Both the position numbers and the translations under genes were made by a program. Below are positions 1 to 64,000 of a stretch of DNA of 64,000 bases, in pieces (within the stretch, counting starts at the first letter, position 1; each line of letters opens with the position of its first letter). The stretch lies in NCBI GenBank assembly GCA_021732605.1, contig JAKFUS010000006.1, forward strand, positions 1-64,000, written 5' to 3'. The DNA is from Betaproteobacteria bacterium (GTDB taxonomy: Bacteria > Pseudomonadota > Gammaproteobacteria > Burkholderiales > SG8-41). The notes under the pieces are model-generated. The model was given only the letters and a program-made list of their open reading frames with translations, made no database searches and was not told where the DNA came from.

Positions 1-488
1 GCAATCGTGATCGTTGAACCCGCGAGATTCGAGTAAACCGCACGGTTATCGCCAAAGTAGGCATTTGATGTCGTACCACTGTTGTACAGATTATAGACAA
101 CGATGTGGTTACCGGCGACACGGGCAGGCGCAGGGCCTATAACATCAAATATGGTGTCGGCCGTCGTAAAGTCCAGCGGGTTCCCGCCCCCCAGACTGTC
201 GACTTCAGCGCGATAACGCCCGCCGCCGGTAGTCTCGATGTATTCGACAAACTGTCCACTTGCATCGACGCGTACGCTGTTGGGCAGCGCCAGCCGCAGG
301 TCGCGGGTCATCCGCCGCAGGGCGGTATCCGCCTCGTCCGTCAGCGAGGCACGGCGCGCCGCATCGGCGTAGCCCTCAACCGGGCGACGGATGAAGATGG
401 CGACCATGGCGCCGATAATCGAAGTAATGGCAATCACCACGATCAGCTCAACCAGGGTAACGCCTGCAGTTTTACGCATCGTGTTCAT
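1..488 (-). CDS. mshO: MshO-like type IV prepilin (3' part off the left edge)
   Basis: Partial gene; about 162 N-terminal codons are visible. The product begins MNTMRKTAG and continues [12 protein letters not shown], a type III prepilin signal: short basic leader, Gly before the cleavage point, Glu at position +5 of the mature protein, then a hydrophobic helix. The soluble part (TDEADTALRRMTRDLRLALP) has the look of MshO/PilW-like minor pilins, which help initiate or cap the fibre at the inner membrane. The ATG at 486-488 lies four bases after the stop of the preceding mshD-like gene, so the two are probably co-transcribed and translationally coupled. The assignment to MshO rests mainly on gene order (mshA-C-D-O). 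A PilW-type minor pilin is the alternative. Confidence 0.75.
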   Translation of the reverse strand, partial: MNTMRKTAGVTLVELIVVIAITSIIGAMVAIFIRRPVEGYADAARRASLTDEADTALRRMTRDLRLALPNSVRVDASGQFVEYIETTGGGRYRAEVDSLGGGNPLDFTTADTIFDVIGPAPARVAGNHIVVYNLYNSGTTSNAYFGDNRAVYSNLAGSTITI

Positions 489-492
489 CGGC

Positions 493-1134
493 TCAGGGCA
501 ACGCATTGGGCGCGTAACGGGTGCGGTAGCCATCAAGCACCACCGTGGTACCGGGACCGGTCACGGTGACGGTGACGCGCAGTGACTGCGGGCGGCCGTT
601 GGCATCGCTTGCGTTCACCGTCCCGCTGCTGCCCACCAGATTGGCCGTGGCCACAACAACCGACACGTTGTAAGCGCCCAGGCCACCGATGGCCGTGCCA
701 TCGACACTGGCGGGTGCGTCGGCGGCCAGACTGTTGTAATCGTTGACGTTGTCGTACGGCCTTGTCGCGTTGCCGCGGGTTTCGAGCCCTCCCATATTCT
801 CCGCGCCGATGGCCTCAAGGTTAGTTGCGCAGCGCGTCGGATCGACCGGATTGACGGCAGCGGTGGATTGCGCCGTCCCCGCATTGGCGTCATCCGGATC
901 GCAATAGGTAAACGGCATTGCCAGCACTTCTTCGAGATAGGCCTCGGCAATCGCCAGTGCCTGCTTCTGCGCCAGCGGATCGGCGCTGGCCCGGGTCGTG
1001 TAATTCATCACCCCAAGAATGCCGCCAATGCCGACGGCAATGATGCCGATAAATACGATCAGTTCGATCAACGAAATGCCGCGGCTGCGCCTGCTGAGGC
1101 CGGCCTGCGGCACGATTTCAGTTCGCTGAAACAT
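493..1134 (-). CDS. mshD: MshD-like minor pilin
   Basis: A protein of 213 residues with a prepilin N-terminus: basic leader ending RSRG, then ISLIELIVFIGIIAVGIGG. The mature protein therefore starts with Ile and keeps Glu+5. It belongs with the minor pilins of the MSHA pilus, which are processed by a prepilin peptidase and inserted in the inner membrane before fibre assembly. I chose the ATG at 1132-1134, giving MFQRTEIVPQ, because the longer reading frame would extend far into mshC. With this start it overlaps the mshC end by 17 bases, consistent with translational coupling. Position between mshC and mshO matches the classical MSHA gene order. The distal domain is poorly conserved in this family, so the name rests on synteny. 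Confidence 0.75.
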   Translation of the reverse strand: MFQRTEIVPQAGLSRRSRGISLIELIVFIGIIAVGIGGILGVMNYTTRASADPLAQKQALAIAEAYLEEVLAMPFTYCDPDDANAGTAQSTAAVNPVDPTRCATNLEAIGAENMGGLETRGNATRPYDNVNDYNSLAADAPASVDGTAIGGLGAYNVSVVVATANLVGSSGTVNASDANGRPQSLRVTVTVTGPGTTVVLDGYRTRYAPNALP

Positions 1135-1567
1135 AACCGCTTTCGGCTGCAATGCTGATCTGCCGCGCGGGGTCGCCGGCAATGCTGCTGGTGAAGGTGA
1201 TGGTCACGCCCGCGCTGGGGCGGCCCAGTCCGTCAAAGGTGATTTCGAAGGGATTCAGCGTTACACCGTCTGCCATGGTCACCGTGGCCGGCTCATTACT
1301 GACCGGGTACCTGAGTGTATTGAGCCCGCCGCAACCCGAGGCGCTGCCGGCGCTGACTGTGGTAGCGGTCACGCAAACGTAGACCGGACGGCGCCAGGCC
1401 ACCGCGGTTTTCTGCGCCAGCCGGACGATGGCCGCTGCGTTGTCATACCGACCGCGCGATTCAAAGGTGCTGGCCTGGAAAAATCGCGGCGCCGCGACCG
1501 CGGCAACAATCGACAGGATGCCGATCGTGACCACCAGTTCCACCAGCGTGAATCCAGCGGCTTTCAT
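1118..1567 (-). CDS. mshC: MshC-like minor pilin
   Basis: A 149-residue prepilin-like protein: MKAAG followed by FTLVELVVTIGILSIVAAVA, with a class III leader of only five residues and Glu+5. The rest is a small GspH/FimT-like domain with a probable disulphide (Cys residues in VYVCVTATT and SGCGGL). Its expected role is as an initiating or tip minor pilin of the MSHA fibre. The start at 1565-1567 is supported by a GGAGA ribosome-binding site at 1577-1581. That site lies directly beyond the T-run of an intrinsic terminator at 1582-1619, so expression needs read-through from the pilin gene upstream. It overlaps mshD at its 3' end. Confidence 0.78.
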   Translation of the reverse strand: MKAAGFTLVELVVTIGILSIVAAVAAPRFFQASTFESRGRYDNAAAIVRLAQKTAVAWRRPVYVCVTATTVSAGSASGCGGLNTLRYPVSNEPATVTMADGVTLNPFEITFDGLGRPSAGVTITFTSSIAGDPARQISIAAESGYVSAN

Positions 1568-1581
1568 GGCATTTCGTCTCC

Positions 1582-1619
1582 AAAAAAACGGGGGGCGCAG
1601 TAAATCCACGCCCCCCGTT
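1582..1619 (-). terminator. Intrinsic terminator between the second pilin gene and mshC
   Basis: On the minus strand a perfect 11-bp stem (core ACGGGGGGCG at 1588-1597 pairing with CGCCCCCCGT at 1609-1618, plus an outer A-T pair) encloses an 11-base loop and is followed at once by seven T residues (1582-1588 read on the minus strand). This is the textbook shape of a rho-independent terminator. It lies 47 bases past the pilin stop and just before the mshC ribosome-binding site, so partial termination would give much more pilin than minor-pilin mRNA. Confidence 0.85.
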
Positions 1620-1666
1620 CTCAGCCGGCCCAAGTTAAACGGGCTCAGGCGTGCCTGGATTACTGA

Positions 1667-2068
1667 TCAGCAACCCGACTTCGTGGCATAGGGCACAGTG
1701 GTGGCGTAAGTAATCGTGCAAGTGGAGGCCGCCGTCATCGTGAAAACCGGGGCAGCAAAGGTGAACCCGCTGGTGGTCGAAAGTGCCGCTCCGATCCCCA
1801 AAGCCGTAGCCACCGGAATACCGCTGGCGTTTGTAGTCGGTGTTGCGCCACTCATAGTGCAGGAAGTGCCGGTGCTGCCGCCAGCAACCCAGGACGCCTG
1901 GCAGAGCGCAACTGCGCCATTAATGGCACCAACCAATCCGTCCGCCGCAGCCGTCCTTGCAGTAGTGTTTACGTCGATGAATCGGGGAATCGCTGTCGCC
2001 GCCAGGATACCGAGAATAGCGATTACAACAATCAGTTCAACCAAGGTAAAGCCACGTTGCTGTTTCAT
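1667..2068 (-). CDS. mshA: MSHA-type major pilin candidate, second copy
   Basis: A 133-residue type IV pilin: MKQQRG then [24 protein letters not shown], with cleavage after Gly and Glu+5. The mature domain is small and Thr/Ala/Gly-rich. It holds four cysteines (ALCQAS, TSCTM, STCTI, and the C-terminal SGC), so one or two disulphides are possible. An AAGGAG ribosome-binding site sits 6 bases before the ATG. The strong terminator directly downstream suggests a highly transcribed structural gene, as expected for a major pilin. It is shorter than the upstream pilin and could be either the main subunit or a variant subunit. The region before it (2069-2176) holds a small palindrome but no clear promoter. 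Confidence 0.82.
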
Positions 2069-2176
2069 TGTTTTCTCCTTAACGTTCTGTCTTGAAACCG
2101 GGTTTCGAAAAATCCTGCAAATTCATATTCGCAATAACATCTCAGTCGCAACTTTCATTCCAGCCGGCGGGCATTC

Positions 2177-2719
2177 TCAACAACCGGAAGTCACCAGCGC
2201 GCTGAACGTCGGCGACTGGTTGGCGGCCACGGGGGCCGTGTAGGTATAACTGCAATTGGTGGGGGTATTGCCCAGCACCACCAGGCGCAGGGTTGCACCA
2301 GCTGCCGCACCGCCAAGCTCGGTGTTGTAACCGTCGTCGGAGGTGGGGCTCGCGTTGATCCCCGCGGCTGTGACGATCCCCGCGGCATCGGCCGTCGGGT
2401 AGGCGTTGATCATGGTCACATTGACCCCTTCCATCAGCAACGTCGCCCCGCACTGCGGCACCGTGGCCAGACAGGCGGCATGGGCCAGCGCCGCCGCCCC
2501 CTTCATTGCGCCCAGCGCGCCATTCAACTTGGCAACGCGCGCCTGCACCTGCAGGTTGGCAAAACGCGGCAGTGCTGTGGCCGCCAGAATCGCCAGAATA
2601 ATGATCACCACGATCAGTTCGATCAGTGTGAAGCCGTTTTGAAAGCGGCCGTTCTGCAAATGCTTGTTCTTCATGGGTCTGCTCATGTGACTCATGTGAT
2701 ATTTCTCACGGATTTCCAT
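2177..2719 (-). CDS. MshA/MshB-type pilin
   Basis: A pilin with an unusually long leader: about 30 residues before the cleavage motif QNG / [20 protein letters not shown]. The [24 protein letters not shown] segment that follows resembles MshA and MshB of the Vibrio MSHA system. Two cysteine pairs are likely ([13 protein letters not shown] and C-terminal SGC). Several in-frame ATGs exist (2725, 2719, 2695, 2686, 2674). I chose 2719 because AGGA lies 5 bases before it, and because a sigma-54 promoter at 2749-2765 would start transcription near 2738. If translation begins at 2674 the leader would have a more usual length. Whether this or the next gene encodes the main subunit cannot be decided from sequence. 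Confidence 0.8.
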
Positions 2720-2748
2720 ATGCATCCTACTGATAATACAGCAAATAC

Positions 2749-2765
2749 AGCAAAAGTAATGCCAA
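2749..2765 (-). promoter_or_regulatory. Sigma-54 promoter of the first pilin gene
   Basis: Read on the minus strand the sequence is TTGGCATTACTTTTGCT. It fits the sigma-54 consensus TTGGCACG-N4-TTGCT with GG at -24 and GC at -12 at exactly the required 12-base spacing, and two mismatches in the less conserved CG. Predicted transcription start is about 2738, some 20 bases before the chosen pilin start. A direct repeat of TACAGCAAA overlaps the -12 side. Confidence 0.7.
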
Positions 2766-2781
2766 GTTAACTATTGATCCA

Positions 2782-3285
2782 TTACAACCACCGGTAGGCG
2801 GCTGACGGCGTTAGGGCAACACCCCCGATGCCCAGGATGGGTTTGCTGCCCGCGTTAATCGGCTGATAAATGATTTTCACCCGGAAACGCAATTGTTTCA
2901 TGTGCTTATCCGCGCTCACCACCAGACCCGCCGCGCTATTGGGCACGTACACCAGTTCGCGGGTGCCGCCGTCAAAATACCAGGTGCCCGGTTCCGGCTG
3001 CAGCGGATACTCCCCGGCATAATCTGTCGGCTTTTCTGACAACCAAAGTGTCGGATTCTCGACTTCCAGTGTCGGTGCTTCGCCTTCGCGGCGCTCCAGG
3101 ATCAATTCCGCCAGCCGGATCTGCACGGCCGTCTTGTAAATGCGCAAGGTCGATTCGAATCGGGCACGCTCCGCCGCCTCCTGATAAAACGCCAACCGGT
3201 TCAGCAGCACGGCCATCAACACGGATAACACCACCGCAACCACCGCCAGTTCCAGCAGTGAAAAACCGCGCTGGTTGCGGCTCAT
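2782..3285 (-). CDS. Prepilin-like protein in the mshF position
   Basis: 167 residues beginning MSRNQRG and continuing FSLLELAVVAVVLSVLMAVLL, which is a prepilin peptidase site with Glu+5 and a hydrophobic N-terminal helix. The rest is charged (RFESTLRIYKTAVQIRLAELILERREGE) and unlike a major pilin. In the Vibrio MSHA locus, mshF lies between mshG and the pilin genes, and this gene has the same place, four bases after the mshG stop. It is probably a minor pilin or pseudopilin-like assembly factor of the inner membrane. Sequence similarity to MshF could not be tested. A sigma-54 promoter for the next gene starts in the short gap after its stop codon. Confidence 0.65.
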   Translation of the reverse strand: MSRNQRGFSLLELAVVAVVLSVLMAVLLNRLAFYQEAAERARFESTLRIYKTAVQIRLAELILERREGEAPTLEVENPTLWLSEKPTDYAGEYPLQPEPGTWYFDGGTRELVYVPNSAAGLVVSADKHMKQLRFRVKIIYQPINAGSKPILGIGGVALTPSAAYRWL

Positions 3286-3289
3286 GGGC

Positions 3290-4519
3290 TTATTTTTTGG
3301 CCATCGCGGCCGATCCCAGATCCCAGATCGGCAGGAACACGCCCAGCGCCAGGATCAGCACCAATATGCCCAGCATGATGATCAGGATGGGCTCAATCTG
3401 TGCGCTGAGATTCTTCAGGTCGTATTCGACTTCGCGCTGGTACATATCCGCGATTTCCCCGGTCAGGTCGTCCAGTGCACCGGATTCTTCACCGACGGCA
3501 ATCATCTGCAGCACCACCGGCGTGAATACACCTGTATCACGCGCCGTACGCAGCACCGATTCGCCGCGCTCCACGCCTTCGCGCATGCGGGTGATACGGT
3601 CGCTGACATAAACATTGTCCACGGTATTGGCCACCATGCTGAGGCCTGTTGTCACCGGCACGCCGCTGCGGAAAGCCAGCGAAAAACTGCGCGCAAACCG
3701 CGCCAAGGTCGCCTTGAGGATAATGGGCCCCGCCACGGGAATCCGCAGTTTCATGCGATCCCACTGCATGCGTCCCAAAGGCGTATTGGTCCAGGCGCGA
3801 AAACCGAAGATCGCCGCAACCAGACCCGCCAGCAGGAACGGCCAGTACTCGACCATGAAATTCGAAAAGCCGATCAGCAGCTTGGTCATCATCGGCAGTT
3901 CGGCTTTGAACCCCGCGTAAATTTTGGCAAAAGCGGGGATCACCCAGATGTTGATGATCACGATGGCGACGCCCATGGTCGCCACCACGAAGGTCGGGTA
4001 ACGAATCGCCGCCCTGACCTGCTCGCGCATGAATTTTTCGAACTCGAGGTGATTAAAGAGGCGCAGGAACACCTCCTCCAGGCGCCCCGTGCCCTCACCC
4101 ACACTGACCATCGAGGTATAAAACTGGCCGAACACCTCGGGATGCCGCGCCAGTGACACCGACAGTTCGCGCCCGGCATCAAGGCTCTCCCTGAGATCGC
4201 GCACGACTTCGGCAAAGCGCGGATTCACCGTTGACTCTTCCAGGCCCTTCAACGCGCCCATGATCGGCACACCGGCCTTCAGCAACGTGTACATCTGCCG
4301 GCTGAACAGCAGAACTTCAATATGCGAGACTTTTTTCTTGCCGAAACTGATATTGAGACTGGCGCTTTCGGAGCGCGGCGGCTCCGAGGGCTTGATTTCG
4401 AGCGGCACCACGCCAAGGCCAAACAGCTGTCCGGCCACCGCGCCGGTGTCCGCACCTTCGAGCACGCCCTGCACCGCTTCGCCGCGCCCGTTACGACCCT
4501 TGTAGGAAAAAAAAGGCAT
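3290..4519 (-). CDS. mshG: MSHA biogenesis inner-membrane platform protein MshG
   Basis: 409 residues of the GspF/PilC family, the polytopic inner-membrane platform that couples the assembly ATPase to pilin polymerisation. The N-terminus MPFFSYKGRNGRGEAVQG is diagnostic. Two T2SS-F repeats are visible (about residues 80-200 and 280-400), each with a hydrophobic hairpin, for example YPTFVVATMGVAIVIINIWVI (about residue 175) and the C-terminal LIIMLGILVLILALGVFLPI segment. The start at 4517-4519 is chosen because the N-terminus matches the family. No convincing ribosome-binding site precedes it, because an inverted-repeat-bounded element fills the 152-base gap to mshE and ends eight bases before this ATG. 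Confidence 0.88.
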   Translation of the reverse strand: MPFFSYKGRNGRGEAVQGVLEGADTGAVAGQLFGLGVVPLEIKPSEPPRSESASLNISFGKKKVSHIEVLLFSRQMYTLLKAGVPIMGALKGLEESTVNPRFAEVVRDLRESLDAGRELSVSLARHPEVFGQFYTSMVSVGEGTGRLEEVFLRLFNHLEFEKFMREQVRAAIRYPTFVVATMGVAIVIINIWVIPAFAKIYAGFKAELPMMTKLLIGFSNFMVEYWPFLLAGLVAAIFGFRAWTNTPLGRMQWDRMKLRIPVAGPIILKATLARFARSFSLAFRSGVPVTTGLSMVANTVDNVYVSDRITRMREGVERGESVLRTARDTGVFTPVVLQMIAVGEESGALDDLTGEIADMYQREVEYDLKNLSAQIEPILIIMLGILVLILALGVFLPIWDLGSAAMAKK

Positions 4520-4526
4520 CGCGCGG

Positions 4527-4674
4527 TTAACAGTCCGTTGAAAAAGCGATGCGCGAGCGCGTGGGGAGCGTAGCGACCAAGCGCACACGCGTACAGGTCG
4601 TTGATTTAACGAGAGTTGAAAAATCTTGTGCGTCAGCGAATAGCATCATTTTCGAGAATTTCAACAAACTGTTA
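4527..4674 (-). repeat. Small element with terminal inverted repeats between mshE and mshG
   Basis: The gap is bounded by TAACAGTCCGTTGAAAAAG (4528-4546) and the inverted copy of TAACAGTTTGTTGAAATTC (4656-4674), which agree at most positions. The interior is short and GC-rich with no convincing gene. This is the architecture of a miniature mobile or REP-like element. The right end supplies the TAA stop of mshE. Strand is given only for convenience. Confidence 0.55.
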
Positions 4675-6378
4675 TTCCGCGAGCTGGCTGCTGACGCGCA
4701 TCGCCTCGTCCGGTGAGGTCTTGCCCGAGGCTGCCAGTTGTGCTGCGTGATGACGCAAGGTCCGCCCCGCCAGTTGCTCGCGGGCCACCTGCATGAACTG
4801 CTGTATGTTTTCCTGGTTCGCTGCCTCGACCACCGTCTTGGTCATTTCCAGCATCTCGTAGACCCCGGTACGCCCCACGTATCCGGTGCCGTTGCAGTAT
4901 GAGCAACCGCGGCCCTTCTTGTATTTGTGCTCATCGACATGGTCACCGAGTTCGCTGCGCAGCCACTCATGCTCCGACGGCAGCGGCTGATAATCCTCGA
5001 TGCAGCTCTCGCAAATCACCCGCACCAGGCGCTGGGCAATCACCAGCTGCAACGACAATGCGACCATGTAGCGCGGCGCCCCCATGTCGAGCAGCCGCAC
5101 CGGCGTGCTGGCAGCGTCGTTGGTATGCAGCGTCGAGAACACCATGTGACCGGTCATCGACGCGCGCAGACCCGTTTCCACCGTTTTTTCGTCGCGCATC
5201 TCGCCGACCAGCACCACGTCCGGGTCCTGGCGCAGTGCCGAGCGCAGCACACGATCAAAAGTCAGTTCGATTTTTTCGTTGATCTGCACCTGGTTGATGC
5301 CGGGCAAGCGGTATTCCACCGGATCCTCGACCGTGATGATCTTGCGCTCGGTGGTGTTGAGTTCGTTGAGCGCTGCGTAAAGCGTCGTCGTCTTGCCGCT
5401 CCCCGTCGGCCCGGTGACCAGCACCATGCCGCTGGGGCGCTGGATCACCTCGCGTATCTTGCCCAGCATGTCGGCGGGAATGCCGATGTTGTCGAGACCG
5501 AGGATGCCGCTGCCCTGATTCAGCAAACGCATCACCACGGACTCACCATGCTGGGTGGGCATGGTTGAAATCCGCACATCGACAGTAGTATTGCGGACCT
5601 TGATTGCAAAACGCCCGTCCTGCGGCATGCGTTTTTCAGCAATGTCCAGCCCCGACATCAGCTTCAGCCGCAGCGCCACGGCCGAGGCGATTTTGCCGTC
5701 GGTTTCGGTCTGCAGGTGCAGCACGCCGTCGATACGGAAACGGATCTGCAGCCGCTTTTCCTGGGGTTCGATGTGGATATCAGAAGCGCGGGCCTGGGTC
5801 GCGTCCTCGAACACCGTCTGCAGCAGTTTGACGACCGGCGCCTCCTCGGCGCCCGGTGTCGTGGCCAGCACACCGAAATCAATCGCGGCTGAATCGCCAA
5901 TGTCAGCCCCGAGTTCCTGGGCCAGACCGGTAATCTGCTCGGTGCGCCGGTAACTGCGGTCAATCGCGCGCAGTAATTCGGTTTCCGTGACCACCGCTAG
6001 ATTGATTTCGCGCTTGAGCAGCCGCGTGATCTCGTCATAGGCCGTGAGATCCGTCGGGTCGGCCATGCCCACGGTGCAGACCTCGCCTTTGTCCTCCAGC
6101 ACAATGGCACGGAAGCGGCGCGCCTGGGTTTCCGGCAGTTTGGCCACCACTTCACGTTTAAAGTTGTAATGCTTGAGGTCGATATAAACCGCCCCGAGCT
6201 GGCGGGCCAGCGCCTTGGAAATCTGTTCCTCGGTGATGAATTTTTTCTCGATCAGCACATGGCCCAGCCGGCGCCCGGTTTTTTTCTGTTCTTCGAGGGC
6301 TTGCTTCAACTGCTCATCGGTCAGCAGTTTTTGCTGGACGAGAATGTCGCCGAGGCGGATTTTTTCAGGACGGGCCAT
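4672..6378 (-). CDS. mshE: MSHA pilus extension ATPase MshE (cyclic-di-GMP-binding type)
   Basis: 568 residues, the cytoplasmic GspE/PilB-family hexameric ATPase that drives pilin polymerisation. The N-terminus carries two 24-residue repeats starting RLGDILVQQ (from residue 8) and RLGHVLIEK (from residue 37), each ending in a Q. This is the MshEN motif known to bind cyclic-di-GMP in MshE and related ATPases. The core has Walker A GPTGSGKTTT (about residue 325), an Asp-box region, Walker B DPDVVLVGEMRD, and a four-cysteine zinc site (CESC and CSYC) near the C-terminus. ATG at 6376-6378. A near-perfect sigma-54 promoter lies 30 bases upstream. It heads the minus-strand pilus operon. Confidence 0.92.
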   Translation of the reverse strand: MARPEKIRLGDILVQQKLLTDEQLKQALEEQKKTGRRLGHVLIEKKFITEEQISKALARQLGAVYIDLKHYNFKREVVAKLPETQARRFRAIVLEDKGEVCTVGMADPTDLTAYDEITRLLKREINLAVVTETELLRAIDRSYRRTEQITGLAQELGADIGDSAAIDFGVLATTPGAEEAPVVKLLQTVFEDATQARASDIHIEPQEKRLQIRFRIDGVLHLQTETDGKIASAVALRLKLMSGLDIAEKRMPQDGRFAIKVRNTTVDVRISTMPTQHGESVVMRLLNQGSGILGLDNIGIPADMLGKIREVIQRPSGMVLVTGPTGSGKTTTLYAALNELNTTERKIITVEDPVEYRLPGINQVQINEKIELTFDRVLRSALRQDPDVVLVGEMRDEKTVETGLRASMTGHMVFSTLHTNDAASTPVRLLDMGAPRYMVALSLQLVIAQRLVRVICESCIEDYQPLPSEHEWLRSELGDHVDEHKYKKGRGCSYCNGTGYVGRTGVYEMLEMTKTVVEAANQENIQQFMQVAREQLAGRTLRHHAAQLAASGKTSPDEAMRVSSQLAE

Positions 6379-6407
6379 TCAGTTTTCGCTCAAAATGGGA
6401 GTAATCA

Positions 6408-6424
6408 TGCAAACGTCGTGCCAC
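6408..6424 (-). promoter_or_regulatory. Sigma-54 promoter of mshE
   Basis: Minus-strand sequence GTGGCACGACGTTTGCA matches the sigma-54 consensus TGGCACG-N4-TTGCA at every conserved base, with GG and GC exactly 12 bases apart. The predicted start is about 6397, giving a leader of roughly 20 bases before the mshE ATG at 6378. This implies RpoN plus an enhancer-binding activator (for example a PilR-like protein) encoded outside the window. Confidence 0.82.
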
Positions 6425-6543
6425 GATCACATACCGTGACCATCGTGACCTCCTGCCACACACATTACGCATGTTATTGATATTTAAGGATATCCGGTTA
6501 AGCCGCTAATGACAACACCACATACTTCACAGGCAGGTGTCTG

Positions 6544-7008
6544 ATGTTCGACATCGTGCTGTACGAACCGGAGATCGCGCCCAACACCGGCAACATACTG
6601 CGCCTGGCGGCGAACACCGGCGCCCGGTTGCACCTGGTACGGCCACTGGGTTTCACGCTGAGTGACCGCACGCTGGCGCGTGCCGGTCTGGATTACGGGG
6701 CGCGCGCCGCCATCACCGTGCATGACGACTGGGCCACCTGTCACAGCCATTTCCCCGGGCAACGCCTGTTGGCCCTCACCACCCGCGGCAGCGTACGCTA
6801 TGACACGCTGCAGTACGCTGCAGGCGATGTGTTGCTATTTGGACCGGAAACCCGCGGCTTGCCGGCCGCCGTGCTGGACGCCATAGCGGATACGCAGCGT
6901 TTACGCCTGCCGATGCTGGCCGGCAATCGCAGTCTGAACCTGTCCAACGCCGTCGCGATTGTGATCTATGAAGCCTGGCGTCAATGCGGTTTCAGCAACG
7001 GCGCGTGA
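6544..7008 (+). CDS. trmL: tRNA (cytidine(34)-2'-O)-methyltransferase TrmL
   Basis: 154 residues, a minimal SPOUT methyltransferase that 2'-O-methylates the wobble base of certain leucine tRNAs. Family motifs are evident: N-terminal FDIVLYEPEIAPNTGNILR, motif 2 LLFGPETRGLP, and motif 3 LPMLAGNRSLNLSNAVAI, which form the trefoil-knot SAM site. Length equals the family norm. It is divergent from mshE, with about 165 bases between, and convergent with gpsA, whose stop lies five bases beyond its own. An A+T-rich stretch (TTATTGATATTTAA, 6474-6487) occurs in its upstream region. Confidence 0.93.
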   Translation: MFDIVLYEPEIAPNTGNILRLAANTGARLHLVRPLGFTLSDRTLARAGLDYGARAAITVHDDWATCHSHFPGQRLLALTTRGSVRYDTLQYAAGDVLLFGPETRGLPAAVLDAIADTQRLRLPMLAGNRSLNLSNAVAIVIYEAWRQCGFSNGA

Positions 7009-7013
7009 CGAGT

Positions 7014-8021
7014 TCAGCGACCGGCTGTTGTTGATGCTGCATGCTCCGGTTTGGGGTCGCGCGCGAGCAACTCGCGCACCACGGCTGCCGCTTGCCCGGG
7101 CTGATCGAGCAAGCGGCATACCGCATCGGTAATCGGCATGTCGATGCCGCGCTCGCGCGCGCGACGGCGCACTTCGCCGGCGGTGAAAACGCCTTCGGCG
7201 ACATGCCCCAGCCCGGCTTGCGCAGTGCTTACGGTCTCACCGCGCGCCAGCGCCAGTCCGATCCGGCGATTGCGCGACAGGTCTCCGGTGCAGGTCAGCA
7301 GCAAATCGCCGACGCCGGACAATCCCATGAAGGTTTCCGCCCGCCCGCCCAGCGCCACGCCGAAGCGCGTCATTTCCGCAAGTCCGCGGGTCATCAGCGC
7401 GGCGCGGGCGTTGAGCCCGAGGCCCAGGCCATCGCACACACCCGCCGCAATCGCGATCACATTTTTGACTGCACCGCCGACTTCGACGCCGATTACATCA
7501 TCGTGTGAATACACCCGCAGCGCGGGACCGTGCAGCGCCTGTGCCGCGGCAACGGCCAGCTTGCGGTCAACAGCGGCCAGTGTCAGCGCAGCAGGCAGGC
7601 CGCCGGCCACTTCCTGGGCAAAACTGGGGCCAGAAAGCACGGCGCCGGCAGCAGCGCCCATCTCTTCGGCAAATACCTCGTGCGGCAGCCGCGCGTCCGG
7701 GCGCTCGAAACCCTTGCATAGCCAGATCACCGGCGTCTTGCAGCGCAATTCACGAACGGCGCGCAGCGTCGCGCGCAGACCCGAGACCGGCGCAGCGCAA
7801 ATCAGGTAATCACTGCCGGTAATCGCATGTTGCAAATCGGCGTGCAATTGCAAGGCATCGGGAAATGCGCAGCCGGGCAGGTAACGGTCGTTGACGCGAC
7901 GACTCCGCATCGCCTCCACCTGCACCGCGTCGCGGGCCCACAAGTTCACTGAGTGCCGGGCCGCAAGATTGATGGCTAGGGCGGTACCCCAGGCGCCGGC
8001 GCCGAGTATGGCGATGTTCAT
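7014..8021 (-). CDS. gpsA: NAD(P)-dependent glycerol-3-phosphate dehydrogenase
   Basis: 335 residues. It makes sn-glycerol-3-phosphate from dihydroxyacetone phosphate for phospholipid synthesis, in the cytoplasm. The N-terminal Rossmann motif is [16 protein letters not shown]. The GpsA family motif [23 protein letters not shown] is near residue 240, and the catalytic Lys is in [18 protein letters not shown]. Last gene of a minus-strand run rhodanese-grxC-secB-SH3-gpsA, an arrangement with secB-gpsA adjacency common in proteobacteria. Only five bases separate its stop from that of trmL, with no visible terminator. Alanine/arginine-rich C-terminus ends with a short non-conserved tail. Confidence 0.95.
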
Positions 8022-8067
8022 GATGCAGCGGCGCAGTCGTCAGCGATTACTGCGCCGGAGGGCACGG

Positions 8068-8514
8068 TCATTCGCCCCAGACATCCGCGGCGCGCAGGTA
8101 ACCGGCGGTGCCATCGCGGTGTTTGACATGCACCCAGCCGGCATTCGCGGCTTCGAGCATTTCAAGCAGCAGATCGCGCTGCGCTTCGAACACGACAGGC
8201 GCATCATCGGCAGGTTTCTGGCGCACGGGGGCAGACGTCCTGAGCAACACGTTGCGCTTCGTATCCAGTGCCTTGGTTTCAGCCCAGGACAGGGTGCCGG
8301 CAGCGTCGCGCACCTTGACCCAGCCTTCGACCAGCACCACGACTTCCAGCGGATAACCGCGGTTGACGATGTAGAGTTTTCGCCCTTTCACCGACGGCGC
8401 ATCGTAGAGCACCACTGCGGCCTCGGCCGCGGAACGAAAATCCGCGGCGCCTGCCACTGCAGTCTGGCCGAAAACCAGAACGACTGCGGCAATCAGGGGG
8501 CGCGTGATGTTCAT
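8068..8514 (-). CDS. Exported SH3-domain protein
   Basis: 148 residues. The N-terminus MNITRPLIAAVVLVFGQTAVAGAA is a Sec signal peptide, cleaved probably after VAGAA. Two bacterial SH3-like segments follow (FRSAAEAAVVLYDAPSVKGR...GWVKVRDAAGTLSW and RNVLLRTSAPVRQKP...GWVHVKHRDGTAGYL), which usually bind peptidoglycan or peptides in the periplasm. The role is unknown. ATG at 8512-8514 chosen; a GTG directly before it is also possible. It begins six bases past the secB stop and is followed by gpsA, so it is in the same transcript. The pairing of an SH3 protein with secB-gpsA recurs in betaproteobacteria as far as I recall, but I cannot verify that here. Confidence 0.7.
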   Translation of the reverse strand: MNITRPLIAAVVLVFGQTAVAGAADFRSAAEAAVVLYDAPSVKGRKLYIVNRGYPLEVVVLVEGWVKVRDAAGTLSWAETKALDTKRNVLLRTSAPVRQKPADDAPVVFEAQRDLLLEMLEAANAGWVHVKHRDGTAGYLRAADVWGE

Positions 8515-8519
8515 CACCG

Positions 8520-8987
8520 TCAGTTCGGAGCGCCGGCCTTTGCCGCCTGTTCCTGCTGCAACTGGCGCATGCGTTCCTGATAGGCCACGTCAAAATTCAT
8601 GTGCTGCAGCACCACCGGCGGGAATCCGGCGCGCGTCATCAGGCTCGCCACCGCTTCGCGTGCATAAGGCTGCAGCGTGCTGGGGCACAACACGCCAAGC
8701 ACGGCATCCAGTTCCTGCGGCGGCAGATTGACAATCTGAAAAATGCCGGCTTGCGCGACTTCCACCAGAAATGCCGTCTTGTCCTTGATCTTGGCGGTTA
8801 CCGTCACTGTCAGCACGACTTCGTAGAGGCCGGGCTGCTCCAGAGGACTTGCGCCGTTGTGGATATTGATTTCAATCTGCGGTGTATCACGGTCGAGGAA
8901 AATCTGCGGCGCATTGGGAATTTCCAGCGACAGATCTTTCAGGTAAATCTTCTCGATGCCGAACTGCGGTTGCTGCTGCTCACTCAT
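8520..8987 (-). CDS. secB: Protein-export chaperone SecB
   Basis: 155 residues. SecB is a tetrameric cytoplasmic chaperone that holds preproteins unfolded and hands them to SecA. Family landmarks include FGIEKIYLKDLSLEIPNAP near the N-terminus, the conserved PGLYEVVLTVTVTAK strand, and the LCPSTLQPYAREAVASL..GGFPP-like segment (here MTRAGFPPVVLQHMNFDVAY). The C-terminal tail is Gln/Ala-rich, as in the SecA-contacting tail of the family. Lies between grxC (35 bases upstream) and the SH3 gene in a minus-strand operon. Confidence 0.96.
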   Translation of the reverse strand: MSEQQQPQFGIEKIYLKDLSLEIPNAPQIFLDRDTPQIEINIHNGASPLEQPGLYEVVLTVTVTAKIKDKTAFLVEVAQAGIFQIVNLPPQELDAVLGVLCPSTLQPYAREAVASLMTRAGFPPVVLQHMNFDVAYQERMRQLQQEQAAKAGAPN

Positions 8988-9022
8988 TGCCGGAATTCCT
9001 GGGAAGAAGTTTTAACAAAAAG

Positions 9023-9277
9023 TCATGCCGCCAGCAGCGGATCCAGCTTGCCGGCGCGATCGAGTGCTGCAAGGTCGTCGTAGCCCCCGACATGGGTGTC
9101 GCCGATATAAATCTGCGGCACCGTGCGGCGCCCGGTTTTTTCCATCATCGCGGCGCGCTCGGCCGGATCAAGGTCGATGCGGACCTTGTCGATCTCGGCG
9201 CCCTTGCTCTGCAGCAGGCGCTCGGCCATCTGGCAGAACGGGCAGACGGCAGTGGTGTACATGCGAACCCTGGCCAT
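9023..9277 (-). CDS. grxC: Glutaredoxin 3
   Basis: 84 residues. Small thiol-disulphide oxidoreductase that uses glutathione. The active site is CPFC (residues 12-15, in TTAVCPFCQMAERLL), and the cis-Pro and GSH-binding segment TVPQIYIGDTHVGGYDDL is present in full. Length is typical of GrxC. Positioned 15 bases after the rhodanese and upstream of secB, an arrangement found in many proteobacteria. Confidence 0.95.
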   Translation of the reverse strand: MARVRMYTTAVCPFCQMAERLLQSKGAEIDKVRIDLDPAERAAMMEKTGRRTVPQIYIGDTHVGGYDDLAALDRAGKLDPLLAA

Positions 9278-9292
9278 GGCTGACGTTCCGCG

Positions 9293-9736
9293 CTACCGCT
9301 TCTCGAGGGGCATGCCGGCCTGTTGCCAGGCACCGATGCCGCCGCTCAGATTGACCGCCTCAGCAAAGCCGTTGCCGCGCAGCACCTGCACAGCGGCGGC
9401 GGAGCGCGCCCCGCTGCGGCAGACCACGATCAGCGAACGATCCTTGAATTTTTCAAATTCCTTGAGCCGTTCCGCCAGCTGCTTTTCGGGCACATGCCGG
9501 GCGCCGGCAATATGGCCCGCTTCGTATTCCCCGGTATCGCGCACGTCGATCACCAGTGCGTCCTTGCGATTGATCAGTTGCACCGCCTCGACAACACCCA
9601 CTTCACGACCGGCGCGGAACGGACGCATCACAAGCGGCCACAGCAGCATCACGCCAGTGGCCATAGCGCCGCCGAACAACATCATGTTGAACGGATTTTT
9701 CTGCAAAAAAACGAAAAACGCTTCTATGGAAGGCAT
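9293..9736 (-). CDS. Membrane-anchored rhodanese-like protein
   Basis: 147 residues. One N-terminal transmembrane segment (FNMMLFGGAMATGVMLLWPL, about residues 16-35) anchors a rhodanese domain with DVRDTGEYEAGHIAGARHVP and active-site loop CRSGARSA, whose Cys would carry the persulphide. Possible roles are sulphur transfer or redox chemistry at the membrane; the substrate is unknown. The ATG directly abuts the stop of the upstream PglL-like gene (no bases between), so it is probably co-transcribed with it. The rhodanese-grxC-secB order is a conserved one. The E. coli counterpart is YibN. Confidence 0.88.
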   Translation of the reverse strand: MPSIEAFFVFLQKNPFNMMLFGGAMATGVMLLWPLVMRPFRAGREVGVVEAVQLINRKDALVIDVRDTGEYEAGHIAGARHVPEKQLAERLKEFEKFKDRSLIVVCRSGARSAAAVQVLRGNGFAEAVNLSGGIGAWQQAGMPLEKR

Positions 9737-11518
9737 TTATTTGCTACCCGGGACGTGAGCGAGGGATTCTAACAGAGGACGGAAACGCGCTGGATATTCG
9801 CGGGCAAGATGCTTCAAGCCAAACTCGAATTCCGCAGGTACGGCAGGATAGGCCCGCCGCGCACGGATCAGCAGCGCCTGCGCTTCCGCCGTGCGGTTGG
9901 CCAGTGCCAGCAGCAGCACCTGACGGTAAACCAGCGTGGGGATCGGGGAGAATCGTATGACCTGCCCGTTCAGCAGTAACCGGCCCGACAGATTTTCCTC
10001 GGCGACCGCTGACGGAAATGCGGTAAATAATTCAACATACGGGGTCAATATTGAATTCTGGTGCAGTCGTGCCGCCAAAGTCGGAAAATCCACGCGCCGG
10101 AGTTGATCGGGCGAAGGCCGGAACAGACCCTCAAACTGGCGATAGTCGATCCATAAAACAGCAAGATTGTAGCTGCCGATCAGAACAACTGTGGCGGCAA
10201 ACATTCGCCCCACCCGTGCCAGCCGGGGCACAAAAACCGGCCCCGCGCCCAGCCCCAGCAGTAACGCGGCGATGCCGAGAAAATACGCATACCATAGCGG
10301 ATACTCCAGCATGCTGTGTATGCCGAATACCGCCAGCGTTGCCAGCAGCCACCACTGGCGGGCATCGAGGCTGATCCGCAGCACGGCGATTATCCACGCC
10401 GCCAGGGGCGCCAGAAGCAGAACAAGACCGATGAACCCGGTCTCTGCGAAAAGATGCAGCAGTATGTTGTGTGCGTTGTTATAAAGCCCGAGCGGGGCTG
10501 TGGCGCCGGGCTCGGCAATAAAATCGAAATAGCGTCCGGCAAACGCACCCCAGCCGACGCCAAAAACGGGATGATCCAGCGCAATCGACCAGGCAGCACT
10601 CCAGAGTCCGATGCGATCCGTAATACTGGCTGCTCCGGAAAACAGGCGCTCAATGGCTGTAACTGCCACCTGCTCGGGCGGCTTGAGCCAACCGGCCCCG
10701 ACCGCGACCTGCATCGCGTAATGCAGTATCAGAAAAACACCGGTCCATAAAAACAGACGCCGCAGCGCACGATCCCCGGACAAGGCCCGCAGCCAGACCG
10801 CACAGGCAAATGCCGCCAGCAGATACAGCCAGGGGCTGCGCGACCCTGACACGCCCAGCACAAACAACAACGGCAGGCCGCAGATGGCCGCAACCGGCAG
10901 CGGCAGGCGATCACGGCTGTGCAGATACGCCAGACTGAGCAGGCCCAGCGTCGTATAGGCCGCAAAGTGATTGGGCTGTGCCAGATTGCCAAAAATTGCG
11001 CCGCCATGCAGGCGCACAATAAAAGCATTCAACGGCGTCATCACGTTGAAATACTGGATCACACCAACCGCCGCGCTCAGCAACGCGCCCGCCACCAGCG
11101 CGGCTGCGATAAACGTAACGATGGTTTCCGTACCGCAGATCCGAGCCAGCGCCCGCGTCGCAATCATCAGCAAACCGGCCCAGACCAGATACAAGGCACC
11201 GGTGAGTGCATGGCCGAAATACGGTGACCAACCCAGCGCACCGTGCACGATCAGCAGCAGCGCCAGCGCAAAAGGTGACAGCGCAATCCACGGCACTTCG
11301 GCGGAAATCCAGGCGCGGCGATCGAGCATGACGACCATCACCCCCAGCCCCAGCGCAAACGCCAGCCACTCGGTGTAAAACGAGGTCAGTGGATACTGAT
11401 GGAAAGGCTGCAGGAACGGGATCGCGCAGAGCAGCGCAACGCTGGCCAGACTTGTATATATCAGCGGGCCGCGCGGCGCGGTCTGACTCAAGGACAGCAC
11501 CGGCGTAAGGCGGTGCAC
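9737..11518 (-). CDS. PglL/Wzy-type O-oligosaccharyltransferase or O-antigen ligase
   Basis: 593 residues with about 12 hydrophobic segments, a polytopic inner-membrane enzyme of the O-antigen ligase superfamily. The PglL-type motif GNLAQPNHFAAYTTLGLLSL lies near residue 180. The periplasmic loop and Wzy_C-type region (ITDRIGLWSAAWSIALDHPVFGVGWG...NNAHNILLHLFAETG) contains the His and Arg positions typical of the family. A soluble C-terminal tail of about 150 residues resembles the Wzy_C_2/VirB-like extension of PglL. Such enzymes transfer lipid-linked glycans to pilins or other exported proteins, so the pilins about 7 kb away are plausible substrates. The GTG start at 11516-11518 is uncertain. 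Rhodanese follows without a gap. Confidence 0.8.
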   Translation of the reverse strand: MHRLTPVLSLSQTAPRGPLIYTSLASVALLCAIPFLQPFHQYPLTSFYTEWLAFALGLGVMVVMLDRRAWISAEVPWIALSPFALALLLIVHGALGWSPYFGHALTGALYLVWAGLLMIATRALARICGTETIVTFIAAALVAGALLSAAVGVIQYFNVMTPLNAFIVRLHGGAIFGNLAQPNHFAAYTTLGLLSLAYLHSRDRLPLPVAAICGLPLLFVLGVSGSRSPWLYLLAAFACAVWLRALSGDRALRRLFLWTGVFLILHYAMQVAVGAGWLKPPEQVAVTAIERLFSGAASITDRIGLWSAAWSIALDHPVFGVGWGAFAGRYFDFIAEPGATAPLGLYNNAHNILLHLFAETGFIGLVLLLAPLAAWIIAVLRISLDARQWWLLATLAVFGIHSMLEYPLWYAYFLGIAALLLGLGAGPVFVPRLARVGRMFAATVVLIGSYNLAVLWIDYRQFEGLFRPSPDQLRRVDFPTLAARLHQNSILTPYVELFTAFPSAVAEENLSGRLLLNGQVIRFSPIPTLVYRQVLLLALANRTAEAQALLIRARRAYPAVPAEFEFGLKHLAREYPARFRPLLESLAHVPGSK

Positions 11519-11647
11519 AGGCCGGCTGCCGCCGGCAACGAGACGTACACTGCAAGCTGTTCGGTCATGACTTTCCCGGTGCGCCCAAGTCGGTGGAAAT
11601 GAATTAGAATCCTATTGTAGCGCAACTTAAAAAATATCATTAAAATC

Positions 11648-13183
11648 ATGAAGATAACGCCCGCATTGACCCCTGTCCTGCTGGTGATACTCGATGGCTT
11701 CGGCCATCGCGAGGCCTGCGCCGACAACGCCATCTGCCAGGCGCGGAAACCGCACTGGAATTTCCTCTGGAAAACCGCGCCGCATACCATCATCGACGCC
11801 TCTGAGAAATGGGTCGGCCTGCCGGCCCTGCAAATGGGCAACTCCGAAGTCGGTCACATGAACATCGGCGCGGGCCGGGTGGTGTATCAGGATTACACCA
11901 AGATCGAACATGCCATCGAAACCGGTGAGTTCGCCGCCAACGTGGTGCTGAAGTCCGCGATCAGCAAGGCACGCAACGGCGCATTGCATGTGCTCGGCCT
12001 GCTGTCGCCGGGCGGCGTGCACAGCCATGAATCGCAGATTCACGCACTGCTCGATCTCGCCGCCCAGGGCGGTGCAAAAAAAGTTTATGTGCATGCTTTT
12101 CTCGACGGCCGCGACACACCACCGCAAAGCGCCGCAGCCTCGCTGGTCGCGCTGCAGGACAAATGCCGGGCGCTGGGCCAGACACAGATTGCGTCGATCT
12201 GCGGCCGCTACTTCGCGATGGACCGTGACCAGCGCTGGGAACGCCTGCAGTCCGCCTACGACCTGATCACCGACGGCGTTGCGCCATACTCAGCAGCAGA
12301 TGCGCTGTCCGGGTTAAAAGCCGCGTACTCGCGAGGCGAAACCGACGAATTCTTCAAAGCCACGGCCATCGGCCAGCCCGTACGCATCAACGACGGTGAT
12401 GCCGTGGTGTTCATGAACTTCCGTTCCGACCGCGCCCGGCAACTGACCTCCGCCCTGACCGACCCGGGGTTCAGCGGATTCGCGCGCAAGCGCATACCGC
12501 AACTGGGTTACTACTGCACGCTGACCAGTTACGGCGAAGATTTCGCGCACATCCCCGCGGCCTTCGGTCCGCAGCAGATCCGCGAAGGTTTCGGCGAATA
12601 CCTGGCGCAACAGGGCCTGCGCCAACTGCGCATTGCTGAAACGGAAAAATACGCGCACGTGACTTATTTCTTCAACGGCGGCGTGGAAACACCGTACGCC
12701 GGCGAAGATCGCATCATGGTGCCTTCACCCAAGGTCGCCACTTACGACCTGCAACCGGAGATGAGCGCGCGCGAAGTCACCGACAAGCTGGTCGCCGCCA
12801 TTCAGGCGCGCAAATACGATGCCATCGTCTGCAATTACGCCAACGGCGACATGGTCGGACATACCGGCAACCTTGCCGCTGCCACCCGTGCCATTGAGGT
12901 GCTGGACGAATGCATCGGCCGCATCGTTGATGCCATGCGCGACATCGGCGGTGAAGTGCTGATCACTGCGGATCACGGCAATGCGGAAACCATGCGCGAT
13001 GAAACATCGCAGCAACCGCATACCGCCCACACCCTCAATCTTGTGCCGCTGCTCTACATCGGGCGCAAGGCGCGCATTGCTGACGGCGGCGCATTGCAGG
13101 ATGTCGCACCCACCCTGCTCGCCATGATGGGCCTGCCCAAGCCCACGGCGATGACGGGGCGGTCGCTGCTTGAGTTTGCGTGA
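11648..13183 (+). CDS. gpmI: 2,3-bisphosphoglycerate-independent phosphoglycerate mutase
   Basis: 511 residues, a manganese-dependent glycolytic and gluconeogenic enzyme that interconverts 3- and 2-phosphoglycerate. Alkaline-phosphatase-superfamily metal ligands are visible: VILDGFG near residue 16, the phospho-Ser in MGNSEVGHMNIGAGR (about residue 67), NYANGDMVGHTG near residue 398 and LITADHGNAETM near residue 440. Length is normal. Divergent from the PglL gene. A TAGAAT -10-like hexamer occurs in the region before the start. Its TGA stop overlaps the GTG start of the envC-like gene by the usual four bases, an association also seen in E. coli (gpmM-envC). Confidence 0.96.
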   Translation: MKITPALTPVLLVILDGFGHREACADNAICQARKPHWNFLWKTAPHTIIDASEKWVGLPALQMGNSEVGHMNIGAGRVVYQDYTKIEHAIETGEFAANVVLKSAISKARNGALHVLGLLSPGGVHSHESQIHALLDLAAQGGAKKVYVHAFLDGRDTPPQSAAASLVALQDKCRALGQTQIASICGRYFAMDRDQRWERLQSAYDLITDGVAPYSAADALSGLKAAYSRGETDEFFKATAIGQPVRINDGDAVVFMNFRSDRARQLTSALTDPGFSGFARKRIPQLGYYCTLTSYGEDFAHIPAAFGPQQIREGFGEYLAQQGLRQLRIAETEKYAHVTYFFNGGVETPYAGEDRIMVPSPKVATYDLQPEMSAREVTDKLVAAIQARKYDAIVCNYANGDMVGHTGNLAAATRAIEVLDECIGRIVDAMRDIGGEVLITADHGNAETMRDETSQQPHTAHTLNLVPLLYIGRKARIADGGALQDVAPTLLAMMGLPKPTAMTGRSLLEFA

Positions 13184-14409
13184 CCCGTATTTGCGTCAAT
13201 AGGCCTGCAACCCTGTTGCCGGCATTGCTGGTGCTGATCGTGGCCGTTTGGGTCCCGGATGCTGTCAATGCGGCGACCCCGGCGAAAACCCAGGAAGAGG
13301 CCCGTGAACAGCAGCGCCAACTGCGTGAGCGCATCTCCGCGCTGCAAAAAAAACTGGCGGCCGCGGAAGAAATCAAAACCGAAGCTTCGGACGCGCTGCG
13401 TGAATCCGAACAAGCCATCTCGGAAGCCAACCGCGAGTTGCGACAGCTCAACCGCCAGTCCCGCGAATCGAATGCCAAACTCGGCGGACTGCGCAAATCC
13501 TCGCAGGACACCGGCATCGCATTGCGCGCCCAGCAGGATCTGCTGGGCAGGATGCTGCGCCAGCAATATCTGCAGGGCCAGTCCGATGCCCTGCGCCTGG
13601 TCTTGAGTCGCGAGGATCCCAATGAAATGGCGCGCCAGCTGCACTATCTCGCGCACATCGCCCGCGCCCGCGCGCTGCTGGTCGACGGCCTGCGCAGCAA
13701 CCTGCGCGAAATAGACCGTCTCAAAACGGAAATCGCCGAACAAGCCGCGGCCATTGCACGCATCGCCGCCGAACAGACCACCCAGAGAAAACGCCTGGAA
13801 CAGGAAAAACGCGCCCGCGCCGGGGTGTTGTCACGGGTGTCACGCGACATCCGTGCCCAGCAGCGTGAAATGCGCGCCATGGAGGCCAATGAAAACCGCC
13901 TGACCCGTTTGGTCGACCAGCTGGCAAAACTGGTGGTGCGCAAACCGGCAACCGGCAGTCGGCCACGGCCGCGTACCGACAGTGTGCCGTCCAGTCGAAA
14001 CGACGATAGTCCATTCGGCGCGCTGCGCGGCAAGCTTTCTTTGCCGGTGCGCGGGGAACTTGGCAGCCGCTTTGGCAGTCCACGTATAGGTGGCGGCGTA
14101 ACGTGGAAGGGGCTGTTCATTGCGGCCCGATCGGGCGACGACGTGCGGGCGGTGGCCGATGGCCGGGTGGTGTATGCCGACTGGCTGCGTGGCTTCGGCA
14201 ACCTGCTGATCGTGGACCATGGTGACAGTTACATGACGCTCTACGCCAATGCGGAAGCGCTGTTGAAACAGGTCGGCGATGTGATTCGCGGCGGCGAACC
14301 CGTGGCCACCGTCGGCAATAGCGGCGGCAATGCGGAATCAGGTTTATACTTTGAAATGCGTCACGAAGGCAGGCCTTTCGACCCCCTTAACTGGGTCAAA
14401 TTACGTTAA
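13180..14409 (+). CDS. envC: EnvC-like murein hydrolase activator
   Basis: 409 residues. N-terminal signal peptide (LLPALLVLIVAVWVPDAVNAA), then a long coiled coil of about 220 residues rich in Glu, Arg and Gln, and a C-terminal LytM/M23 domain (LPVRGELGSRFGSPRIG onward). The usual catalytic zinc ligands are missing: the first His is replaced in GVTWKGLFIAARSGDDV, as in EnvC. It therefore should not cut peptidoglycan itself but activate the amidases AmiA/AmiB-type at the septum. GTG start at 13180, overlapping the gpmI stop; ctpA follows about 100 bases downstream. Confidence 0.9.
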   Translation: MTRICVNRPATLLPALLVLIVAVWVPDAVNAATPAKTQEEAREQQRQLRERISALQKKLAAAEEIKTEASDALRESEQAISEANRELRQLNRQSRESNAKLGGLRKSSQDTGIALRAQQDLLGRMLRQQYLQGQSDALRLVLSREDPNEMARQLHYLAHIARARALLVDGLRSNLREIDRLKTEIAEQAAAIARIAAEQTTQRKRLEQEKRARAGVLSRVSRDIRAQQREMRAMEANENRLTRLVDQLAKLVVRKPATGSRPRPRTDSVPSSRNDDSPFGALRGKLSLPVRGELGSRFGSPRIGGGVTWKGLFIAARSGDDVRAVADGRVVYADWLRGFGNLLIVDHGDSYMTLYANAEALLKQVGDVIRGGEPVATVGNSGGNAESGLYFEMRHEGRPFDPLNWVKLR

Positions 14410-14515
14410 CAGTCACTGTTTTTTCAGCCACTGCTATTTTTTAGTTTCTTCCTACCTTTTCTACCCTTCTCATTCAGCCTTAGTCTCATAAGCCGCCTTG
14501 CGGCAGGAGCATCAA

Positions 14516-15952
14516 ATGCGCAGCAAATTCAATCAGTTAGGCTTGATTATCGTCGGCGCGTTATTCGGCGTAGCGATCAGCCTCAATTATTCGGCCATCG
14601 CGCAGCGGGAAACCGCCTCGCTGCCGCTGCCGATTGAGGAATTGCGCGCCTTCACTGAAGTCTTCGGCCGCGTCAAAAGCGACTACGTCGAGCCTGTTGA
14701 AGATAAAAAACTGATCACCGAAGCCATCAACGGCATGCTCACCGGCCTCGATCCGCATTCGGCGTACCTCGACCAGGAGGCCTTCAAGGAAATGCAGGTC
14801 GGCACCCAGGGCGAATTCGGTGGCCTTGGCATCGAAGTCGGCATGGAAGACGGTTTTGTGCGTGTGGTGTCGCCGATTGATGATTCACCTGCCTCGCGTG
14901 CCGGCGTCAAGGCCGGAGACCTGATCGTCAAACTTGACGAAACTTCGGTCAAGGGCATGACCCTCAACGATGCCGTCAAGCGCATGCGCGGCAAGCCCAA
15001 CACCCCGATCGTACTCACCATCGTGCGCAAGGGCGAAACCAAACCCATCGTGCTGACACTGACCCGGGCAGTGATCAAGATTCAGAGCGTCAAATCCAAG
15101 CTGCTGGAACCGGGCTACGCCTATGTGCGCGTCAGTCAGTTCCAGGAACAGACGGGTGATACGCTGGCACGCGCCGTCGAACGCATGTTCAAGGAAAACC
15201 ACGGACCGATGAAAGGCATGGTGCTTGACCTGCGCAACGATCCGGGCGGATTACTCAACGGCGCGGTGGCGGTATCGGCGGCGTTCCTCCCCAAAGACGC
15301 GCTGGTGGTCTACACCGACGGCCGCACCGAAGACGCCAAGATGAAGCTCAATGCCAGCCCCGAGCATTACCTGCGCGGCCGCAACAAGGAGGACTTCCTG
15401 AAGCTGCTGCCGAAAGAAGCGAAGACCGTGCCGATGGTGGTGCTGGTCAACGGCGGCTCGGCCTCGGCCTCCGAAATCGTCGCCGGGGCATTGCAGGATC
15501 ATGATCGCGCCGTGATCATGGGCCAGCAGACCTTCGGCAAAGGTTCAGTGCAGACCATCCTGCCGCTCGGCAACAACACCGCCATCAAACTGACCACCGC
15601 GCGTTACTACACGCCAAAAGGACGCTCCATCCAGGCCAAGGGCATCACGCCGGACATTCCGCTCGACGATTTCGCCACCGACCGCACGGCGCTGAAACTG
15701 CGCGAAGCCGACCTGACCAAGCATCTGACCGAGAAAGCGGTGGTCGAGAGCGCAGCCGAAAAACCCGGTGACAAGGCCGAGGCTGCCGCCAAGTCGGCGC
15801 TGAAATACCGGTTCACCCCGGCGCCGCGGCCGAAGGTCGTCGACGAAAAAACGCTGGTCCCGGAACCTGGTGAAATCGTTTCTCCCAATGATTACGAACT
15901 GAATCAGGCGGTGGCTTTCCTGAAAAGCCGCTCCGGAACCAAGACCAACTGA
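14516..15952 (+). CDS. ctpA: Carboxyl-terminal processing protease (S41 family)
   Basis: 478 residues. An N-terminal hydrophobic segment (FNQLGLIIVGALFGVAISLNY) directs export or anchors the protein in the periplasm. A PDZ domain spans about residues 95-180 (GGLGIEVGMEDGFVRVVSPI, ASRAGVKAGDLIVKLD). The S41 protease core has the Ser/Lys dyad in NGGSASASEIVAGAL and GQQTFGKGSVQT. It probably trims lipoproteins or murein hydrolases. ATG at 14516 is chosen because AGGAG lies seven bases before it; a TTG 18 bases upstream is less likely. gpmI-envC-ctpA order is widespread. An Ala/Pro-rich tail follows the protease domain, and a strong terminator lies beyond the stop. Confidence 0.94.
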   Translation: MRSKFNQLGLIIVGALFGVAISLNYSAIAQRETASLPLPIEELRAFTEVFGRVKSDYVEPVEDKKLITEAINGMLTGLDPHSAYLDQEAFKEMQVGTQGEFGGLGIEVGMEDGFVRVVSPIDDSPASRAGVKAGDLIVKLDETSVKGMTLNDAVKRMRGKPNTPIVLTIVRKGETKPIVLTLTRAVIKIQSVKSKLLEPGYAYVRVSQFQEQTGDTLARAVERMFKENHGPMKGMVLDLRNDPGGLLNGAVAVSAAFLPKDALVVYTDGRTEDAKMKLNASPEHYLRGRNKEDFLKLLPKEAKTVPMVVLVNGGSASASEIVAGALQDHDRAVIMGQQTFGKGSVQTILPLGNNTAIKLTTARYYTPKGRSIQAKGITPDIPLDDFATDRTALKLREADLTKHLTEKAVVESAAEKPGDKAEAAAKSALKYRFTPAPRPKVVDEKTLVPEPGEIVSPNDYELNQAVAFLKSRSGTKTN

Positions 15953-15965
15953 ACCACGCCTCTTT

Positions 15966-15999
15966 CAACAACGCCCGGTTTAACCGGGCGTTGTTGTTT
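15966..15999 (+). terminator. Intrinsic terminator after ctpA
   Basis: Perfect 15-bp arms (CAACAACGCCCGGTT at 15966-15980 and its complement at 15982-15996) around a single central base, followed by TTT. It starts 14 bases past the ctpA stop and ends about 30 bases before the next gene. The T-run is short, so efficiency is uncertain. Confidence 0.8.
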
Positions 16000-16028
16000 G
16001 CAGCGCCCGCAAAAGCTAAATTAGCGTC

Positions 16029-16778
16029 ATGGACGATCATCAACTGCTGCGCTACAGTCGGCACATCCTGCTGCCGGAAATCGGCATTGAAGGCCAGCAA
16101 CGGCTGATCGATGCGCATGCGCTGCTGATCGGCGCCGGCGGGCTCGGGTCACCGGTTGCCCTGTACCTGGCCTCGGCCGGTGTCGGCACGCTGACGATCT
16201 GCGACGGCGATACCGTGGACCTCACCAACCTGCAGCGCCAGATCGTGCACCGCGAAGCCGCGGTCGGCACAAACAAAGCGGATTCAGCGCGCGACACGCT
16301 GCACGCACTCAATCCTGACATCCGCATCAATGCCGTGGCCGAGCGGGTGGCCGGTGAAAAGCTGCAGTCGCTGGTAGCCGCCGCCGACGTGGTGCTCGAC
16401 GGCAGCGACAATTTCGCGACCCGCCACGCCGTCAACCGTGCCTGCGCGCAGGCGCGCAAACCGCTGGTGTCGGGCGCCGGCATTCGCTTCGATGGACAGC
16501 TTGCGGTATTCGATCTGCGCCGCGCCGATTCACCGTGCTATGCCTGCCTGTTTCCGGAAGCGGGCGAAACTGAAGAAATGCGCTGTGCGGTGATGGGCGT
16601 GTTCGCGCCGCTGGTCGGCATCATCGGCGTCATGCAGGCCGCCGAGGCGCTGAAAATCCTGATCGGCGCCGGTGAAGCGCTGACCGGCCGCCTGTTGCTG
16701 CTGGATGCGCTGAACATGGACGTGCGCACCATCAGCCTGAAAAAAGACCCTGCCTGTGCGGTCTGCGCCGGGCGCTAG
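16029..16778 (+). CDS. MoeB/ThiF-family sulphur-carrier adenylyltransferase
   Basis: 249 residues, an E1-like enzyme that adenylates the C-terminal Gly of MoaD/ThiS-type sulphur carriers. Features: YSRHILLPEIGIEGQQRL at the N-terminus, nucleotide loop IGAGGLGSPVALYLASAG, DLTNLQRQIVH motif with the conserved Arg, catalytic Asp in DGSDNFATRHAVN, and two zinc CxxC pairs (CYAC near residue 175, CAVC near the C-terminus). There is no C-terminal rhodanese domain. MoeB and ThiF cannot be separated by eye; the lack of nearby thi or moa genes leaves this open. Probably its own transcription unit after the ctpA terminator. Confidence 0.88.
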   Translation: MDDHQLLRYSRHILLPEIGIEGQQRLIDAHALLIGAGGLGSPVALYLASAGVGTLTICDGDTVDLTNLQRQIVHREAAVGTNKADSARDTLHALNPDIRINAVAERVAGEKLQSLVAAADVVLDGSDNFATRHAVNRACAQARKPLVSGAGIRFDGQLAVFDLRRADSPCYACLFPEAGETEEMRCAVMGVFAPLVGIIGVMQAAEALKILIGAGEALTGRLLLLDALNMDVRTISLKKDPACAVCAGR

Positions 16779-16794
16779 CGCCGGCGCTGCATCC

Positions 16795-17124
16795 TCATCT
16801 TGTCATATCCAGTGAATCAGCAGCGGCAGGGCCTCCAGCCGTCGCAGCGGGAGTGTTGCCGCTGACCAAGGCTTCAAGATCACGCGTCACCTTGTCCAGA
16901 TCCGGCGCGTTGCGGCTGATCATCTGCAGCAGCAACCGCGACGGAAAGTCAGCCAGCGTTTCGGCGTGATTGGAGCGGATTCGCGAAGCCGTCTCCAGCG
17001 TCGGCCGGACATGGGTGAATTTGAAGCCGGCTTTCGAGTTTTCAATCGAATCGATAATTGCCAGCTGCGCCCGCGCCACGCCGATCATCAGTTGCGCGAG
17101 TTGCTGTGTAGTCACATCCGCCAT
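16795..17124 (-). CDS. Small protein of unknown function
   Basis: 109 residues, not recognised. It is soluble, without signal peptide or membrane segment, mainly helical in composition (QQLAQLMIGVARAQLAIIDSI), with an Ala/Gly/Pro-rich tail. A GAGGAG ribosome-binding site lies six bases before the ATG, and codon use resembles that of its neighbours, so it is probably a real gene. It starts 28 bases after the slmA stop on the same strand and is likely the last gene of the argB-HAD-slmA transcript. No function is proposed. Confidence 0.7.
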   Translation of the reverse strand: MADVTTQQLAQLMIGVARAQLAIIDSIENSKAGFKFTHVRPTLETASRIRSNHAETLADFPSRLLLQMISRNAPDLDKVTRDLEALVSGNTPAATAGGPAAADSLDMTR

Positions 17125-17152
17125 TGCTTACTCCTCATCGTCTTTAATTGAA

Positions 17153-17737
17153 TCAGGCGAGCACGCCTTCCATCAACTGCTTCCACTGCCGTTGCCAGAA
17201 TTCCGCCGGATCGCGGCGGAATCCGCTTTTTGCGTATTGATGCCAGCGCCCGGCGACAAAACTCATCAGCGCATTGGCCTGCGCCGCGAGATCGACATCT
17301 TCGGCCACTTCTTTCTGTGTCACCGCAAAACGCAGCGCCTGTTTCAGCGCAGCCTCTATGCGGTCGTTGATCTGGTTGATGCGCGCCTGCAGCGCGTCGT
17401 CTTCCGTAACCAGTGCGTCGCCGATCAGCACCCGCGTCATGCCGCGGTTTTTCTGCGCAAAACCGAGCAGCATGGTCATGATCGCCTCGGTCTGACGCAG
17501 GCCACTCTGCTCTTCACTGGTGATCTTGTTGATCAGCGAAAACAGCGTCTGCTCGACGAAATCGATGAGGCCGGCAAACATGTCGGCCTTGCCCTTGAAG
17601 TGGCGGTACAGAGCGGCCTCGGAGACTTCGATGCGCGCCGCGAGTGCCGCAGTGGTGATGCGCTCTGCCGACGGTCCCTCGAGCATTTGCGCCAGGGTCT
17701 GCAGAATCTGTGATTTGCGTTCGCCGCTGCGTGCCAT
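17153..17737 (-). CDS. slmA: Nucleoid occlusion factor SlmA (TetR family)
   Basis: 194 residues, close to the 198 of E. coli SlmA. The N-terminal TetR helix-turn-helix is RITTAALAARIEVSEAALYRHFKGKADMF (residues about 25-55), followed by an all-helical dimerisation domain. SlmA binds specific DNA sites and blocks FtsZ ring assembly over the nucleoid. The ATG at 17735-17737 is preceded by GAGGA at five bases; the open frame extends further upstream but runs antisense-like sequence inside the HAD gene. It starts eight bases past the HAD stop. The argB-HAD-slmA cluster is typical of betaproteobacteria. Confidence 0.85.
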   Translation of the reverse strand: MARSGERKSQILQTLAQMLEGPSAERITTAALAARIEVSEAALYRHFKGKADMFAGLIDFVEQTLFSLINKITSEEQSGLRQTEAIMTMLLGFAQKNRGMTRVLIGDALVTEDDALQARINQINDRIEAALKQALRFAVTQKEVAEDVDLAAQANALMSFVAGRWHQYAKSGFRRDPAEFWQRQWKQLMEGVLA

Positions 17738-17745
17738 GCGTGTCC

Positions 17746-18390
17746 TCAGTACAGTGTTGTTGCGTGATTGGAAATTCCGGCAATGCCGGCGACGCGCACA
17801 TCGACATAAGCCGGCGCCCGCTCCGCCCGCGCCACCCAGACTGTTTTCATGCCCAGTCTTTTTGCGGTGCGCAGGTTTTCCAGCGAATCTTCGACCATGA
17901 TACAGCGCCGCGGCCGCAGGTGATGCGCGCGGCACAAGCGCAGGAAACCGTAGGCATCGGGCTTGGGGCGGAAATGCACGCGCTCGATCGAATACACCGC
18001 TTCAAACAGATCGCTGATGCCGAGCACATCCAGCACCGCTTTCGCGTAATGCACCGGTGCGTTGGAAAACACGAACTTGCGTCCGGGCAGACGGCGCAGG
18101 GCGTGGCGCAGCAGCGGTTCGCCGACGACCATGCGCCGCAAATCCGGAAACTGGTGGGTATGCCACAAAAAATGGCGGGGATCAGTACCATGGTTACGGA
18201 TCAGGCCGAGCAGTGTCGCGCCGTAACGCTGCCAGTAATCACGTCGCAGTTCACCGGCCGCCTGCTCGTCGAGCTGCAGGTGCTGCTGCAGGTAGGCGGT
18301 CATCGCGCGGTTGATATGCGGAAAAATATGCGGCGTCGCATTGTGCAGCGTATTGTCAAGATCGAAGATCCACGCGACATTGCGGGTCAT
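17746..18390 (-). CDS. HAD-family pyrimidine 5'-nucleotidase-like phosphatase
   Basis: 214 residues of HAD subfamily IA. Motif I FDLDNTLHNA (residues 9-18) contains the nucleophile Asp and general acid Asp; motif II is FVFSNAPVHYAK; the motif III Lys lies in FRPKPDAYGF; motif IV is IMVEDSLENL. The FDLDNTL(H/Y)-type motif is characteristic of pyrimidine 5'-nucleotidases, which hydrolyse UMP/CMP-like substrates. Located 13 bases after argB and before slmA. The exact substrate cannot be inferred. Confidence 0.85.
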   Translation of the reverse strand: MTRNVAWIFDLDNTLHNATPHIFPHINRAMTAYLQQHLQLDEQAAGELRRDYWQRYGATLLGLIRNHGTDPRHFLWHTHQFPDLRRMVVGEPLLRHALRRLPGRKFVFSNAPVHYAKAVLDVLGISDLFEAVYSIERVHFRPKPDAYGFLRLCRAHHLRPRRCIMVEDSLENLRTAKRLGMKTVWVARAERAPAYVDVRVAGIAGISNHATTLY

Positions 18391-18403
18391 GCTGCGGCGG
18401 GAG

Positions 18404-19456
<1,053 letters not shown>

Positions 19457-19885
19457 TCAGTTGATGGAGAGGCGCCGGGCGCTAACCGCAGCTTTTTTCG
19501 GCAGCGTCAGCTCCAGCACGCCGTCGGCGTACTTCGCCACCGCCTTGTCTTCATCAACGGCCTGCCCCAGCGTGAACGCGCGGTAGACCTTGCCGTAGTG
19601 GCGCTCGGCGCGCAGCACCCGTTCGCCTTCTTTCACTTCGCGCTCGTTGCGTGTTTCGGCGCTGATTGCGATCTGCTCGGCATCGATGGTGACGTGGATA
19701 TCTTCCTTTTTTACGCCGGGAATCTCGGCATACACCGTGTAGGCATGGTCGTCTTCACGCACATCGACACGGAACGACTGCGCCGTCGGCGGCTCACCTT
19801 CATAGCCCGTCGGGCGCACAAAAAAACCGCGCAGCAATTCATCGAAGGAATCATTCAATGGGGTAAAACGGGTAACATGAAGCAT
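19457..19885 (-). CDS. Hsp20 small heat-shock protein
   Basis: 142 residues with an alpha-crystallin domain (about residues 38-130): SFRVDVREDDHAYTVYAEIPGVKKEDIHVTID, the A-x-x-x-G-V-L-E-L-like motif in YADGVLELTLPKK, and a C-terminal extension VSARRLSIN in place of a classic IxI. It is an ATP-independent holdase. ATG at 19883-19885 with AAGGAG seven bases upstream. A clear sigma-32 promoter lies at 19933-19960 and a terminator follows, so it is a single-gene heat-shock unit. Confidence 0.92.
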   Translation of the reverse strand: MLHVTRFTPLNDSFDELLRGFFVRPTGYEGEPPTAQSFRVDVREDDHAYTVYAEIPGVKKEDIHVTIDAEQIAISAETRNEREVKEGERVLRAERHYGKVYRAFTLGQAVDEDKAVAKYADGVLELTLPKKAAVSARRLSIN

Positions 19886-19932
19886 GGTTAATCTCCTTGA
19901 ATTTGTAATGACGCCCTGCGCCAGTGTTTCAA

Positions 19933-19960
19933 ATATGGGTGCCGCCGGAATCATTTCAAG
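19933..19960 (-). promoter_or_regulatory. Sigma-32 (RpoH) heat-shock promoter of hsp20
   Basis: On the minus strand CTTGAAA (19954-19960) and ACCCATAT (19933-19940) are separated by 13 bases. The RpoH consensus is CTTGAAA, 11-16 bases, then CCCCATnT; the -35 is perfect and the -10 differs at one base. The predicted start near 19925 gives a leader of about 40 bases before the hsp20 ATG. Confidence 0.82.
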
Positions 19961-20029
19961 AGCCGCCGGCCGGATCCGGCACAAGATCCTGAAAATTGTA
20001 ATAAGTAATTGTTTTTAAAGGATTTTTAG

Positions 20030-20617
20030 TTGCTGGCAGAAAATAGCAGCAGCACAGCGCATCCCGCCGCCATCGAGCGCGAGCGCGCCTATCTGCTGCG
20101 TTACGCGCGGCTGCAATTGCGCAATCCGGCTCAGGCCGAGGATGCCGTGCAGGAAACGCTGCTTGCCGCCCTCGAAGGTGCCGCACGGTTTTCCGGAAAA
20201 TCATCGCTGCGCACCTGGCTCACCGGCATCCTTAAACACAAAATCATCGACCATCTGCGCCGCGCCGGGCGCGAACAACCGCTGACCGGCATTGATGATG
20301 ACCGCTCTGAGGCCGAAGCCGTGGACGCGCTGTTTGCCCGAGACTGCCACTGGCGGGAATTCCCGGCACAGTGGGGCAACCCGGATGCAGCGCTGGAAGA
20401 CAGCCGCTTTTGGGCCGCTTTCGAACTGTGCGCCCAGCGCCTGCCGGCACGCACCGCGCGCGTATTCATGATGCGTGAAATCATGGACATGACGACGGAG
20501 GAGATCTGTAAGGAACTCGATATCACCGCGACGAACTGCTGGGTCATGCTGCATCGCGCTCGCCTGACCCTGCGTGAATGTCTCGAACTGCAGTGGTTCG
20601 GAAAGTCCGAAAAATGA
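20030..20617 (+). CDS. ECF-type RNA polymerase sigma factor
   Basis: 195 residues of the sigma-70 ECF group. Region 2 is visible as YLLRYARLQLRNPAQAEDAVQETLLAAL through FSGKSSLRTWLTGILKHKIIDHLRR (residues about 20-80), and region 4 as LPARTARVFMMREIMDMTTEEICKELDITATNCWVMLHRARLTLRECLE. The TTG start at 20030 has AAAGGA about eight bases upstream. Its TGA overlaps the ATG of a small zinc-binding protein, the usual arrangement for an ECF sigma and its anti-sigma factor. The regulon and the inducing signal are unknown. It is divergent from hsp20, with 144 bases between start codons; the A+T-rich stretch TAAGTAATTGTTTTTAA lies just upstream. Confidence 0.92.
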   Translation: MLAENSSSTAHPAAIERERAYLLRYARLQLRNPAQAEDAVQETLLAALEGAARFSGKSSLRTWLTGILKHKIIDHLRRAGREQPLTGIDDDRSEAEAVDALFARDCHWREFPAQWGNPDAALEDSRFWAAFELCAQRLPARTARVFMMREIMDMTTEEICKELDITATNCWVMLHRARLTLRECLELQWFGKSEK

Positions 20618-20793
20618 TCCCGACTTGCAAACACACCGCTGAACTGCTGTCACAGAGCCAGGACCGGTCGCTGTCGCTGCCGGAAAAAACCCGCCTGCAC
20701 CTGCACCTGCTGCTGTGCGTTGGCTGCCGCAATTTCAACCGGCAACTCGAGTTCATGCGCGCGGCCCTGCGCCGCTACCGCGATCGCGACTGA
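20614..20793 (+). CDS. Zinc-finger anti-sigma-like protein
   Basis: 59 residues. Sequence CKHTAELLSQSQDR...LHLHLLLCVGCRNF contains the H-x3-C-x2-C motif (HLLLCVGC) and an upstream Cys/His pair typical of zf-HC2 / ZAS anti-sigma domains, which bind the cognate ECF sigma and release it on redox or zinc signals. There is no transmembrane segment, so it is a short soluble form. The ATG at 20614 overlaps the sigma-factor stop by four bases (ATGA), indicating translational coupling. Confidence 0.82.
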   Translation: MIPTCKHTAELLSQSQDRSLSLPEKTRLHLHLLLCVGCRNFNRQLEFMRAALRRYRDRD

Positions 20794-20920
20794 CCACGGC
20801 GGCGGAACCTCGCTGCAGGCGCCCGGTCTGCACTCATGTGCCCAAATCGGTGTCCACATCGGTCCCGATCGCACCGGCGCGTATTCACACCCTCGCTCCG
20901 GAACCGCAACCCCGCACGGT

Positions 20921-20926
20921 TATAAT
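20921..20926 (+). promoter_or_regulatory. Candidate -10 element of dacA
   Basis: TATAAT, a perfect sigma-70 -10 hexamer, 17 bases before the dacA ATG. No convincing -35 is seen at the proper distance. The short gap means a leader of only about 10 bases. Confidence 0.4.
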
Positions 20927-20942
20927 CAGGCTTTTTCCGCAC

Positions 20943-22097
20943 ATGAAACTTTTTTCGTCAAATTTCTTCCCCACTCTCGCTGTCTGCGCATTCACCGGCT
21001 GCCTGCTGCCACTGACCGCATCGGCACAGCTCGCGCCACCCTCCCCTGCTCTCGAAGCCCGCGCCTGGCTGCTGCTGGATGTCAACAGCGGACAGGTGCT
21101 GGCGAGCCAGAATGCCGATAATCGTTTTGAACCGGCATCGCTGACCAAGCTGATGACGGCGTACCTGGCCTTCAGCGCGCTGAAACAGAAATCGCTGAAA
21201 CCTGATCAGGTGGTTCCGGTATCAACCCGGGCTTGGAAGGCTGAAGGTTCGCGGATGTTCATCGAGCCGAACAAACCGGTCACCGTTGACGAGCTGCTCC
21301 GCGGCATGATCATCCAGTCCGGCAACGACGCCAGCATCGCACTGGCCGAGGCCATCGGCGGCAATGAGGAGGTTTTCGCGCAGATGATGAACCGCGAAGC
21401 CAAACGCCTCGGCCTCGCCAACACCAATTTCACCAACGCCACCGGTCTGCCCAATCCGCAGCTCTATTCGACGGCACAGGATCTTTCGCAACTGGTTGTC
21501 GCGTTGATCCGCGATTTTCCCGAACACTATCCGCTGTATTCGCAGAAGGAATACCGCTACAACAACATCACCCAGTCCAACCGCAATCGCCTGCTGTGGC
21601 TGGATCCGGCGGTCGATGGCGTCAAAACCGGCTACACCGAAAACGCCGGTTATTGCCTGATCACCTCGGCGCGGCGCGGCGAACGGCGGCTGATCTCGGT
21701 GGTGCTGGGCACGGCTTCCGAATCGGCGCGCGCCACCGAAAGCCAGAAACTGCTGAACTGGGGCTTTCAGTTCTACGACAGCGTGCGCATGTACACGCGC
21801 AACCAGCCGGTGACCCAGCTGCGCGTTTGGAAAGGCGCATCGGACATGGTGAAGGCCGGTTTCACCAGCGATCTTTATGTCGCGCTGCCCAAAGGCCAGG
21901 GCGATAAAATCAAAGCCACGGTGGAAAGCCTGCAGCCTCTGCTCGCGCCCGTCAGTCCCGGTCAGCGCGTCGCCACGCTGAAACTGGAAATCGACGGCAA
22001 ACTCTTCCGCGAACTGCCGGTGGTCGCGCTGGAACCGGTGCCGGTAGCCGGCATTTTCGGCCGCGCCTGGGACACGCTGCGGCTGCTGTTCAAATAG
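20943..22097 (+). CDS. dacA: D-alanyl-D-alanine carboxypeptidase (PBP5/6 type)
   Basis: 384 residues. Signal peptide MKLFSSNFFPTLAVCAFTGCLLPLTASAQ. The penicillin-binding motifs of peptidase family S11 are SLTK (catalytic Ser, in EPASLTKLMTAYLAF), SGN (IQSGNDASIALAEAI) and KTG (VDGVKTGYTENAGYCL). A PBP5 C-terminal beta domain and an amphipathic terminal helix (GIFGRAWDTLRLLFK) that attaches to the inner membrane follow. It trims the pentapeptide in murein. It heads the string dacA-dat-ybeD, which is conserved in many proteobacteria upstream of lipBA. Confidence 0.94.
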   Translation: MKLFSSNFFPTLAVCAFTGCLLPLTASAQLAPPSPALEARAWLLLDVNSGQVLASQNADNRFEPASLTKLMTAYLAFSALKQKSLKPDQVVPVSTRAWKAEGSRMFIEPNKPVTVDELLRGMIIQSGNDASIALAEAIGGNEEVFAQMMNREAKRLGLANTNFTNATGLPNPQLYSTAQDLSQLVVALIRDFPEHYPLYSQKEYRYNNITQSNRNRLLWLDPAVDGVKTGYTENAGYCLITSARRGERRLISVVLGTASESARATESQKLLNWGFQFYDSVRMYTRNQPVTQLRVWKGASDMVKAGFTSDLYVALPKGQGDKIKATVESLQPLLAPVSPGQRVATLKLEIDGKLFRELPVVALEPVPVAGIFGRAWDTLRLLFK

Positions 22098-22145
22098 GCA
22101 CTTTGGCTTAAACTTTCATATCCAGTCTTTTCACGGCGCCACACC

Positions 22146-23006
22146 ATGAGCGACATCGTTTACCTGAACGGCGATTTCCTGCCGATCGAAAAAGCATACA
22201 TACCCGTGCTCGACCGCGGCTTCATTTTCGGGGATGGCATTTATGAAGTGATCCCTGCGTATTCGAAACATCCCTTCCGCCTCGCCGAACACCTGCGCCG
22301 GCTGCAGAACAGCCTGGATAAGGTGCAGATCACCAATCCGCACAGCGATGCCGAATGGGGCCGCCTGACAGGCGAAATTCTCGAGCGCAACCCCGGCAAT
22401 GACCAGTCTGTTTACCTGCAGGTCACGCGCGGCGTCGCCAAACGCGACCACGCGTTTCCGAAAGGCATCAAACCCACGGTGTTCATGATGAGCACGCCGC
22501 TGGTGACGCCCGCCCCCGCGCTGGTCGAATCCGGCGTCGCCTGTATCACCGCGCAGGATTACCGCTGGCTCAACTGCGACATTAAATCAACTTCACTGCT
22601 TGGCAACTGCATGCTGCGCCAGCGCTCGGCGGAAGCCGGCGCCGCCGAAACCATCTTGTTCCGCGACGGCCAGCTGACCGAAGCCTCATCCAGCAACGTG
22701 TTCATCGTCCGGGACGGCGTGGTGCTGGCGCCGCCGAAGGATCACCTGGTGCTGCCGGGCATTACCTACGACGTGGTGATCGAAATCGCCCGCGCGCGGG
22801 AATTCGAGATTGAGATACGGCCGGTCAGCGAAGCCGAAGTGCGTAGCGCCGACGAAATCTGGGTCACGTCATCGACCAAGGAAGTGCTGGCGGTAACGAC
22901 ACTGGACGGCCAACCCGTCGGCGATGGCAAACCGGGACTGCTGTTCCAGCGCATGCACGCGCTGTATCAGGCCTTCAAACAAGACCGCATGAGAACGGCG
23001 GCGTGA
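22146..23006 (+). CDS. dat: D-amino-acid aminotransferase
   Basis: 286 residues of PLP fold type IV. The catalytic Lys is in NCDIKSTSLLGNCMLRQ (about residue 148), and the PLP phosphate-binding region is TEASSSNVFIVRDG and LPGITYDVVIEIAR. The N-terminal VYLNGDFLPIEKAYIPVLDRGFIFGDGIYEV is characteristic of D-amino-acid transaminases rather than IlvE. It makes or recycles D-alanine/D-glutamate for peptidoglycan, in keeping with the neighbouring dacA. Its TGA overlaps the GTG start of ybeD. Confidence 0.9.
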   Translation: MSDIVYLNGDFLPIEKAYIPVLDRGFIFGDGIYEVIPAYSKHPFRLAEHLRRLQNSLDKVQITNPHSDAEWGRLTGEILERNPGNDQSVYLQVTRGVAKRDHAFPKGIKPTVFMMSTPLVTPAPALVESGVACITAQDYRWLNCDIKSTSLLGNCMLRQRSAEAGAAETILFRDGQLTEASSSNVFIVRDGVVLAPPKDHLVLPGITYDVVIEIARAREFEIEIRPVSEAEVRSADEIWVTSSTKEVLAVTTLDGQPVGDGKPGLLFQRMHALYQAFKQDRMRTAA

Positions 23007-23290
23007 CCACGGAAGCACCTCCCGGCGGCACTGAACCGTCGCTGATCGAATATCCCAGCGACTTTCCGCTGAAAATCCTCGGCCACACCCGGCCCGGGTT
23101 CGCGCAGGCCGTGCTAGAGGTGGTAAAGCGCCACGCGCCCGACTTTGTCGACACCACGCTGGAAATGAGAAGCAGCAAGAAGGGCAAATATCTCAGCGTG
23201 ACCTGCGTGATCCGCGCCACCTCGCGCGAACAACTGGATGCGCTGTATCAGGAATTGTGCGACCTGCCGCAGGTCGTCATGGTGTTGTAG
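23003..23290 (+). CDS. ybeD: DUF493 family protein YbeD
   Basis: 95 residues. Small ACT-like fold protein of the UPF0250/DUF493 family: FPLKILGHTRPGFAQAVLEVVKRHAPDF, then the conserved RSSKKGKYLSVTCVIRATSREQLDALYQEL. In E. coli ybeD lies between dacA and lipB and its function is unclear. GTG start at 23003 overlaps the dat stop. Its last 43 bases overlap the 3' end of the opposite-strand membrane protein gene, so the two transcripts would be complementary there. Confidence 0.9.
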   Translation: MTTEAPPGGTEPSLIEYPSDFPLKILGHTRPGFAQAVLEVVKRHAPDFVDTTLEMRSSKKGKYLSVTCVIRATSREQLDALYQELCDLPQVVMVL

Positions 23291-23913
23291 TTTTTCAGTT
23301 GCCGATCATGCCAGCGGCTCAGCGTCAGCAGCGCGAGGGTCGCCCCGGTCAGTGCCATGAACATGTCCCACTGCGTGTCCCACACGTCGCCCTGCGTGCC
23401 GAGGAAGTCGTCAGCACCCGCGCCCATCGCCACTGCTGCCCACCACTCGATCAGCTCATAGAAGGCACTGATCGCCAGCGCCACGCTGATCACCAGGAAA
23501 TTAAGGATTTTCCGGCCTTCGATACGGAACACCCGCAGCAATAGTTCGCGCGCCACCAGCGCCGGCACAAAACCCTGCGCAAAATGGCCAAGCCGATCGT
23601 AGGGATTACGCTCGAAGCCGAGCAACTCCTGCAGCCAGAAACCGAGGGGCACCCGCGCGTAGGTGTACGCACCGCCATAAATCAGGATCAGGCCGTGAAT
23701 CGCGATCAACCCATAAACCAGCGCAGTCAGCGGCAGGCGGTTGCGCGTCGCGATCAACACCGGTGCTGCGATCAGCACCGGCAGCACTTCCATGAACCAG
23801 GTCGGGCGGTCGTAGGGTGCGATGCCCGACGCGATCAGTGCCATCACCCAGATCGCAGCAATGACCCGAAGTGCGCGGTCGGTCTGGATCAAAGTCGCCG
23901 CGGGATGAACCAT
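23248..23913 (-). CDS. DUF2238 membrane protein (YjdF-like)
   Basis: 221 residues with five or six transmembrane segments (for example VIAAIWVMALIASGIAPY, VLPVLIAAPVLIAT, LTALVYGLIAIHGLILIYGG). The motif NPYDRLGHFAQGFVPALVARELL near residue 105, followed by AISAFYELIEWWAAVAMGAGADDFLGTQGDVWDTQWDM, is characteristic of DUF2238. Function unknown. It lies antisense between ybeD and lipB, breaking a normally contiguous series, and overlaps the end of ybeD by 43 bases. Its start directly follows the stop of the secreted unknown protein, so these two form a minus-strand pair. Confidence 0.85.
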   Translation of the reverse strand: MVHPAATLIQTDRALRVIAAIWVMALIASGIAPYDRPTWFMEVLPVLIAAPVLIATRNRLPLTALVYGLIAIHGLILIYGGAYTYARVPLGFWLQELLGFERNPYDRLGHFAQGFVPALVARELLLRVFRIEGRKILNFLVISVALAISAFYELIEWWAAVAMGAGADDFLGTQGDVWDTQWDMFMALTGATLALLTLSRWHDRQLKNYNTMTTCGRSHNS

Positions 23914-24438
23914 TTATTGCGGCAGCTTGCGCTTGCGCAGTTCGCGCAACTCTGCGGCGTATTCCTTGTTGAAATCGGAACCCGAGCCAGTCAGGTAATT
24001 GCGGAAATCGCCGCAGAACAGTTCCATGCCGTCGCGCGGCTGCGCGAGGATCTGCTCGCGATTGTCAGTGCGGTATTCAAGAATCGACCCCTCGTACTTG
24101 CCGACGTTACGCATATATTCTTTTTCGTCTTTCGACGCACCGCGGATCATCAAAGTCAGCCGCGCGTCGAGTTCATTCAGCAGTCCCTTGTGGCGGGCCT
24201 GCCATGTGGCATAGGCTTTTTCAGTAGCCTTCACCTGCGCCGGCAGCGCCTGGTCACAGGCCTCGCGCAGGGCCAGCAGGCGCTGGTGCGCAAAATAGAT
24301 TTTGCTCAGGTTGGCGCCGTAATCTCCGGCTTTTTCCGCTGCTGCGGCCGACAATACAACCATCAACCCTGCGCACAACAGTGCCTTATTCAGCGTTTTG
24401 CCCAACGCTTTACACATAACATCGACGCGCACCGTCAT
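23914..24438 (-). CDS. Secreted protein of unknown function
   Basis: 174 residues. The N-terminus (ALGKTLNKALLCAGLMVVLSAAAAEK) is a signal peptide, so a periplasmic location is expected. The mature part is helical and charged (LSKIYFAHQRLLALREACDQALPAQVKATEKAYATWQARHKGLL), with two cysteines. Not recognised; some spacing resembles small periplasmic proteins seen beside DUF2238 genes, but that is only an impression. It ends exactly where the DUF2238 gene begins, indicating one transcript. Start could be at residue 1 or at Met8. Confidence 0.7.
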   Translation of the reverse strand: MTVRVDVMCKALGKTLNKALLCAGLMVVLSAAAAEKAGDYGANLSKIYFAHQRLLALREACDQALPAQVKATEKAYATWQARHKGLLNELDARLTLMIRGASKDEKEYMRNVGKYEGSILEYRTDNREQILAQPRDGMELFCGDFRNYLTGSGSDFNKEYAAELRELRKRKLPQ

Positions 24439-24452
24439 CTCCTTGATCGCTC

Positions 24453-24458
24453 TATAAT
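24453..24458 (+). promoter_or_regulatory. Candidate -10 element of lipB
   Basis: TATAAT, a perfect -10 hexamer, 33 bases before the GTG of lipB, in the divergent gap with the secreted unknown gene. No good -35 is seen. It suggests that lipBA has its own promoter here because the dacA-ybeD string is interrupted. Confidence 0.4.
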
Positions 24459-24490
24459 GCGACCTGATTATCCATCATTCTACGGGTGCA

Positions 24491-25177
24491 GTGCCCGCCC
24501 ACAGGGTTGACCTGGTGTCCCGACTCGCCACAACACCATTTTCCGCAACTCCGGCTTTGATTGCCGCCGACCCGCTGGTCGTGCGCCATCCCGGACTGGT
24601 GCCGTACGTACCAACCTGGGAACAGATGCGCGATTTCACGCTGGCGCGCACCGATCAAACCCCCGATGAACTGTGGCTGCTCGAACATCCTCCCGTCTAC
24701 ACCGTCGGCATCGCCGGCAAAACCGAACACTGGCCGCGCGTCGACAACGGCATCCCGGTGGTGCGTGTCGATCGCGGCGGACAAATCACCTATCACGGTC
24801 CGGGGCAATGGGTGGCCTACCTGCTGCTCGACATGCGCCGCCGCGGGCTGACCATCCGGCCGCTGGTGCGGCACATGGAACAGGCCGTGATCAATCTGCT
24901 CGCCGATTACGGCGTTGCGGCGCAAGGCCGCAGCGATGCGCCCGGGGTTTATGTCAGCGCCGCCAAAATCGCCGCGCTGGGACTGCGCGTCAAAAACGGC
25001 TGCTGTTACCACGGCCTCGCGCTGAACGTCGATGTCGACCTCGAGCCTTTCCATGCCATCAATCCCTGCGGTTATGCCGGTCTCGAAATCACCAGCACAC
25101 AACGCCTGGGCATCACTGAAACCAAAGAACAAATCGGCGACCGCCTGATCCGGCACATCAAAAGTATATTGCAATGA
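24491..25177 (+). CDS. lipB: Octanoyl-[acyl carrier protein]:protein N-octanoyltransferase
   Basis: 228 residues. LipB moves octanoate from ACP to lipoyl domains, the first step of lipoate synthesis. Motifs: DELWLLEHPPVYTVGIAG, RGGQITYHGPGQWVAYLL, catalytic Lys in SAAKIAALGLRVKNGCCYHG and catalytic Cys in FHAINPCGYAGLEITS. GTG start at 24491; about 20 residues precede the conserved domain, so a later start cannot be excluded. lipA follows after about 50 bases. Its product serves lipoyl enzymes such as the lipoyl-domain-bearing LpdA encoded at 53.6 kb. Confidence 0.93.
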   Translation: MPAHRVDLVSRLATTPFSATPALIAADPLVVRHPGLVPYVPTWEQMRDFTLARTDQTPDELWLLEHPPVYTVGIAGKTEHWPRVDNGIPVVRVDRGGQITYHGPGQWVAYLLLDMRRRGLTIRPLVRHMEQAVINLLADYGVAAQGRSDAPGVYVSAAKIAALGLRVKNGCCYHGLALNVDVDLEPFHAINPCGYAGLEITSTQRLGITETKEQIGDRLIRHIKSILQ

Positions 25178-25232
25178 ACCCCATGAATAATGACAGCTAC
25201 ATGCCTCTGCTCATTTGGCAAATTCGGCTGTC

Positions 25233-26195
25233 ATGTTTTTGGAAAACATCGACAACGCAATGAACATCGACGAGAAACAAAAAGGCCACGCCAAGACCGC
25301 GCGCATCCCGATCAAGATCGTGCCAGTCACGCCACTGAAAAAGCCGGACTGGATCCGCGTGCGGCTCGGTAACAGCGAGCGCTTCCAGGAAATCAAGCAG
25401 ATCCTGCGCGAACAAAAGCTGCACACCGTATGCGAAGAAGCCTCGTGCCCGAACATCGGCGAATGTTTCGGCAAGGGCACCGCGACCTTCATGATCCTCG
25501 GCGACCTGTGCACGCGACGCTGCCCGTTCTGCGACGTTGCCCATGGCCGGCCGAAACCGCCGGACGCTGATGAGCCGCGGCACCTCGCTGAAACCATCGC
25601 CGCGCTGAAACTCAAATACGTGGTCATCACCAGCGTCGACCGCGACGACCTGCGCGACGGCGGCGCCCAGCATTTCAGGGATTGCATCCGCGCCGTGCGC
25701 GAGCTGTCGCCCCAGACCCGCATCGAAATTCTGGTGCCGGACTTCCGCGGCCGCCTAGACGTTGCATTGGACATCCTGTCGGCCTGCCCGCCGGATGTGA
25801 TGAACCACAATCTCGAAACTGTGCCGCGACTCTACAAGCAGGCGCGGCCCGGCTCCGATTACGCGCATTCGCTGAAACTGCTGAAAAACTTCAAGGCGCG
25901 CTTCCCGCATATCCCGGCCAAGTCCGGACTGATGGTCGGACTGGGCGAGACCGACGAAGAAATACTTGAAGTCATGCGCGACCTGCGCGCGCACAACGTC
26001 GACATGCTGACCATCGGCCAGTACCTGCAGCCGTCGGCGCACCATCTGCCGGTGCTGCGTTACGTCGAACCGTCGATCTTTGACATGTATGCCGCGGAAG
26101 CCGAGCGCATGGGTTTCAACCATGCCGCCAGCGGGCCGCTGGTGCGCTCGTCTTACCATGCCGACCAGCAGGCGCACGACGCCGGCGTGGTCTGA
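25233..26195 (+). CDS. lipA: Lipoyl synthase
   Basis: About 320 residues. A radical-SAM enzyme that inserts two sulphurs into octanoyl groups. The auxiliary cluster cysteines are in [16 protein letters not shown], the SAM cluster motif is [10 protein letters not shown] (CxxxCxxC), and the C-terminal cluster-ligating Ser is in [11 protein letters not shown]. Start choice is uncertain: ATG at 25233, ATG at 25260 (MNIDEKQKG) or an upstream TTG. All lie before the conserved domain. Ends at a palindrome shared with the convergent TlpA-like gene. Confidence 0.95.
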
Positions 26196-26202
26196 TCGTA
26201 GC

Positions 26203-26224
26203 TAGGGCCTGTTAACAGGCCCTA
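26203..26224. terminator. Bidirectional hairpin between lipA and the TlpA-like gene
   Basis: TAGGGCCTG (26203-26211) and CAGGCCCTA (26216-26224) form a perfect 9-bp stem with a TTAA loop, in the 26-base gap between two convergent genes; it includes the TAG stop of the minus-strand gene. There is no T-run, so termination is inferred only. Confidence 0.5.
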
Positions 26225-26725
26225 TGACTCCTGCAGCTTTTCTTCCAGCAAGGCATGTAACTTCGCGAAATCCGGCTCTCCGAGTATGCGCATCACCAAC
26301 CTGCCCTGCTTGTCGATGATGAAGGTCGTCGGCGTCAGCTTCACTTCACCGAAGGCCTTGGCGAGGGCACCCATCGGATCCAGCGCCACCTTGAACGGCA
26401 ATTTGTTCTTCTCGGTGTAATTAAGAACGTAATTGGGTGGGTCATGTTTCATCGCCACCGCGATGGTTTCGAAACCCTGCGCCTGATACTTGTTGTGCGT
26501 GGCAACGATATCGGGCATTTCCTTGACGCAGGTGGCGCAGTCGGTGGCCCAGAAGTTGACCAGCACCACCTTGCCGCGCAAATCGGCGGTTGTGATTTTT
26601 TCGCCCTGCAACGAAACGAAAGTCACCAGCGGTGCTGCCGGCTTGGCGCTCCAGATCGCGAACCCGGCAAACGCTAACGCGCCGGCTACAACCACAGCTA
26701 GAATGAGGTTTCTGGATTTCATCAT
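26222..26725 (-). CDS. TlpA/ResA-like thioredoxin-family protein
   Basis: 167 residues. An N-terminal signal or anchor segment (LILAVVVAGALAFAGFAIWSA) precedes a thioredoxin fold of the AhpC-TSA/TlpA type: LRGKVVLVNFWATDCATCVKEMPDI with active site CATC, and a cis-Pro in LTPTTFIIDKQGRLVMRI. Likely a periplasmic thiol-disulphide reductase, for example in cytochrome c maturation. The reading frame remains open far upstream, opposite the DUF4197 gene, but only the part from the ATG at 26723-26725 encodes a recognisable protein. Divergent from DUF4197 with 30 bases between starts. Confidence 0.9.
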   Translation of the reverse strand: MMKSRNLILAVVVAGALAFAGFAIWSAKPAAPLVTFVSLQGEKITTADLRGKVVLVNFWATDCATCVKEMPDIVATHNKYQAQGFETIAVAMKHDPPNYVLNYTEKNKLPFKVALDPMGALAKAFGEVKLTPTTFIIDKQGRLVMRILGEPDFAKLHALLEEKLQES

Positions 26726-26755
26726 GCGGCCCGACCGCTGCGAGGAGTTTTGGAC

Positions 26756-27493
26756 ATGAGCCTTAACGTAACCCTTAACGTAACCACTAACAGGATGCGT
26801 ATTCTCGGAGTTCTGCTGGCTGTTGTCATCACTTCGGTCCTCATTTTGGTCACCACCCCGCCGGCTATCGCGGGCATTGCCGACATCAGCAATGCCGATG
26901 CCAGCAGCGGTTTGAGGCAGGCGCTGACCGATGGTTCCGCCGCCGCGGTAAAACTGCTGGGGGCTGAAAACGGCTATTTCGGCAATGCCAAGGTCAAAAT
27001 CCCGCTGCCGCCCAGCCTGCAGAAGGTCGAAGGCGCGATGCGCATGATGGGCATGAAAAAACAGGCCGATGAGCTGGTGCTGTCGATGAACCGCGCCGCC
27101 GAAGCTGCGGCACCCGAAGCCAGACAACTGCTGACGGATGCTGTCAAAAAAATGTCGGTGCAGGACGCCAAGGGCATACTCACCGGCGGCGACACTGCCG
27201 CCACCGAATATTTCAAGCGCACCACGCAGGCGCAGCTGACCCAGCGTTTTCTGCCCATCGTCAAAAAAGCCACCGACCGCGTCGGCCTTGCGCAGCAGTA
27301 CAACAACCTCGCCGGTCAGGGTGTGAAGCTGGGTGTCGTCAAACAGGATGACGCGTCGATCGAGACCTATGTCACGCGCAAGGCGCTGGACGGCCTGTAC
27401 CTGATGATTGCCGAGCAGGAAAAATCCTTCCGCACCGATCCGGTGGGCGCCAGCAGCAACATCGTCAAAAAGGTGTTCGGCGCGCTGCGCTAG
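26756..27493 (+). CDS. DUF4197 family exported protein
   Basis: 245 residues. Signal peptide near the N-terminus (ILGVLLAVVITSVLILVTTPPAIAG). The mature part matches DUF4197: ASSGLRQALTDGSAAAVKLLGAENGYFGNAKVKIPLPPSLQKVE, then GGDTAATEYFKRTTQAQLTQRFLPIVKKAT and TRKALDGLYLMIAEQEKSFRTDPVG. Function unknown, periplasmic. ATG at 26756 with GAGGAG eight bases upstream. It marks the left border of the vapBC-RM accessory block, which starts 67 bases after its stop. Confidence 0.87.
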   Translation: MSLNVTLNVTTNRMRILGVLLAVVITSVLILVTTPPAIAGIADISNADASSGLRQALTDGSAAAVKLLGAENGYFGNAKVKIPLPPSLQKVEGAMRMMGMKKQADELVLSMNRAAEAAAPEARQLLTDAVKKMSVQDAKGILTGGDTAATEYFKRTTQAQLTQRFLPIVKKATDRVGLAQQYNNLAGQGVKLGVVKQDDASIETYVTRKALDGLYLMIAEQEKSFRTDPVGASSNIVKKVFGALR

Positions 27494-27520
27494 AACAACG
27501 GATTGACATCTCCTTGACGG

Positions 27521-27559
27521 CGCGGCATCCTTGTTGAAATTTTCAACAAGGATGCCGCG
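27521..27559 (+). promoter_or_regulatory. Operator-like palindrome of vapBC
   Basis: Perfect inverted repeat with 19-bp arms around one central base (core CATCCTTGTTGAAA at 27526-27539 and its complement). It abuts the vapB ATG at 27560 and contains the AAGGA ribosome-binding site. A TTGACA -35 lies at 27503-27508; a weak -10 (CATCCT) 17 bases later falls inside the left arm. This layout suits autorepression by the VapBC complex, and the same sequence in RNA could hide the ribosome-binding site. Confidence 0.75.
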
Positions 27560-27793
27560 ATGGCGACCGTCAATTTCAGCGTGCCGGATGAAGTCAAGGC
27601 CGAATTCAACCGGGTCTTTGCCCGCGAAAACAAAAGCAGCGTTATCGCCCGCCTGATGATGCAGGCGGTCGAGGAGCGTCGCCTGCAAAAACAGCGGGAA
27701 CAGGCCATCGACACCATTTTGCGCCGCCGCCGCAGCCAGAAACCCGTTACCGATCGCCAGATTCGCGCAGCCCGCATCGCCGGTCGCCCGTGA
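27560..27793 (+). CDS. vapB: VapB-type antitoxin (ribbon-helix-helix)
   Basis: 77 residues. N-terminus MATVNFSVPDEVKAEFNRVFARENKSSVIARLMMQAVEE has the beta-strand/helix/helix pattern of a ribbon-helix-helix DNA-binding domain; the rest is highly basic (RRRRSQKP) and would wrap the toxin. It is the antitoxin of the pair and probably binds the palindrome that ends at its own start codon. Its TGA overlaps the GTG of vapC. Confidence 0.82.
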   Translation: MATVNFSVPDEVKAEFNRVFARENKSSVIARLMMQAVEERRLQKQREQAIDTILRRRRSQKPVTDRQIRAARIAGRP

Positions 27794-28236
27794 TCCACGT
27801 CGTCGCCGACGCCAGCGTCGCGATCAAGTGGTTCCTGCCGCCAAGCGCGGCCGAGCAAGACCATGACCGGGCCTTGATATTGCTGGAGATGGTGAGATCG
27901 AGGGCCGTCGTCCTGCGCGAACCACCGCATTGGCTGGCCGAGGTCGCCGCGGTATTGAGCCGGCTTGCCCCGGCGACGGCACGCCAAGATATTGAGGATC
28001 TCTGCACGATGCGCATCCCGATCATGGCAACCCCGAAAATCTATGCCACCGCCATTGATCTCGCAGTTTCCCTGAATCAGCACCTTTTTGACACGCTTTA
28101 TCATGCCGTGGCGCTGGATTTACCGCACTGCACCCTGATCACCGCTGACGAGCGCTACTACAAAAAAGCCCTCAATCGGGGCAGCATCACCCTGCTGCGC
28201 GACTTCAATACAACCTTGGAAAACCGCCCGTCATGA
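27790..28236 (+). CDS. vapC: VapC-type PIN-domain toxin
   Basis: 148 residues with a PIN RNase domain. The four expected acidic residues are present: Asp7 (VVADASVAIKWF), Glu in HWLAEVAAVL, Asp in QHLFDTLYHAVAL and Asp in LITADERYYKKAL. VapC toxins cut tRNA or rRNA when freed from VapB. The GTG start overlaps vapB, and its stop overlaps the ATG of the restriction-modification gene (ATGA at 28233-28236), so toxin, antitoxin and RM gene form one translationally coupled operon. Confidence 0.88.
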   Translation: MIHVVADASVAIKWFLPPSAAEQDHDRALILLEMVRSRAVVLREPPHWLAEVAAVLSRLAPATARQDIEDLCTMRIPIMATPKIYATAIDLAVSLNQHLFDTLYHAVALDLPHCTLITADERYYKKALNRGSITLLRDFNTTLENRPS

Positions 28237-31200
28237 TCGGCCAGTTGTTCACGCATAATTTCCTCACGGTCGGCATCCGTGATGTGCCCGTCTGGAAAAC
28301 CATTCCCGAAACGGAACTGGATGCCTTTGTGGGGGCAATCAAACAGATTTATGCTCCTTTCAAGGCCGGCAGCACTCTCAACGAAACCACAACCGAAGAC
28401 GAAATTATCGTCAAGGTGCTGTCGTGCCTTGGCTGGAACGAGCTTCTCGCACAACAGGTTGCATCAAAAACACGACGGGAAGACGTGCCGGACATGCTGC
28501 TGTTTGCGGATGCGAAAGCCAAAACCGCCGCATTAAAGGAAAAGCGCGAGGACCGGCGCTACCGGCATGGCATTGCGGTCCTCGAATCCAAACGCTGGAT
28601 GCGCCCGCTCGACCGCGGCGATGCCACCGACCCGCTGGACCGCGGAACCCCATCCAATCAAATCCTGCGTTACCTCTCCACCGTGGAAATCGCCTCCAAC
28701 CGGGCGATCCGCTGGGGCATTCTGACCAACGGCGGCGCGTGGCGGCTCTACTACCAGGGCGCGCGCTCGCGCTCCGAGGAGTTTCTCGAACTCGATATCG
28801 CGCCGGCACCCAGGCCGAGCTTGAGCACGGGATGGATGCCCGACATGCACTCAAGGTGTTTTATTGCCTGTTCCGACTGGATGCATTTCAAAACCAGTCA
28901 TGGGACAACGAGCACCGCACGTTCCACGAGTTCGCTCTGGCCGAGGCGCGCCGCTATGAAGAACTTGTATCCCAGGACCTTGGTCAACGCGTCTTCGACA
29001 CCGTATTCCCCGATCTGGCGAGCGCCCTCGCCTCTGGCGACCCCAAGGCGGTAGTACCACCGACCCGGGAATATCTCGACGAGGTACGCGAAGCGGCGCT
29101 GCTCCTGCTCTACCGCCTGCTGTTCGTGCTGTATGCCGAAGATCGCGGGCTGCTGCCAGTGCGCGACCAGCGTTATTACAACTACAGCCTGCGCCGCACC
29201 CGGGAAGACATACGCGACAAGCGCGATGCCAACTTTGCCTTTTCCACCCAGGCCTCGCGCATCTGGGATGACCTGAAAAGCCTGTTCGCCGCCATCGCCA
29301 AAGGCGACTCCGCTTTGGGTCTGCCGGCCTATAACGGCGGATTGTTCGACGATCAACGTACGCCCTTGCTCGCGCGTGCACGGGTCACGGATGCCCAACT
29401 CGCGCCAGCGATTGATGAGGTATCGCGCCGCTCGGAAGACACGCTGCGCGCATGGATCAACTATCGCGACCTTTCCGTACAGCACCTCGGTGGCATCTAC
29501 GAACGCCTGCTCGAATTCCGGCTGGAGCCGCAGGGACAACGGCTGGTTGCACGGCCCACGAGTTTTGCGCGCAAAGGCTCCGGCAGCTATTACACCCATG
29601 ACGATCTGGTCGCACTGCTGATCCGGGAAACGGTTGAACCGCTGATCGCCGAGCGCTTTGAAAAATTTACCAAGGCCCTCAAAAAATATGAACATAAACA
29701 AAGGCTTATACCAAGTGATTGGGAGGCATTGACGGCGCTTGATCCCGCCGGCGGCATTCTTGAGCTGAAGGTCTGCGACCCGGCGATGGGCAGCGGGCAT
29801 TTTCTGGTGGCGCTGGTGGACTACCTCGCCGACGCCATCCTCGAAAACATGGCGCATGCCGCGGAACTCATCGCTGACCACAAATGGGCGAAAAACATCG
29901 CGAATCCCTGGGTATCGCCGGTGACCGCACGTATCGCCGATATCCGCAACCGCATCCTCAAGGCCGGACGGTCGCAGGGTTGGGCCATTGACGAAACCCT
30001 GCTCGATGACCGCCACGTCATCCGCCGCATGATCCTCAAACGTGTCATTTACGGTGTCGACAAAAATCCGATGGCGGTGGAACTGGCCAAAGTTGCGCTG
30101 TGGCTGCACACCTTCACCGTCGGCGCGCCGTTGTCGTTCCTTGACCACCACCTGCGTTGCGGCGACGCGCTGTTCGGTGGCAAGGTCGCCGATCTGAAGC
30201 ATGAACTCGACCGACTCTCCGGCGGCCTGCTCCAGCGTGGCGACCTGCGCAAGGTCGATGAGGCGCGCACCACCATGCTGGCCATCGGCGACCTCACCGA
30301 CATCGACATCGCGGAAGCGCATCACTCCAAGGTGCTGATGGACCAGATGGAAGACAGCCTGCGTCCGCTCAATCGCGCACTGGATTTTCTCCAGGCCCGG
30401 CAATGGGCCGGCAAGGCACAGACGAAGGAATATCAGCAGACCTGGGTCGATCTGCTGAATCAGGAGTACGGCGATAACCTGCTTGAATCCATCGACCTGC
30501 TGTCGAAGCCGGGCATCCGGCTGCATGGCGAATCGCAAAAACGCGCGCATCGCGTCGTGCAATCAGCACTCGCACTCGCCCGCGAGATCCGCTTTCTGCA
30601 CTGGGAGCTCGCGTTCCCGACCGTCTGGGCCGGCACCAACGGCAGCCGCACTGGCGGCTTTGATGCGGTGATCGGCAACCCGCCCTGGGATCGCATGAAG
30701 CTGCAGGAGGTCGAATGGTTCGCCGAGCGTAAACCAGAGATTGCCCGTGCTGCGCGCGCCTCCGACCGCAAGAAAATGATCGCGGCGCTGGAAAAGGCCG
30801 ACGATCCGCTGTGGCGGGAATATGTGATCGCGAGCGACATGGCCGAAGCCGCGACGCGCATCGCCCGCGACTGCGGCGATTATCCGCTGCTCTCCGGGGG
30901 TGACATCAACCTCTACAGCCTTTTTGTCGAACGCGCCGAATCGTTGATACATCCGGACGGCATGGTCGGCTTGCTGACACCCTCCGGCATCGCTTCCGAC
31001 AAAGGGGCGTCGGCTTTTTTTGGGGGCATTGCCGATACCAGCAGACTTGCTACGTTATTCGATTTCGAAAACAAGAAAGTTTTCTTTCCGGACATTCATG
31101 CCAGCTTCAAGTTCTGTGCCTTCGTATTTTCCGGGCCAAAGAAATCAATAAAAACAACGCGCTGTGCATTCTATCTCCATCACATCAATGAACTTGCCGA

Positions 31201-32314
31201 CGCAGAGCGATTGCTCACATTAAGTGCGAAGGATTTCCGTACCGTCAATCCAAACACCGGCGGTGCACCGATTTTTCGCAACCAGCGCGATGTCGAAATC
31301 ACCATTTCCATTTACCGCCGCCAGCCGGTGCTGGTCGACCGGCGCGAAGAAACGAAAGAAATTCCGCCGAAAAAAGTCTGGCCGGTGCGTTACCTGCGCA
31401 TGTTCGACATGACCAACGACTCCGGACTATTCAAGCGCCGCGACGAACTGGAACGTAATGGATGGTACCCCACCGGACTCAACCGCTGGGAAAAAGGCGA
31501 GGCTGAAGCCGTGCCGCTGTACGAAGGCAAGATGGTTCAAATGTATGACCATCGTGCGGCAAACGTTGTAGTGCATGCGGACAACCTGCATCGTGCTGCG
31601 CAACAAGAAGCAACCGACTTAGCGCACCACAAAGATCCGAGGTTTGTGCCAGAGCCCCAGTTTTGGGTAAGCACATCAGATGTTTCCCAGACATTTGATG
31701 GCGCATGGTGCATCGCTTACAAAGCAATCACGGCGACAACAAACATGAGGACGATGATATCGGCCATCCTTCCGCAATGTGGTGTTGGGAATAGTATGTC
31801 AATGCTGTTAGCAGATGCGGCCTCGGATTACGCTGTCTGGTGTCCTCTGCTGCAAGCGAATCTCGCTTCATTTGCATTTGATTTTGTGCTTCGGCAAAAA
31901 GTCCAAGGCCAAAATCTTAACTTGTTCATACTCGAACAATGCCCGGTAATTACCCCTGCTCAGTTCGAAACTAAAATTAAAAAACAGAAAATTGCCGACT
32001 TCGTGCGCAGCGAAGTGCTGCGACTGTCATACACCGCGCATGATCTCGAACCCTTCGCCCGCGACCTGGGCTATAAAGGCGCGCCGTTCAAATGGGATGA
32101 AGACGACCGCCGCCACCGCATGGCGCGGCTCGATGCGCTGTTTTTCCAGCTCTACGGCATTTCACGCGATGACGCGGCCTACATCCTCGACACCTTCCCC
32201 ATCGTGCGTGAGCACGACGAAAAAGCCTTCGGCCGTTATCTGACCAAGGAATTGGTGCTCGCCTATATGAATGCCGTTGCCGCCGGAGATCTGGCCACGG
32301 TCGTCCGGATCTAG
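28233..32314 (+). pseudogene. Single-chain restriction-modification enzyme (Eco57I-type N6-adenine methylase fused to nuclease), frameshifted
   Basis: About 1360 residues when both frames are joined. The N-terminal part, in the frame starting at 28233, has a PD-(D/E)xK-like nuclease pattern (VPDMLL near residue 86, VLESKRW near 117) and ends usefully at FLELDIA (about 28800). The protein then continues in another frame from about 28805 (QAELEHGMDARHALKVF...) to 32314. The methylase motifs are intact: SAM motif DPAMGSGHFLVAL (about residue 514) and catalytic NPPW (about 815), followed by a target-recognition region. A -1/+2 shift near 28800-28810 separates the parts. An internal ATG at 28832 could still give a 1160-residue methylase without nuclease. 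Overlaps vapC by four bases. Sequencing error, true decay or recoding are all possible. The 31.1-32.0 kb part is visibly A+T-richer than its surroundings, as often seen in exchanged target-recognition domains. Confidence 0.82.
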
Positions 32315-32325
32315 CCCGCCCTCAG

Positions 32326-32367
32326 TGCGCTCGCTTCATTGCGCTCGCCTCATTGCGCCCACATCAA
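32326..32367. repeat. Short degenerate tandem repeat between the RM gene and polA
   Basis: Three to four imperfect 14-base units (TGCGCTCGCTTCAT, TGCGCTCGCCTCAT, TGCGCCCACATCAA) fill the gap between the RM stop and the end of polA and include the polA TGA. It may mark the right border of the accessory block. Confidence 0.5.
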
Positions 32368-35090
32368 TGCGCCTTATCCCAGTTCGGACCGCTGCCGATT
32401 TCCACCAGCAGCGGCACCGCCAGTTGCGCGACACCGGCCATCAGCCGTGCGAGACCCGTCTTGATGGTGCCAAGTTCGGCATCGGGTACTTCCAGCACCA
32501 GTTCGTCGTGCACCTGCATGATCAGTTTTGAGCCCAATTTTTCTTCGACCAGCCAGTGCTGCACGGCGGTCATCGCCAGCTTGATCAAGTCTGCGGCCGT
32601 GCCCTGCATCGGCGCGTTGATCGCCGCGCGTTCAGCGCCCTGGCGCCGCGCCGCGTTGCTGCCGCGGATTTCCGGCAGCCACAACCGGCGGCCGAACACG
32701 GTTTCGACATAACCCTGCTCCCGCGCCTGTTCGCGGGTGACGCGCATGTATTCGGCGACACCGGGGTAGCGCTGGAAATAACGGTCCATGTACTGCTGCG
32801 CAGCGGAGCGTTCGATATCGAGTTGCCTCGCCAGGCCGAACGCCGACATGCCGTAGATCAAGCCGAAGTTGATGACCTTGGCGTAACGGCGCTGCTCGTT
32901 GTCCACGGTCTGCGGCGTCAGGCCGAAAATTTCCGCGGCGGTTGCGCGATGGATGTCCTCACCCGCGGCGAAGGCCTTGAGCAGGCTTTCATCGCGCGAG
33001 ATGTGCGCCATGATGCGCAGTTCGATCTGCGAATAGTCAGCGGAGACAATCGTCGAACCGGGCGGCGCGATGAAGGCCTCGCGGATGCGCCGGCCCTCTG
33101 CGGTACGGATGGGAATGTTCTGCAGGTTGGGATCGGTGCTCGCCAGCCGCCCGGTCACTGCCGTCGCCTGACCGTAACTGGTATGCACGCGACCGGTGTT
33201 GCGATTGACCATCACCGGCAGTTTGTCGGTGTAGGTCGATTTGAGCTTGGCCAGACCGCGGTATTCGAGGATCAGTTTCGGCAATGGATGATCGAGCGCC
33301 AGTTCCGCCAGCGATTCCTCATCAGTGGATGGCGCGCCGCCGGGTGTTTTCTTGACCGGCTTCAGGCCCTGCTTGTCGAAGAGGATTTCCTGGATCTGTT
33401 TCGGCGAACTGAGGTTGAACGGCTGGCCCGCCTGTTCATGCGCGCGTTTTTCGATGTCGATCATCTTGGCGCCGAATTCGGCCGACAGTTCCGCCAGCAA
33501 TTTGCTGTCGATCAACACGCCGTTGCGTTCCATCGCATGCAGCACCGGCATCGCCGGCATCTCGATGTCGGCATAAATATGGTTCAGTTTTTGATCGGCG
33601 GCGATGCGAGGATGCAATGCCTGATGCAGTTGCAGCGTGATGTCGGCGTCTTCGGCGGCGTAATTAGAGGCGAGCTCGACGGCGACTTGTTCAAAACCGA
33701 TGCGTTTTGCGCCCTTGCCCGTCACATCATCATAACTAATTGTTTTTATTGATAAAATTCTCTGCGCCATGGAATCCATGTCATGCCGCTGATGGCTTTC
33801 CAGCACATAGGATTCGAGCAATGTGTCGTGCAGCACACCGGCCACCTGCACGCCGTAATTGGCGAACACATGCATGTCGTACTTGATGTGCTGGCCGAGT
33901 TTTGCGCGCTGCGGATTTTCCAGCCAGGGTTTCAGCGTAGCCAGCACGGTGTCGCGCGACAGTTGCTCCGGTGCGCCGGCATAAACATGACCGACGGGAA
34001 TGTACGCTGCATGACCCGGTTCCACTGACAGCGAGATGCCCACCAACTCCGCCGCCATCGCATCAAGGCTGGTGGTTTCGGTATCGACCGCGGTCAACGG
34101 TGCAGCTTCAATACGCGCTAGCCATTTTGCCAGTGCGTCCGCGGTGGTCACGGTTTCATAATGCCGTTCATATTGCGGCGCAGCCGGAATCACCGCGGCA
34201 ACCGGTGCATCCGTATTGGCAGCAGCGGCAGGCACCTCGGCAGCACCACCATCCAGTTCACGCCGCAAGGTCCTGAATTCAAACCGGTCGAACAATTCGA
34301 CGAGCTTTACCTTGTCCTGCTCCTTCAGCGTCAAGTCCTGCAACTGCACCGGCAGCTCGACATTGCACTTGATGGTTAGCAAGGCCTGTGCCTGCGGCAG
34401 CCAGTCCAGCGACTGGCGCAGATTTTCGCCGACCGCGCCACTGATGTCGGGCGCATTTTTGACGATGTTGTCCAGCGTGCCGTACTGGGTCAGCCATTTC
34501 ACCGCGGTTTTCGGCCCGACCTTGGGCACGCCCGGCACGTTGTCGACGCTGTCACCGATCAGCGTCAGGTAATCGATGATGCGCTCCGGCGGTACACCGA
34601 ATTTTTTCTCGACGCCATTGATGTCGAGAATTTCATTGGACATGGTGTTGACCAGCGTGATCTGTGCCGTCACCAGTTGCGTGATGTCCTTGTCGCCGGT
34701 GGAAATCACCACGCGTAATCCCGCCTGCTCACCCTGCCGCGCCAGCGTGCCGATCACATCGTCGGCCTCGACGCCGCCGACTTCCAGCAACGGCCAGCCC
34801 ATCGCGACAATCGCCTCCTTCAGCGGGCCAATCTGGGAGGCCAGTTCATCGGGCATGGCAGGACGGTTGGCCTTGTACTCGGCGTAGAGATCATCACGGA
34901 AGGTTTTGCCCTTGGCATCGAAGATGCAGGCGCTGTACTCCGCCGGCACATCCTTGTGCAGCTTGCGCAGCATGCTGAGCACGCCATAGATGGCATTGGT
35001 CGGTTCGCCGCGGCTGTTGCTCATGTCGCGGATCGCATGGAATGCGCGGTACAGATAGGACGATCCATCAACGAGGAGCAGGGTTTTCAT
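32364..35090 (-). CDS. polA: DNA polymerase I
   Basis: 908 residues. The 5'-nuclease domain is at the N-terminus (LLLVDGSSYLYRAFHA to about residue 300, including GVEADDVIGTLA), the 3'-5' exonuclease has the DxE motif in TAVDTETTSLDA (about 330-520), and the polymerase domain follows with motif A VSADYSQIELRIMAH, the O-helix region RRYAKVINFGLIYGMSAFGLA and motif C MQVHDELVLEVP. It is complete for repair and Okazaki-fragment processing. ATG at 35088-35090. A short A+T-rich stretch at 33733-33759, coding for ILSIKTISYDD, resembles the dispersed intergenic motif listed separately. DUF2782-thrB lie divergently upstream. Confidence 0.97.
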   Translation of the reverse strand: MKTLLLVDGSSYLYRAFHAIRDMSNSRGEPTNAIYGVLSMLRKLHKDVPAEYSACIFDAKGKTFRDDLYAEYKANRPAMPDELASQIGPLKEAIVAMGWPLLEVGGVEADDVIGTLARQGEQAGLRVVISTGDKDITQLVTAQITLVNTMSNEILDINGVEKKFGVPPERIIDYLTLIGDSVDNVPGVPKVGPKTAVKWLTQYGTLDNIVKNAPDISGAVGENLRQSLDWLPQAQALLTIKCNVELPVQLQDLTLKEQDKVKLVELFDRFEFRTLRRELDGGAAEVPAAAANTDAPVAAVIPAAPQYERHYETVTTADALAKWLARIEAAPLTAVDTETTSLDAMAAELVGISLSVEPGHAAYIPVGHVYAGAPEQLSRDTVLATLKPWLENPQRAKLGQHIKYDMHVFANYGVQVAGVLHDTLLESYVLESHQRHDMDSMAQRILSIKTISYDDVTGKGAKRIGFEQVAVELASNYAAEDADITLQLHQALHPRIAADQKLNHIYADIEMPAMPVLHAMERNGVLIDSKLLAELSAEFGAKMIDIEKRAHEQAGQPFNLSSPKQIQEILFDKQGLKPVKKTPGGAPSTDEESLAELALDHPLPKLILEYRGLAKLKSTYTDKLPVMVNRNTGRVHTSYGQATAVTGRLASTDPNLQNIPIRTAEGRRIREAFIAPPGSTIVSADYSQIELRIMAHISRDESLLKAFAAGEDIHRATAAEIFGLTPQTVDNEQRRYAKVINFGLIYGMSAFGLARQLDIERSAAQQYMDRYFQRYPGVAEYMRVTREQAREQGYVETVFGRRLWLPEIRGSNAARRQGAERAAINAPMQGTAADLIKLAMTAVQHWLVEEKLGSKLIMQVHDELVLEVPDAELGTIKTGLARLMAGVAQLAVPLLVEIGSGPNWDKAH
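33733..33759 (+). repeat. A+T-rich dispersed motif inside polA
   Basis: Plus-strand TAACTAATTGTTTTTATTGATAAAATT-like stretch, contrasting with the GC-rich coding sequence around it. Its core TTGTTTTTATTGAT recurs inverted at 57918-57931 and is related to the motifs at 37481, 53563 and 63103. Confidence 0.4.
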
Positions 35091-35221
35091 GCGGGATCCG
35101 GGCAGTTGCGCGACAACATCGTGCTGCCGCTGCATATGGCAGGAATTATCGCAGAGTTATCGCAAAATTCGCGTGAACTCCGGGCCACGCCACCTTTCAA
35201 AACACCTGGGAAAGCCGGATA

Positions 35222-35608
35222 ATGAACATCACTGGAGCCATCACCATGCGACCTGCATCAACCCGGATTATTCAGACCCTGATTGCTTTTGCCGCTGCCG
35301 TCGTCATGACGCTGCCCGCGGTGGCACAGAACAGCAAATCGGCTGCGCAGCCGATTCCCGAACCGCCACCGCCGCCCCCCGGCTTCGAACTGGATCCGGC
35401 GGCGGAGCCGCAGGTGACGATCCGCAAACGCGGCGAAGACACCGTCGAGGAATACCGCATGGCCGGCAAGCTCTACATGATGAAGGTCACCCCGCCGGGC
35501 GGACGACCGTATTACCTGATCGACGAACGCGGCGACGGCAAATTCGCGCGTCAGGAAGGGCCAGGGACTGGCGTCCGGCCGCCGATGTGGGTGATTCATT
35601 CCTGGTAA
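35222..35608 (+). CDS. DUF2782 family exported protein
   Basis: 128 residues. Signal peptide (RIIQTLIAFAAAVVMTLPAVAQ), a proline-rich stretch EPPPPPPGFE, and the DUF2782 core EPQVTIRKRGEDTVEEYRMAGKLYMMKVTPPGGRPYYLID. Periplasmic, function unknown. The polA - DUF2782 - thrB arrangement is characteristic of betaproteobacteria. ATG at 35222 or 35246; both give a signal peptide. Followed by a hairpin-forming repeat before thrB. Confidence 0.85.
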   Translation: MNITGAITMRPASTRIIQTLIAFAAAVVMTLPAVAQNSKSAAQPIPEPPPPPPGFELDPAAEPQVTIRKRGEDTVEEYRMAGKLYMMKVTPPGGRPYYLIDERGDGKFARQEGPGTGVRPPMWVIHSW

Positions 35609-35616
35609 TTAGTGAT

Positions 35617-35693
35617 TGGTAATTGGTGACTGGTAAATGGTAATTGGTAAATCGCGAGCATCCCCACGGGGTTTCACCAGTCACCAATTACCA
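35617..35693. repeat. Intergenic inverted repeat between DUF2782 and thrB
   Basis: TGGTAATTGGTGACTGGT (35617-35634) has an exact inverted copy at 35676-35693. Between and around the arms are further degenerate copies of TGGTAATTGGT and its complement, and a small hairpin CCCC-AC-GGGG. It fills nearly the whole gap and could act as a terminator or mRNA-stability hairpin. Similar low-complexity pieces occur in many betaproteobacterial gaps. Confidence 0.75.
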
Positions 35694-35714
35694 GTCGCCA
35701 GTCACCACTAAGCA

Positions 35715-36665
35715 ATGTCCGTTTTCACCACGGTAAGCCCTGACGACCTGCAGCACTGGCTGCAGGATTACGCCATCGGCGAACTTCAGGATCTGCGCGG
35801 CATTGCCGCGGGCATTGAAAACACCAACTATTTCGTCACCACCAGCAATGGCCGTTATGTGCTGACGCTGTTCGAGAAGCTGACTGCGCTGGAACTGCCG
35901 TTTTACCTGAATCTGATGGCGCACCTCGCCGAACGCGGTGTGCCCAGCGCGCACCCGCTCGCCAACCGCGCCGGCCGTTATCTGGGCACACTCAAGGGCA
36001 AACCCGCTGCGCTGGTCGCCCGCCTGGACGGCAGCGACGTCAGTGCACCGACGGCTGCGCAATGCGCTGCGGTCGGCGCCGTGCTGGCACGCCTGCACCT
36101 GGCCGGCGAGTCGTACCCGGCCACCATGGATAATCCGCGCGGGCCGAAATGGTGGACCGGAGTGCTGCCCGAAATCCTGCCGTTCCTGCCGGCGCCGGAA
36201 GCGGCGTTGCTGCAGGACGAAGTGCGCTTCCAGTCGCAGTACCGTTTTTCGGATCTGCCGCGCGGCGCGATCCATGCCGACCTGTTCCGTGACAACGTGC
36301 TGTTTGCCGGCGACCGCGTCGCCGGCGTCATCGATTTTTATTTTGCCTGCACCGACGTGCTGCTCTACGACATCGCCATCACCGTCAACGACTGGTGCAT
36401 CGTCGGGGACGGCGCGCTGGATAACGCGCGCGCGCGCGCGCTGCTCGATGCCTATGCCGCGGTGCGTCCGTACACTGCCGTCGAACGTGGCGCCTGGCCG
36501 GTGATGCTGCGCGCTGCAGCGCTGCGCTTCTGGGTGTCGCGGCTGTACGACTTTCATCTGCCGCGCACCGGTGAGATGACCCATGCCAAGGATCCAGGGC
36601 ACTTCCGCCGCATCCTTGAGTTACGCATCCGCGAAGAAGACCTGCTGCCGGTACTGACGGGCTGA
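35715..36665 (+). CDS. thrB: Homoserine kinase (ThrB2/APH type)
   Basis: 316 residues of the aminoglycoside-phosphotransferase fold, the form of homoserine kinase used by pseudomonads and betaproteobacteria in threonine synthesis. Features: N-terminal GIAAGIENTNYFVTTSNGRYVLTLFE (nucleotide-binding lobe), catalytic loop GAIHADLFRDNVLF (about residue 195) and metal-binding GVIDFYFACTD. An alternating CG run near 36425-36440 lies in its coding sequence. BPSS1780-type gene follows. Confidence 0.94.
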   Translation: MSVFTTVSPDDLQHWLQDYAIGELQDLRGIAAGIENTNYFVTTSNGRYVLTLFEKLTALELPFYLNLMAHLAERGVPSAHPLANRAGRYLGTLKGKPAALVARLDGSDVSAPTAAQCAAVGAVLARLHLAGESYPATMDNPRGPKWWTGVLPEILPFLPAPEAALLQDEVRFQSQYRFSDLPRGAIHADLFRDNVLFAGDRVAGVIDFYFACTDVLLYDIAITVNDWCIVGDGALDNARARALLDAYAAVRPYTAVERGAWPVMLRAAALRFWVSRLYDFHLPRTGEMTHAKDPGHFRRILELRIREEDLLPVLTG

Positions 36666-36684
36666 ATTAATCAAAGGCCGCGCC

Positions 36685-36690
36685 TATAAT
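36685..36690 (+). promoter_or_regulatory. Candidate -10 element of the BPSS1780-type gene
   Basis: TATAAT followed by CGCGG, 32 bases before the ATG at 36723; the same TATAATCGCGG string precedes leuS. The -35 region is poor. Confidence 0.35.
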
Positions 36691-36722
36691 CGCGGTCCCA
36701 AGGAAAATCGGGGAGAAAAACC

Positions 36723-37472
36723 ATGGAAATACGCACTGTAGCCGCCGGCCGTGGCTGGCAATGGATCGTTGAAGGTTTCCGGATTTTCCGCAAACAACCG
36801 CTGACCTGGATTACGCTGGTCATGGTCTTGGTGGTGATCTGGCTCTTGTCCCTGATCATGCCGCTGATCGGTCCGCTGGTGATCAACCTGGTGTCGCCGG
36901 TATTTTTCGCCGGACTGATGCTGGCCTGCCGCACAACTGATGAAGACGGCGAACCCGAATTCAGCCAATTGTTCGCCGCGTTCAAAACCCACGCCAGTCC
37001 GCTGATCACCGTCGGCGGCATTTATCTGGTCGGCAACATCGTCGCGGTCGGCATCGTATTCGGCATCGCCGGCGGCGCCGCGCTGCCGGCGTTGCTGGGC
37101 AAAGCCGGTACCGACATCGAAACCCTGCGCGCGGCGCTGCGCGGCCTGCTGCTGGGCATGACTGTCGGCATGGCGGTATTCATCCCGATATTGATGGCGG
37201 TGTGGTTCGCGCCGCCGCTGATCGTGTTCCACAACATGCCGCCGGTCGAAGCGATGAAACTGTCGCTCGCCGCCTCCTGGCGCAACACCATGCCGCTGCT
37301 GGTGTACGGCGTGGCCACGCTGGTATTGGGCATCATCGCGTCGATTCCACTGATGCTCGGCTTGATCGTATTGCTGCCGGTGCTGGTGTGTTCGATCTAC
37401 GCGAGTTACAAGGACATCTTCCCGGCAGCAACTGCGGTGCCGGCAGCAACAGTGGAAATGCCGAGCCCCTGA
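36723..37472 (+). CDS. BPSS1780-family multi-pass membrane protein
   Basis: 249 residues with five or six hydrophobic segments (WITLVMVLVVIWLLSLIMPLIGPL, LVINLVSPVFFAGLMLA, VGIVFGIAGGAALPALL, GMTVGMAVFIPILMAVWFAPPL, LLVYGVATLVLGIIASIPLML). The start MEIRTVAAGRGWQWIVEGFRIFRKQPLTWI and the charged DEDGEPEFSQLFAAFK loop match a betaproteobacterial family known by the locus name BPSS1780. Function unknown. Located between thrB and uvrD as usual. GGGGAGAAAAACC before the ATG gives a good ribosome-binding site. Convergent with uvrD across a 33-base A+T-rich gap. Confidence 0.83.
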   Translation: MEIRTVAAGRGWQWIVEGFRIFRKQPLTWITLVMVLVVIWLLSLIMPLIGPLVINLVSPVFFAGLMLACRTTDEDGEPEFSQLFAAFKTHASPLITVGGIYLVGNIVAVGIVFGIAGGAALPALLGKAGTDIETLRAALRGLLLGMTVGMAVFIPILMAVWFAPPLIVFHNMPPVEAMKLSLAASWRNTMPLLVYGVATLVLGIIASIPLMLGLIVLLPVLVCSIYASYKDIFPAATAVPAATVEMPSP

Positions 37473-37480
37473 AAAACTCT

Positions 37481-37508
37481 ATAAGTATTTGATTTTATTG
37501 ATATTTTA
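37481..37508. repeat. A+T-rich dispersed motif between BPSS1780-type gene and uvrD
   Basis: Contains TAAGTATTTGATT (37482-37494), whose complement AATCAAATACTTA fits the IHF consensus WATCAANNNNTTR exactly, followed by TTATTGATATTTTAA. Near-identical strings are at 53564-53576 and 63104-63116. Confidence 0.5.
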
Positions 37509-39764
37509 AACCGGGGTCAGCTTGGCGTATTCGAGCATCAGCCACTTCAACCCCGAGTCGCGGAAATTCACCTGCACCCGCGCATCATTGCCGCCGCCTT
37601 CGGCGTTGACGATCACGCCGGCACCGAACCTGGCATGAGTCACCGCCTGGCCGATGCGCCACGGCGAATCACGCGAGGGCATCGCCGGCGCAGTAGTTGC
37701 ACCGCGGGTAGCCGCGCGCGCCGGACCGTACGAAGGCGACAACTGGCGCGCATAAGCGGAATTGGATGGTGCCTGCCGCACGTGGTTCACGCGTTGCAGC
37801 AGTGCTTCCGGCAATTCCTGGAAAAACCGCGACGGCACGTTGTAACGCGTCTGGCCGTGCAGCATGCGGCTTTGTGCCAATAACAAATACAGCCTGCGCC
37901 GTGCCCGCGTCAGCGCGACATACATCAGGCGGCGTTCTTCCTCGACGCCGTCAGCCTCGGTCATGCTGTTTTCATGCGGGAACAGGCCCTCTTCCAGCCC
38001 GGTGACAAACACCGCGTGGAATTCCAGACCCTTGGCCGAATGCACCGTCATCAGTTGCAGCGCATCGGCGCCGGCGAGGGCCTGGTGTTCGCCGGCTTCC
38101 AGTGCGGCATGGGCGAGGAAGGCGGTGAGTTCGTCCATCTCTTCTTCAATGGGCGCACCTTCCGCCGGCACCCAGGTCGCGCGTTCATCGACAAACACCG
38201 CGGCGGCATTGATCAATTCATCCAGATTCTCGATGCGATCCGCGCCCTCCTTCTCGCTGCGGTAATGCGCTTTCAGCCCGCTGTGTTCGACGACATGACC
38301 AATCACTTCCGGCAAGGGCAGGCCGGCGGTGGCGCTGCGCATCGCCTCAATCAATTTCACAAAAGCGGCGATGCTCGTCGCAGCCTTGCCTGACAAGGTG
38401 TTGGCACAGGCTGCTGCCCAAAGGCTCATACCGGCCTCTTTGGCCATACCCTGTAATTGCTCGAGGCTGCGGTTGCCGATGCCGCGCGTCGGGAAATTGA
38501 TGATGCGCAACAGCGCACCGTCATCTTCCTGGTTGGCGACCAGCCGCAGGTAAGCCAGCGAATGTTTGATTTCCTGACGTTCGAAAAAGCGCAACCCGCC
38601 ATAAACGCGATACGGCATGCCAGCGGTAAACAACGCGTGTTCAATGACCCGCGATTGCGCATTGGAACGATAGAGCACGGCGATGTCGGCCAGCTGAGTG
38701 CCCTCGTTGCGCAGGCTGCGCACTTCATCGACGACGTACGCCGCTTCCTCATAATCGGTAGCCGCCTCAAACACGCGCAGCGGTTCGCCCTTCGCATCCG
38801 CTGTCCACAGACTCTTGCCGAGGCGCTTGCGGTTGTGCCCGATCAGCGCGTTGGCGGCGTCGAGGATGTTGCCGTGCGAGCGGTAGTTCTGTTCGAGCTT
38901 GATGACTTTTTCGACATGAAAATCGCGCTGCAGCTCCTGCATGTTCGCCGTCGTCGCGCCGCGCCAGCCGTAGATCGACTGATCGTCGTCGCCGACCGCG
39001 AATATCGCGTTGTGCTGCCCGGCCAGCAATTGCAGCCAGCGGTACTGCAGGCGGTTGGTATCCTGGAATTCGTCGACGAGAATATGGCGGAAACGGCCGG
39101 CATAGTGTTCACGCAGGTGGTCGTTGCGCGCGAGCAATTCATAGGAACGCAGCAGCAGCTCGGCAAAATCGACCACACCCTCGCGCTGGCATTGGCGATC
39201 GTATTCAGCGTAAAAACCCACCATGCGCCGCGAAAAATCGTCGTAGGGCTCGACCTTGTCGGCGCGCTTACCCTCTTCCTTCTGCGCTGCGATGAACCAC
39301 TGCGCCTGACGTGGATCATATTGCTCCGTGTCGATGTTCAGCGCCTTCATCAGGCGTTTGACCAGCGCGAGTTGATCCTGCGAGTCAAGAATCTGGAACA
39401 TTTGCGGCAGACCGGCTTCGCGGTAATGCGCGCGCAGCATGCGGTTGCACAGGCCATGGAAAGTGCCCACCCACATGCCGCGGGTATTGATCGGCAGCAT
39501 CGCCGACAGCCGCGTCATCATTTCCTTCGCCGCCTTGTTGGTGAAGGTCACGGCGAGCAGGCTCATCGGACTGATCTGGCCGGTCTGGATCAGCCAGGCC
39601 ATGCGTGTGGTCAGCACGCGGGTCTTGCCGCTGCCGGCGCCGGCGAGAATCAGCGCAGACTGGTGGGGCAGCGTGACGGCTTCGAGTTGCTCATCGTTGA
39701 GGCCGGAGAGGAACGCAGGAGCGGCAGGCGCAGCTGGGGGCGAAGGCGACGTGGCGGGAATCAT
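37506..39764 (-). CDS. uvrD: UvrD/PcrA-family DNA helicase II
   Basis: 752 residues, superfamily I 3'-5' helicase for excision and mismatch repair. Motifs: LNDEQLEAV (Q motif region), Walker A AGAGSGKTRVLTTRMAWL, motif Ia LLAVTFTNKAAKEM, motif II ILVDEFQDTNRLQYRWL, motif III FAVGDDDQSIYGWRGA, and C-terminal motifs LMTVHSAKGLEFHAVFVTGLEEGLFPH and VALTRARRRLYLL. The tail includes the Tudor-like terminal piece (RIGQAVTHARFGAGVIVNAEG). ATG at 39762-39764; TATAAT on the minus strand at 39791-39796 may be its -10. Confidence 0.95.
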   Translation of the reverse strand: MIPATSPSPPAAPAAPAFLSGLNDEQLEAVTLPHQSALILAGAGSGKTRVLTTRMAWLIQTGQISPMSLLAVTFTNKAAKEMMTRLSAMLPINTRGMWVGTFHGLCNRMLRAHYREAGLPQMFQILDSQDQLALVKRLMKALNIDTEQYDPRQAQWFIAAQKEEGKRADKVEPYDDFSRRMVGFYAEYDRQCQREGVVDFAELLLRSYELLARNDHLREHYAGRFRHILVDEFQDTNRLQYRWLQLLAGQHNAIFAVGDDDQSIYGWRGATTANMQELQRDFHVEKVIKLEQNYRSHGNILDAANALIGHNRKRLGKSLWTADAKGEPLRVFEAATDYEEAAYVVDEVRSLRNEGTQLADIAVLYRSNAQSRVIEHALFTAGMPYRVYGGLRFFERQEIKHSLAYLRLVANQEDDGALLRIINFPTRGIGNRSLEQLQGMAKEAGMSLWAAACANTLSGKAATSIAAFVKLIEAMRSATAGLPLPEVIGHVVEHSGLKAHYRSEKEGADRIENLDELINAAAVFVDERATWVPAEGAPIEEEMDELTAFLAHAALEAGEHQALAGADALQLMTVHSAKGLEFHAVFVTGLEEGLFPHENSMTEADGVEEERRLMYVALTRARRRLYLLLAQSRMLHGQTRYNVPSRFFQELPEALLQRVNHVRQAPSNSAYARQLSPSYGPARAATRGATTAPAMPSRDSPWRIGQAVTHARFGAGVIVNAEGGGNDARVQVNFRDSGLKWLMLEYAKLTPV

Positions 39765-39790
39765 CGTGTAATGCAGAATAGGCGATCTGC

Positions 39791-39796
39791 ATTATA
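39791..39796 (-). promoter_or_regulatory. Candidate -10 element of uvrD
   Basis: Minus-strand TATAAT 27 bases upstream of the uvrD ATG. The matching -35 is not evident. Confidence 0.35.
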
Positions 39797-39825
39797 CGGG
39801 AGCGCCGTCATGACACCCCGCGCCA

Positions 39826-40704
39826 TCAACCCTGCGGCGAGTAACCAGCCTTGCGCAGCGCACCCGCCATTTGCGCGGCATCTTCCGCACTGCCGAGTCC
39901 GATGACATCCACGGCATAACGCAGACTGCCATCGGCGCCATCCGCTCGGTAGGCGCGCACACGCGCCGGATAACCTGCCGTGCGCAATTTGCCGGCCAGT
40001 GTCGCCGCCGCGCCTTCATCAGTCGCTGCGAGCGACACGCGATGTGTGCCGCCGCGACGGCTGGCGCCGCTCGCTGGCGCGATCTCGGTTTCCGTTGCCC
40101 ATTCCTGCAATTGCGCGGCCGGCACCGGCGCCACCGGCTGGCGCTTGCCGTCGCGTCCGGCGATGAAAAATGACAGCGGATCCTGCATGGTGAAGGCCTG
40201 ATCCTGATGCTGGACAAAAATACGTCCTTCGATCAGGCACACCACATCGCGTTCGGTGGACGACTTGCCCCAGAGGTCGGTGCCGCGGATGCCGGCGGTA
40301 ACGGTGACGATGCGGATGTTCAGGTCACGGCTGGCGCGCGGTGCGCCGAATACCCGTGTGGTGAACCGGAAAGCACCCTGCGCCACGTCCAGCGCGCCGC
40401 TGACAATACGGCCGGCGGTGCCGCCCTTGTCGACCAGACGGTCGATACCGAGACTGGCGTTTTCACCGAGTTTGACCGCGCTGCCTTCGGCCATGCGCAG
40501 CAGGGCGCGCGCACCGCTCCCGGTCAGCACGCGGTCACCGTTACGCAACACCGCGCCCGGCACCAGCGGTTCACGGGCGCCGCCCGCGTGTTCGACCCAG
40601 GCGGGGCTGACCACCGCCTCGACGGTCAGCGTACGGGCGCCGGCAACAGCGACGGTGCACATCAACAGTACGGACAGAACTGTAAACAGCAGGCTGCGCA
40701 TCAT
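39826..40704 (-). CDS. Exported FecR-domain protein with C-terminal SPOR-like domain
   Basis: 292 residues. Signal peptide MMRSLLFTVLSVLLMCTVAVAGA, then a FecR-type domain (VLRNGDRVLTGSGARALLRMAEGSAVKLGENASLGIDRL and the conserved VTAGIRGTDLWGK) up to about residue 190. The C-terminal 75 residues (HRVSLAATDEGAAATLAGKLRTAGYPARVRAY...YAVDVIGLGSAEDAAQMAGALRKAGY) look like a SPOR peptidoglycan-binding domain. Probably periplasmic; the role is unknown and it is not next to a TonB receptor, so it is unlikely to be a classical FecR. Divergent from leuS. Confidence 0.82.
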   Translation of the reverse strand: MMRSLLFTVLSVLLMCTVAVAGARTLTVEAVVSPAWVEHAGGAREPLVPGAVLRNGDRVLTGSGARALLRMAEGSAVKLGENASLGIDRLVDKGGTAGRIVSGALDVAQGAFRFTTRVFGAPRASRDLNIRIVTVTAGIRGTDLWGKSSTERDVVCLIEGRIFVQHQDQAFTMQDPLSFFIAGRDGKRQPVAPVPAAQLQEWATETEIAPASGASRRGGTHRVSLAATDEGAAATLAGKLRTAGYPARVRAYRADGADGSLRYAVDVIGLGSAEDAAQMAGALRKAGYSPQG

Positions 40705-40756
40705 CGATCTCTCCAGCGGCCTGTCTCACACAGGCTGGGTTACACATGGAACCGTT

Positions 40757-43698
<2,942 letters not shown>

Positions 43699-43732
43699 AC
43701 GCAATGAGATGAACGTGATAAGCTGAACCGCA

Positions 43733-44239
43733 ATGAAAACGCTGATCGCACTGCTCTGCACACTGCTGATCGCCGGCTGTGGCTTCCAGTTGCGCGGCGC
43801 CGCCGATCTGCCTTTTGAAACGCTGTTCGTGCAAGCCCCCGTGAGCTCGCAGTTCGCCCAGCAGTTCAAACGGGTGGTCACCTACGGCAGCGGCACCAAA
43901 ATTATCGACGATCCTAAAGCCGCGACAGCAACACTGATCCTCGTCGGCGAAGCACGCGAAAAAAGCATTCTGTCGCTGTCGGGTTCAGGGCGGGTGCGTG
44001 AATTCCAGCTGCGTTACAAAATGACCTACCGCCTGCTCGACAAAAACGCGGTGGAAACCATACCGGCATCTGAAATCGTGCTGACACGCGATTTCTCGTT
44101 CAACGACCAGGAAACACTGTCCAAGGAATCGGAAGAGGCCCTGCTGTTCCGCGACATGCAAAGCGACGCCGTGCAGCAACTGTTGCGACGGCTGCAGGCT
44201 GTGCGCCTCACACCGTCAGCCTCCAAACCATTGTCGTAA
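43733..44239 (+). CDS. lptE: LPS-assembly lipoprotein LptE
   Basis: 168 residues. A lipoprotein signal MKTLIALLCTLLIAGCGFQLRG has the lipobox LIAGC (Cys16), followed at once by the GFQLRG motif typical of LptE. The rest (FETLFVQAPVSSQFAQQFKRVV..., REFQLRYKMTYRLLD, LTRDFSFNDQETLSKESEEALLFRDMQSDAVQQLLRRLQAV) fits the outer-membrane plug that helps LptD insert LPS. Sits between leuS and holA, the standard order. Confidence 0.93.
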   Translation: MKTLIALLCTLLIAGCGFQLRGAADLPFETLFVQAPVSSQFAQQFKRVVTYGSGTKIIDDPKAATATLILVGEAREKSILSLSGSGRVREFQLRYKMTYRLLDKNAVETIPASEIVLTRDFSFNDQETLSKESEEALLFRDMQSDAVQQLLRRLQAVRLTPSASKPLS

Positions 44240-44283
44240 GCTGATTGCTGTAAACCGGCACGTTCTGTAGCATACGCGCACTG

Positions 44284-45366
44284 ATGCGCCTGCCTTCCGA
44301 ACAACTCGCGAGTCACCTCGCGCGGGATCTCAAACCGCTGTACACGGTATTCGGCAACGAGCCCCTGCTCGCGCTCGAAGCCAGCGACCGTATCCGCGCC
44401 AGGGCGCGCGCCGAGGGATACACCGAACGCGAAGTGCTGACGGTGGATTCGGGGTTCAAGTGGAATCAACTGGCACTCGCCGGCAATTCGCAATCGCTGT
44501 TCGCCTCACGCAAACTGCTGGAACTGCGCATCCCCACCGGCAAACCCGGCAAGGAAGGCGGCGAAGCACTGCAAAAATATTGCGAGTCGCTGCCACCGGA
44601 CACCATCACCCTGATTTACGTCTCCGAGCTCGACTGGCGTGGCCAGAAAGCAGCTTGGTTCGAAACCCTGGAACGCAGCGGCGTCGCGGTCGAAGCCAAA
44701 GCCGTGCTGCGCCGCGCACTGCCGCAATGGATTGCCGGCCGCTTGAAGGACCAGCAACAGGATGCCGACGCGGCAACGCTGGATTTCATCGCCGACCGCG
44801 TCGAAGGCAATCTGATGGCGGCGCATCAGGAAGTGCAGAAACTGGCACTGCTGTTCCCCGCCGGCCCGATCACTTTTGATCAGGTCAACGCGTCGGTGCT
44901 CGACGTTGCCCGTTACGACGTGTTCAATCTCGGCGAAATCATGCTCGAAGGCGACCCGCTGCGCGTCGCCCGCGTACTCGACGGCCTGCAGGGAGAAGGC
45001 ACGGCAGCACCGCTGGTGCTGTGGACTTTCGCTGAAGAAATTCGCGCCATCGGCAAAATCATCGCCGGCGTCAACACCGGCAAACCGGCCTCGATGATGC
45101 TGCGCGAAGCCCGCATCTGGGGCCCCTCGCACCAGAGCGCGATGCAGAACAACCTCAAACGTTTCACGCTGGGACAGGTCACTGAAGCCCTGCGCCACGC
45201 TGCGGTCATCGACCGCATGGTCAAGGGCCTGGTGCGCGGCGACACCTGGAATGAGCTGCTGCAGCTTGCGTTGCGCTTTGCGCGGAATAATCTTGGCACG
45301 ATGAAGGCGCAGCCGGGGCGACGGGCTGTGCCGGCGGCGTTTGCAGCGCATCCAGCGCTGTTCTAG
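44284..45366 (+). CDS. holA: DNA polymerase III delta subunit
   Basis: 360 residues, the clamp-loader subunit that opens the beta clamp. N-terminal segment LARDLKPLYTVFGNEPLLALEASDRIR is characteristic; the AAA+-like core lacks Walker motifs, as expected for delta. FEQ-type features include LQKYCESLPPDTITLIYVSELD and the C-terminal helical collar (FTLGQVTEALRHAAVIDRMVKGL). Ends before a higBA pair that is inserted between holA and proA in the opposite orientation. Confidence 0.93.
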   Translation: MRLPSEQLASHLARDLKPLYTVFGNEPLLALEASDRIRARARAEGYTEREVLTVDSGFKWNQLALAGNSQSLFASRKLLELRIPTGKPGKEGGEALQKYCESLPPDTITLIYVSELDWRGQKAAWFETLERSGVAVEAKAVLRRALPQWIAGRLKDQQQDADAATLDFIADRVEGNLMAAHQEVQKLALLFPAGPITFDQVNASVLDVARYDVFNLGEIMLEGDPLRVARVLDGLQGEGTAAPLVLWTFAEEIRAIGKIIAGVNTGKPASMMLREARIWGPSHQSAMQNNLKRFTLGQVTEALRHAAVIDRMVKGLVRGDTWNELLQLALRFARNNLGTMKAQPGRRAVPAAFAAHPALF

Positions 45367-45421
45367 CTCAGCAAGGTTTACCGCTGGCGCTGCGCCGGGG
45401 GCGGGTTGTCTCCCGATTTCA

Positions 45422-45727
45422 TCAGCCTTCGCTCGCGTGCATCCGCACACGCGGCTCGACCTTGAGCCAGGTCGTGCGTTTCGCCACACGCAAATCATAG
45501 TCGGCTTGCAGGCCCAGCCAGGTTTCCGCTGAAACCCTGAAATACTTGCCCAGCCGCAGTGCGGTGTCGGCGGTGATTGAACGTTTGCCGTTGACGATAT
45601 CGCTGATGCGATTGGGCGGCACGGCGATCTCCCGCGCCAGCGCATTGATGCTCACGCCCAGCGGTTTCATGAATTCCTCGTACAAAATCTCTCCCGGCGG
45701 AATCGGGGCTAGCAGTTTGGCTGCCAT
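45422..45727 (-). CDS. higA: HigA-type antitoxin (XRE family)
   Basis: 101 residues. Helix-turn-helix domain PLGVSINALAREIAVPPNRISDIVNGKRSITADTALRLGKYF (about residues 22-65) preceded by the family start PIPPGEILYEEFMKP and followed by SAETWLGLQADYDLR. Neutralises the HigB-like toxin encoded just upstream and probably represses the operon. It follows the toxin gene by eight bases, i.e. the reversed toxin-first order typical of higBA. Confidence 0.92.
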   Translation of the reverse strand: MAAKLLAPIPPGEILYEEFMKPLGVSINALAREIAVPPNRISDIVNGKRSITADTALRLGKYFRVSAETWLGLQADYDLRVAKRTTWLKVEPRVRMHASEG

Positions 45728-45735
45728 GGCGTCTC

Positions 45736-46017
45736 CTAGGCGTGGTAATCAACAATTTCGACTTCGTAAGCATGTCCATCCGACCAGCGGAAACAGATCC
45801 GCCACTGGTCGTTGATGCGAATGCTGTGCTGCCCCTTGCGGTCACCCTTGAGCGCCTCCAGCCGGTTGCCGGGCGGGACCATCAGATCCCCAAGCACGCG
45901 CGCCTGGGCGAGGTATAAAAGCTTGCGGCGGGCCTGCCGTTCAATGGCCCTGAAGCGGACCACCTGCCGGTCGTTGAACAGCGCTTCCGTTTCGACCGAG
46001 CGAAAGGATTTGATCAC
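45736..46017 (-). CDS. higB: HigB-type toxin (RelE superfamily)
   Basis: 93 residues. Start MIKSFRSVETEALFN and end DQWRICFRWSDGHAYEVEIVDYH are characteristic of HigB/RelE-like mRNA interferases; core residues RLEALKGDRKGQHSIRINDQWRI carry the conserved Arg/Lys. It cuts mRNA on the ribosome when not bound to HigA. First gene of the pair. An inverted-repeat operator overlaps its promoter. Confidence 0.92.
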   Translation of the reverse strand: MIKSFRSVETEALFNDRQVVRFRAIERQARRKLLYLAQARVLGDLMVPPGNRLEALKGDRKGQHSIRINDQWRICFRWSDGHAYEVEIVDYHA

Positions 46018-46026
46018 ACGCCAAGG

Positions 46027-46052
46027 GTATTACGTGACTCGTAATACGTCAA
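46027..46052 (-). promoter_or_regulatory. Promoter and operator of higBA
   Basis: Inverted repeat GTATTACG-N5-CGTAATAC (46027-46047) lies just downstream of a TTGACG -35 element (46047-46052, minus strand), about 10-30 bases before the higB start. It therefore covers the spacer and probable -10 region, the expected place for a HigA binding site. Confidence 0.65.
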
Positions 46053-46223
46053 GCAAAAGGCTTCGCTCGGGCCGGGACGGCCACTACCGGGCCCGGTATG
46101 TTGTGGCTGGTGCAGGTCAGCATGCTGCCCATGCCCTTAGTCATATTGTCGCTAGCGTCTTGCTGGCAGGTAAAGTGCTGGTGGTTGCTACTTACACCGG
46201 CAAATAACCCCACTCCCGCCTGC

Positions 46224-46229
46224 TAGAAT
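46224..46229 (+). promoter_or_regulatory. Candidate -10 element of proA, implying a leaderless mRNA
   Basis: TAGAAT ends seven bases before the proA ATG at 46236, so transcription would begin at or next to the start codon. No ribosome-binding site is visible upstream (ACTCCCGCCTGC). The -35 is not clear. Confidence 0.35.
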
Positions 46230-46235
46230 CCCGAT

Positions 46236-47495
46236 ATGGATGTCCAAACCTACATGCTAGCCATCGGCAAAGCCGCCCGCGCCGCATCGCGCGCGATGGC
46301 GGTCGCCGACAGCCATGCCAAAAACACCGCGCTGATCGCGATGGCCACGGCCATCGAACACGCGGCGAAGGTGCTGCTGCACGAAAACGCCCGTGATGTT
46401 GAGGCGGCCAAAGCAAAAAATCTCGACGCTGCCGCCATTGACCGGCTGACGCTGAACCCGAAACGCATCGCCGCGATGGCTGACGGCCTGCGCCAGATTG
46501 CCGCGCTGCCGGATCCGGTTGGCGAGATCACCGGGCTCAAATACCGTCCGACCGGTATTCAGGTCGGACAAATGCGCGTACCGCTGGGTGTGGTCGGCAT
46601 CATTTATGAATCGCGGCCGAACGTGACCGCGGATGCCGCCGGGCTGTGCCTCAAATCCGGCAACGCCGCCATCCTGCGCGGCGGTTCGGAAGCGCTGCAT
46701 TCGAATCAGGCCATCGCCGCCTGTGTGCATGAAGGCCTCAAAGCGGCCAGACTCCCGGAAACCGCGGTGCAGGTGATTGAAACCACCGACCGCGCTGCCG
46801 TCGGCGAGCTGATCACCATGCACGAATACGTCGACATCATCGTGCCGCGCGGCGGCAAGGGCCTGATCGAGCGGCTGATGCAGGAATCGCGCATCCCGAT
46901 GATCAAACACCTGCACGGCGTGTGCCATGTCTACATCGACGATCAAGCCGATTTCGACAAGGCGCTGCGCATCGCAGACAACGCGAAAACCCAGCGCCTC
47001 GGCACCTGCAACACCATGGAAACGCTGCTGGTGGCGCGCGGCATCGCCGACAGAATCCTGCCGCCGCTGTGCAAAATTTACGCCGATAAAAAAATCGAGC
47101 TGCGTGCCGACGACGCTGCACGCAAGATCGTGCCGGGCATGAAAGCGGCAACCGAAGAAGACTGGTACACCGAATATCTCGACGCGATATTGTCCATCCG
47201 CATCGTCGATGGACTCGATGCTGCCATCGACCACATCACGCGTTACGGTTCGCAGCACACCGATGCCATCGTCACCGAAAACATCACACGTGCACGGCGT
47301 TTCCTGCGTGAAGTCGATTCGAGTTCGGTGATGGTCAATGCCTCGACACGTTTTGCCGACGGTTATGAATACGGCCTCGGCGCCGAGATCGGCATTTCCA
47401 CCGACAAACTGCACGCGCGCGGTCCGGTGGGACTGGAAGGCCTGACCTCGCTGAAATACGTGGTGTTCGGTGATGGGCATGTACGCGGCCAATAA
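46236..47495 (+). CDS. proA: Glutamate-5-semialdehyde dehydrogenase (gamma-glutamyl phosphate reductase)
   Basis: 419 residues of the aldehyde-dehydrogenase superfamily, second step of proline synthesis. Motifs: [39 protein letters not shown] (cofactor region, about residue 110), catalytic Cys in [15 protein letters not shown] (about residue 260) and the C-terminal [31 protein letters not shown]. Normally next to holA; here higBA intervenes. The Wadjet-like operon starts 67 bases downstream on the same strand. Confidence 0.96.
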
Positions 47496-47562
47496 ATAGT
47501 AAATAAAACAAGTAGTTATAAGTAATTCCGGGATAGCGTCAGCCTTCACTGCCCTGTTACGC

Positions 47563-48849
47563 ATGGAAAATCTCGCTCCAGACAACCCCGACGATCTGCC
47601 GCTCGATCAATACCTCGCGAACGGCGTACGCGAAAGCGATGTGCACGCATTGATGTCGCTACGTGGCGCGGGCGCGATGCTGAACGCGTTCATCATGGTG
47701 TTTCGCGGCAGTGAAACCGATGTACTGATACGCCTGCTGGTGATGCGCGAAATCGGCAATCGGCCCGATGCGCCGCGCTGGAGTCCGCAGGAACTCACAC
47801 AGCATTTTTCCTATCTTGACAGCACCAAACTCAATACCGTTCTTTCGCGTCTGAAGGATTTCGGTTTGTTGCTGTGGGATCAGGAAGACCGCACCTATCA
47901 GTTAAGCGGCGCGGCGCGCGTGACACTATCAGCGCTCGCCAATGTGCTGGAACTGCCGGCTGGTGACGATGCCGATCTCGCCTACATCACCTCACAGGTT
48001 GCCGCAGGCCAGGCGATAGGCCGGCCCTCTCTGGAAGCACTCAATCTGCTGCTCACCAAATATCGCGAATTGCAAAAAGAGTTTGAGGACGCAGTGGAAA
48101 GCGGCTCTGAATTTCGCATACGTCAGGCCGGCGCCAAATTCAATGCAGTGGAAGCTACCGTCGAAAAAGGCACCGAGATCATCCACTCGCTGCTCGTAGG
48201 CGGTAAGCTCGAAGATGCCATGTACCGAAACGCGCAGGCTATCGGCCAAGCGCAAAGCCGCCTGTTACGCATGCAGGCCACATTTCAACGCAACCTGCAT
48301 CAGCTCGAATTGCAAAACGTGGCCCTTGCCAGCAGTGGACTATCTTCGTCCGACGTGCTGCAATGGCTGCGCACACTCGACCGGATTCGCCTTGCGGCTG
48401 TGGGCGAAGACTCCTGCGGCGGCATGCTGCCACTGCCTTTTGCCATGAGCGATCTGATGGTCGATGTGGCCGAATATGAGTTACTCGAACGCGAGCGCGT
48501 CGCGCAGGAAAATACCGTGTTGCCACCGCCCTGCGATACGCCCGATACCGCGGAGGTGTCCAACGAGCGCTTCGCGGCACTTGACCGCTATGTCGATCAA
48601 CTCTCGCAAATACAAACAGCCCTGCCACTGTCCGATGCCGTAATCAATGGCGGTTACGCGCTATCGGCATATCGGCTGTCGCTGCTGTCGTTAATCGGCG
48701 ATGTGGAGTCGGCTGAAATGCGTGGACGTATCGCAGACCTGGCACGCCTGCCGCTACGCGTAACGCTTTCCGGTGAATACGAAAGCGTGGCCCGGGACGG
48801 CATAGCCGAAGTAAGCCGGGGTACCATCACACCGCAGGTCGCGCAATGA
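47563..48849 (+). CDS. jetA: JetA/MksF-like kleisin subunit of a condensin-type defence complex
   Basis: 428 residues, not recognised by a strong motif but fitting the first gene of a four-gene SMC operon. The N-terminal 130 residues look like a winged-helix domain (SPQELTQHFSYLDSTKLNTVLSRLKDFGLLLWDQEDRTYQLSGAARVTL). The middle is helical and coiled (KYRELQKEFEDAVESGSEFRIRQAGAKFNAVEATVEKGTE, QAQSRLLRMQATFQRNLHQLELQN). The C-terminal part is a second small domain. This matches the MukF/kleisin layout that bridges the two SMC heads. Its TGA overlaps the next ATG. It is somewhat shorter than the best-known JetA proteins, and the family assignment is from context. Confidence 0.72.
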   Translation: MENLAPDNPDDLPLDQYLANGVRESDVHALMSLRGAGAMLNAFIMVFRGSETDVLIRLLVMREIGNRPDAPRWSPQELTQHFSYLDSTKLNTVLSRLKDFGLLLWDQEDRTYQLSGAARVTLSALANVLELPAGDDADLAYITSQVAAGQAIGRPSLEALNLLLTKYRELQKEFEDAVESGSEFRIRQAGAKFNAVEATVEKGTEIIHSLLVGGKLEDAMYRNAQAIGQAQSRLLRMQATFQRNLHQLELQNVALASSGLSSSDVLQWLRTLDRIRLAAVGEDSCGGMLPLPFAMSDLMVDVAEYELLERERVAQENTVLPPPCDTPDTAEVSNERFAALDRYVDQLSQIQTALPLSDAVINGGYALSAYRLSLLSLIGDVESAEMRGRIADLARLPLRVTLSGEYESVARDGIAEVSRGTITPQVAQ

Positions 48850-49487
48850 GCGACGACGCGCAAGCACTGATCGCACGCCTCATCGCCGAACGTTGGCTGC
48901 CCCGCGCGGAACCGTTGGCGCGCCGCGTACTGGTGGATGAAGACTTCCGTGAAGACGTCACCCGCCGTCTCGCAGCCTGCGGCTTGCGACTGTTGGACAA
49001 CCCGTATGCCACGCACATTGCGCTGGGAATGGCGCATGAAGCCGAAGAACCGGTGCTCGCACGCAACGGGCAATGGTTATCAAATAATCTTGCACTGCCC
49101 CGGGATTGCATAGCGCTACTGGTGGTGCTGTGGGCACTGCTGATTTTACCCAAGCGCGAGCGGCAGATTTCTCGCCGCGACAACACTGAGACGCAGCAAA
49201 ACGACATGTTCGGTCTTGAAAAACCCATTCCTACCGGCAACGAAGTCGAAGGCAGCCTGCGCGAGGCGACCCTGATCGCGGATTTCGGTAAACAACTCGG
49301 TGGCAAAACGCGCATCAGCCTCAACCTGGGGCTGCTCTCCCGCCACGGTTTTATTGAACGGTATCAGAGCGTGATTCGTGAAGGACCGCTTCTTGATCTG
49401 GCGCTCGATCACGGCACGCTCGCGCCGCGCATACTTGACGGTGCGCTGGCTGAATTGCTTGCTACGCGCGCGGCCAGAGCGGAGTAA
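48846..49487 (+). CDS. jetB: JetB/MksE-like subunit
   Basis: 213 residues. Winged-helix rich, with IALLVVLWALLILPKRERQI in the middle (hydrophobic helix, probably core rather than membrane), then a loop of polar residues and a second half GSLREATLIADFGKQLGGKTRISLNLGLLSRHGFIERYQSV that reads like a winged-helix DNA- or partner-binding domain. Size, place between the kleisin-like and SMC-like genes and four-base overlap with jetA match MukE/MksE/JetB. Those proteins bind the kleisin and modulate the SMC ATPase. The DUF4194-like identity was not tested. Confidence 0.72.
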   Translation: MSDDAQALIARLIAERWLPRAEPLARRVLVDEDFREDVTRRLAACGLRLLDNPYATHIALGMAHEAEEPVLARNGQWLSNNLALPRDCIALLVVLWALLILPKRERQISRRDNTETQQNDMFGLEKPIPTGNEVEGSLREATLIADFGKQLGGKTRISLNLGLLSRHGFIERYQSVIREGPLLDLALDHGTLAPRILDGALAELLATRAARAE

Positions 49488-49492
49488 CGCGC

Positions 49493-52291
49493 GTGTTTCA
49501 TCTTAAAAGCATCGAGCTCGTGCATTGGGATTACTGGCAGCGCTTTCGCCAGACGCTGGATGCCAGCATTGTCGCCATCGTCGGTCCCAACGGTTCAGGC
49601 AAAACGACGCTGCTCGATGCACTGCGCACTTTGTTCGCGCTGCAATGCGCTGGCAAGCGCGATTACAAACGCTACGTTCGTCATTCCGGCGAATCTTTTG
49701 CATGGCTGCGCGCAGTGGTCGATAACCGGCGCATCGGCAATGCACGGCACCCGTTTTTTCCACTGCTGGAGGATGAGGTAACGCTGGTCTGCCGCATCCG
49801 CAAGCAGGGTGGCGACTGGCAGCGGCAGTATCTGATAGCGCCGGGAGATGCGCCGATTGATCAAACAATGGAGCGCTCAACCGAATGGCTCGGCGTGCAG
49901 GATTACAAACGGCGGCTGGCCAGCGGCGGCTTAAGCGCGGCGATTGCGGAGGTGCTCTCGCTGGAGCAGGGGGAGACCGACCGCCTGTGCGAATACTCAC
50001 CCAAAGCGCTGCTCGATCTAGTGTTCCATGTGTTCGGCGACAAACGCGTACTCGACGACTACACCCAGGCACGCGCTGATCAACGCAGCGGCGAGGCCGA
50101 GCTCGACAAACTCGATGGCGATCTCAAGCGCACGCAAAACGAGCATGAATCCTTCATCCAGCGCGCCAATAGATATCAGGAATGGCGAAGCCTTAAAAGC
50201 GAAGAAAATCAATTGCTTGCGGAGATTCGTCCGCGTATGGAGCTGGCGGAACTGCGCCTTGCGATCAATAGCGCCGAAGCACGGCTGGACACTTTGCGCC
50301 GCCAGTCGGCGCAGCACCGTATTCATATCGAACAAGAGGAACGGCGCCTCACGCGCGGCGCGGAAGCACTCGCCGCCAACAGCGTTGCCCAGCAGCGTGC
50401 CGCCGCGGCGCGCGACGAAGCGGTCGCGCGTCACAGCGCCGCGCTAGTGAGCGTCACCGGAACGCGCAACCTGCTGGGGGAGCGCGACAAGCTGCGCGCG
50501 CAAGCCGCCGCGACAACGGATAGCGCACGCGCCGCGGCACGTCTGGAACAGAATCGCCCGCGTCTGGCCGTGGTTCAGGCAAGCAAGGCGCAATGCGCGC
50601 AGCGGCGCGCCGAAATCAACGCGCGACTCGCTGCACTGCGCAGCGGCAAGGCCATGGTTGAACCGTTCGTGGAAAAATTGCGTGGCGCTCTTGACGAAGC
50701 CGGCATACCCCACATGATGCTCGCCGAAATCATCGAAGTTGCCGATGCACGTTGGCAAGCGGCAGTGGAAGCGCTGCTCGCGCCATACCGCCATCTTGTT
50801 TTGTTGAAGCGCGTTCGTGACAGCGATGCGGCGTGGCGCATCGGTGAGCGATTGCAGTATCGCAGTTTTGTCACACCCGATCTGGAGCCGCCGCCGGCGC
50901 CTGTCGAGGGCAGCGTGCTGGAAATCGCTCGCTTCATGGGCGAGGCACCGGCATGGCTCACCGGCTGGTTAAATCGTATACAACGTGTCGAAGATGCGGC
51001 CGCCGGCGCGAAACTTGATCCACGGCAGGACTGGATCACCCGCGCGGGCTACCATCGGGAGCGGCGCGGCGCACGACATCGCAGTGTCGCCGCACATGAT
51101 TATCGCTTCGGTGAAGCCGCGCGCCGCGCACAGTTGAAAGCGCTGGAAGAAGAACTGCCGCAAGTCACTGCTGAGATCGACAAACTTGCGACAGAGGAGA
51201 AAATTCTCATTTCCGATATCAGTCGAGATCAGGCCGTGGTATCTGGTGTGGATGCGGCCAATCTTCTGGCAAGCCGCGCCGAGGAGTTCGCTGCCGCAGA
51301 GGTGCGGCTCGCCGCGGAAGAAGCAGCAGAGCAGGAAGCCGGCGCAGCCCGTAATTCCGCTTCCGAAACCGAGGGCCAATTGCTGGCGGAATATGGCAAG
51401 CTCGGTGCGGAACGGCAGCAAGTCGAAGTCGCGCTGCGCGAGGCGCGCACCGCGCTGACGATTACGCAACAAGATATTCATGCGCAGGCCGACGATCAGC
51501 AAAAGCGCGGCGAACGAGAGGTGCAACTGCGCAACGGCATGCCCGCGACCTGGCAGGACGAGCAAGCGCTGGAAAAGCTGCTCTCCGATTATTCCTCGGC
51601 ACAAACTGTAAATCTCCGAATTTCTGATGTTCAGCGCCGCCTTGAACAAGGCCAATGGGAAACCGACGAGACCGTGATCGCGCGCCGCGACAAACTCGCC
51701 GAGGATGTGCGCGGCAAGAGTGAGCGCGTGGATACTGCGCGCAATCAGTGCGAACGCGCCAAGAAAATCACGGAAGCAGCCCGTGGCGAGTATCTCAACG
51801 TGCTGCGCGCCACGGTACGCAATTACGGACAGCATCTAAAGGAACTGGGGTCAAAGGCCGGCATCGAGGTGGCCTACGAGTTGCCGCATCTGGTGAACGA
51901 TGATACGACGCTGGCGCAAGCGGGGCTGAACGTGAAATTCGACTTCGATCAGAAAGGCATGATCGGCATGAACGACGGCGAGGCCTCCGGCGGGCAGCAA
52001 GTGATGAAGTCACTGATATTGCTGATCGCGCTCACAATGGAAACCGACCGTCCCGGCGGGTTCGTTTTCATCGACGAGCCTTTCGCGCATCTGGATGTGA
52101 TGAACATCGATCGCGTGGCCGCTTTTTTACGAGCGACGCAGGCGCAATATCTGATTACCACGCCAAGCACGCATAACATCAACGTCTTCAGCCCGGTGCA
52201 ACTGACACTGGTAACGCAGAAGAAACGTCCGGGCGAACGCTGGGCCCCGCCAGTGGCGATGTTGCGTAAAGATGAAACCACCGCCGCCTAA
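49493..52291 (+). CDS. jetC: JetC/MksB-like SMC ATPase
   Basis: 932 residues. Head part 1 has Walker A GPNGSGKTT (residues 31-39) after LKSIELVHWDYWQRF. Two long coiled-coil arms (about 200-385 and 530-790) flank a hinge (about 386-530, including IPHMMLAEIIEVADARWQAAVEALLAPYRHLVLL). Head part 2 has the ABC signature ASGGQQVMKSL (about 829) and Walker B GGFVFIDEPFAHLD (about 857-870). It is an SMC-type motor that would extrude DNA loops. The arms are short compared with classical SMC and MukB, as in MksB. GTG start at 49493; overlaps jetD by 20 bases. No zinc hook of the Rad50 type is seen. Confidence 0.9.
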   Translation: MFHLKSIELVHWDYWQRFRQTLDASIVAIVGPNGSGKTTLLDALRTLFALQCAGKRDYKRYVRHSGESFAWLRAVVDNRRIGNARHPFFPLLEDEVTLVCRIRKQGGDWQRQYLIAPGDAPIDQTMERSTEWLGVQDYKRRLASGGLSAAIAEVLSLEQGETDRLCEYSPKALLDLVFHVFGDKRVLDDYTQARADQRSGEAELDKLDGDLKRTQNEHESFIQRANRYQEWRSLKSEENQLLAEIRPRMELAELRLAINSAEARLDTLRRQSAQHRIHIEQEERRLTRGAEALAANSVAQQRAAAARDEAVARHSAALVSVTGTRNLLGERDKLRAQAAATTDSARAAARLEQNRPRLAVVQASKAQCAQRRAEINARLAALRSGKAMVEPFVEKLRGALDEAGIPHMMLAEIIEVADARWQAAVEALLAPYRHLVLLKRVRDSDAAWRIGERLQYRSFVTPDLEPPPAPVEGSVLEIARFMGEAPAWLTGWLNRIQRVEDAAAGAKLDPRQDWITRAGYHRERRGARHRSVAAHDYRFGEAARRAQLKALEEELPQVTAEIDKLATEEKILISDISRDQAVVSGVDAANLLASRAEEFAAAEVRLAAEEAAEQEAGAARNSASETEGQLLAEYGKLGAERQQVEVALREARTALTITQQDIHAQADDQQKRGEREVQLRNGMPATWQDEQALEKLLSDYSSAQTVNLRISDVQRRLEQGQWETDETVIARRDKLAEDVRGKSERVDTARNQCERAKKITEAARGEYLNVLRATVRNYGQHLKELGSKAGIEVAYELPHLVNDDTTLAQAGLNVKFDFDQKGMIGMNDGEASGGQQVMKSLILLIALTMETDRPGGFVFIDEPFAHLDVMNIDRVAAFLRATQAQYLITTPSTHNINVFSPVQLTLVTQKKRPGERWAPPVAMLRKDETTAA

Positions 52292-53492
52292 TGACTGGTC
52301 GGCGCCCGGCGCCGATGGCGTATGCGTGCGACTGCTGGATGTCGGTGCAAAATCCACGCTGCGCGGACGGCGCTTGCGACGTGCAATGATCGCTGACGCG
52401 CGCGCGGTTACTACTTGGCCCGCCACATGGCGCGATCTGCTGATTCAATGGCTTGATGGCGCATCTAAGCGCCGTTGGGACACGCTCATCAGCCGCGCCG
52501 GTAACGCCGGATTCTCATATGCGCACGCGCTGCTCGAAGCGCTGTTGCGTGCAGGGTTGGTCGAAACAGATGAGTCGCGCGAACATGGCCAGTGGAAAAC
52601 ACGGCAGGTTGCGTTTATTGACCCGGTTGCCTTGCGCGCAACGCTCGGCTTACCCGACGCCGACGCCCTCCGCGCGCAGCTAGCTGACGAAATCACCGCA
52701 CCACCACAGGATAGTCGCCTCGCGCCGTTGTGGACAGAACTTGCGAATTATCCACCCGCACGCGGCCTTGAGCGTTGCGCTCTGCTGCGCAAACTGGAGG
52801 CATGGATCGTGGGAAACCGCTTCGGCACACGCCGCGATTTCGCCTTGTTTGCTCGCGGTACGACCAAGGCAGTCACCAGCGCAGAGTGGAAATGGCTGGA
52901 GACGCTACCCGATTTCGCCGCTTTCGGCATCGAGCAGCACACACCGGCGCTGTGGTTACGCGCACCGCTGACGCTGCGCTTCGGCGAAAAAACAATCGAT
53001 TTGTCAGCGCCTCCCGACATGATCGGCATTTCTCCCGCGACAATCAGTACTCTCGACGGTGTTGGTGGCGAGATCGGCTGCTGGCGCATAGTCGAAAATC
53101 GCACCAGCTTCGAACGTACGGCACGAGAACATGGCGACACCGATGGCGTAATCTGGCTGCCCGGTTTTGCCCCGGGCTGGTGGAAAGAATCCGTGCAACA
53201 CATTCTGCGCCACAAACCCACGCACGCTCTGGTTGCCTGCGACCCCGATCCGGCCGGCATTTGTATTGCGCTGGACGCCGGGGCCATATGGCAATCAAGC
53301 GGACTTACTTGGCTGCCGTGGGTGATGGATGTGCGTCAACTGACGCAGCTTGATACGCGCTTGCCCTTGACCGACCATGATAAAGTTCTTCTCGAACAAT
53401 TGTCCGCGCGCGACCTCCCGCCCGCGCTCCGGGCGCTTGCAGAGTGGATGCATGCGCACAATGAAAAGGGTGAGCAGGAAGGTTATCTGTAA
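52272..53492 (+). CDS. jetD: JetD/MksG-like Toprim nuclease subunit
   Basis: 406 residues. C-terminal Toprim-type domain: conserved Glu in RIVENRTSFER (about residue 273), Gly in IWLPGFAPGWW, and the DxDxxG motif in LVACDPDPAGICIALDAG (about 320). This combination is the DUF2220 / topoisomerase VI A-like nuclease seen in JetD and MksG. The N-terminal 200 residues form a winged-helix/arm region (DUF3322-like by position). The protein would cut DNA that the SMC complex recognises as small circular or plasmid. ATG at 52272 lies inside the jetC end. A small ACACTC/GAGTGT hairpin follows the stop. Confidence 0.85.
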   Translation: MKPPPPNDWSAPGADGVCVRLLDVGAKSTLRGRRLRRAMIADARAVTTWPATWRDLLIQWLDGASKRRWDTLISRAGNAGFSYAHALLEALLRAGLVETDESREHGQWKTRQVAFIDPVALRATLGLPDADALRAQLADEITAPPQDSRLAPLWTELANYPPARGLERCALLRKLEAWIVGNRFGTRRDFALFARGTTKAVTSAEWKWLETLPDFAAFGIEQHTPALWLRAPLTLRFGEKTIDLSAPPDMIGISPATISTLDGVGGEIGCWRIVENRTSFERTAREHGDTDGVIWLPGFAPGWWKESVQHILRHKPTHALVACDPDPAGICIALDAGAIWQSSGLTWLPWVMDVRQLTQLDTRLPLTDHDKVLLEQLSARDLPPALRALAEWMHAHNEKGEQEGYL

Positions 53493-53562
53493 CACTCAGC
53501 AAAGAGTGTCATCACCGCTGCCAACGGTATGTTGCAGGATTGGTGCCCTCCGAGAAACCAAC

Positions 53563-53590
53563 ATAAGTATTTGATTTTAAACATTTATTT
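53563..53590. repeat. A+T-rich dispersed motif before lpdA
   Basis: TAAGTATTTGATT (53564-53576), identical over 13 bases to the copy at 37482, then TTAAACATTTATTTAAG. The complement fits the IHF consensus. It lies 24-37 bases before the lpdA ATG and may be part of its promoter. Confidence 0.5.
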
Positions 53591-53599
53591 AAGAATCCC

Positions 53600-55399
53600 A
53601 TGAGCAAACTCGTCGAAGTCAAGGTTCCGGATATCGGGGACTACAAAAACATTCCGGTGATCGAAGTGCTGGTCAAGCCCGGTGACACGGTAAAGGCGGA
53701 AGATCCGCTGGTCACGCTGGAATCCGACAAAGCGACGATGGACATTCCCGCGCCGTCCAGCGGCGTGGTCAAGGCGCTGAGCCTGAAACCCGGCGACAAG
53801 GTTTCCAAAGGCACGCTGATCCTGACGCTGGAAGAAGGCGCTGCCGCAGCACCGGCAGCGAAACCGGCTGCGGCTGCAGCTCCTGCCCCTGCTCCGGCCG
53901 CCCCTCAATCCTCAATCCCCAAACCTCAATCCTCGCCAGCGCCCGCAGCAACAGCCGCTGCACCCAAAGATATCTCCGGCATCAAAGCCGACTTCCATGC
54001 TGAAGTTGTCGTGCTCGGCGCCGGCCCCGGCGGTTACACCGCGGCCTTCCGCGCTGCCGACCTCGGCAAAAAAGTTGTGCTGATCGAACGTTATCCGACG
54101 CTGGGTGGCGTGTGCCTCAATGTCGGCTGCATTCCGTCAAAAGCGCTGCTGCACATGGCCAAGGTCATCACCGAAGCCGATGAAGCCGCGCATGCCGGCA
54201 TTACCTTCGGCAAACCGGTCATCGACATCGACAAGCTCCGTGCATGGAAAGACGGTGTGCTGGGCAAGCTGACCAAAGGCCTCGCCGGCATGGCCAAGCA
54301 ACGCAAGGTACAGGTCGTCACCGGCCGCGGGGAATTTGCCTCGGCGAACACCATCCGTGTTGAAACCGCGGACGGCGTCAAAACCGTCGCGTTTGAAAAC
54401 TGCATCATCGCCGCCGGTTCATCGGTCGCACGCATCCCCGGCTTCCCCTACGACAATCCGCGCATCATCGATTCCACCGGCGCGCTGAAACTCGCCGAAG
54501 TGCCGAAGCGCCTGCTGGTCATCGGCGGCGGCATCATCGGGCTCGAAATGGCCACCGTTTATGACGCACTGGGCAGCAAGATCACCGTCGTCGAACTGAT
54601 GGATGCGCTGATTCCGGGGGCGGACAAGGACATCGTGCGCGTGTTGTCGAAACGCATCGAGAAGCGTTACGAAAAAATCCTGCTCAAAACCAAGGTTGCC
54701 AAGATCGAAGCACAGAAAGCCGGATTGAAAGTGACTTTCGAAGGCACTGACGGAACCACTACCACCGACACCTTCGACGCCGCGCTGATGGCTGTCGGCC
54801 GCCGCCCCAACGGCCGTGAACTCAAGGCCGAAGCCGCAGGCGTCACGGTGAACGAGCGCGGCTACATCCCCGCCGACAAACAGCAGCGCACCAACGTCCC
54901 GCACATCTACGCCATCGGCGACATCTGCGGCGAACCGATGCTCGCGCACAAGGCCACGCACGAAGCCAAGATCGCCGCCGAAGTCATCGCCGGCCACAAG
55001 GCTTTTTTCGATGCGCGCACCATTCCTTCCGTCGCCTACACCGATCCCGAAATCGCATGGATGGGCCTGACCGAAACCCAGGCCCAGGCGCAGGGCATCG
55101 ACTACGAAAAAGCCGCCTTCCCCTGGGCCGCCAGCGGCCGCGCACTGGCCACCGGTCGTGAAGACGGCATGACCAAGCTGCTGCTCGACAAACAATCGCG
55201 CCGCGTGCTCGGTGCCGCGATCGTCGGCGTCAATGCCGGCGAACTGATTGCAGAAGCGGTGCTGGCGCTGGAAATGGGCGCCGACGCTATGGATCTCTGC
55301 CTGACCATCCATCCGCACCCGACGTTGTCGGAGACGCTGTTTTTTGCGGCAGAAATCGCGGAAGGGTCGATTACCGATCTTTACATGCCGAAAAAGTAA
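53600..55399 (+). CDS. lpdA: Dihydrolipoyl dehydrogenase with N-terminal lipoyl domain
   Basis: 599 residues, the E3 enzyme of 2-oxoacid dehydrogenase complexes, in the betaproteobacterial form with its own lipoyl domain. The lipoyl domain (residues 1-80) has the lipoylated Lys in ESDKATMDIPAPSSG. An Ala/Pro linker (80-130) contains SSIPKPQSSPAP, which is encoded by a CTCAATCC-type repeat. The flavoprotein has GAGPGGYTAAFRAADLG (FAD), the redox disulphide CLNVGC, GGGIIGLEMA (NAD) and the C-terminal His-Glu pair in TIHPHPTLSE. No aceE or aceF gene is adjacent here, which is unusual for this form. Confidence 0.95.
   Translation: MSKLVEVKVPDIGDYKNIPVIEVLVKPGDTVKAEDPLVTLESDKATMDIPAPSSGVVKALSLKPGDKVSKGTLILTLEEGAAAAPAAKPAAAAAPAPAPAAPQSSIPKPQSSPAPAATAAAPKDISGIKADFHAEVVVLGAGPGGYTAAFRAADLGKKVVLIERYPTLGGVCLNVGCIPSKALLHMAKVITEADEAAHAGITFGKPVIDIDKLRAWKDGVLGKLTKGLAGMAKQRKVQVVTGRGEFASANTIRVETADGVKTVAFENCIIAAGSSVARIPGFPYDNPRIIDSTGALKLAEVPKRLLVIGGGIIGLEMATVYDALGSKITVVELMDALIPGADKDIVRVLSKRIEKRYEKILLKTKVAKIEAQKAGLKVTFEGTDGTTTTDTFDAALMAVGRRPNGRELKAEAAGVTVNERGYIPADKQQRTNVPHIYAIGDICGEPMLAHKATHEAKIAAEVIAGHKAFFDARTIPSVAYTDPEIAWMGLTETQAQAQGIDYEKAAFPWAASGRALATGREDGMTKLLLDKQSRRVLGAAIVGVNAGELIAEAVLALEMGADAMDLCLTIHPHPTLSETLFFAAEIAEGSITDLYMPKK
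53902..53937 (+). repeat. CTCAATCC-type low-complexity repeat inside the lpdA linker
   Basis: Three imperfect copies of CCTCAATCC (CCTCAATCCTCAATCC, then CCTCAATCCTCG) are translated as part of the Ala/Pro-rich linker. The same string in both orientations forms the hairpin at 61896-61955 between korA and korB. Confidence 0.6.
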
Positions 55400-55442
55400 A
55401 TATCGGTACGGCGACAATATTGATCCGCCTTACATAAAGTAC

Positions 55443-56195
55443 ATGAAAATTGCTAACGGCATCGTAAAGCAAATTGGTCAACTTGGACTATTTCTGACGA
55501 TGTGGGTAAGTATGAGTAGCGCCGGGGCTGGGTTGTTTGGATTTGGCGGCGTGAGCTGGAAAGAAGAGGCACTACTGCACGATGGCAGCAAGATCATCGT
55601 GGAGCGGCGGCAGAGTTACGGCGGGCGACACGAAATCGGACAATCCCCGCCGATCAAAGAACAGGAAATCACGTTCAGTGTGCCGGGAACAAGCCAGCGC
55701 ATCACGTGGAAAGCCGAATTCAGTGAAGACATCGGACGCTCCAACTTTCTACTTCTCGCGCTGCATATTCTGAACAGCACACCTTACATCGTGGCTGTGC
55801 CGCATTTATGCCTTTCCTACAATAAATGGGGGAGACCCAATCCACCGTACGTGTTCTTCAGATACGAAGGCAAAGAGTGGAAACGTATTCCTCTGCAAGA
55901 TTTACCGATCGAGTTCAAGGACATCAATCTGGTGATCAGCACCAAAACGGAAGAAAAAACGATTACCGCGCAGTCTCTCGTGTCAGCTGAACTCGTCAAA
56001 AAACTGAACAGCAGTCTCAGACAACTCCAATACCGCGCCATCCTGAGGGAGCCAGTAAAAAAAGGGGCAGACGCATCATCCGTTAATTGTGAAGAGCTAG
56101 TGTCCGACGGGAAAGGTGGCTGGCGTTCGCCTGGAGGGTTCAAAGCACCTTATCCGATCACATCACCTAAAGAACACATGAGCACGCAAAAATGA
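55443..56195 (+). CDS. Secreted protein of unknown function
   Basis: 250 residues. The hydrophobic N-terminus (IGQLGLFLTMWVSMSSAGAGLFGF) suggests export. The mature part starts WKEEALLHDGSKIIVERRQSYGGRHEIGQSPPIKEQEITF, a pattern I associate with uncharacterised betaproteobacterial proteins. Three cysteines. The gene is visibly A+T-richer than its neighbours, which suggests later acquisition. The start at 55443 is chosen over the longer frame because it gives a signal peptide and does not overlap lpdA. The ribosome-binding site is weak. It sits between lpdA and hicBA, in an accessory-looking stretch. Confidence 0.65.
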   Translation: MKIANGIVKQIGQLGLFLTMWVSMSSAGAGLFGFGGVSWKEEALLHDGSKIIVERRQSYGGRHEIGQSPPIKEQEITFSVPGTSQRITWKAEFSEDIGRSNFLLLALHILNSTPYIVAVPHLCLSYNKWGRPNPPYVFFRYEGKEWKRIPLQDLPIEFKDINLVISTKTEEKTITAQSLVSAELVKKLNSSLRQLQYRAILREPVKKGADASSVNCEELVSDGKGGWRSPGGFKAPYPITSPKEHMSTQK

Positions 56196-56200
56196 AGCCC

Positions 56201-56238
56201 ACGTAGGGCGTAATAACCGAAAAGCGTTGCGCCGTATG
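56201..56238. repeat. REP-like palindromic fragment upstream of hicB
   Basis: GTAGGGCGTAATAACCGAAA followed by AGCGTTGCGCCGTATG contains an imperfect stem (GGCGTAA / TTGCGCC). This kind of 'TAGGGCG..AACCGAA..GCG..CGCC' sequence is a familiar interspersed element in many proteobacterial genomes. The remaining part of this gap shows nothing clear besides a TAGAAT hexamer before hicB. Confidence 0.5.
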
Positions 56239-56367
56239 CGGTGATTGAGAGTGCGGGCACATTCGCGTAAGGAACCGGCAGGCGACCACAGCGAATGCCC
56301 GATTGATGCGGTGAATTCATGTTTTTAGCTGCTAGAATGACCATAGCCTGTCTTAAGGATAACAACC

Positions 56368-56577
56368 ATGCACGCTTACACCGCCGTAATCGAACGCTGC
56401 CCCGATACCAACCTCTACGTCGGCCATGTACCCGGCTTCCCCGGCGCCCACAGCCAGGGCGTGACGCTCGATGAATTGCATGCGAATCTGCGGGAAGTGA
56501 TCGCCATGCTGCTCGATGACGGCGAACCGAAGCTCAATACCGAATTTGTCGGAATTCAAACCGTCGTTGTGGATTGA
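56368..56577 (+). CDS. hicB: HicB-type antitoxin
   Basis: 69 residues. The HicB partial RNase H fold: YTAVIERCPDTNLYVGHVPGFPGAHSQGVTLDELHANLREVIAMLLDDGE, with the typical P-x-F/L-P-G-x-x-x-x-G loop. No added DNA-binding domain is present, so it is the short form. It ends one base before the hicA ATG. Antitoxin-first order here (hicB-hicA). Confidence 0.92.
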   Translation: MHAYTAVIERCPDTNLYVGHVPGFPGAHSQGVTLDELHANLREVIAMLLDDGEPKLNTEFVGIQTVVVD

Positions 56578-56802
56578 ATGCCGGGCATCCCGGTTCTGAA
56601 GCCCCGCGAGGTCATCGCGATCCTTATCGCGCTGGGTTTTGTTGAAGCGCGACAACGCGGCTCACACAAACAGTTCCGGCATCCCGATGGTCGTGCGACA
56701 ACCGTGCCGTTCCACACTGGTCGTGACTTATCGCCGATCCTCCTGCGCCAGATCGCCAAGGACATCGGCTTGACCACCGAGCAATTTATCCAGCACCGCT
56801 AG
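56578..56802 (+). CDS. hicA: HicA-type mRNA interferase toxin
   Basis: 74 residues with the dsRBD-like fold of HicA: LKPREVIAILIALGFVEARQRGSHKQFRHPDGRATTVPFHTGRDLSPILLRQIAKDIGLTTEQFI. The catalytic His is in RGSHKQFRHP. It cleaves mRNA when free. Translation is coupled to hicB (start immediately after its stop). Confidence 0.93.
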   Translation: MPGIPVLKPREVIAILIALGFVEARQRGSHKQFRHPDGRATTVPFHTGRDLSPILLRQIAKDIGLTTEQFIQHR

Positions 56803-56923
56803 GTGCCTGTTTGATATATTTTCCAGCCATCAGACTGTAGTATTAAAAATACCAAGGCGATATAGCTCAAAAAAACCGCCACATCTAAATCTACTGCTGC
56901 AATTTTCCGCGGGGAGGCTGAAA

Positions 56924-57904
56924 ATGAGCAACAACAAGTGGCACGTTCTGGCCGGATGTACGGCAGCGCTGATCATATTGAACGGCGCAGCACAGGCGCA
57001 GAAATATCCGGATCGCCCGGTGCGCCTCGTCGTCCCCTATCCGGCGGGCGCCAGCTCCAACGATATCCTCGCCCGGCAGATCGCGCCCAGGCTCACCGAA
57101 CGCTGGCGGCAGAATGTGGTGGTCGACGACCGTTCCGGCGCCAGCGGCAATATCGGCGCAGAGCTGGTGGCGCGTTCACCGGCGGATGGTTACACGCTGC
57201 TCTACGGCACCGGCGGACTGCTCTCGATCGGCCCGCATCTCTACACCAAACTCGCCTACGACCCGCAAAAAGATCTCGCGCCGGTGGCGCTGATGGCCGT
57301 CGTGCCCTACCTGCTGGTGATCAATGCCTCGCTGCCGGTGAAAAATCTCGAGGAATTCATTGCCTACGCCAAAGCGCGTCCGGGCAAACTGTCGTTTGCA
57401 TCGTCCGGGGTGGGTGGTACACCCCACTTGTGCGTGGAAATGCTAAAGGTGATGGCCGGCATTGATATGTTGCATGTGCCGTACAAGGGCGGTGCCCCGG
57501 CGGTGGTGGACACCATCGGCGGCCAGACCCAGGCTTATTGCGCGGGACTGGCGGCAACCATGCCCCATGTCCGCTCCGGCAAACTGCGCGCGCTGGGTGT
57601 TACCACGCTGAAACGCTCAGCGGGCGCGCCGGAGATTCCGACACTCGACGAACAGGGACTGAAGGGCTTCGACGTCAATTCATGGGGCGCGGTTTTTGTG
57701 CCGGTGAAGACACCCAAGGCAGTGATTGAGACGCTGCACACTTCCATCGTCGCAGTGATGAGCACCGACGTCATGCGCGACACGCTGATCAAACAGGGCA
57801 TGGATCCGCTGCTGCTCGGACCGAAGGAACTCGCCGATCTGATCAGGACGGAGTCGGCCAACTGGGCAAAGGTGATCAAAACCGCGGGCATCAAGCTGGA
57901 ATAA
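56924..57904 (+). CDS. Tripartite tricarboxylate transporter (Bug family) solute-binding protein
   Basis: 326 residues. Signal peptide (VLAGCTAALIILNGAAQAQ), then the Bug-family start YPDRPVRLVVPYPAGASSNDILARQIAPRLTERW and further landmarks DDRSGASGNIGAELVARSPADGYTLLYG, ASSGVGGTPHLCVEMLKVMAGIDMLHVPYKGGAPAVVDTIGGQ and LGVTTLKRSAGAPEIPTLDEQGLKGFDVNSW. Periplasmic receptor for a carboxylate or related ligand. The TctA/TctB membrane partners are not adjacent; orphan Bug receptors are very common in betaproteobacteria. GGGGAGG ribosome-binding site before the ATG. Confidence 0.93.
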   Translation: MSNNKWHVLAGCTAALIILNGAAQAQKYPDRPVRLVVPYPAGASSNDILARQIAPRLTERWRQNVVVDDRSGASGNIGAELVARSPADGYTLLYGTGGLLSIGPHLYTKLAYDPQKDLAPVALMAVVPYLLVINASLPVKNLEEFIAYAKARPGKLSFASSGVGGTPHLCVEMLKVMAGIDMLHVPYKGGAPAVVDTIGGQTQAYCAGLAATMPHVRSGKLRALGVTTLKRSAGAPEIPTLDEQGLKGFDVNSWGAVFVPVKTPKAVIETLHTSIVAVMSTDVMRDTLIKQGMDPLLLGPKELADLIRTESANWAKVIKTAGIKLE

Positions 57905-57908
57905 GCTA

Positions 57909-57951
57909 CACATAAAAGATCAATAAAAACAACAAGTTATTGAATTTTTTG
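57909..57951. repeat. A+T-rich dispersed motif downstream of the Bug gene
   Basis: Reads on the minus strand as ...TTGTTGTTTTTATTGATC..., sharing TTGTTTTTATTGAT with the polA-internal copy at 33740. The rest of this 257-base gap up to the korC-like gene shows no gene; a second short A+T stretch (AATAAAAACAACAAC) is at about 58120. Confidence 0.4.
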
Positions 57952-58161
57952 TCGGCGGGCACTGTGTGTGGTCATCCGGCAATTCCGCCATGCGTTGTGA
58001 GTTCTGGTAATCACCCGTTTCATCACCATCACCGCCGGACTTCATCTTTCAATCCCTGCAGCAAGAGGGTAATATTTATGACCCTTTCGGATTCACCTCC
58101 AAAAGCTTGAATAGCCAAATAAAAACAACAACATGTAGCCAACTGCTGGAGGAATTGTTTT

Positions 58162-60021
58162 TTGAAGCCGACTGATATTGCGCACCCCGATTACTTCCAT
58201 AAAGTTGTCGATTGCCAGTGGGCCTGCCCGGCCCACACCCCCGTCCCCGAATACATCCGTTTGATCGCAGCAGGCCGCTACGGCGATGCCTACATGGTCA
58301 ACTGGAATTCGAATGTGTTCCCCGGAATCCTCGGCCGCACCTGCGACCGCCCCTGCGAACCGGCCTGCCGTCGTGGCCGTGTCGAAGAAGGCAACGTCGA
58401 GATCCGCAAACCGGTTTCGCATGACCATGGTTCGCAGCCGGAGCCGGTCGCGATCTGCAGGCTGAAGCGCGTCGCCGCCGACAACAAGGAAGACATCAAC
58501 GCGCGGCTGCCGAAAGCACCCAAGCAAAAGAACGGCAAACGCATCGCCTGCATCGGCGGCGGTCCGGCATCCCTCACTGTCGCGCGCGACCTGGCGCCGC
58601 TGGGTTACGACATCACCATTTACGAAGCCGATCCCAAGGCGGGCGGCTTCATGCGCTCGCAGGTACCGCGTTTCCGCCTGCCGGAAGCCGTGATCGACGA
58701 AGAGGTCGGTTACATCACCAACATCGGCAATATCGAAGTCAAAGCCAGCACCCGCATCGACAGTCTGAAAAAAGTGCTGGCCGAAGGTTATGACGCGGTG
58801 GTGGTCGGCACCGGCGCGCCGCGTGGCCGTGATCTCGACGTGCCGGGTCGCACTGAGGGTGCAAAAAACATCCATGTCGGCATCGACTGGCTGGCCAGCG
58901 TGTCCTTTAACCACATCGAAAAAATCGGCAAACGCGTGATCGTATTGGGTGGCGGCAATACCGCAATGGATTGCTGCCGTTCGGCGAAACGCCTCGGCGG
59001 CGAAGACGTCAAGGTCATCGTGCGTTCCGGTTACGAGGAAATGAAGGCCAGCCCGTGGGAAAAGGAAGACGCCATCGAAGAAGGCATTCCCATCCTCAAC
59101 TTCCTGGTGCCGAAGTCCTGCAAAATCGAAGCCGGCAAGCTGGTCGGCATGAGCTTCGAGAAGGTCAAGGCCGACTATGACGCCAAGGGTCGGCGCAGCC
59201 TGGTACCCACTGGTGAAGCGGAACAATTCTTTGAATGCGACGACGTGCTGGTCGCCATCGGCCAGGAAAACGCCTTCCCGTGGATCGAGCGCGATGTTGG
59301 CATCGAATTCGACAAATGGAATATGCCGGTGGTCGACAAGCTGACCTTCCAGTCAACCAATCCGAAAGTATTTTTCGGCGGCGACTCGGCCTTCGGCCCG
59401 AAAAACATCATCTGGGCGGTGGCCCACGGCCATGAAGTGGCCGTGTCCATCGACAAGATGCTCAACGGCGAAGAACTCAAGGATCGCCCACTGCCGGCCG
59501 TCGTTGTGATCTCGCAGAAAATGGGCATCCACGAGTGGAGCTACGACAACGATATCTCGGCGGGACTGCGCAACAAGGTGCCGTGGCAGGATCAGAAGCT
59601 GACACTGAAAAACATCAAGGTCGAGGTTGAACTCGGTTTTGATGCCAAGGCCGGCCTGGCCGAAGCCCAGCGCTGCCTGAACTGCGACGTGCAGACCGTG
59701 TTCGCACCCAAGCTGTGTATCGAGTGCGACGCCTGCGTCGACATCTGCCCGATGGATTGCATCACCTTCACGCCGGACGCCGAAGAAGCCGAGCTGCGCA
59801 CACAACTGACCGCGCCGTCGCTGCATCCAGATCAGGATCTGTATGTATCGGAAAAACTGCGCATGACCGGCCGCATCATGGCCAAGGACGAGGACGTCTG
59901 CCTGCACTGCGGGCTGTGCGCCGAGCGCTGCCCGACGGGCGCCTGGGACATGCAGAAATACCTGGTCGAGATGACCCACGCCGGTCCGGGCTGCCGCAAA
60001 CCGCAACGCCAAGCGGCATGA
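58162..60021 (+). CDS. korC: KorC-like GltD/ferredoxin subunit of 2-oxoacid oxidoreductase
   Basis: 619 residues. N-terminal Fe-S domain (QWACPAHTPVPEYI; RTCDRPCEPACRRG) and a flavoprotein like the glutamate synthase small subunit: FAD motif IGGGPASLTVARDLA (about residue 131) and NADPH motif VLGGGNTAMDCCRSAKRLG (about 255). The C-terminus has two 4Fe-4S ferredoxin motifs CIECDACVDICP (about 520) and CLHCGLCAERCP (about 579). It would pass electrons between the oxidoreductase, an NAD(P) cofactor and ferredoxin. TTG start at 58162 with GGAGGA eight bases upstream. korA and korB follow. Such a GltD-like third subunit is known from 2-oxoglutarate:NADP+ oxidoreductase of Azoarcus. Confidence 0.85.
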   Translation: MKPTDIAHPDYFHKVVDCQWACPAHTPVPEYIRLIAAGRYGDAYMVNWNSNVFPGILGRTCDRPCEPACRRGRVEEGNVEIRKPVSHDHGSQPEPVAICRLKRVAADNKEDINARLPKAPKQKNGKRIACIGGGPASLTVARDLAPLGYDITIYEADPKAGGFMRSQVPRFRLPEAVIDEEVGYITNIGNIEVKASTRIDSLKKVLAEGYDAVVVGTGAPRGRDLDVPGRTEGAKNIHVGIDWLASVSFNHIEKIGKRVIVLGGGNTAMDCCRSAKRLGGEDVKVIVRSGYEEMKASPWEKEDAIEEGIPILNFLVPKSCKIEAGKLVGMSFEKVKADYDAKGRRSLVPTGEAEQFFECDDVLVAIGQENAFPWIERDVGIEFDKWNMPVVDKLTFQSTNPKVFFGGDSAFGPKNIIWAVAHGHEVAVSIDKMLNGEELKDRPLPAVVVISQKMGIHEWSYDNDISAGLRNKVPWQDQKLTLKNIKVEVELGFDAKAGLAEAQRCLNCDVQTVFAPKLCIECDACVDICPMDCITFTPDAEEAELRTQLTAPSLHPDQDLYVSEKLRMTGRIMAKDEDVCLHCGLCAERCPTGAWDMQKYLVEMTHAGPGCRKPQRQAA

Positions 60022-60043
60022 AGTCGAATTTCGGAAAAACTCC

Positions 60044-61882
60044 ATGAAACAAATCACTGCCATCAACGACTTCGTCGTCAAATTCGCCAACGTCAACGGT
60101 TCGGGTTCGGCTTCGGCCAATGAACTGTTTGCGCGCGCGATCCTGCGCATGGGTGTACCAGTCAGCCCGCGCAATATTTTCCCGTCGAACATCCAGGGCC
60201 TGCCGACCTGGTACGAAGTACGAGTCAACGAAAAAGGCTATCAGGGCCGCCGCGGCGGCGTCGATCTAATGGTGTCGATGAATCCGCAGACCTGGGATAA
60301 CGACCTGAAGGAAATCGAATCCGGCGGCTACCTGTTCTACGACAACTCGAAACCGCTGCCGCCGAGCAAATTCCGCAGCGACGTCACCGCCATCGGCATG
60401 CCGCTGACCGAAATCTGCAACACCACTTACAGCGATCCGCGCCAGCGCCAGCTGTTCAAGAACATCATTTACGTCGGCGCGCTGTCAGCGCTATTGGAAC
60501 TGGATCCGAAAGAAATCGAACAACTGTTCACCGAGCAGTACAAGGGCAAGGAAGCACTGCTGCAGTCGAACTTCAAGGCGCTGCACCTCGGCCGCGACTA
60601 CGCACTGAAACACCTGCCCTGCCCGCTGGGCATCAAGCTGCAGCGTGCGGACAATGTCGGCGACAAGATTTTCACCGACGGTAACAGCGCGATCGCGCTG
60701 GGTGCCGTCTATGGCGGCGCTTCGGTCTGCGCCTGGTATCCGATTACGCCGTCGTCGTCGGTCGCTGAAGCTTTCATTGCCTACTGCAAGAGAATGCGCA
60801 CCGACACCGCATCCGGCAAAAACAAATACGCGATCATCCAGGGCGAAGACGAGCTGGCCTCCATCGGCATCGCCATCGGCGCCGGCTGGAACGGCGCGCG
60901 GGCGTTCACCGCAACCTCCGGCCCCGGCATTTCGCTGATGTCGGAATTCATCGGCCTCGCCTATTTCGCCGAAATCCCGGTGGTGCTGGTCGACGTGCAG
61001 CGCGGTGGCCCGTCCACCGGCATGCCGACACGCACCCAGCAGTCCGACCTGCTGGCCTGCGCCTATGCCTCGCACGGCGATACCAAACATGTGCTGCTGT
61101 TCCCGGAAGATCCGACCGAGTGTTTCGAGCTGACCGCGCAGGCGTTCGACTTGGCGGAGCGCTTGCAGACCCCGGTGTTCGTGATGACCGACCTCGACAT
61201 CGGCATGAACACCCGCCTGTGCCGGCCCTACGTCTGGGACGACACCCGGGAATACGACCGCGGCAAGGTGATGACTTACGAACGGCTCGATGCCGGCGCG
61301 GACTTCGGCCGTTACCTCGACGTCGACGGTGACGGCATCCCGTTCCGCACCTATCCCGGCACGCATCCGACCCGCGGCGGTTATTTCACCCGCGGCACGA
61401 CCAAGAACCGTTATGCGCAGTATTCCGAAGCAGGCCCCGATTACATCGACAACATGCAGCGCCTGATGCGCAAGTTTGAGACCGCCAAATCACTGGTGCC
61501 GAAACCGCTGCTCTACCCGGCGGAAAAACCGGCGCGCTTCGGTGCAATTTTCTACGGCTCGACCAGCCCGGCGATGCAGGAAGCGCTGGACACGCTGTCC
61601 GAGCGCGGTATCCACGTCAACGCGCTGCGCATCCGTGGCTTCCCGTTCGCCGACGAACTCAGCGATTTTGTCGCGTCCCACCCCTGGGTGTTCGTCATCG
61701 AACAGAACCGCGACGCACAACTGAAAACCCTGATGGTCACCGATGGCAAGATCAACCCGGCGCGGCTGATTTCATTGCTGCATTACGACGGCACGCCGAT
61801 CACCGCGCGTTTCATCGTCGAGCAGATTTCCCAGCATGCCGACTCCCGCCGCGTGGTGCCGATCAAGAAAGCAGTTGCCTGA
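60044..61882 (+). CDS. korA: 2-oxoglutarate:acceptor oxidoreductase, fused gamma-alpha subunit
   Basis: 612 residues. The N-terminal gamma-type domain (KFANVNGSGSASANELFARAILRMGVPVSPRNIFPSNIQGLPTWYEVRVNEKG, to about residue 190) is fused to the alpha part with PITPSSSVAEAF, QGEDELASIGIAIGAGWNGARAFTATSGPGISLMSEFIGLAYFAEIPVVLVDVQRGGPSTGMPTRTQQSDLL. This is the arrangement of KorA-type 2-oxoacid:ferredoxin oxidoreductases, which oxidatively decarboxylate 2-oxoglutarate (or reduce succinyl-CoA in reverse). Substrate preference cannot be read from the sequence. Starts 22 bases after korC-like. Confidence 0.88.
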   Translation: MKQITAINDFVVKFANVNGSGSASANELFARAILRMGVPVSPRNIFPSNIQGLPTWYEVRVNEKGYQGRRGGVDLMVSMNPQTWDNDLKEIESGGYLFYDNSKPLPPSKFRSDVTAIGMPLTEICNTTYSDPRQRQLFKNIIYVGALSALLELDPKEIEQLFTEQYKGKEALLQSNFKALHLGRDYALKHLPCPLGIKLQRADNVGDKIFTDGNSAIALGAVYGGASVCAWYPITPSSSVAEAFIAYCKRMRTDTASGKNKYAIIQGEDELASIGIAIGAGWNGARAFTATSGPGISLMSEFIGLAYFAEIPVVLVDVQRGGPSTGMPTRTQQSDLLACAYASHGDTKHVLLFPEDPTECFELTAQAFDLAERLQTPVFVMTDLDIGMNTRLCRPYVWDDTREYDRGKVMTYERLDAGADFGRYLDVDGDGIPFRTYPGTHPTRGGYFTRGTTKNRYAQYSEAGPDYIDNMQRLMRKFETAKSLVPKPLLYPAEKPARFGAIFYGSTSPAMQEALDTLSERGIHVNALRIRGFPFADELSDFVASHPWVFVIEQNRDAQLKTLMVTDGKINPARLISLLHYDGTPITARFIVEQISQHADSRRVVPIKKAVA

Positions 61883-61895
61883 TGAGGATTGCGGA

Positions 61896-61955
61896 TTGAG
61901 GATTGAGTCACCTTTGGGTTTTCTCACTCCTCACTCCTCGCTCCTCAATCCTCAA
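61896..61955. repeat. Inverted repeat in the korA-korB gap
   Basis: TTGAGGATTGAG (61896-61907) pairs with CTCAATCCTCAA (61944-61955). Between lie repeats of CACTCCT. The 84-base gap thus folds into a hairpin with a large loop, within an operon, which may tune the korA/korB mRNA ratio. Same repeat type as in the lpdA linker. Confidence 0.65.
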
Positions 61956-61966
61956 AGAGCTTAAAA

Positions 61967-63022
61967 ATGACCTATCTCGCCAAACCCAAGCTGCACCACC
62001 CCTCGCTGTCCGCCAACGCTGCCGGTTACACCCGCCGCGATTACGAGGGCAAGATTTCCACGCTGTGCGCCGGCTGCGGCCACGACTCGATTTCGGCCTC
62101 GATCATCCAGTCCTGCTGGGAGCTCGACATCCAGCCGCACCGCGTCGCCAAACTTTCGGGCATCGGCTGCTCATCGAAAACCCCGGACTATTTCCTCGGC
62201 AACTCGCATGGCTTCAACAGCGTGCACGGCCGTATGCCGTCGGTGCTGACGGGGGCCAACCTCGCCAACCGCGAGCTGCTCTATCTGGGGGTATCCGGTG
62301 ATGGCGATTCGGCGTCGATCGGGCTGGGCCAGTTCGCGCATTGCATCCGCCGCGGCGTGAACATGGTGTACATCGTCGAAAACAACGGCGTCTACGGACT
62401 GACCAAGGGCCAGTTCTCTGCCACTGCAACCAAGGGCTCCAAATCCAAGCGCGGGGTGCTGAATCCGGACGAACCGGTGGACCTCGTGGGCATGGCGCTG
62501 CTGCTGCGCGCGACCTTCGTCGCCCGCGCCTTCTCCGGCGACAAAAAACAGCTGGTACCGCTGATCAAAGCCGCGATCAAACATCCGGGCCCGTCGTTCA
62601 TCGACGTGATTTCGCCCTGCGTCGCCTTCAACAATCACGAAGGTTCAACCAAGTCCTACGATTACGTGCGCCAGCACAATGCCGCGGTGAACCGCCTCGA
62701 CTTCATCGAAAGCCGGGATGAAATCACTGCCGATTACGCGCCGGGTGAAGTCATCAACATCGCCCAGCACGACGGCTCACAGCTCCGCCTGCGCAAACTC
62801 GCACCCGATTACGATCCAACTGATCGCATCAAGGCGATGAACTACGTTCAGGAACGAGCAGCGGCCGGCGAAATCGTCACCGGCCTGCTCTACGTCGCCT
62901 CCGAAGCCGCCGATCTGCATCAGTACATCAGCACCGTGGATACCCCGCTGAACCAGCTCGGGACGAAGGATCTGTGTCCGGGTTCGGCTGCACTGGAGAA
63001 AATTAACGCCGGGTTGCGTTGA
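61967..63022 (+). CDS. korB: 2-oxoglutarate:acceptor oxidoreductase beta subunit
   Basis: 351 residues. Thiamine-diphosphate-binding subunit: STLCAGCGHDSISASIIQSC at about residue 30, LSGIGCSSKTPDYFLG, TPP motif VSGDGDSASIGLGQFAHCIRRGVNMVYIVENNGVYGLTKGQ (GDG...NN) and SFIDVISPCVAFNNHEGSTKSY. The Cys set CAGC..C probably binds one 4Fe-4S cluster with the SGIGCS Cys. Forms the catalytic pair with KorA. Ends the cluster; kup starts 214 bases downstream. Confidence 0.9.
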   Translation: MTYLAKPKLHHPSLSANAAGYTRRDYEGKISTLCAGCGHDSISASIIQSCWELDIQPHRVAKLSGIGCSSKTPDYFLGNSHGFNSVHGRMPSVLTGANLANRELLYLGVSGDGDSASIGLGQFAHCIRRGVNMVYIVENNGVYGLTKGQFSATATKGSKSKRGVLNPDEPVDLVGMALLLRATFVARAFSGDKKQLVPLIKAAIKHPGPSFIDVISPCVAFNNHEGSTKSYDYVRQHNAAVNRLDFIESRDEITADYAPGEVINIAQHDGSQLRLRKLAPDYDPTDRIKAMNYVQERAAAGEIVTGLLYVASEAADLHQYISTVDTPLNQLGTKDLCPGSAALEKINAGLR

Positions 63023-63102
63023 TCGTAGTACGGGCTGTTTTGGCCAGCTCAGATTCGAAGTTTTGCCATCAGTGTTGTATTGGTCACCTCGGCAAATTCT
63101 CA

Positions 63103-63130
63103 TTAAATATTTGATTTAATTGATATTTTT
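63103..63130. repeat. A+T-rich dispersed motif upstream of kup
   Basis: TAAATATTTGATT (63104-63116), one base different from the copies at 37482 and 53564, then TAATTGATATTTTTATAAAT. Complement fits the IHF consensus. Could be part of the kup promoter. The remaining gap (63023-63236) shows no other feature. Confidence 0.5.
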
Positions 63131-63236
63131 ATAAATACCGCATCCCCAGTAAGTTAGCGTGCACTGGCTCACTTGATATTTGTGCGCCGCAGCATGAGAA
63201 TCCGCGCTCTCCTGCAACAACAAAAAGGAGGCCGGC

Positions 63237-64000
63237 ATGGATACCGACCCGCGTCTGAAACAGTCCCGCGCTGCACTCACCCTCGCCGCCCTCGGCATCG
63301 TCTACGGTGACATCGGCACCAGCCCGCTCTACGCCGTCAAGGAAACCTTCTCCCCGGGCCACGGCATCCCCCTGACAACCAACACCATCATCGGCGGCAT
63401 CTCGGCAATTTTCTGGGCGCTGATGCTGGTGGTATCGCTGAAATATGTGGTGCTGATCATGCGCGCCCACAACAAGGGCGAGGGCGGCATCATGGCGCTG
63501 CTGGCGCTGGCCACCTCCGCCTGCAAGGACCATCCCCGCCAGTACGCGGCAATCCTGTTCGCAGGTCTTGCCGGTGCTGCGCTGTTTTACGGCGACGCGG
63601 TGCTGACCCCCGCCATTTCGGTGCTCTCCGCCGTTGAAGGCCTCGAGATTGGCACCAGCGCTTTTAAACCCTATGTGCTGCCGATTTCCGCCGGCGTGCT
63701 GATCGCGCTGTTTTCATTTCAGCGTTACGGCACGGCGCGCGTCGGCCTGCTGTTCGGCCCTATCGTCATCCTGTGGTTCGTAGCACTCGGCGTGGCCGGC
63801 ATCCACGGCATCCTGCAGGCCCCTGCCATCCTGCAGGCGCTGAATCCCGCGCACGGGCTGGGCTTTGTGACGCAGCACGGCTTCGCGTCCTTTGTCGTGA
63901 TCGGCGCGGTGCTGCTGGCCTTCACCGGCGCCGAAGCGCTGTATGCCGACATGGGGCATTTCGGCAAGCAAGCCATCCGTATCGCCTGGTTCAGTCTGGT
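63237..64000 (+). CDS. kup: Kup low-affinity potassium transporter (3' part off the right edge)
   Basis: The first 254 codons are visible. The N-terminus [38 protein letters not shown] has the Kup signature [14 protein letters not shown]. Several membrane segments follow ([64 protein letters not shown]), with family motifs [11 protein letters not shown] and [18 protein letters not shown]. Inner-membrane potassium uptake. AAGGAGG ribosome-binding site before the ATG at 63237. Truncated by the window edge, not broken. Confidence 0.95.

Follow-up and report, generated by a model that had tools for sequence, protein, structure and literature searches.

Four genes lying between proA and lpdA in a Burkholderiales genome (Betaproteobacteria bacterium, GCA_021732605.1) can be read with good confidence, the function being taken from homology, as a divergent nuclease-armed anti-plasmid system of the Wadjet group (JetABCD/MksFEBG). 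This reading was reached because the third protein (C) is JetC-like, the fourth (D) is JetD-like with its acidic residues, the first (A) resembles MukF in a low-confidence model and the second (B) is weakly similar to DUF4194, and because the order and spacing of the genes are kept elsewhere, their occurrence in the window's own family is sporadic and the proA–lpdA junction is closed in genomes of the same genus without them. We further propose, at close to an even chance, that a single short-armed SMC complex of this order alternates between two states by repeated loss (or regain) of D while A, B, and C stay: one armed and able to cut plasmids, the other unarmed, nearly fixed, and acting as a condensin of the chromosome. 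On this view, a defence system would have given rise to a housekeeping condensin, the unarmed form, and chromosome folding may persist in the armed one.

Operon layout and the four proteins

The window, that is, the whole stretch of 64,000 nucleotides analysed, is part of contig G000:C15 of an assembly of 3.48 Mb in 75 contigs. Codes stand for families and genera, f1 and g1 being those of the window. The four plus-strand open reading frames described in the sequence-only reading were recovered with the same small overlaps and gap (Table 1): A and B overlap by 4 bases, B and C are 5 bases apart, and C and D overlap by 20 bases. The four co-directional genes stand in the Wadjet-group order A-B-C-D, which was found on one strand in 15 other loci of the family (including L045, whose D ends at a contig end; in L047, C starts before B only if the longest possible reading frame is taken), and the arrangement is therefore not due to chance. 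Both flanking genes were named by NCBIfam and directly adjoin the operon, as had been read from the sequence. No promoter-like site was found between proA and A.

Table 1. Features of the operon and its flanks in the window
Feature	Position	Strand	Length	Remarks
A, probable kleisin (JetA/MksF/MukF-like)	47563..48849	+	428 aa	
B, probable KITE subunit (JetB/MksE-like)	48846..49487	+	213 aa	weak DUF4194 match
C, short-armed SMC ATPase (JetC/MksB-like)	49493..52291	+	932 aa	GTG start; SMC_N and JetC1 models
D, Toprim nuclease (JetD/MksG-like)	52272..53492	+	406 aa	
proA, 5' flank, outside the system	46236..47495	+		NCBIfam name, above cut-off
lpdA, 3' flank, outside the system	53600..55399	+		NCBIfam dihydrolipoyl dehydrogenase, above cut-off

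Two further features were observed near the operon. A HigB-like toxin (PF05015, E 4e-15) and an HTH antitoxin form a pair at 45422-46017 (-), between holA and proA; the pair has the same position in L044, L107, and L121 and is absent from the other same-genus loci reaching there. A 283-aa open reading frame 3' of lpdA (55344-56195, +) gave no Pfam match above noise and had no counterpart in the 22 neighbouring-locus stretches examined.

C carries a Walker A motif (GPNGSGKTT), an ASGGQQ signature, and a Walker B motif (FIDEPF), all invariant in 26 aligned rows, and its hinge region (residues 340-592) aligned to the Smc hinge structure 4rsj (E 9.7e-5); C thus has the SMC features of the Wadjet group, and its description as an SMC-like ATPase was confirmed. 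Its GTG start is supported by the invariance of M1 and F2 in the same rows. C matched Pfam SMC_N (E 8.6e-17) and the PADLOC JetC1 models (E 1.1e-20), the best PDB match of its family profile was JetC 8dk2_C, and hhalign linked it to six JetCs of the order (99.4%) and to the L193-L195 set (99.2%). Against the chromosomal SMC model TIGR02168, whose cut-off is 567.35 bits, C scored 62.5-92.6 bits in partial matches and so falls outside that group, whereas another gene of the same genome scored 1077.7 bits, indicating that a canonical SMC is present.

The SMC had been noted as shorter than classical JetC, and this held when the distance from Walker A to the signature was compared: 801 residues in the window's C versus 946-1054 in eight other JetCs (12 JetCs of the order were examined, and both patterns were found in eight). 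The median profile-matched length of the C family was 936 aa (63 sequences, 881-944). When the class was searched with the C profile, 3 of 274 genomes matched besides the window's own (E 4.3e-15 to 1.3e-13), all within the middle of C and in frames of 1163-1227 aa; at most three candidates per genome were scored, and absences apply at that sensitivity. With its short SMC, the system lends itself to asking whether the sensing of circular DNA depends on arm length. In two other four-gene, JetD-carrying systems of the order (L198 and L199), the SMCs measure 1647 and 1667 aa; the D of L198 matched JetD1 at 1.4e-17, and no PADLOC family was matched by the two proteins encoded first in that locus.

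D carries ENRTSFE and CDPDPAG with the acidic residues kept, its structure model contained Topo VI-A and MksG folds with the best fit to Topo VI-A, and all 11 aligned relatives matched the PADLOC JetD1 models. D thus has the Toprim fold and acidic residues of JetD/MksG proteins, in agreement with its earlier description as a Toprim protein with an E...DPDPAG pattern. The lack of a Toprim fold in the fourth protein, the outcome that the sequence-only reading had set against its own proposal, was looked at, and the modelled domain was Topo VI-A/MksG-like. One D family member passed the cut-off of Pfam JetD_C, and hhalign linked D (97.5%) to the D proteins of three Wadjet loci of the order (L193-L195); a search of PDB sequences with the D profile returned no chain at E < 0.1. 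In one D copy (L046:7253-8482, -), H replaces the second Asp of the DxD motif, and this copy may therefore be inactive.

A and B are more divergent. They matched none of the PADLOC families, and no JetA model appeared among the PADLOC matches of 28 A relatives; the type I controls L194 and L186 scored strongly with these models. The operon therefore differs from type I as modelled by PADLOC, which combines JetA1 and JetB1 matches for these two genes. The hhalign comparison of A and B with the JetA and JetB sets of the order gave no link (B at most 6.9%), and the profiles of A, B, and D found no SMC-complex protein among PDB sequences. The leading structural match of a low-confidence model of A was the kleisin MukF, and A is probably a kleisin (JetA/MksF/MukF-like) by this modelling. 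It had been remarked that A could not be tied firmly to the described JetA family, and these results bear that out. B is probably a KITE subunit (JetB/MksE-like), judging from its similarity to DUF4194: B matched at E 0.005, which is below that family's cut-off, and 5 of 19 relatives matched at E up to 0.01 (best 5.1e-4). The HMM search proposed in the earlier reading was thus successful for C and D (JetC1 and JetD1) and matched no model for A and B, a pattern consistent with the divergent Wadjet of JetABCD/MksFEBG order that it had suggested.

Genomic sites and distribution of the armed and unarmed forms

In the clade of the window, the operon lies directly 3' of proA in all six loci, and lpdA follows it in the five whose contig continues (in L044 after ~900 bases). 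A survey of the proA–lpdA gap, suggested as a check, found lpdA directly 3' of proA in 16/16 readable same-genus genomes without the operon; three others were uninformative (G010, contig ending in proA; G011, proA split; G015, no proA match). Among the D-less loci, ObgE lay within the fetched stretch in 32 of 41, and the gene 3' of C was often an RlmL-like methyltransferase (15 loci) or proB. In genus g85 of family f28, ObgE lies ~4 kb from A in both D-carrying G224 and D-less G151, ~6 kb in G283, and 12 kb in G395, and is on another contig in G313. One gene cluster, prfB by NCBIfam (named for L068), is directly 5' of the operon in L051 and L063 (with D) and in L068 and L069 (without D). The sites are chromosomal and beside housekeeping genes, not defence islands. 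Extra gaps of ~470-810 bases between A and B or between B and C were observed in the D-less loci L049, L053, L054, L056, L057, L080, L161, and L162.

Searches with A were positive in 60 of the order's 399 genomes, in 8 of 61 relatives, and in 5 of 37 genomes of f1. Among the order's 61 genomes with A, D was found in 13 and not in the other 48, at most 30 candidates per genome being scored and the absences applying at that sensitivity. A occurred in 42/43 genomes and 11/11 genera of f5 and in 9/10 genomes and 3/4 genera of f22; D was sought in 12 f5 and 9 f22 genomes and was found in none. All five A-positive genomes of f1 carry D. As A is near universal in f5 and f22 and restricted to 5 of 37 genomes in f1, the unarmed A-B-C set is distributed like core genes in the former and the armed form like an accessory system in the latter. 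A, B, and C were together in 62 of the 63 A-positive loci fetched; in the remaining one (L050, G227), A and B are present and no C was found in its 11.5 kb contig, which represents either a broken locus or an assembly gap.

In the class, the A profile matched 6 of 369 genomes (at most four candidates per genome scored, absences at that sensitivity), comprising the window's genome, G790 with a full-length match, G454 with a match in four pieces, and three marginal cases. A had no match in 50,697 phage records. In 72,556 plasmid records, A had no match, D three, B one, and C two (C at E 1e-30). On the Variovorax plasmids L225 and L227, D looks whole, only the second half of C is present, and an IS1071 transposase adjoins; the B match lies elsewhere on one of these plasmids. 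Only residues 175-376 of D were matched on the Diaphorobacter plasmid L226. Plasmids seldom carry type I JetA either (10 and 8 records), and the rarity of the family there therefore says little.

Possible gain or loss of D

A quick IQ-TREE tree of C was built from 63 rows, of which 16 carry D and 47 lack it (L050 was left out). The D state needs at least six changes on this tree, four of them forced by starred branches, compared with an average of 14.5 for shuffled labels. Close pairs illustrate the difference: C is 90% identical in DNA between L019 (with D) and L078 (without), and C is followed before the common flank by 1713 bases holding D in L019 versus 269 bases in L078. The stretch 3' of C measures 1417 bases in L064 (with D) versus 2064 bases in L082 (without). 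A D remnant was sought in 48 D-less loci and none was found, with a search that recovered 15/15 other D-carrying loci. Neither the D trees nor the residue counts include the truncated D of L045, whose contig stops within the gene, and L197, fetched via the PF09983 list, was not used.

The family's 15 D proteins clustered together (SH-aLRT 99) to the exclusion of the order's 16 other JetD-like proteins, and a single origin of D followed by losses fits this clustering. In the deep order of the D proteins, 4 of 12 inner branches were starred and most deep branches were weak. The D proteins of g85 were the most divergent (33% to the window's D), and the C proteins of the same genus lie inside a D-less clade, which leaves room for re-acquisition of D. 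A serious possibility, though short of even, is that D is not ancestral and that an unarmed condensin family acquired it on more than one occasion. The scatter of D-carrying rows on the C tree, the placement of g85, and the absence of remnants agree with such gains; against them stand the single D group, the position of D, always directly 3' of C in D-carrying loci, and the D data themselves, which do not reject the C-tree grouping of g85 with f1 and L047 (AU p 0.133). Counts of state changes cannot separate gain from loss of D.

Faster evolution of the D-carrying copies relative to ObgE was considered and rejected, as the values overlapped widely for C and ran in the opposite direction for A. 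The median ratios for C were 2.18 with D (7 pairs) and 1.50 without (50 pairs), and those for A were 0.98 versus 1.83. The same-genus pair of the window and L044 evolves fast (C 79% identical, ObgE 97%), and one D-less pair was faster (ratio 10.4). By a loose rule, 0 columns of A, 2 of B, and 5 of C separated D-carrying from D-less copies, a separation confounded by phylogeny, and no docking motif was seen.

Proposed mechanism and comparison with known systems

By homology, A (kleisin) and B (KITE) would bridge C dimers into a DNA loop-extruding motor, which would load on DNA and then extrude loops. On a small circle, extrusion would be completed and two motor units would meet; the meeting motors would free the D dimer from self-inhibition, and D would cut the plasmid circle, while linear and very large DNA would escape. 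In genomes without D, the same motor would act on the chromosome only, and the D-less A-B-C set most likely works, by analogy, as an MksBEF-like chromosomal condensin. Since A-B-C without D is near fixed in some families, D would be an optional arming module on the motor.

It is unlikely that the complex is mainly an MksBEF-like chromosomal condensin, with D serving the chromosome as an accessory Toprim subunit instead of destroying plasmids as a nuclease. Such a role would agree with the D-less majority and its near fixation in f5 and f22, with the best fit of the D model to Topo VI-A, and with the adjoining housekeeping genes, but D-carrying operons are sporadic in f1 and missing without trace at the closed junctions, the genome already has a canonical SMC, and the D family matches JetD models. 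That C is instead SbcC, RecN, or an ordinary SMC-type repair or chromosome ATPase with unrelated neighbours is highly improbable: apart from its partial TIGR02168 match and many general SMC/ABC matches, C is far below the cut-off that another gene passes, its family profile matches JetC best, and A, B, and C travel together.

Nuclease-free Wadjet-group members (without JetD/MksG) have already been described (PMC7617805, PMC10586767), and completion of loop extrusion on small circles followed by cutting is the reviewed Wadjet model (PMC10586767, PMC10512200). Published work also reports nuclease activity for MksG of Corynebacterium glutamicum (PMC10123090), proposes a chromosome-acting role for MksBEF of P. 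aeruginosa (PMC10586767, PMC7083940, PMC7485682), and, from Pfam/COG annotation, describes a wide occurrence of Wadjet in Ralstonia solanacearum (PMC7251935). The operon list of PMC7617805 (Data S1) may hold the family of the operon. No paper describing this family was found in a literature search that left most subscription journals outside its reach. Several features are new here: A and B lie outside current PADLOC models, the JetD clade is separate, the SMC is short, and the family mixes armed with unarmed members. Because only C and D are visible to the PADLOC protein models, defence surveys may count too few systems of this kind. The armed and unarmed forms stand side by side in related genomes within one alignable family, and a shift from a defensive to a housekeeping role, or the reverse, thus becomes testable by adding or removing one gene.

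Wadjet type I (JetA of the DUF5716 branch; same-genus example G007:C28, L194) has the same gene order, and its C and D are homologous to those of the operon by the PADLOC models and hhalign. It differs in that its JetA1/JetB1 models do not match the window's A or B, its JetC has 1139-1151 aa compared with ~930 aa for C, and the D of the operon's family forms its own clade. For MksBEFG of C. glutamicum, the D profile gave no sequence match to PDB, which holds MksG (8b7f), at E < 0.1. The nuclease-free condensins MksBEF and MukBEF have the same three-gene make-up as the D-less majority of the family, and the low-confidence model of A resembles MukF of MukBEF; the window's copy differs from these condensins, which have no MksG/JetD gene, by carrying D.
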